DNA of 20,273 nt from a virus. Made by a program: the position numbers and the translations under genes. Below, piece after piece: positions 1 to 20,273 of the stretch. The notes under the pieces are model-generated. The model was not told the DNA's origin and did not search any database. It saw only the letters and a list, made by a program, of their open reading frames with translations. Positions within the stretch are counted from its first letter, which is position 1. Each line of letters begins with the position of its first letter. The DNA is taken from the IMG/VR virus record IMGVR_UViG_3300006923_002949, positions 1-20,273 of that record; one strand, given 5' to 3'.

Positions 1-1422
1 GCTACCCTGTGCTCCCAAAAACTTATCTCTATAAAGAATTTGTAAATCATGCACAACATCTTGTCCGAAAAACCAGTCAGACACACCTCTTGTAATGCCG
101 AACCTTCTATACATTTCTTTTATAGTATCTTTCTTATAAGAAAAGCTATTTTTGCGTAACTTGTGCGCATGCTCAACAAGCAACGTACCATCTGGAGTTG
201 CCGACAAAATCACAACACAAGAAAAGGACTGTCCCCCTATCGCCTCTGGGTCATCATCTTTTCCGCCCCAGTCTACTCCAAGGTAGGTGCTTTTTTCGCG
301 TGAATTAATCTTCTTAGAAAAGAATCTGTCTGGATCTCTACATAAATCATAAATTTCACCCTTGGTAAGAGGGGAGCCTGCGCCAGAGTAGAATTCACCA
401 ATAACTTCATTTTTCCAAGCTCTTTCTGTTTGCGCCGGATTATTCTCTGGCATTAAATCATTAATAACTTCTCTTGTAATATATGGAATGTATAATTGAT
501 TTATATGAAACCCAACATATTTACATTCTGCAGAATTTTTAGATGCCACCCATTTTCCTAGCTCAATTGCTTGAACTTTTTTTTGCTTTGTTCCGCAAAG
601 AGGACACTGAATAATGTTTTCATATAACCAAATAGATTTCCACCTATCATCTTCTGGCAAATAAAAAGGATATGTCTTGTGACAATTGATGCAGCCTAAG
701 TGGTAATAGCGCTGATCTGACATGTCCCAAATTGTAGAAAAATAAGCTCCCTTTTGCTTCGGTGTTCCAAAGAAAACTTGAACGCCCTTGCCTATAGGCC
801 CATACTTTGCTGCCGTTAAAGTTTTTTGTGAATTTATAATAGCTTGACGAAACATGTCTTGGACTTCATCATAAAAGGCCACATCAATAGTCATACCACG
901 AATTCTATCACCATCAGACCCAATACTATCGATCCACAGCGTGCCTGACTCGAACTGCTTCATTGTTAAGTTATCAACGGCATTTGCGCTAATTGTCTTG
1001 TTTTTATTTTTAGTTAATTTGTTTTTGTTTATAAAATCATTTTTAGCAGTTCTGATTAGCGTTTCAAGTTTATCTTGAGAAAATTTTTTTACATGTGCTA
1101 AAGCAGGAAAGAGATGCGCAACTTTAATGTTTGGACTGTTAAAAAGCCCACTATTTGTAAAAAAGACATCAAGAGCACCAGCCATGACGGTCGCCCCGAC
1201 CTGTCGTCCCTTTTTTATAACAACGGGCTTTCCATCTCTCCTTGGGGCATGTAAAGCAATATACCTATAGACGTCAGCCATAAATTTCCAGCCGTTATCT
1301 AAAACGCTAAACTCTGCACCATCCAGAGTTAAATTATTCTGAACAAAATGAGCTGGATCGAAATCTAAGAAGCTCGTTTTAAGCTGTTCAAAAACCTTGT
1401 CTTGCTTTTGATTTTTTGCCAT
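1..1422 (-). CDS. terL: Terminase large subunit (3' end cut by window edge)
   Basis: This is the ATPase/nuclease motor that packages phage DNA into the prohead. The frame is open from an ATG at 1422 to base 1 (474 codons), so the C-terminus lies outside the window. Visible motifs are a deviant Walker A, KKGRQVGAT, at about residues 70-78; a Walker B, VAFYDE, at 181-186; a motif III-like FFGTPKQKG at 217-225; and a CxxC pair at 244/247 plus CPLC at 273-276, which suggests a zinc-binding insert. LGVDWGG at 381-387 opens the RNase H-like nuclease domain, with Asp384 a likely metal ligand. The start lies 2 bases after the stop of the upstream 188-residue gene, so the two are probably co-transcribed. 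Fold and role are secure. Placement in a terminase subfamily (GpA-like or gp17-like) is not resolved. Confidence 0.93.
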   Translation of the reverse strand, partial: MAKNQKQDKVFEQLKTSFLDFDPAHFVQNNLTLDGAEFSVLDNGWKFMADVYRYIALHAPRRDGKPVVIKKGRQVGATVMAGALDVFFTNSGLFNSPNIKVAHLFPALAHVKKFSQDKLETLIRTAKNDFINKNKLTKNKNKTISANAVDNLTMKQFESGTLWIDSIGSDGDRIRGMTIDVAFYDEVQDMFRQAIINSQKTLTAAKYGPIGKGVQVFFGTPKQKGAYFSTIWDMSDQRYYHLGCINCHKTYPFYLPEDDRWKSIWLYENIIQCPLCGTKQKKVQAIELGKWVASKNSAECKYVGFHINQLYIPYITREVINDLMPENNPAQTERAWKNEVIGEFYSGAGSPLTKGEIYDLCRDPDRFFSKKINSREKSTYLGVDWGGKDDDPEAIGGQSFSCVVILSATPDGTLLVEHAHKLRKNSFSYKKDTIKEMYRRFGITRGVSDWFFGQDVVHDLQILYRDKFLGAQGS

Positions 1423-1424
1423 TA

Positions 1425-1991
1425 TTAACCGGTCAAAGCATGAGATACATAGTCTGCTATGTCGCCCTCTTGAGATGACGGCATATCTGCTTCAGATATG
1501 TATATTACTTCTTCCGGATCTTTTTTGTGTCTTTTGAATATATCGCCAACTAGGTTTTTTAATTTTTTATGATCTAGTTTGCTTTCAATTTTATCAAACC
1601 CAAGCTTAGGATGCTCTCTGCAATGAGTTAAGATTACTCCATAACAGACATCGGGTCTGTCTGAGACAAATTCTTCAATATAATGAAGGATGGCCCTTAG
1701 TGTGTCAAGAATATCCTTTTGTGTGTCAAGAATATCCTTTTCGTAATTCTTTTTGGCCGACTTTATATTAGAATCACTTACCGAATCAATGGTCTTGATG
1801 AGATCAAATCCAGCTCGGGTTTTCATATCGGCCATTTTTTCTTCAATTGAAGAAAAATCATTTCTTTTTTTCATAATAGAGCGAAGATTGCTTAGATAAT
1901 CAGCATTTTTTTCTAAGTTTCTGGCGAAGCTATTAATCCAACCAACGGTTGTATTGTATTGCTCGTTCATATCTTGTCTAATTACTTTCAT
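1425..1991 (-). CDS. Hypothetical helical (coiled-coil) protein upstream of terL
   Basis: The family of this 188-residue protein is not recognised. The sequence is charged and almost wholly helix-prone, with heptad-like spacing over residues 1-115, and has no signal peptide or membrane span. A perfect tandem repeat of a 21-bp unit encodes two copies of the heptad KDILDT plus Q or L, at about residues 85-98, which lengthens the helix by two turns. An AGAGGA ribosome site just before the ATG supports the start. The gene sits 20 bases after the membrane protein and 2 bases before terL, so it probably belongs to the packaging/virion cassette. A role as scaffold, terminase partner or minor virion protein is possible but only inferred from position. 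Confidence 0.75.
   Translation of the reverse strand: MKVIRQDMNEQYNTTVGWINSFARNLEKNADYLSNLRSIMKKRNDFSSIEEKMADMKTRAGFDLIKTIDSVSDSNIKSAKKNYEKDILDTQKDILDTLRAILHYIEEFVSDRPDVCYGVILTHCREHPKLGFDKIESKLDHKKLKNLVGDIFKRHKKDPEEVIYISEADMPSSQEGDIADYVSHALTG
1700..1741. repeat. Perfect 21-bp tandem duplication
   Basis: Two identical adjacent 21-bp units occupy 1700-1720 and 1721-1741. The length is a multiple of three, so the reading frame of the coiled-coil gene is kept and exactly one heptad is duplicated. The absence of any difference between the copies suggests a recent duplication, for example by replication slippage. Confidence 0.9.
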
Positions 1992-2011
1992 CTTAGTCCT
2001 CTATAATAAAG

Positions 2012-2515
2012 TTACCAGCCATATCCGCTTTCTGCCATTCGTGTTCTGCGGTCATACTCTTCTTCTCTAGCCCCTTCCTCTGTCTCTTCCTCTGTCTCTT
2101 CCTCTTCGGGAGAGTCTGGAGAATTAAATATGATTTCCCCAGAAGCTTTGTCTTTTTTCCCCCTAATGGAAACATTGTACCCAAGGGCCATCGCAACCAG
2201 CACCAAAATGGCAACAATTCCGGCAATTCCCAGTATTAACTCCCCGGTTGAAGACAGGTTCATTGAGGGCGTATAAATAAAACCCTGTTCATTTGAAACC
2301 TTTTGAAGCGCCAGATATTCTTTTTCCATAATCGGATAAGAGAAGCTTTCTTTTTGCCTAAGAGCTTGAATGGCCCCTGCTGCTCCAGTTACAGACCTGA
2401 CAGTCTTGGGAAGCTGAGTGACGAGACCTTCAATCATGGAGTCGAGATAACTAGCCTCTCTGTAGAGGCCTACCTTGTCCAGGTGATTCGCTAACTTAAT
2501 TAATTCATTTCTCAT
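2012..2515 (-). CDS. Single-span membrane protein with N-terminal LANHLD motif
   Basis: This 167-residue protein has an unknown family. The start is placed at the ATG at 2515 because GGAG lies 8 bases upstream. The longer frame from 2539 would overlap the upstream gene and add only eight residues (MHKIGELQ). Residues 4-27 carry the motif LIKLANHLDKVGLYREASYL, closely matched at the C-terminus of the 176-residue protein at 7808-8338. Residues about 92-112 (GELILGIAGIVAILVLVAMA) form one strong transmembrane helix. It is followed by a basic stretch, RGKKDK, and a very acidic Glu/Thr tail built from a 12-bp DNA repeat, ending in GYGW. Positive-inside logic would place the basic C-terminal flank in the cytoplasm. 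It could be a virion membrane-interacting protein or a lysis-related protein, but nothing identifies it. Confidence 0.72.
   Translation of the reverse strand: MRNELIKLANHLDKVGLYREASYLDSMIEGLVTQLPKTVRSVTGAAGAIQALRQKESFSYPIMEKEYLALQKVSNEQGFIYTPSMNLSSTGELILGIAGIVAILVLVAMALGYNVSIRGKKDKASGEIIFNSPDSPEEEETEEETEEGAREEEYDRRTRMAESGYGW
2075..2104. repeat. 12-bp tandem repeat encoding Glu/Thr tail
   Basis: Two and a half copies of the 12-bp unit ttcctctgtctc (plus strand) lie in tandem and encode an EEET-type acidic repeat in the membrane protein. The repeat is in frame. Confidence 0.85.
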
Positions 2516-2531
2516 TTGTAATTCTCCAATT

Positions 2532-3608
2532 TTATGCAAAATAATTTCTTAAAAAGTCTACGCCAGTTTTGCCTTCAGCCTTGTCTGCCGAGCTATCATT
2601 TGGAGAATATGTTCCACGATCTTTAAACATATGAAATCCGCTATCCATGCAAAGCTGCATTATAGCAAGCTCTTCTCTTTCGTCAATAGAATATTTCTTG
2701 GATAAAAATCCATAAACATCTTCAATAGAGTGACCGCCAGATACATGAGCATTAATCATTATGCCAGAAATAGCCCTCTCAAATGGACTAACTGCGATAA
2801 CAATGTTTCTTGGCGTAGCTGCCTCTTTCTTTAGATCAGAATATTCTACTTCTTCTCCAGATGCACTTACCCAGTTTGGAATTCCATTTTCATCCAAAGA
2901 AGCCTTCTTTCCATGCTCTTCTTTCAGTTTCTTTTTTAGCTTTCCAAGGTGTTCTTTTAAAACCATGATATCTCTCATAATTTTTACCCTGGTATCTTCA
3001 AGGCCTTGTACGTCTAAAGCGTTCTCTGTATCTTCGCGAATAGCTCTTGAAATTTCAGAATTAGTTTTATCTAAAAAGCTAATCGCCTTTTCGCAGCCAA
3101 CCATACTTCTTCCATCATGCTGAGGAATGTTTCCAGGATATTGTCCTGAGATATATTCCATAAACTTAGACAAGTCACCATCGTCCGCATAGTTTGTCTC
3201 TTTCTCCTCTTCGTTGTCATCTAAGTCTTTGGAGCTAATATCGGAACCTGGCAAAAGATCAAGATCTTCTAAAGTTACCTTAGTTACACCTTTATTGTCT
3301 TTTAAAAGTCCTGTTACCTCTTCGTCGAGACCGGCTAACTCTTCTCCCATTTCTCCAAGGCTGCCATCTCCCTCTGTAAATGGACGCAGAAGATCACCAA
3401 GAGTTACGTCTTCTGGGTCATCTTCCGAAGAAGCCATGCCTGCACCAAAAATTTCCTCTGGAGACATATCCTCAAAGGGGTCATCCTCTGCATATGAGGT
3501 GGCCTCATCCTCTGCATATGAGGTGGCCTCATCCTCTACGTATGAGGTGGCCTCATCTGAGAGATAAGTTGATTCTTTAAAAATTGTTTGCTCTAATTTA
3601 GTAGCCAT
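2532..3608 (-). CDS. Hypothetical acidic protein with N-terminal DEATSYAE repeats
   Basis: This 358-residue protein is not recognised. The N-terminal third is extremely acidic and probably disordered. It opens with three tandem octapeptides (DEATSYVE, DEATSYAE, DEATSYAE, residues 18-41), followed by further Asp/Glu-rich sequence. A helical charged stretch (about 190-240) includes LKEHLGKLKKKLKEEHGKKA. The C-terminal part looks folded, with segments such as VSPFERAISGIMINAHVSGG and DVYGFLSKKYSIDEREELAI. The acidic N-terminus, helical core and place in the packaging cassette would fit a scaffolding or internal virion protein, but this is inference only. The start codon ATG lies 8 bases after the stop of the preceding gene, which places its ribosome site inside that gene's end. 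Confidence 0.78.
   Translation of the reverse strand: MATKLEQTIFKESTYLSDEATSYVEDEATSYAEDEATSYAEDDPFEDMSPEEIFGAGMASSEDDPEDVTLGDLLRPFTEGDGSLGEMGEELAGLDEEVTGLLKDNKGVTKVTLEDLDLLPGSDISSKDLDDNEEEKETNYADDGDLSKFMEYISGQYPGNIPQHDGRSMVGCEKAISFLDKTNSEISRAIREDTENALDVQGLEDTRVKIMRDIMVLKEHLGKLKKKLKEEHGKKASLDENGIPNWVSASGEEVEYSDLKKEAATPRNIVIAVSPFERAISGIMINAHVSGGHSIEDVYGFLSKKYSIDEREELAIMQLCMDSGFHMFKDRGTYSPNDSSADKAEGKTGVDFLRNYFA
3486..3557. repeat. Three tandem 24-bp repeats
   Basis: Adjacent units lie at 3486-3509, 3510-3533 and 3534-3557. The first two are identical and the third differs at two positions. Each encodes the octapeptide DEATSY(A/V)E in the acidic protein. There are no spacers, so this is not a CRISPR array. 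Confidence 0.92.
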
Positions 3609-3616
3609 TTTTTCTC

Positions 3617-4027
3617 CTATCCTACCAAGCTGTAAAGCCCATAGTATATATTTCTACTTTCATTATTATCAGAATAATAATCTAACGGATAACCATATTG
3701 AGCTTCTGGCATGTTGCCCACCATAATATGAGGATACAGCGGACTTCCTGTAAGCCCAACATTACCCGCAGGAATAGTAGATTGCTTTGGATCATACTTG
3801 CAGTCTACTGATTCTTTTTCTTTTAAAATCATGTCGGCAAATGGACATTTCGAAACTTCTTCGGTCATAAGCATAAGCTCTAGGTTATCATCCGCTATTT
3901 CTTCAGCTCCCTCTTTGTCGTCAGCCAACTCTAATGGCATCATTTTGGAGATAGCATTACCCGCAGTTTTGCAGCCCATTGTAATTGGAAGGCCAAAGGG
4001 GCACTTTTTTGTTTTTCCTCTAATCAT
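3617..4027 (-). CDS. Small protein with two CPF...C cysteine motifs
   Basis: This 136-residue protein has no assigned function. Two similar cysteine motifs are seen: KKCPFGLPITMGCK at residues 7-20 (Cys9, Cys19) and SKCPFADMILKEKESVDCK at 59-77 (Cys61, Cys76). Together they give four cysteines in two Cys-Pro-Phe...Cys pairs. This could form a metal site or two small loops, but the spacing fits no standard zinc finger known to me. The C-terminal half is rich in Pro, Gly, Tyr and Asn (SPLYPHIMVGNMPEAQYGYP), as in virion-associated proteins. AGGA lies 10 bases upstream of the ATG. It is separated from the nucleotidyltransferase gene by about 41 bases and precedes the acidic repeat protein closely. 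Confidence 0.75.
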   Translation of the reverse strand: MIRGKTKKCPFGLPITMGCKTAGNAISKMMPLELADDKEGAEEIADDNLELMLMTEEVSKCPFADMILKEKESVDCKYDPKQSTIPAGNVGLTGSPLYPHIMVGNMPEAQYGYPLDYYSDNNESRNIYYGLYSLVG

Positions 4028-4068
4028 AGTCTGCGCATCCTACTAAATAAGATAAAGTATTAGTAAAT

Positions 4069-4950
4069 TTACAATTCAATATTTTTTAATTCATGTTTGG
4101 TTAGTTCAACGGCATCGTCTAAATATTTTTTTACCAATTTTCTTTTGATCAACTCTTCTTTAAATGATCCACACAGAGAAACTGTTGGCAGTAAATCCAT
4201 TTCATTTAAATAATGCATTGTTATATCTGCATCATTACTGATTGCTTCTCCTATTATTGAGGTAATAAAAGCCTCTTTTAAAATCCATTTGTTTTCTCCT
4301 GAAAACTTTTCTCTATTAGATCTTGCGTATTCAACAATATCACTGTCTATAGAGAATCCCAGGCGAGCAGCAAAGTTAATTGCTCTATAAATACGCCTAA
4401 AATCATCAGTTAGCGTTATTTCCGAAGGAAGAACTGTTCTTATTATCTTTTTGCTTAAATCTTCTTTTCCCCAGCCTGTAGGGTCTAGCATTTCATCATC
4501 AAAAAACCTTTTATGTAAAGTGTTTACTGTAAAGTCTCTGCTGTAAACTTCAAATAATTTTTTATCTTTAATGGACAACTCTTTAGCTATATAATCAACA
4601 GCTTTTTTTGAAATAAAATGACTTGAAAAATCAAGAATTGTACTTTTTAAGTAAACAGAAATATGTCTATCTGAAAAAAGCTTAAAATTTCTTTTAAATT
4701 TATCAGCACAAAGTATGGCAAGCCTTGTTACGTCAGAATCATTTGTAGTTATATCTATATCCATATACTTAACGCCTTCTCCCTCAGTCCACCGCTGAGG
4801 AACAAGTCCTGGCTCAAGCCTGCTCTTCTCATCACGCTCAAATCTATTTAGAAATAAGTCCCTAGGGATACCTCCAACCAAAAATGGTTCAGATATATAA
4901 TTTTCTTTACAAATTTTTAATATTTGCGAATAGATTTCATCTAAATTCAT
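4069..4950 (-). CDS. tRNA nucleotidyltransferase / poly(A) polymerase head-domain protein
   Basis: This protein belongs to the class II CCA-adding enzyme and poly(A) polymerase family, which adds nucleotides to RNA 3' ends. Visible motifs are LVGGIPRDL at about residues 24-32; the metal-binding pair DIDIT at 64-68; RDFTVNT at 138-144; DPTGWGKEDL at 156-165; and DDFRRIYRAINFAARLGFSI at 182-201, the nucleotide-recognition region. At 293 residues it covers head, neck and perhaps part of the body domain, but is shorter than typical bacterial enzymes of about 400 or more. A charged stretch of about 20 residues (37-59) separates GGxxRD from DxD. The catalytic residues look intact. Whether it adds CCA, only part of it, or poly(A) cannot be read from the sequence. 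It is unusual in that it sits among packaging and virion-type genes, and no tRNA gene was recognised nearby. Confidence 0.88.
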   Translation of the reverse strand: MNLDEIYSQILKICKENYISEPFLVGGIPRDLFLNRFERDEKSRLEPGLVPQRWTEGEGVKYMDIDITTNDSDVTRLAILCADKFKRNFKLFSDRHISVYLKSTILDFSSHFISKKAVDYIAKELSIKDKKLFEVYSRDFTVNTLHKRFFDDEMLDPTGWGKEDLSKKIIRTVLPSEITLTDDFRRIYRAINFAARLGFSIDSDIVEYARSNREKFSGENKWILKEAFITSIIGEAISNDADITMHYLNEMDLLPTVSLCGSFKEELIKRKLVKKYLDDAVELTKHELKNIEL

Positions 4951-4974
4951 TATAGTCTCTTGAGTTAATGTTTG

Positions 4975-6510
4975 TTAAATTACTTCAGCAGCTTCTGGCT
5001 CTGGAGCAGGCGTTTCTTGCTCTGCCTCTTCCTGCCCCGGCAAACCAGCCTGAGCACTAGCTAGTGTTTTTGCGCTAGCAAGTTGACCCATCATCTTTGT
5101 AACCCTGGTGAGAGCATAAGAAAACGCATCAATTAATTTGCTTTGCGATTCTGCAAGCTCTGGAAACATAGATGCAATTCCAATTTTATCAAGCATGATA
5201 TCAAACTCTGCTAGCTGACGAATAATTCTCCTATCCGCAAGAAGCCCCGCTACCTCATCTAGCTTATTGGCTGCATCTTCAAGAGAAATGTCTCCAGCTA
5301 ACTCCTCATATTCGCCCTCTCTAGCTCCAGGCATCGGCGTTATGTCTTCGAGGCTAACCGGCTCAACATCATCTGACCTTGGAATGTTATCAGTTGGTTT
5401 TGGCTCAGACTCCTCTTCTGTCAGCTCTTCCGCTTCTGGCATTTCTGGAGCAACTTGAGCCGCCTCGGGAGCCGCTGCGACAGGAGGGGCCTGCTCTGGC
5501 TCAAGCTCCTCTGGGGCCATGGGGTCCGGAATTTCTTGAGCCACCTTCCTCAATATATCTGCGCCCTCAGAATAGCCTGCCTTTTTAAACATATTTGATG
5601 TTCTATGTGTTATATCAGATGCAGTGCTAGACAGCTTTAGCGTATGAACCTGAAGGCTCAAGTTTAACAAATATTCTGCAAGTAATTTGTAAGTTTCTGG
5701 CTCTACATATTTATCTTTTCTTAATAATTTGTCAATTCGTCGAATAGCCGTGTGCAGCTTTTCTTTCCAAGAATTAAACCTTCCCGCATCTTCAGCGCCC
5801 CCTTTCGCGGCACCTGATGCTCGATCAAAAGATGAAGCATCAAAGCTATCTCCGGGCATATTTTTTCCAGATCCTTTGCCAAGATAGGCACTTCCGCCTT
5901 CGTGATAATAAGGCGTGCCTCCTTGGCCTAGGTTGCTCATATATACAGATTTCTTTTTCATGTGCTCATCCTCTTTTGAACTATATTTTAAGTGCTCACC
6001 CTTACTATAGTATTCAAACCATTTTTTAAACTTGAGATCTTCATCGTTCTCTATATCTAAAAAATTACTATAATAATCTAAAGCATTTTCTTTTTTCATT
6101 TCTTTTTTAGCTACAGCATCATAAATCAAATGAACAACTTCTAGCCATTTATTTACATCAAACTCTTCTCCAATCCTATCGCCAGCATTCGTAAAATTAG
6201 GATATGCAACCTTTTTTATTTTTGCATTACCTAGTTTTAGATTAATTATATTATAATAAGCATCATTTAGATTATTAATGTTTGCATTTAATAATTTTGC
6301 TTTTTCTTCAAAAGAAAGTTTAGCTCCAATATCTTTGGCTGCACTTTTTATAAAGAATAATTTTTTAAATTTATCATCACTATCGATATTCATAGAGCTT
6401 AACTCAATAGATTTTTTTATAATCTTATCAAGCACTGGCTCTGACGCATTAGCAGATAAGCTGGTCAGTTTTTTTAAAAAGTAATCATTTATTTTATCTG
6501 GGAAATTCAT
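4975..6510 (-). CDS. Hypothetical 511-residue protein with Gly-rich and Pro/Glu/Ala-rich segments
   Basis: The family is not recognised. The layout is a helical N-terminal region (1-185), a Gly/Ser/Tyr-rich stretch (about 190-240), a helical segment (245-325), a low-complexity Pro/Glu/Ala linker (about 328-375), a second helical domain (about 400-485) and a Pro/Glu-rich tail. Residues 305-324 (SNMFKKAGYSEGADILRKVA) loosely resemble the LANHLD motif of two other proteins in the window. The ATG overlaps the stop of the preceding 80-residue gene by four bases (ATGA), with AGAGGA just upstream, so translation is probably coupled. Linkers of this kind are common in large-phage virion proteins, but no portal, capsid or protease signature is visible. 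Confidence 0.78.
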   Translation of the reverse strand: MNFPDKINDYFLKKLTSLSANASEPVLDKIIKKSIELSSMNIDSDDKFKKLFFIKSAAKDIGAKLSFEEKAKLLNANINNLNDAYYNIINLKLGNAKIKKVAYPNFTNAGDRIGEEFDVNKWLEVVHLIYDAVAKKEMKKENALDYYSNFLDIENDEDLKFKKWFEYYSKGEHLKYSSKEDEHMKKKSVYMSNLGQGGTPYYHEGGSAYLGKGSGKNMPGDSFDASSFDRASGAAKGGAEDAGRFNSWKEKLHTAIRRIDKLLRKDKYVEPETYKLLAEYLLNLSLQVHTLKLSSTASDITHRTSNMFKKAGYSEGADILRKVAQEIPDPMAPEELEPEQAPPVAAAPEAAQVAPEMPEAEELTEEESEPKPTDNIPRSDDVEPVSLEDITPMPGAREGEYEELAGDISLEDAANKLDEVAGLLADRRIIRQLAEFDIMLDKIGIASMFPELAESQSKLIDAFSYALTRVTKMMGQLASAKTLASAQAGLPGQEEAEQETPAPEPEAAEVI

Positions 6511-6749
6511 TTTTCCTCTATTCTTTCAATTAGCTGATCTATCTGCTCAAACCATTCTCTTTTCTCGAAAACTCTTTGCTCTTTAACTTTGTTTTTAATG
6601 TGTTCTAAAAATATCTTTATATGACTAAACGGAACGCTTTTATCTTCATCGTATAATCCAAGGTTTATTTTGATCCATTCTTCAAAAGATACTAAACTAC
6701 TTAAATCATCAAATCTAAATTTTTTTTTTATTCGGCCATTAATCAACAT
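6507..6749 (-). CDS. Small hypothetical protein between TerS candidate and 511-residue protein
   Basis: This 80-residue unknown protein is rich in Lys, Glu and Phe and is predicted by eye to be helical, with no cysteine motif or membrane span. It overlaps the preceding gene by 11 bases and the following gene by 4, which supports it as a real, translationally coupled gene despite its size. Function unknown. A chaperone-like or accessory role to one of its neighbours would be speculation. Confidence 0.7.
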   Translation of the reverse strand: MLINGRIKKKFRFDDLSSLVSFEEWIKINLGLYDEDKSVPFSHIKIFLEHIKNKVKEQRVFEKREWFEQIDQLIERIEEK

Positions 6750-7425
6750 TTATAACCTCCCCTTGAATATATTTTGTTTCCGATCCATCTAAATGACGCA
6801 TTTTCACATCTAACTTTTCTACAAAAATAGAAATAAGATCTGGACTTAACTCCTGCAACACTTCTAACACCGCTTCTTTTAAGATTCTAGCTTGTTCATT
6901 TACTACACTAATATTAATATTATGTTCAATCTTTTTATCCGCAACACCTTCAATGTACTTTTTCCAATCCTGAAGAATGGTCTTCATCGTGTTAATATAT
7001 TCAATAAAAATCTTATCTTCTCTGAGCGATCCTCCTTGTTGTAATAAATTATAATAGTATTCTATTCTTGAGTTTATAAGAGAGTCCATCTCAAGAAGTC
7101 TTCTTGTTACATCTAGCTCAGATGACGCAATCTCTTCTATTTTTTGTTGATATGCAGAAGAATTATTGATAATCATACGAGCCTCTGCCTCAACAGCCTC
7201 TTTGTCTACCTCTGTTCTTCTGTTTTTTATATCATCTAAGATTTCGCCTTTTAGGTTTAAATGTTTACCTCTAAACTTTTGAAGGGTCATATATGAAACG
7301 TGAAGGCGTTTTGTTCTTGGATATTTCTTTTTAAGCCAACCCTCAACCTGCTTCACAGAGTCGCCCTCTAATAACTTTTTTATAATATCTTCTTTGTCTG
7401 GATGGTTTAAAACTTTTTTGCTCAT
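6739..7425 (-). CDS. Helix-turn-helix / coiled-coil protein, candidate small terminase subunit
   Basis: This 228-residue protein has an N-terminal helix-turn-helix-like region, about residues 12-58 (IIKKLLEGDSVKQVEGWLKK, then HVSYMTLQKFRGKHL). A long helical central part follows (about 75-170), then a C-terminal region ending KYIQGEVINVD. The order DNA-binding HTH, oligomerising helices, C-terminal tail matches small terminase subunits, which recognise phage DNA and load it onto TerL. It opens the cassette that ends with terL, though six genes lie between them, whereas the two are often adjacent. GAGG lies 5 bases before the ATG, directly after an intrinsic terminator, so the gene needs either its own promoter or read-through. 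It could instead be a transcriptional regulator. Confidence 0.5.
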   Translation of the reverse strand: MSKKVLNHPDKEDIIKKLLEGDSVKQVEGWLKKKYPRTKRLHVSYMTLQKFRGKHLNLKGEILDDIKNRRTEVDKEAVEAEARMIINNSSAYQQKIEEIASSELDVTRRLLEMDSLINSRIEYYYNLLQQGGSLREDKIFIEYINTMKTILQDWKKYIEGVADKKIEHNINISVVNEQARILKEAVLEVLQELSPDLISIFVEKLDVKMRHLDGSETKYIQGEVINVD

Positions 7426-7434
7426 GTTAACCTC

Positions 7435-7473
7435 AAAATAAAAAATCCTGGTCTTATATTACTAAGCCAGAAT
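7435..7473 (-). terminator. Rho-independent terminator on minus strand
   Basis: Read on the minus strand, ATTCTGG-CTTA pairs with TAAG-A-CCAGGAT around a 6-nt loop (GTAATA), giving an 11-bp stem with one bulged A and one G-T pair. A T-rich tract (TTTTTTATTTT) follows at once. It lies after the 98-residue gene and before the candidate small terminase, separating the two late blocks. Confidence 0.75.
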
Positions 7474-7505
7474 CTTTTAAAAATAATCTTTATTGTGAAG
7501 GTAAA

Positions 7506-7802
7506 TTACAAAGTATCAATAAAACTTGTAAACCAATTACGTATAGTTGTATCGTTTAAATCGGCCAAACGTATAACGCACATGCCATATTCCGTACTTT
7601 CGTAACCAACCACTGTAGCTGAATACTGAGGCCAAAAACCATAAGACTTCGTGTTAATAGAGAAAACCTCACCACCTGGCGCTGTTACGTTAACAGTTAA
7701 TTCGCCCGAAGTATCGAAGGTAGCTGAATAGCCTGGAAGCTCAGCGATTGCTGAAGCCCAAATTTTCTCCGTACTCGCGTTAGCGACTTCCAATAGAGTC
7801 AT
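7506..7802 (-). CDS. Small hypothetical protein, likely beta-rich
   Basis: This 98-residue protein is not recognised. Alternating hydrophobic and polar residues and segments such as GELTVNVTAPGGEVFSINTK and YSATVVGYESTEYGMCVIRL suggest a small beta-sandwich or roll, with a short helix at each end. It starts 5 bases after the preceding stop, with TTAGGA overlapping that stop, and is the last gene before the terminator at 7435-7473. Its position suggests a minor virion protein, but there is no direct evidence. Confidence 0.7.
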   Translation of the reverse strand: MTLLEVANASTEKIWASAIAELPGYSATFDTSGELTVNVTAPGGEVFSINTKSYGFWPQYSATVVGYESTEYGMCVIRLADLNDTTIRNWFTSFIDTL

Positions 7803-7807
7803 TCTTT

Positions 7808-8338
7808 TTATCCTAATTTTAGCAAAGCGTCTAAATAATTAGCTTCTTTTGTTAACCCTTTTCCATCCAAATGATTTGCCAAATGCATTATGCTGGTTTG
7901 AAGAGCCGCACTTCCGGCCGGATACTCTTGGCCGTCTTCCGTTTTGAATCCTTCATTATAATCATACACCTTGTTTGTGTATGGATCCTGAAAAACTCCA
8001 TCCGAAACTCTCATGGCTTGGACTCCAACTCGGTCTGGAGAATAACGGGTAGACAAATGAGGGGCGACAGAATCTGTGGGGGTGTATGAGTCTTCATGCT
8101 CTGGGGTAAGTCCATATAGACCTTCTGTATCTCTAGACGTTGGAGTGTCGCCACCCCTCATTGCCAAATATCTGTCACGAGAAGCGTATTCTGCTACATT
8201 AGATTGAAAATGCTGAAAAATGCCATGTTGATCTCCAAGAGCCACTTTTTCAAAATGAATTAGCTTGCTCGCCCTGGAGGTTTTTTGTTGATTTGAGGCA
8301 TTTAAAAAATGCTTTAGATCTTCAAATCTATTGCTCAT
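7808..8338 (-). CDS. Hypothetical late protein with C-terminal LANHLD motif
   Basis: This 176-residue protein has an unknown family. The N-terminal and central parts are polar and rich in Tyr, Asp and Ser, and look extended. The C-terminal 27 residues carry a helical hairpin-like motif, IMHLANHLDGKGLTKEANYL followed by DALL (150-173). It shares 13 of 24 positions with the N-terminus of the membrane protein at 2012-2515. An AGGAG site upstream supports the ATG. The gene lies 9 bases after the 519-residue protein. Having the same motif at opposite termini of two otherwise different proteins suggests a portable tag or docking module rather than common descent of the whole proteins. Confidence 0.75.
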   Translation of the reverse strand: MSNRFEDLKHFLNASNQQKTSRASKLIHFEKVALGDQHGIFQHFQSNVAEYASRDRYLAMRGGDTPTSRDTEGLYGLTPEHEDSYTPTDSVAPHLSTRYSPDRVGVQAMRVSDGVFQDPYTNKVYDYNEGFKTEDGQEYPAGSAALQTSIMHLANHLDGKGLTKEANYLDALLKLG

Positions 8339-8347
8339 GTTTATCTC

Positions 8348-9907
8348 CTATGAAATAGCTACTCTTGAAGAGGAAATCATTGCACCTGTTTCGCTAAGGT
8401 TATCTCTCTGGGCCTTTCTTCTTGCAGGAATAGGCCTGCCTCTTGCGTCAAAATCAACCTTATTTGCAGGAAGACCAAGCTTTGGACAATATGGCTGAAC
8501 CGAAGTCGGAACCCTAATAAGATCACCATTTTCCAAAGCATTCTTAATCATAGTATCTCTTTCTGACCCAGAAGAAGCATGCTTCAAAAGCTTAGAAAAC
8601 TTATCGAGAGCTGACAGGTAGTGCTGTCCGCCAAACTTTGAACTAACTACACCCAAAGCGTCTTCTGCCTGCTTATAATCAGACCTTGAAACGCCATCGA
8701 TAATTCTATCGACAAGCTGATTGTAGGACAGTCTTGTCATTTCAGCAGTTTCTCTTGATACCTTGTTTAAATCTGCATCACGATTTGCTGCCTTTATAAT
8801 TGAAGAAAGACCAGATTCATTTAATTTGTAAATCTTTTCGCCAACAGTAAAGTTGCTAGGAATTACCGGCCTACCATTAGGCATATCAACCGGAATATTT
8901 ATCTCTACTCGGCCACGAGAGGTGGGGATGTCAGCGGCAAAAGAAAGAACCTTATCGTTTGAGGATGCTACTCGAACCTGTGGATTTGGAATTCCAAAGC
9001 CAGCTAATTCTGCAGCAACTACATTTGTAGCAAGTCTGACTTGGCTTCTATCATAACAAGAAGCTGCTGCAACCAATTCGTTTTCTAGATTTGCAAATTT
9101 CTCTAAACTAGCGGGAATAACAGGCGTATCAACCTTAAACTCTCTAGAGCTTCTCTGAGATGCAAACTTGCCCATAGATGCTTTTCTCTTAAAGTTATTT
9201 TTATCCTTTATATAGACATATAAATTTTCTTTATTTAATTTTACAAGCTTATCATCTTGGACAAAATGAGTGGGCAAAGAGGGGATCCCATTAGTTACTT
9301 GCACAGGTATGGGCACGCTCACTTGCGTGAGGTCAGACGTGTCAATGGATGCATTGCAAAGAATAAAATGATCATTAGAGCGAATAGCCTTCACGAGTTG
9401 GGGGACGCACCCTAATGAAACTAATTGTAATTTTGCAAACTTTTCTGCCTTTCTCATTGAGTTATTAGAAAATGCAGAAAAAGAGCCTTTCTTATCTAGA
9501 GAAAAGACACCCGCAAGCTCTCTGGAAAGTTCGTTGTCTGCATACAAAGGAGGTATAGCATTTTCGCAAGGAATTCTTGACCCAGCTGCACCATGAGGCT
9601 CCAGAGTTAAAGCGGCATGCTTCTCTGGCAGAAGATCTTCGGCTTCCTTTCTGAAAGAGGATCTTCCGCCCGACATGCCATAAAGATGATCATAAATTTC
9701 TCCAATTTCTTTTTGAGAAATAAACTTTCTGCTTGAGGCTCTCTTGACCATAATGTCACGCATATGACAAATTAAAGCATCTCTAGAGTTATTGGCCGCT
9801 GCTTTTTCTAGCCTGCTTAGAACATATGATGTTGTAAACGTCTTTCCGTTGTTTAGCTTGTCTAATGCTCTTTTGGCTTCTGCCGCTATTTTTCTTACTT
9901 CATTCAT
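8348..9907 (-). CDS. Large hypothetical structural-type protein with internal domain duplication
   Basis: This 519-residue protein is not recognised. Two regions of about 80 residues are clearly related. Around 155-234 one sees VSVPIPVQVTNGIPSLPTHF followed by KLVKLNKENL; around 291-372 one sees VEINIPVDMPNGRPVIPSNF followed by KIYKLNESGL. The stretches before these also align (AKLQLVSLGCVPQLVKAIRS with VAAELAGFGIPNPQVRVASS). The N-terminus is helical and basic. The C-terminal tail (FDARGRPIPARRKAQRDNLS) is basic and probably flexible. AAAGGAT precedes the ATG. Its size and location next to other late-type genes suggest a virion component, but no known capsid, portal, tail or protease motif is visible. 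Confidence 0.8.
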   Translation of the reverse strand: MNEVRKIAAEAKRALDKLNNGKTFTTSYVLSRLEKAAANNSRDALICHMRDIMVKRASSRKFISQKEIGEIYDHLYGMSGGRSSFRKEAEDLLPEKHAALTLEPHGAAGSRIPCENAIPPLYADNELSRELAGVFSLDKKGSFSAFSNNSMRKAEKFAKLQLVSLGCVPQLVKAIRSNDHFILCNASIDTSDLTQVSVPIPVQVTNGIPSLPTHFVQDDKLVKLNKENLYVYIKDKNNFKRKASMGKFASQRSSREFKVDTPVIPASLEKFANLENELVAAASCYDRSQVRLATNVVAAELAGFGIPNPQVRVASSNDKVLSFAADIPTSRGRVEINIPVDMPNGRPVIPSNFTVGEKIYKLNESGLSSIIKAANRDADLNKVSRETAEMTRLSYNQLVDRIIDGVSRSDYKQAEDALGVVSSKFGGQHYLSALDKFSKLLKHASSGSERDTMIKNALENGDLIRVPTSVQPYCPKLGLPANKVDFDARGRPIPARRKAQRDNLSETGAMISSSRVAIS

Positions 9908-9918
9908 TATATATCCTT

Positions 9919-10389
9919 TTATTTTAATAATTCTGGAAAAAGACTTTCAATAGCCTCTGCTTTAGCTTTTGGCTGACTAGCAATAACTTTTTTTACAAAC
10001 TCTTGATCTGATCCAACAACATCCAATAAGGCTGACTTAAATGTAAAAACATCATCACCTGTAAATCCAAATTCATCTGAAGAAAAACTACAAATTGGAA
10101 CCCTCTTATAGGAAAGAGTTACATTGTTATATTCGTAATTACTAGAGGTGCTCCAATCTCCACCTTCTTTTACCTGATATTGAGGATCAGAGCCTCTGAT
10201 TAAATACTTTGCTCCATCAACATCTTCCATTTTCCATAAATCATTATAATGATCGCCCATTACCTTGTATATATCAAAAGCAACTTTCTTTATTTTTAAA
10301 TCATCAGATAAAGGCAGTCTGTCTTTCGATGAAATATCAGACGATTGCTTTTTAAATAATTTGATTAGAACTTCATCTAATTCAGACAT
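9919..10389 (-). CDS. Hypothetical protein, first gene after a 106-base gap
   Basis: This 156-residue unknown protein has a helical N-terminus (MSELDEVLIKLFKK), a central region with probable beta structure (YEYNNVTLSYKRVPICSFSS) and a helical end (SQPKAKAEAIESLFPELLK). AAGGAG lies 8 bases upstream of the ATG. It stands at the head of the block ending at the terminator at 7435-7473, behind a gap that carries an AT-rich motif shared with the gap before the decoration-like protein. This suggests a promoter nearby. No function can be given. Confidence 0.72.
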   Translation of the reverse strand: MSELDEVLIKLFKKQSSDISSKDRLPLSDDLKIKKVAFDIYKVMGDHYNDLWKMEDVDGAKYLIRGSDPQYQVKEGGDWSTSSNYEYNNVTLSYKRVPICSFSSDEFGFTGDDVFTFKSALLDVVGSDQEFVKKVIASQPKAKAEAIESLFPELLK

Positions 10390-10495
10390 GAAGGCGCTCC
10401 TTGCTGTAAAATTTGTCTTTATTAATAGAAATTATTATTCCTTGATTACGCGGCAATGTATTAGCCTCGAATAAGCTTTTTGAAGGAAACGACCA
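10390..10495 (-). promoter_or_regulatory. Non-coding gap with candidate late promoter motif
   Basis: This 106-base gap lies between two late-type genes. Read on the minus strand, CTATTAATAAAG lies at 10428-10417, 28 nt before the start of the 156-residue gene, with AAGGAG closer to the start. The next gap upstream contains the nearly identical CTATTAATTAAG. No good bacterial -35/-10 pair is visible. A role as a phage late promoter is inference from the shared motif and the gap. Confidence 0.35.
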
Positions 10496-10936
10496 TTAAA
10501 TCGGACCCCCAGAAAGGCTGAACCGAGCATAAACCGTGGGTGTTCCAGCGTCAGCTTTAAGCTTTATTCTGAAAAAACGATTGGCACGAACCGGCATTAT
10601 GATTGGCAGAAACAAAGCAGGAACAGTGGCCATGGTATCAACTCCAGCTTTTTGAAGCTCGTAATCACTAAGGGTAGCGACCCCGGCTGTTACATCCTCT
10701 GTCTGTAGAGATGCCCAGACCGCATCGGACGCGCCACCTGTATCGCTGACCTGAATTTGAGCATCTATGCGTGTAGCCGAAGACTTTGTAACAACATAAA
10801 TAAAAAATCCAACGTATTTATGCCCCTCTGTAGATATAGCTGGGGATGTCGTACCTGCAGCGTAAGCGGTCCCTAAGGTAACAGGACTTCCGCTACTTCC
10901 AATGCTATCATCAAAATTTGGTGGCCAATTTGGCAT
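10496..10936 (-). CDS. Putative virion decoration or other beta-rich structural protein
   Basis: This 146-residue protein is rich in Ala, Gly, Ser, Thr and Val, with alternating strand-like segments (GHKYVGFFIYVVTKSSATRI, ANRFFRIKLKADAGTPTVYA) ending in RFSLSGGPI. It reads as an immunoglobulin-like or jelly-roll beta-sandwich, as in capsid decoration or tail-associated proteins, and cysteines are absent. The coding sequence is visibly richer in G+C than its neighbours and uses codons such as GCC, ACC and GCG, as expected of a highly expressed gene. AGAGGA precedes the ATG, and a 100-base gap upstream holds a TATAAT and a motif shared with the next gap. A major capsid protein cannot be excluded, though the length is short for that. 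Confidence 0.6.
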   Translation of the reverse strand: MPNWPPNFDDSIGSSGSPVTLGTAYAAGTTSPAISTEGHKYVGFFIYVVTKSSATRIDAQIQVSDTGGASDAVWASLQTEDVTAGVATLSDYELQKAGVDTMATVPALFLPIIMPVRANRFFRIKLKADAGTPTVYARFSLSGGPI

Positions 10937-11036
10937 TATAATTCCTCTTAAAGCTTTTTTAAATTATAAGTTCACTTCAACAAACTTAATTAATAGATAG
11001 AAACAAACCATTATTCTTCATAATTCATTAAGATTA
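10937..11036 (-). promoter_or_regulatory. Non-coding gap with candidate promoter before decoration-like gene
   Basis: This 100-base AT-rich gap follows the sigma-like gene. On the minus strand it holds CTATTAATTAAG (10996-10985) and TATAAT (10968-10963), the latter about 27 nt before the start codon and upstream of the AGAGGA ribosome site. There is no good TTGACA-like box 16-18 bases upstream of TATAAT, so recognition by a phage-modified polymerase is more plausible than by unmodified host sigma-70. A weak hairpin (AAGTT/AACTT) also occurs. Confidence 0.4.
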
Positions 11037-11480
11037 TTAGGAATCTACCTCTCCTCGATTAATTTTTGCAATTTCTTCTAAAATCTCACTTACTCTAGAA
11101 TGAGTTTTGCATATTTTTTGAAGCTTTTTAATTATACCGCCATATCGCTTCTTGTGATTTTTATAATCTATATTTCCATGCATAGCTTTATGAACAGCGG
11201 ATTGAGTTATTCCCAAGTGTTCAGCTATATCATTTTGAGTTTTGCCCATAAGTCTCATAAACAATATCTTCTTTTGATGATCAGTTAAATAAGGTCCGTT
11301 TACTATTTCATATATTTCATCCAGCAACTCTTCCTTCAGGTCCGATATCTTTTCGTTACAGGTATTGTCCATTAAAAAACGACTTATACCGCGTTCATTT
11401 GGAAAATTATTAAGCTTTGCAGACTCAAATGAGATTTCTACAATCTTATATTGATATGATTTACTTTTTTTCTTTGCCAC
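11037..11480 (-). CDS. Sigma-70 region 4-like helix-turn-helix regulator, candidate late-gene activator
   Basis: This 147-residue protein begins with GTG at 11480, supported by TAGGAT just upstream. Residues about 65-101 (LTDHQKKILFMRLMGKTQND, then IAEHLGITQSAVHKAM) match the region 4 type helix-turn-helix, in which the second helix contacts promoter DNA. The remainder is basic and helical. Sigma region 2 is absent, so this is not a full sigma factor. Phage proteins of this type often steer host RNA polymerase to late promoters or regulate transcription. Its position, last in the replication block and directly before the first late gap, fits a switch from replication to structural gene expression. 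The alternative is a small terminase-like DNA-binding protein. Confidence 0.72.
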   Translation of the reverse strand: MAKKKSKSYQYKIVEISFESAKLNNFPNERGISRFLMDNTCNEKISDLKEELLDEIYEIVNGPYLTDHQKKILFMRLMGKTQNDIAEHLGITQSAVHKAMHGNIDYKNHKKRYGGIIKKLQKICKTHSRVSEILEEIAKINRGEVDS

Positions 11481-11485
11481 TTATC

Positions 11486-12244
11486 CTACCATGCATCTGG
11501 GATTATTTGTTTAAAATCATTAATAAACGTAACTTTGTTTTTTAAAGGATCAGCAAAGTATTCATCAATATCTTTGTACGAACTTGGCACTCTAAGAAAT
11601 CTTAATTTAATTCCTCGATTAATATATTTTGAATATATTCTTTGGACAGATTTTAGTCCAGCTTCATCTGAATCTAATATAAAGGTTATTTTCTTCGTAT
11701 ATCTTATGATTTTAAGAAAATGATTTTGAGAAAAAGCTGTTCCGCAAATGGCAACAGAATTCAAAATATCATTTTTCGTCATAGCAATTTGATCAAAATA
11801 ACCTTCTGATATATAAACATTATTAGATTCTAAAATATATTTCTTTGCATGGTTCAATCCGTATAAAATATTTGCCTTCTTATAAGAAGAGTTCTTATAC
11901 TTGGGGATTCCCAAAATACCCCTATCTGTATCCTCAAGAAGCGTTCTTCCGCTGATCCCAACCGGATCTCCATATTCTGAATAAATTGGAAAAATCAAAA
12001 AAAAGTAATTAGAGAAATCGCTTCCTTTCGAATAGTTTAATATATTTAACCTATTTAATAAATCCTCAGATATATACTTTGTTAAAATGCTGGGATTCTG
12101 AGGAAAAAAACCAATTTTATATTGCTTAATACAATCTTTCGTTAAAAGTCTTTCTCTAACTAAATATTTTAAGCATTTCTTTGATTTCTTTAAATTAAAA
12201 TGACAAATATCTATTAAACCATTTAATTCTTCAGTCTGATTCAT
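11486..12244 (-). CDS. DnaG-type TOPRIM primase lacking zinc-binding domain
   Basis: This 252-residue protein should make RNA primers for lagging-strand synthesis. The N-terminal part (CLKYLVRERLLTKDCIKQYK) matches the DnaG element before the polymerase core. GISGR (96-100) and IPKYKNSS (113-120) match the conserved FGGR-like and PKYLNS-like core motifs. The TOPRIM fold follows, with EGYFD at 147-151, CGTAF at 167-171 and LDSDEAG at 190-196, giving the metal-binding Glu and Asp residues. There is no CHC2 zinc finger in front and no helicase domain behind, whereas bacterial DnaG has both an N-terminal zinc domain and a C-terminal helicase-binding domain. It overlaps the preceding zinc-knuckle gene by 14 bases. 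Confidence 0.88.
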   Translation of the reverse strand: MNQTEELNGLIDICHFNLKKSKKCLKYLVRERLLTKDCIKQYKIGFFPQNPSILTKYISEDLLNRLNILNYSKGSDFSNYFFLIFPIYSEYGDPVGISGRTLLEDTDRGILGIPKYKNSSYKKANILYGLNHAKKYILESNNVYISEGYFDQIAMTKNDILNSVAICGTAFSQNHFLKIIRYTKKITFILDSDEAGLKSVQRIYSKYINRGIKLRFLRVPSSYKDIDEYFADPLKNKVTFINDFKQIIPDAW

Positions 12245-12611
12245 GGACTTCTTCCTTCTCAGCTATTTTTTCAGATAGTTTGTGGGTTTCCTCTATGGCT
12301 TTAACCATAGTCTCTGTGATGTTAATCTGGCATCCCTTTTGATCATTTGGACAAGCCTTTCCAACCAAAACACCGCTTACAAATTGAGTTTCAACTTGTG
12401 TATCGCAGGTTTGACAGGGAAACATAAAAGCCTTCTTTTTCTTTGATCTTATGATATCGCCATTGCTTTTCATAGCTAATTTTGCAAACTCTGAAATATC
12501 TTTAATCGCGTCTCCACATTCACCACATATAACCTGATCCGAGTCTACGTCCAAAGCCGCGTCTGTAAAGCCATCGCTTTTTCTGCATAACGCATTACAT
12601 CTTACAATCAT
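12231..12611 (-). CDS. Double zinc-knuckle protein between RecA and primase
   Basis: This 126-residue protein has two four-cysteine clusters: Cys5, Cys9, Cys29, Cys32 and Cys66, Cys69, Cys87, Cys94 (for example VICGECGD and PCQTCDTQ). Both look like zinc-ribbon knuckles. A Lys-rich stretch (SKKKKAF) lies between them and a charged helix ends the protein. Its start codon shares one base with the stop of recA, and its end overlaps the primase start, so the three are tightly coupled. It is not a CHC2 domain (Cys-x2-His then Cys-x2-Cys). Supplying in trans the zinc module that the adjacent primase lacks is an attractive but untested idea. Otherwise it is a nucleic-acid-binding protein of unknown role. 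Confidence 0.72.
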   Translation of the reverse strand: MIVRCNALCRKSDGFTDAALDVDSDQVICGECGDAIKDISEFAKLAMKSNGDIIRSKKKKAFMFPCQTCDTQVETQFVSGVLVGKACPNDQKGCQINITETMVKAIEETHKLSEKIAEKEEVHESD

Positions 12612-13771
12612 TAGGTTCCCTCACTTAGGGCGTCTAGCAAAGGATTGCTCAATTCCTCTTCACCGTCTTCCTCTAGGTTTATTAGATCGCTATTTCCGAG
12701 ATATATATCTCTAATCTTTTCCTCACATTCCAAGGCAAACGCTTTGTCCAAAGAGAATGCAGCTATTGCGTTATCTTTTCCTCGTATTTTTTCACCATTA
12801 ACAACGTAGTTTTGAGAATTGGGCCTTTCAATTATAGAATACTTTATACCCAATTCGAAAATTTCCTCTTCTCTATTTACGATTCCCTTCTTGTATTCTA
12901 CTTTATACTCAGCTTGTCTGAATGGCGCTCCGACTTTATTCTTTTGAATCTTGGCCCGAACCGTATGTCCGATTTTATCTCCAGAATCATCTTTGATGAC
13001 ATTATCGGCCCCAAAAATTGGAGCCATATTAATCATTAAGCTGCAAGCATGCTTTAGAGCCTTACCTCCAGGAGAAGTAGTGGGATCTCCAAACATCTGT
13101 CCCAGGTTTACTCGAACTTGATTAATTCCGACAAAGGCGATGTTGGCTTGTGCAACAATTGGCGTTAACTTCTTTAGCTCTGTTGATAAAAACCTGGGAA
13201 TAGGAGCCATGTTTGCTTTTCCTATTTCTGCTGAAATCTCAAGAGGCGTATTTAATACAGCTATAGAGTCTAGGACAATTATTCCTAAGTTTTTAAACCT
13301 AGGGTCCGTTCCTTCTATGATGTGATCCAATATCCCTCTCATTTTCTTTGAAACCTTTTTTGTCTTTTTATTTACAGTTGTAATTCCAATTAGACCCTGA
13401 AAGATTTCTTTAGCCTCATTTGTTTTAATCACCATTACTCTGGAAATATCTACACCTTGGCCCTTGGCCCACTCGGGATCATAAGTAAACTCTGCATCAA
13501 TAAAAAGAGCTGTATTGTCAGGGTGTTTGTCAAGGTAACTTTTTATGCAGGAAAGGGCCAACATGGTTTTCCCAGAGCTTTCTTGTCCGGCAAGTTGCGT
13601 AATTCTGCCCATAGGTATTCCCCCGATACCTATTGCTTCATCAAGCCCTGGACTTCCAGTGCTTATGGCATCATATTTTGTAGAGATGTTTCCATCGAAA
13701 AAGATAGTATCTTCTCCGAAGAACTTTGTGATTTCCTTCTCTGCCTCACTGGCAGTTATTCTTTTCGGCAT
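12611..13771 (-). CDS. recA: RecA-like recombinase
   Basis: This ATP-dependent strand-exchange protein polymerises on single-stranded DNA for recombination and repair. The start is set at the ATG at 13771 (386 residues) because AAAGGAG lies 6 bases upstream and the frame then begins after the groEL stop. The longer frame from 13825 would overlap groEL by 43 bases. Motifs: Walker A GQESSGKT (62-69), catalytic Glu94 in IDAEFTYD, Walker B IIVLDSIAVL (164-173), NQVR with its conserved Gln218, and loop 2 FGDPTTSPGGKALKH (227-241). It resembles bacterial RecA more than T4 UvsX in these motifs. A basic insert of about 25 residues (134-159, KKTKKVSKKM) lies before Walker B. The C-terminus is acidic (NLEEDGEEEL), as in RecA. 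Confidence 0.95.
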   Translation of the reverse strand: MPKRITASEAEKEITKFFGEDTIFFDGNISTKYDAISTGSPGLDEAIGIGGIPMGRITQLAGQESSGKTMLALSCIKSYLDKHPDNTALFIDAEFTYDPEWAKGQGVDISRVMVIKTNEAKEIFQGLIGITTVNKKTKKVSKKMRGILDHIIEGTDPRFKNLGIIVLDSIAVLNTPLEISAEIGKANMAPIPRFLSTELKKLTPIVAQANIAFVGINQVRVNLGQMFGDPTTSPGGKALKHACSLMINMAPIFGADNVIKDDSGDKIGHTVRAKIQKNKVGAPFRQAEYKVEYKKGIVNREEEIFELGIKYSIIERPNSQNYVVNGEKIRGKDNAIAAFSLDKAFALECEEKIRDIYLGNSDLINLEEDGEEELSNPLLDALSEGT

Positions 13772-13782
13772 ATTCGGCTCCT

Positions 13783-15438
13783 TTAGTATTTGTGTCTTAG
13801 AGAGCCCTCTTCGGGCGGTCGCCATCCAGCAGGAGGTTGCCAGCTAGAAGGATCATCTGCTTGTTCGGATACAATTGCATCTGTATTTATCAATAATAAT
13901 GAAATACTTGCAGCATTTTGAAGGGCAGTTCTTGTGACCTTTTTGGGGTCAATAACTCCAGCCTCAACCATATCTTCAAATATACCGGTTGCTGCATTGT
14001 ATCCAAAGTTAATATTTTTTGAACTCAAAACTTTCTTAATAATCTCATCTGAGTCCTCAAATGCATTTTCCACAATTTGTGTAATTGGACGCACACACGC
14101 GTCTATGAGCACCTGTGCAGCAGGTACCAAGTTTTTATCTAACTTAGACAAATCAACTCTTTGTGCTGCCCTTAACAGGGCAACGCCACCGCCTGGAACA
14201 AAGCCTTCTTCAAGAGCAGCTTTTGTTGCGCAAATAGAATCATCGACTCTATCTCCCTTTTCTCTCAGCTCAAGCTCGGTTAAGTAGCCAACCGTTATTA
14301 CGGCTGCTTTATTTTTTAAGAAAGCTATTCTTTTCTTAACGTCTAGCCTCGCCGTATCTCCTATTAGCTTATTCATATCATCAAGATATAACTTGAGTTT
14401 TTTCTCTAATCTTTCTTCGTCTTTGTTACCCTCTACAATTTTAGTTAGAAACCTATTTACAACAACCTTTTTTGCAAACCCTAAATCAGAAGATTTTGCT
14501 CCAGAAAGCGGTCTTCCAGATGTATTTCCGAAGACTGTTGTTCCGACCAAAGCAGATAATGCGCCAAGCCATTCTGCCTGACTGCCAACGCCAGCCCCTA
14601 AAACCGGAAGCTTAACCGCCACAACCTTTAGTCTTCCCAACTTATTGTTGGCAACCAATGTTGCCAAAGCTTCTTGCTTTACGTCTTTTGCCAAAATCAA
14701 AATTGGAAGATTATTATTAGATAATTCTGTCAACATAGGCAGGCATGGACCTAGTGTTGCGATCTCATCTTCGCAAATTAATATATTGCAATTACCTATA
14801 ACAACATCGGATTGACCATCCTCGGTTAAAAAGGCGGGCGTTATAAAGCCATTATCTAACTCTACGCCATCTGCAAATCTAACTGAAACTCCAGGGCCAG
14901 GAGAAGCCTCTGCCACAACAGTTCCCTCTAGTCCAACCTCATTAAATGCTTCGGCTATTTTATCGCCTATCTCGCTATCATTGTTTGCAGAAATTGTAGC
15001 AATACTCCTAAGAGGCTCAAATCCCTCAATCTCTGTTGTCATTCCATTTAATTCTTCTAGGATTCTTTCTACGGCCCACTCTACTCCGCGCTTAAAATAA
15101 AGAGGACTATAATTATTGTTAATTAAATCATTTCCTCTTTTAAATATTTCATGAGCCAAAACTGTAGCTGTAGTTGTTCCATCTCCAGCTACAGCAGCTG
15201 TTCGTCCTGCCGCCTCTTTGATTAGCTGACAGGCCAGTTCCTCAATGGGATCCTTAAGGGTGACCTCTCTAGCGACTGTTACGCCATCCTTTGTGAGAAC
15301 GGGGGCCCCTACAAATTTCCCCAATATCACATGCTTGCCTTGCGGACCCATTGTTACGCCTACAGTTTTGGCCAATTTTTCCGCCCCAGATAAAAGAGCC
15401 CTTCTTGCCTCTTTGTTGTAAGTTAAGTCTTTAGCCAT
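13783..15438 (-). CDS. groEL: GroEL-type chaperonin (HSP60) of phage
   Basis: This group I chaperonin subunit of 551 residues is close to the normal length. The equatorial ATP site is intact: GVTMGPQGKH (27-36), TKDGVTVARE with Asp51, AGDGTTTATVLA (84-95), RVDDSICATKAALEEG with Asp400 (E. coli Asp398), and FVPGGGVALL (413-422). Apical hydrophobic positions used for substrate and GroES are mostly kept, though the E. coli PYF is PAF here. The highly conserved PGFGDRRK is replaced by PVLGAGVGSQ (278-287). The C-terminus is PPAGWRPPEEGSLRHKY instead of a Gly-Gly-Met tail. No GroES gene lies in this window. The start overlaps the ruvC-like stop by 8 bases with AAAGGAG upstream. Probable roles are folding capsid or other phage proteins. 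Confidence 0.95.
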   Translation of the reverse strand: MAKDLTYNKEARRALLSGAEKLAKTVGVTMGPQGKHVILGKFVGAPVLTKDGVTVAREVTLKDPIEELACQLIKEAAGRTAAVAGDGTTTATVLAHEIFKRGNDLINNNYSPLYFKRGVEWAVERILEELNGMTTEIEGFEPLRSIATISANNDSEIGDKIAEAFNEVGLEGTVVAEASPGPGVSVRFADGVELDNGFITPAFLTEDGQSDVVIGNCNILICEDEIATLGPCLPMLTELSNNNLPILILAKDVKQEALATLVANNKLGRLKVVAVKLPVLGAGVGSQAEWLGALSALVGTTVFGNTSGRPLSGAKSSDLGFAKKVVVNRFLTKIVEGNKDEERLEKKLKLYLDDMNKLIGDTARLDVKKRIAFLKNKAAVITVGYLTELELREKGDRVDDSICATKAALEEGFVPGGGVALLRAAQRVDLSKLDKNLVPAAQVLIDACVRPITQIVENAFEDSDEIIKKVLSSKNINFGYNAATGIFEDMVEAGVIDPKKVTRTALQNAASISLLLINTDAIVSEQADDPSSWQPPAGWRPPEEGSLRHKY

Positions 15439-15976
15439 TATTGATCCTCTCCTTTAAAACGTGCGCTAGGGCTACAGCAATTGCGTCTGCCTCGTCATAG
15501 CACTCCGTTGCTATTTTACCATTTCTGTTATTTCTTAGACTAAAATTAGAGAAATATTTTTTTATAAATTCGAAACAATCTTCCTTTGAAGATATTTTAT
15601 ATCCTGCCAATTTTGAAAGCATTGACCTAATTGTAACAACCGCATATCTGCTAGGTTCATAATTTAAACACTTTAAGCAAGCCATAGACATTAACTCGTT
15701 AAAAACAGACAATACAATTATTGTTCTTGCCGTGCTTTTTCCTTTTGGAAACTTATTTGCATAAGCTTCAGAGGCAACAGCATCCGGACCCTTATCCTTT
15801 AGAAGATCATAAACCTCATCATATGCAGAGGCAACTCTAAAAGTTAAAGTTCCCTTGCTACTTTTCGGCGGCTTTATACTGCCATATTCTTTTAGTACGA
15901 TTTGTTTATCATCATACTCAAGAATAGACCAACCAATTGTAGCCGATGATATGTCCAATCCAAGTATTGTTTTCAT
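15431..15976 (-). CDS. RuvC-like Holliday junction resolvase (RNase H fold)
   Basis: This 181-residue nuclease is expected to cut branched DNA from recombination or replication before packaging. Acidic active-site residues are placed as in RuvC: Asp8 in LGLDISSATIGW, Glu70 in VASEAY, and Asp161/Asp164 in CYDEADAIAVALAHV, with the D-x2-D spacing of RuvC. The 8-base overlap with groEL (ATGGCTAA) implies translational coupling. The ATG at 15976 is fixed, because the first catalytic Asp is only seven residues in. There is no Shine-Dalgarno before it: the terminator stem at 15984-16015 ends 7 nt upstream. The gene must therefore be expressed from read-through transcripts or initiate in an unusual way. 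Confidence 0.88.
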   Translation of the reverse strand: MKTILGLDISSATIGWSILEYDDKQIVLKEYGSIKPPKSSKGTLTFRVASAYDEVYDLLKDKGPDAVASEAYANKFPKGKSTARTIIVLSVFNELMSMACLKCLNYEPSRYAVVTIRSMLSKLAGYKISSKEDCFEFIKKYFSNFSLRNNRNGKIATECYDEADAIAVALAHVLKERINNG

Positions 15977-15977
15977 A

Positions 15978-16015
15978 ATAAAAAAGGCGTATAGAGATTT
16001 TACTCTATACGCCTT
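15978..16015 (-). terminator. Strong rho-independent terminator after ssb
   Basis: A perfect 13-bp stem (AAGGCGTATAGAG with CTCTATACGCCTT; arms at 15984-15996 and 16003-16015) closes on a 6-nt loop. On the minus strand it runs into TTTTTTATT, the canonical layout of an intrinsic terminator. It lies 38 bases after the ssb stop and directly before the RuvC-like start codon. On the plus strand the downstream sequence is TTAAATT, a much poorer U-tract. A small TATCT/AGATA hairpin lies at 16020-16032. Confidence 0.92.
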
Positions 16016-16053
16016 AAATTATCTCAAAGATAGTTTTTCAATCTTGCAGATAA

Positions 16054-16662
16054 TTATTCAAAATCAAAGTCAAATTCATCGCCATCATCGGTGGAGTCAG
16101 AAGGAGTTGCCTCCTCAAGGGTCCAACTCATAAGCTCACAAATATCACTTGCTTGAGCAGGCGAAATAAGCTTATCTACATTCACCCTGTCATTGAACTC
16201 TACAAACTTTGCCTTTAAATCACCAGGAAGCGGCTCTTTGGGGTTGGGAGTGGTGCTATAAAGCGGCTGCCGACCCTTTGGACCTCGATTAACGGTAATA
16301 TCATAAGCGGTGACCTTTCCCCATCGCTTATTATTATAAAGAGCCTTTATTGCATTGTAGATTTGAGGTCCAACCTCAAGAATGCGAAATTCATCATCAT
16401 CCCTATCTAGGACTCTGATTAGCCAGCGAGCCTGTCGCTTAAAGCCTGAGTCTTCCAATCTACGAAGCAACTGAGGACTATCAATAGGACTATTGACCTT
16501 GCGTCGATTTCCACCGGGAGTAACTACCCAGTGAACATAAAACTGAATGGGATTTCCCATTACCCTAACGATACTGTCGCCTTCTTCAAGGCGCATGAAG
16601 TCAGACTTTGAATTGGAATCTGCTGCATTCCAGTCTACTTCTCCAAGCACTACATTTGTCAT
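16054..16662 (-). CDS. ssb: Phage single-stranded DNA-binding protein (gp32-like)
   Basis: This 202-residue protein coats single-stranded DNA at the replication fork and in recombination. The central part (SIVRVMGNPIQFYVHWVV, RWLIRVLDRDDDEFRILEVG, RWGKVTAYDITVNRGPKGRQ) has the pattern of phage OB-fold SSBs, with a Pro-rich segment (YSTTPNPKEPLPGDL) after it. The C-terminus, DDGDEFDFDFE, is the acidic tail that recruits partner proteins in SSB families. AGGAG lies 8 bases before the ATG. The gene is flanked by an 85-base structured leader and a strong terminator, so it can be expressed as its own unit at high level. It also uses more G+C-rich codons than nearby genes. Confidence 0.85.
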   Translation of the reverse strand: MTNVVLGEVDWNAADSNSKSDFMRLEEGDSIVRVMGNPIQFYVHWVVTPGGNRRKVNSPIDSPQLLRRLEDSGFKRQARWLIRVLDRDDDEFRILEVGPQIYNAIKALYNNKRWGKVTAYDITVNRGPKGRQPLYSTTPNPKEPLPGDLKAKFVEFNDRVNVDKLISPAQASDICELMSWTLEEATPSDSTDDGDEFDFDFE

Positions 16663-16747
16663 GTTTATTCTCCTGTTTCTTTGAGGCCATCGGCCTACAT
16701 TCGTGGCTTAAGCCGCTTAATTGCGGACTGCTGCCAAACTACTAGAG
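16663..16747 (-). promoter_or_regulatory. Structured leader upstream of ssb
   Basis: This 85-base non-coding leader is much richer in G+C than its surroundings. It holds AGGCC-ATC-GGCCT (16684-16696), the perfect palindrome GGCTTAAGCC (16705-16714), and CCGC-TTAATT-GCGG (16713-16726), which overlaps the palindrome so that only one of the two can fold at a time. The ribosome site AGGAG lies just downstream. No U-tract follows, so it is not a terminator. An RNA operator for SSB autoregulation, or a promoter region, is possible. Confidence 0.4.
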
Positions 16748-17299
16748 TTAGCCCCACTCAATCTCATCACCACCTAAATCCTCGGGGGCCGTTGAGGATT
16801 TGGTCGGAAAGGGTTCCGATTCAACACTAGCATTATACCCCACGCCACTAGCATTCTCAATAGAATAATCCCTGCGCAAGAAGGTTTTTAGGGCATAGTG
16901 CCATCCGGAAAAATAGTCTGCTTTATTTTCGAGCCACTTTTTGCAAGCCTTTGCCAAGACTAGCTCATTGCATGCCTCTATATAATCATCATCGGCTTGA
17001 GCGTACCACTCTTTGTCCTTTATAGTCTTGAGTCCTGCCTCTTTTGCTTTGTGCAAAGCAGCTGCCGACCAAGCCTTGTTCTTCTTTGAGGACAAAGATC
17101 CAATCCACCTATCAACTTGGACAATTTTTTCTTGACATGAGTTTTGCCCCTCTAGGGTATGGATCAAACATCTTTCTGCTATATTGAGGTCAATTACTCC
17201 ATTTCTTGGAAGCAAATTTATAATCTCCTCAACTGAGGAGATATCAATGTTCTCGATAGAAAAGGTTTTTACCGAAATTTTTTCATGAAGCTTTGTCAT
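16748..17299 (-). CDS. Hypothetical helical protein upstream of ssb
   Basis: This 183-residue protein is not recognised with certainty. The middle (about 85-145) is a helical charged stretch containing WYAQADDDYIEACNELVLAK and KKWLENKADYFSGWHYALKT. This resembles, in general character, small conserved phage proteins encoded beside SSBs and recombination genes. The tail (EDLGGDEIEWG) is acidic with an aromatic residue, as in SSB-like partner tails. AGGAGG lies 5 bases before the ATG, inside the end of the previous gene, whose stop is adjacent. A role in replication or recombination is inferred from its neighbours only. Confidence 0.72.
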   Translation of the reverse strand: MTKLHEKISVKTFSIENIDISSVEEIINLLPRNGVIDLNIAERCLIHTLEGQNSCQEKIVQVDRWIGSLSSKKNKAWSAAALHKAKEAGLKTIKDKEWYAQADDDYIEACNELVLAKACKKWLENKADYFSGWHYALKTFLRRDYSIENASGVGYNASVESEPFPTKSSTAPEDLGGDEIEWG

Positions 17300-17635
17300 C
17301 TACCCTCCTGCCAAGCGCTCTAGGCGCTCCAGCCTCTCAACCATGTTAGACACGCCAAGGAGGGTGTCAACTTTTGTTTCGAGATCCGTTATTTTATTTA
17401 TCTTCTCGTCCAAGATCCTGACCCTTTGGTTCATCATTACGTTTAACATAAAAAATATAATTCCGAAAGGAATTCCCTTGTTCGTTGGCGGATTAACCGC
17501 TATTATTATTCCATTTTTATCTGTTTTGAATAAACCTATAAAATCAACTTCTCCAAACTGGTCCTTTAAAGATCGAAAATATTGGAACTCACTATCGCTT
17601 AAATCTAAGCGTTTATTTCCAACTGCTCGAATCAA
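17300..17635 (-). CDS. Hypothetical protein with hydrophobic segment and C-terminal coiled coil
   Basis: This 111-residue protein has an unknown family. It begins with TTG at 17635, overlapping the stop of the preceding gene by four bases (TTGA), with GGAGGG 7-8 bases upstream. The first 50 residues look like a small alpha/beta domain. Residues 54-68 (GIPFGIIFFMLNVMM) are strongly hydrophobic, but at 15 residues marginal for a membrane span. Residues 71-107 form a coiled coil ending with MVERLERLERLAGG. The hydrophobic stretch may be a buried core or a short membrane anchor. The operon context is replication. Confidence 0.7.
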   Translation of the reverse strand: MIRAVGNKRLDLSDSEFQYFRSLKDQFGEVDFIGLFKTDKNGIIIAVNPPTNKGIPFGIIFFMLNVMMNQRVRILDEKINKITDLETKVDTLLGVSNMVERLERLERLAGG

Positions 17636-18102
17636 TCTGAGACCCTCCTGACTATTGCTCCGGGATTATTAACCCTCTTTTCTTTTGCTATTCTTTTTAG
17701 CCTTGCAACCTTCAGATCATCGGGGTTTTCTTGAAACTCTTCTTCAGACAAGACTTCGCCTCTAACTTGATCCCTAATGCTTTCATATGTTTCTTCCATT
17801 ACAACTTCTCCAGAGACCTCTTCAGGCTCCGAACCTTCCTCTTCATATGTGCTGTCTTCTTTGCTAGCCTCTAGTCTTTCTGGGTAAAACTCCATTAACA
17901 AAAACATAGATAAGTCAAAAATTAAATCACTGTCTATTCTTGCTGAAAACTCTTGTTGCAAAATTCTTTGCTTCATAAGCTCCAATCTTTGGACGTGCAG
18001 ATCCCCCAACAAAGCACCTCCACATGCTGGGCAGCAATTCTTTATTAGGGCATGCCTCATCGAGTCGGAGACTTCAAATTCACACTTTTTACATACAATC
18101 AT
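17632..18102 (-). CDS. Zinc-ribbon protein downstream of DNA polymerase
   Basis: This 156-residue protein has an N-terminal zinc ribbon: CKKC at residues 4-7 and CPAC at 24-27, with an extra Cys23. A helical segment follows (about 34-75, VQRLELMKQRILQQEFSARI), then a very acidic linker (about 78-125) and a short basic tail (LKRIAKEKRVNNPGAIVRRV). The ATG overlaps the polymerase stop by four bases (ATGA), so the two are coupled. The family is unknown. A nucleic-acid- or protein-binding accessory factor of replication is plausible from the ribbon and the location. Confidence 0.72.
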   Translation of the reverse strand: MIVCKKCEFEVSDSMRHALIKNCCPACGGALLGDLHVQRLELMKQRILQQEFSARIDSDLIFDLSMFLLMEFYPERLEASKEDSTYEEEGSEPEEVSGEVVMEETYESIRDQVRGEVLSEEEFQENPDDLKVARLKRIAKEKRVNNPGAIVRRVSD

Positions 18103-20273
18103 ACCTCTCTCCCGTAAACTCTTTCAAGAGTTGAAAGAGCTAAATCTTTTTGATCTAAATAATTATTTACTCTACATATGGCCTTAATGGGAATTCCGTC
18201 CCTAAGCATTAACCTATACCTAGCATAGTCTTCCGCCCAAAGAGTAAGGCCGCAAGTATCACCATTAATGTCTTCAACAAGATATTTGGCAAACTTCTTT
18301 CCTACATTTTTACCATTTTTTATTTTAAATTCTTTAATTTTTGTTTTGATTATAGCCTCAACCCTAACCCTGGCACCCTTATCTAGGTTTGAAATGGCAG
18401 AAAGAGGTGTAACCAAAGAGCCTCCGCTAAAGAAGTCCTTAAATACTTCATGCAGATTTCCGCTTATGGATCTTCCAAGAACAGCTCTTTCGAAGAGCAG
18501 AATCTCTTTACGATCCCACTCTTCATCTGAGGCTGTAAATTCTAGTTCAGATATAATCTGAGCAAACTCATCGGATCCGCTCGGTATCGAAAAAGCCTCA
18601 AATAACTCTTCCTTCCTGTCCTTTGGAATCTTCTTCATTGTTGGATTGGCCGCAAAAATCTTTGCCTCAATTGCTTTTTTGATTGCATTTTTAGCTTTTG
18701 AACGATACTTTTGATAATTATCATGCATATCTTTTCTTGGTCTGCCGAAACAATCTAGCGCTCCAGCTTTTGCAAGAGACTGTATAACTGTCTTGCCAAC
18801 GGTTCTGCTGTTATTCCTGGATAAGAAATCTGGATAGCTTTTATATGGTTGATTTTCAATCATGCTAATAATTGCCTTCTCTCCAACCCCTTTAACTGCC
18901 GAAAGGCCTGTGGAGATATTTCCATCTTCTAGGATATTATACCCTCCTCCGCTATGATTTACTCCAGGAGGAATAATTTCTACCCCTATTTTTCTGCATT
19001 CGTCAATATACTCTTGGGCTTTATCACTATTTGGATCTTCAGAATTTATTAATGCACACATAAACTCAGACGGATAATGACACTTTAACCATGCTGTATA
19101 AAAAGATATAATCGAATAAGAGATAGAGTGACTCTTGTTAAACGCGTATCCTCCTAGGGGTTCTATATATGACTTCCATATTTTACACGCAATTTCATAT
19201 GACATACCACTATGCTTCATGCAGTCTTTTATAAAATTAGCCTCTGTACGCAGAACAAGCTTTGGATCCTTTCCCTTTAGCTTGCTAATCTTTCTTAGAG
19301 CATCTGCTTGGTTGAGGTTCCATCCTGCACAATCTTGTGCAACAATCATTGCCTGTTCTTCGTATACCAAGACGCCATAAGTTTTTTCCAGTGCTCTTTT
19401 AAGATTGGGGTGATCATATGTTGTATCTTCTTTGCCCAATCTTCTTTTTGCATACCTTCTTCTCTCGTTAGGCTTACACGATGGTCTTCCGATAGCATTG
19501 ATAGCCGATATATCCTCTATGCTTTTTGGCTTAAGCTTAATGCAGAATGGCGTTAGCGAAGACTCAAGTTGAAATAATCCAATTGTATTTCCCCGTCCAA
19601 TCATATCATATGAAGCTTTATCTGTCATATCAATATCATTAACGGTAAGCTTCTCTCCTGTAGAGACCTCTATAAGTCTAAAAGCATTGTCTATAACCGT
19701 AAGCGTTTTTAAGCCCAGAATGTCCATCTTTATAAGGCCGTTTTCTTCACACCTATTCTTTTCCCACTGAGAAATAACATGACCATCTTTGTCTATTCTA
19801 AGAGGAATAGTTTCATATAAAGCCTTCTCTCCAATAACTACTCCAGCAGCATGCATAGACCAATTACGCGTAAGGTTTTGTAGCTTGGACGCATACTCAT
19901 ATAGCTCTGGATACTCATCCATATACACAGACAACTGATTGCTTTCTCGCATTGCCTGATCAAGCGTACTTGCATCGGGCATAATATCGGTTATAGCATT
20001 AGCAATCTTAAAGGCAGAAGACTTATCCCCTCCCAAACGAAGGCTTCTTGCCACATCCTTTATAACAACGCGTGGAGATAAAGTGCTCCAATTAGAGATC
20101 GAAGCAACGCGATCTGCTCCATACTTTTCTTTTATGTATTCTTTTACCAATCCTGGGTTAGAAAAGTCTGTGTCAATATCTGGAAAAGACTTCTTTTGAT
20201 TATTGTGAAATCTTTCGAAAATCAAATCATACTCAATAGGGTCAACACTAGTTGTTCCGGTAAGATACGCTAC
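18099..20273 (-). CDS. dnaE: DNA polymerase III alpha subunit (C-family), N-terminus beyond window
   Basis: This is the replicative DNA polymerase of the phage. The frame stays open through the right window edge, so 724 residues of the C-terminal portion are seen. The edge sequence YLTGTTSVDPIEYDLIFERF is normal polymerase sequence, which means the TTG near 20225 is internal and not the start. The catalytic Asp pair lies in PDIDTDF (fragment residues 31-37) and the third Asp in MDILGLKTLT (about 184). A helix-hairpin-helix-like part (VKGVGEKAIISMIENQPYKS) and a C-terminal OB-fold-like domain (GARVRVEAIIKTKIKEFKIK onwards) follow. The protein ends soon after the OB fold, so it lacks the C-terminal tau-binding domain of E. 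coli alpha. A PHP domain would lie outside the window. Confidence 0.95.
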   Translation of the reverse strand, partial: VAYLTGTTSVDPIEYDLIFERFHNNQKKSFPDIDTDFSNPGLVKEYIKEKYGADRVASISNWSTLSPRVVIKDVARSLRLGGDKSSAFKIANAITDIMPDASTLDQAMRESNQLSVYMDEYPELYEYASKLQNLTRNWSMHAAGVVIGEKALYETIPLRIDKDGHVISQWEKNRCEENGLIKMDILGLKTLTVIDNAFRLIEVSTGEKLTVNDIDMTDKASYDMIGRGNTIGLFQLESSLTPFCIKLKPKSIEDISAINAIGRPSCKPNERRRYAKRRLGKEDTTYDHPNLKRALEKTYGVLVYEEQAMIVAQDCAGWNLNQADALRKISKLKGKDPKLVLRTEANFIKDCMKHSGMSYEIACKIWKSYIEPLGGYAFNKSHSISYSIISFYTAWLKCHYPSEFMCALINSEDPNSDKAQEYIDECRKIGVEIIPPGVNHSGGGYNILEDGNISTGLSAVKGVGEKAIISMIENQPYKSYPDFLSRNNSRTVGKTVIQSLAKAGALDCFGRPRKDMHDNYQKYRSKAKNAIKKAIEAKIFAANPTMKKIPKDRKEELFEAFSIPSGSDEFAQIISELEFTASDEEWDRKEILLFERAVLGRSISGNLHEVFKDFFSGGSLVTPLSAISNLDKGARVRVEAIIKTKIKEFKIKNGKNVGKKFAKYLVEDINGDTCGLTLWAEDYARYRLMLRDGIPIKAICRVNNYLDQKDLALSTLERVYGREV

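Follow-up and report, generated by a model that had tools for sequence, protein, structure and literature searches.

A mobile 31-residue helical tag as a probable capsid-targeting propeptide in a lineage of uncultured jumbo myoviruses

A putative capsid-targeting tag

A helical hairpin that recurs on otherwise unrelated proteins in one lineage of uncultured jumbo myoviruses is probably a capsid-targeting propeptide, and it is from the sequences that we infer packaging, cleavage and injection of its carriers. The hairpin would dock tagged proteins onto the prohead core. The prohead protease would then cut at the end of the tag to release the cargo within the head, and anti-restriction and cell-wall-acting cargo packed along with the DNA would enter the next host. 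Candidates for the tag receptor are a protease-fused protein of 1121-1139 aa and the G004_098 family, a conserved head protein of 184 aa that has a hairpin resembling the tag. The chances are about even for a broader proposal, in which a single movable DNA cassette of 31 residues, extending from start codon to cleavage site, serves to load the head with a large, rapidly changing arsenal destined for injection; the prohead protease would have a new specificity (LxKxA) and the tag would list most injected proteins.

If this holds true, the packaged and probably injected proteins of these giant phages could be listed from sequence alone, and this set would contain candidate anti-defence and cell-entry proteins that present annotation is unable to name. 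Head assembly in this lineage, in which phage G is included, would also gain a predicted rule for cleavage, and the tag would be a candidate targeting peptide with which to load large capsids with foreign proteins.

The two tag copies of the window

The window, i.e. the whole stretch of 20,273 nucleotides that was analysed, encodes two proteins (2012-2515 and 7808-8338) for which the initial annotation had reported a common LANHLD-x2-GL-x2-EA-x-YLD element at opposite ends of otherwise dissimilar chains. This was confirmed by a local alignment score of 76 against a shuffle maximum of 53 (3000 shuffles), and no region beyond the tag could be aligned. Both genes were found to lie on the minus strand, which corrects the earlier description. 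The 13 identical positions also stood, and they fall within an 18-position core, but the motif turned out to be far larger than described and forms a module of 31 residues. The same codon is used at only 4 of these 13 positions, and the similarity therefore reflects conservation at the protein level and not a recent copy.

The first copy (2429..2515, minus strand; MRNELIKLANHLDKVGLYREASYLDSMIE; profile E 2.8e-18) covers residues 1-29 of a 167-aa protein (2012..2515, minus strand) that combines the N-terminal tag with one hydrophobic stretch and an acidic C-terminal tail. The ATG at 2515 is likely to be the start of this protein because its position agrees with the starts of the remaining N-terminal tags and GGAG stands in front of it. 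AlphaFold2 predicts a helical hairpin for this copy (helices at residues 2-14 and 18-30, pLDDT 95.7). An inner LxKxA match, LIKLA, is present at residues 5-9, and the end site described below is absent, residues 27-31 being MIEGL. In the related genomes G004 and G010, the same gene slot is also occupied by a tagged protein, with dissimilar bodies.

The second copy (7817..7903, minus strand; LQTSIMHLANHLDGKGLTKEANYLDALLK; profile E 7.2e-18) is located at the C-terminus, residues 146-174, of a 176-aa protein (7808..8338, minus strand). This family is kept in all syntenic relatives, its members carrying 0-3 tag copies. The predicted fold of the 176-aa protein was not usable (mean pLDDT 47.9). No copy other than these two was found in the window with the tag profile. 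A looser third copy had been proposed at residues 309-320 of a 511-aa protein (KKAGYSEGADIL; 5551..5586, minus strand). It was rejected, being not significant by sequence and reaching a profile-profile probability of 5.6% with hhalign, though this alignment did fall on the right place. The segment lies just before a fully conserved LxKxA.

Spread, structure and copying of the tag

A search with the tag profile through the 2,210 proteins predicted from 12 related jumbo-myovirus records, all of uncultured phages, detected 85 copies at E<1e-4, the best decoy reaching E 4.5. Screening of viral contigs with DNA patterns gave 58 more distinct copies, and as many as 27 tagged proteins were counted in one phage of ~342 kb. 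The prospect of no further copies, raised in the initial annotation, is thus refuted by the relatives. Most of the 85 copies (64) are N-terminal or Met-starting, 11 are C-terminal and 10 internal, with up to three internal or C-terminal copies per protein. C-terminal and internal copies, including the second one of the window, are at odds with a plain N-terminal propeptide.

The tag occurs almost only in this one lineage. Searches of isolate phages by tblastn returned chance matches only (E 0.4-6), which were discarded and belonged to ssRNA-phage polymerases, a Gordonia minor tail protein and a Pseudomonas phage internal virion protein. In bacterial genomes, no tag was confirmed with a degenerate peptide pattern and none was found with a stricter DNA pattern. 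The plasmids searched did not contain it, nor did the genomes of phage G and Tunturi_5, and no profile match was found in phiKZ. A literature search for the motif string found no published mention.

AlphaFold2 models the tag as a helical hairpin with a pLDDT of ~96, in which D13, G16 and D25 are strictly conserved. The consensus has no match in Pfam and the profile none among PDB sequences, so that the generic helical domain considered in the initial annotation was not recovered; no family profile of known helical-hairpin repeats, tetratricopeptide repeats included, matched either. Between near-identical copies, DNA similarity begins at the ATG, extends to about codon 32 and is at chance level on both sides, with the exception of one pair that also has a common upstream flank. 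Within one genome, the bodies of tagged proteins are unrelated except for three pairs. These nucleotide comparisons show that the tag has been copied from gene to gene as a cassette of DNA.

A predicted prohead-protease motif in head proteins

The motif [LIMF]-x-K-x-A is enriched 4.4-fold in head proteins, with values of 0.97 for tail proteins and 1.05 for replication proteins. It was characterized with a statistic that identifies the most enriched spaced residue pair in the head-gene block. Among ~400 one-gap pairs, K-x-A ranked 1st in the head block of six out of seven genomes and 2nd in the other one, and between 75th and 235th elsewhere. The head block gave z values of 9.7-10.4 for the motif, against at most 3.3 for any other gene block. 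An effect of mere composition was ruled out by within-protein shuffles together with the tail and replication controls. In addition, the K and A of motif sites are more conserved than other K and A residues (p ~4e-5).

The same statistic placed IxE at rank 1 and LxE at rank 3 in T4, and SxE at rank 2 in phiKZ. Since the known T4 I/L-x-E motif is recovered and the phiKZ S-x-E motif ranked second, [LIMF]-x-K-x-A is read as the predicted prohead-protease cleavage motif of these phages, and the statistic, in which known motifs came out highest or nearly so, may be applied to any jumbo phage. K-x-A was also first in phage G and Tunturi_5; in the latter, the longer LxKxA motif gave no peak in head genes. 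Head proteins of the lineage thus carry a motif of their own, which is not enriched in the rest of the genome. The head block also encodes a head maturation protease: phrog_18299 matches G010_006, a protein of 1121 aa, at residues 113-211 (E 4.1e-13). No match was found in Pfam. Gln or Ser, with Gln favoured, is preferred directly after the motif (P1'), and several conserved sites precede Gly/Pro-rich stretches.

Position of the motif in the tag, and rival explanations

In Met-starting tags, the motif was found at residues 26-40 in 35 of 52 copies (shuffles: mean 2.2, maximum 7) and in none of the three residue intervals that follow. Between two registers, the motif moves as a whole. About one third of the Met-starting tags, including that of the window, have no end site, and among the 58 further copies it was present in 22 of the 42 N-terminal ones. 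None of the 11 C-terminal tags carries it. The two inner LxKxA matches of the tag may be structural, because alanines 9 and 21 are conserved even where the lysines are lost.

These observations are relevant to a reading in which tagged proteins keep the hairpin as a permanent docking element that binds a single hub of the virion, be it portal, scaffold or capsid interior, and [LIMF]xKxA is maybe something else. It is favoured by the C-terminal and internal copies, of which a protein may have up to three and which lack the logic of a removable end, and by the fact that the hairpin core is better conserved than the end site. Nevertheless, docking only would not be expected to place the motif sharply at the tag end, to omit it from C-terminal copies or to shift its register, and this reading is considered unlikely. 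Another possibility is that [LIMF]xKxA marks helices or coiled coils in head-core proteins and is carried by the tag for structure. Four residues apart (i, i+4), the L and A do share one helix face, and two of the three motif positions in the tag are inside helices. However, the recovery of known T4 and phiKZ protease motifs, the Q/S preference at P1', the Gly/Pro-rich stretches and the cut at Ala|Gln deduced from published phage G data argue for a protease site, so that a purely structural signature seems rather improbable.

Sorting within the cell, perhaps into a replication compartment such as a phage nucleus, is favoured by the C-terminal tag of the tRNA-nucleotidyltransferase-like G002_214 and by the many small tagged proteins without known identity that are encoded outside the head block. 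It is nonetheless very unlikely, given that the tag carries a head-specific motif. In addition, the interval of G002, which is without head block, that is richest in LxKxA outside tags is a tag-gene cluster, and G004 and G006 each have a second peak at their own tag-gene cluster. Least probable is a generic TPR-like hairpin whose carriers have no function in common and which gene conversion and mutation have spread. Its shortness and cassette-like copying would be in keeping with such an origin, but the lack of Pfam and PDB matches, the three invariant residues, the confinement to one phage lineage and the preference for N-termini are not.

A capsid-targeting propeptide remains the preferred reading. 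Of the functions proposed in the initial annotation, a prohead-targeting or cleavage-linked delivery signal is supported by the movable cassette, its mostly N-terminal position and its usual ending in the head motif, and draws nothing from the third copy.

Tagged cargo

Among tagged bodies, an ArdC-N (anti-restriction) domain was found above cut-off. Tagged bodies also gave matches to PG_binding_1 (peptidoglycan-binding), weak matches to LysM and endolysin-like matches. The tagged protein G002_153, a suspected peptidase, had no match in a PDB search.

Comparison with known systems

The internal proteins of T4 (IPI-III, Alt) carry on diverse proteins a short N-terminal capsid-targeting sequence (CTS) that serves for encapsidation and is removed by the prohead protease, and their cargo includes anti-restriction proteins (PMC3012670, PMC5694885). 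In the same way, the tag is a short element, mostly N-terminal (64 of 85 copies, besides the C-terminal and internal ones), that is common to otherwise unrelated proteins. It differs by its size (a 31-residue helical hairpin instead of 10-20 residues), by its predicted LxKxA site instead of an I/L-x-E cut and by its 27 carriers in one genome with C-terminal and internal copies. The T4 genome gave no tag-profile match at E<=10 in a search that included a positive control. The tag is thus best read as analogous, and not detectably related, to the T4 CTS.

In SPN3US and phiKZ, head and ejection proteins have N-terminal propeptides with several prohead-protease sites, and the paralogs gp53 and gp54 have their first 15 residues in common (PMC5694885, PMC10052503). 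These, too, are giant phages, but their propeptides are mostly 111-254 residues long and cut at A/S-x-E.

The closest annotated isolate by major capsid protein is Bacillus phage G (46.5% identity), which resembles the lineage in ranking KxA first in its head genes and differs by having no tag. Its capsid protein is processed at the N-terminus from 282 to 255 residues (PMC5646251), from which a cut at Ala-27|Gln-28 can be deduced. Its P1 Ala and P1' Gln correspond to the P1 Ala and the favoured P1' Gln of the predicted sites of the present phages, whereas P3 is Ala and not Lys. In phage G, gp19 has 7 candidate sites when [LIMFV] is allowed at P5, and the portal has a candidate, MAKQA, at residues 16-20.

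In phage P1, DarA, DarB and Hdf are anti-restriction proteins carried in the head (PMC12810830). Compared by description, carriage of such proteins in the head is the likeness to the proposed tagged cargo. They are not known to have a common N-terminal cassette, which sets them apart.

Predicted cleavage sites in the head-gene block of the window

The terminase large subunit, truncated where the contig stops, was assigned to 1..1422 (minus strand) by homology to the full-length G010_013, which matches phrog_675 (E 4.1e-62), and the stretch is therefore part of the head-gene block. Predicted cleavage motifs, all on the minus strand, are conserved across orthologs in several of its proteins. In the 511-aa protein, LRKVA/QEIPD (5539..5553, residues 320-324, cut at A/Q) is kept in 9/9 orthologs with a flank identity of 0.49, and IKKVA/YPNFT (6205..6219, residues 98-102, cut at A/Y) in 8/9 with a flank identity of 0.29. 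FEKVA/LGDQH (8240..8254, cut at A/L) is situated at residues 29-33 of the tagged 176-aa protein, directly ahead of its conserved body, and is found in 7/9 orthologs. Two further motifs are present in all orthologs, LKKEA/ATPRN in a 358-aa protein (2820..2834, cut at A/A; 8/8) and IKKVA/FDIYK in a 156-aa protein (10279..10293, cut at A/F; 9/9). Finally, a 519-aa head-block protein (8348..9907, minus strand) contains nine [LIMFV]xKxA motifs and has the highest [LIMF]xKxA density among the proteins listed outside the reference block.

The lineage and its head genes

Six records of related uncultured jumbo phages (G001, G003, G004, G006, G009 and G010) show gene-for-gene synteny with the window, most of whose genes are common to G005, G008 and G011 as well; G007 is a more distant member of the lineage. 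G002, which covers another part of the G004 genome, is 100% identical to it across about 103 kb, so the two records come from a single phage genome of about 342 kb. These phages encode a 1080-aa tail sheath, which identifies them as myoviruses, and their nearest annotated isolate, judged by the capsid protein, is Bacillus phage G (46.5% identity). Besides the terminase large subunit (window 1-1422), the head block encodes the portal, the major capsid protein and a protein of 1121-1139 aa that includes a head-maturation-protease domain. This domain forms the N-terminal part of the protein (G010_006, L075:5277-8642, and its orthologs), and its presence in a protein full of predicted cut sites suggests a protease-scaffold fusion.

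A predicted hairpin tag on unrelated proteins

The initial annotation had described a motif common to two window proteins that are otherwise dissimilar. The motif is indeed present, with a local alignment score of 76 against a shuffle maximum of 53 (n=3000), and no other part of the 167-aa and 176-aa proteins aligns. The first copy occupies residues 1-29 of the 167-aa protein (gene 2012-2515, minus strand) and the second residues 146-174 of the 176-aa protein (gene 7808-8338, minus strand); the same codon is used at only 4 of the 13 identical residues. Profile search found just these two copies in the window, a 20,273-base fragment that makes up the entire IMG/VR record, and the looser copy proposed in a 511-aa protein is without support (5.6% in a profile-profile comparison).

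The tag consensus is MxKELIKLANHLDSxGLxKEADYLDSIIKKA with L12, D13, G16, A21 and D25 near-invariant, and AlphaFold2 predicts a hairpin of two helices (residues 2-14 and 18-30) with a mean pLDDT of 95.7. Searches of Pfam and the PDB with the tag gave no match, none of the papers searched contains its core string, and no named family was found for it.

Scanning IMG/VR with a pattern gave 38 stretches, and in many of them several copies lie on different proteins. The profile search of relatives suggested initially yielded 85 copies at E<1e-4 among the 2,210 predicted proteins of 12 records; of 4,420 decoys made by reversing or shuffling, the best reached E 4.5. Two more scans added 58 distinct copies. 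Profile search counted 23 copies in G002 (223-kb contig), 14 in G001 (316-kb) and 11 in G003 (232-kb); in the 342-kb phage, 27 proteins bear the tag at E<1e-4, 21 from G002 and 6 from G004 with none in the overlap. Only chance-level matches were seen in 50,697 phage records, and the tag was found neither in plasmids nor, by pattern search, in GTDB species genomes. Profile searches of phage G, Tunturi_5, Rctr197k, LR745208, T4 and phiKZ, of which the one covering T4 included a positive control, detected no tag.

Among the 85 copies, 64 are N-terminal or Met-starting, 11 C-terminal and 10 internal. Apart from three pairs, the tagged bodies of the same genome are unrelated. They include an ArdC-N domain above the Pfam cut-off (G002_202), PG_binding_1 (G009_076), a weak LysM match (G003_106) and endolysin-like proteins matched in PHROG, and a tRNA nucleotidyltransferase-like protein bears a C-terminal copy. 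In near-identical copies the DNA is alike over the first 32 or so codons, starting at the ATG, and falls to chance level on both sides, as for G002_154 and G002_156, which share 95% identity inside the tag. In G004_161/162 the upstream flank is also alike because the preceding genes have similar ends.

A head-specific motif at the tag end

Enrichment of all residue pairs with one intervening residue was compared between head-block proteins and the rest of the proteome. K-x-A was the top pair in 6 of 7 genomes and the runner-up in the other one (z 4.1-6.9), while outside the head block of the same proteomes its rank was 75th to 235th. It is preceded by L, I, M or F two residues before K, and Q or S is favoured after A. 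With tagged proteins excluded, [LIMF]xKxA occurred 277 times versus 63 expected in head proteins, 42 versus 43 in tail and 104 versus 99 in replication proteins. In each of the five head-block genomes examined with sliding windows, the peak fell on that block. A block-wise comparison in three genomes gave the head block z 9.7-10.4, and no other block exceeded 3.3. Site residues are better conserved among orthologs (K 0.72, A 0.68) than other K and A (0.51 and 0.46, p ~4e-5), and K-x-A occurs 14 times in the protease-fused protein alone, where 2.6 are expected. In the head genes of known phages, the same statistic ranked I-x-E first and L-x-E third in T4 and S-x-E second in phiKZ; for phage G and Tunturi_5 the top pair was K-x-A. 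From the head-specific enrichment and the recovery of the T4 and phiKZ motifs, we therefore infer that [LIMF]xKxA is the prohead-protease cleavage motif of the lineage. The mature phage G capsid protein comprises 255 of 282 residues according to N-terminal sequencing (PMC5646251), which places the cut between Ala-27 and Gln-28; this deduced site agrees at P1 (Ala) and P1' (Gln) and differs at P3 (Ala).

Within the tag, nearly all motif matches begin at column 5, 17 or 27/28; those at columns 5 and 17, on conserved helix positions, may be structural. The third match forms an end site, found at residues 26-40 in 35 of the 52 copies that start with Met (shuffles averaged 2.2 with a maximum of 7). 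In these copies the motif is absent from the three 15-residue windows that follow, and none of the 11 C-terminal copies has an end site. The motif moves as a unit, A31 occurring with K29 in 24/30 and A32 with K30 in 23/26, and Q is the commonest P1' residue. Of the 58 further copies, 42 are N-terminal and 22 of these carry the site.

Proposed role in packaging

Read from sequence, these data establish the module, its cassette, its distribution, the head-specific motif and the place of that motif at the tag end. Most likely, the hairpin would dock on the prohead core, the cargo would become enclosed and the protease would cut after the hairpin, the released cargo being then packaged and probably ejected with the DNA. 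By analogy, T4 is the model, as its internal proteins are varied defence proteins whose only conserved part is the capsid targeting sequence (CTS) (PMC3012670). The tag would act like the CTS but showed no homology to it when tested. In SPN3US, propeptides have several cleavage sites each (PMC5694885, PMC10052503). Weak tag-like hairpins in two conserved protein families (G004_160, 95%; G004_098, 70%) hint at hairpin-hairpin contacts in the core.

It is possible that the tag is in some cases a docking element that is retained. The N-terminal window copy has no end site, with SMIEGLV at the tag end, no such site could remove the C-terminal window copy from the front, and internal copies occur. 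Docking followed by cleavage remains the preferred reading, in which the end site of Met-starting copies would be the point of release.

Further modules and other observations

Several tagged proteins share a second motif at their C-termini, approximately DRIxKLAELLSxEF and then RR as the last residues; this motif itself contains IxKxA (L107:10713-13380, G004_161-163; L096:8964-10970, G006_107-108; L080:13283-14053, G003_092; L055:3819-6556, G007_076-077). The 176-aa protein family and one tagged protein have some 50 aa in common, ENRPLTTxEIAxLFxxHEDxSS...NLxEEEAAIVD (L043:17900-18934, G002_153; L104:18062-19162, G004_111), so further modules are shuffled too. In G001_198 (L066:15144-15623), the tag runs directly into a hydrophobic segment that contains a lipobox-like Cys (MIALCFAVAATGASGC); a cut at the tag end would bare an apparent lipoprotein signal.

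Two divergent GroEL-like genes with 35% identity occur in one phage genome (window 13783-15438 and G004_169, 198654-200258 of G004). For window ORFs 7506-7802 and 10496-10936 (98 and 146 aa), which lie in the conserved block, the relatives compared have no homolog; both ORFs may have been inserted recently. Finally, a PurZ-like enzyme (phrog_1211), a DHH phosphoesterase and a dehydrogenase are encoded near each other in G010 (L078:11034-12050, 10156-11031 and 6652-7752), possibly pointing to base-modified (2-aminoadenine) DNA.
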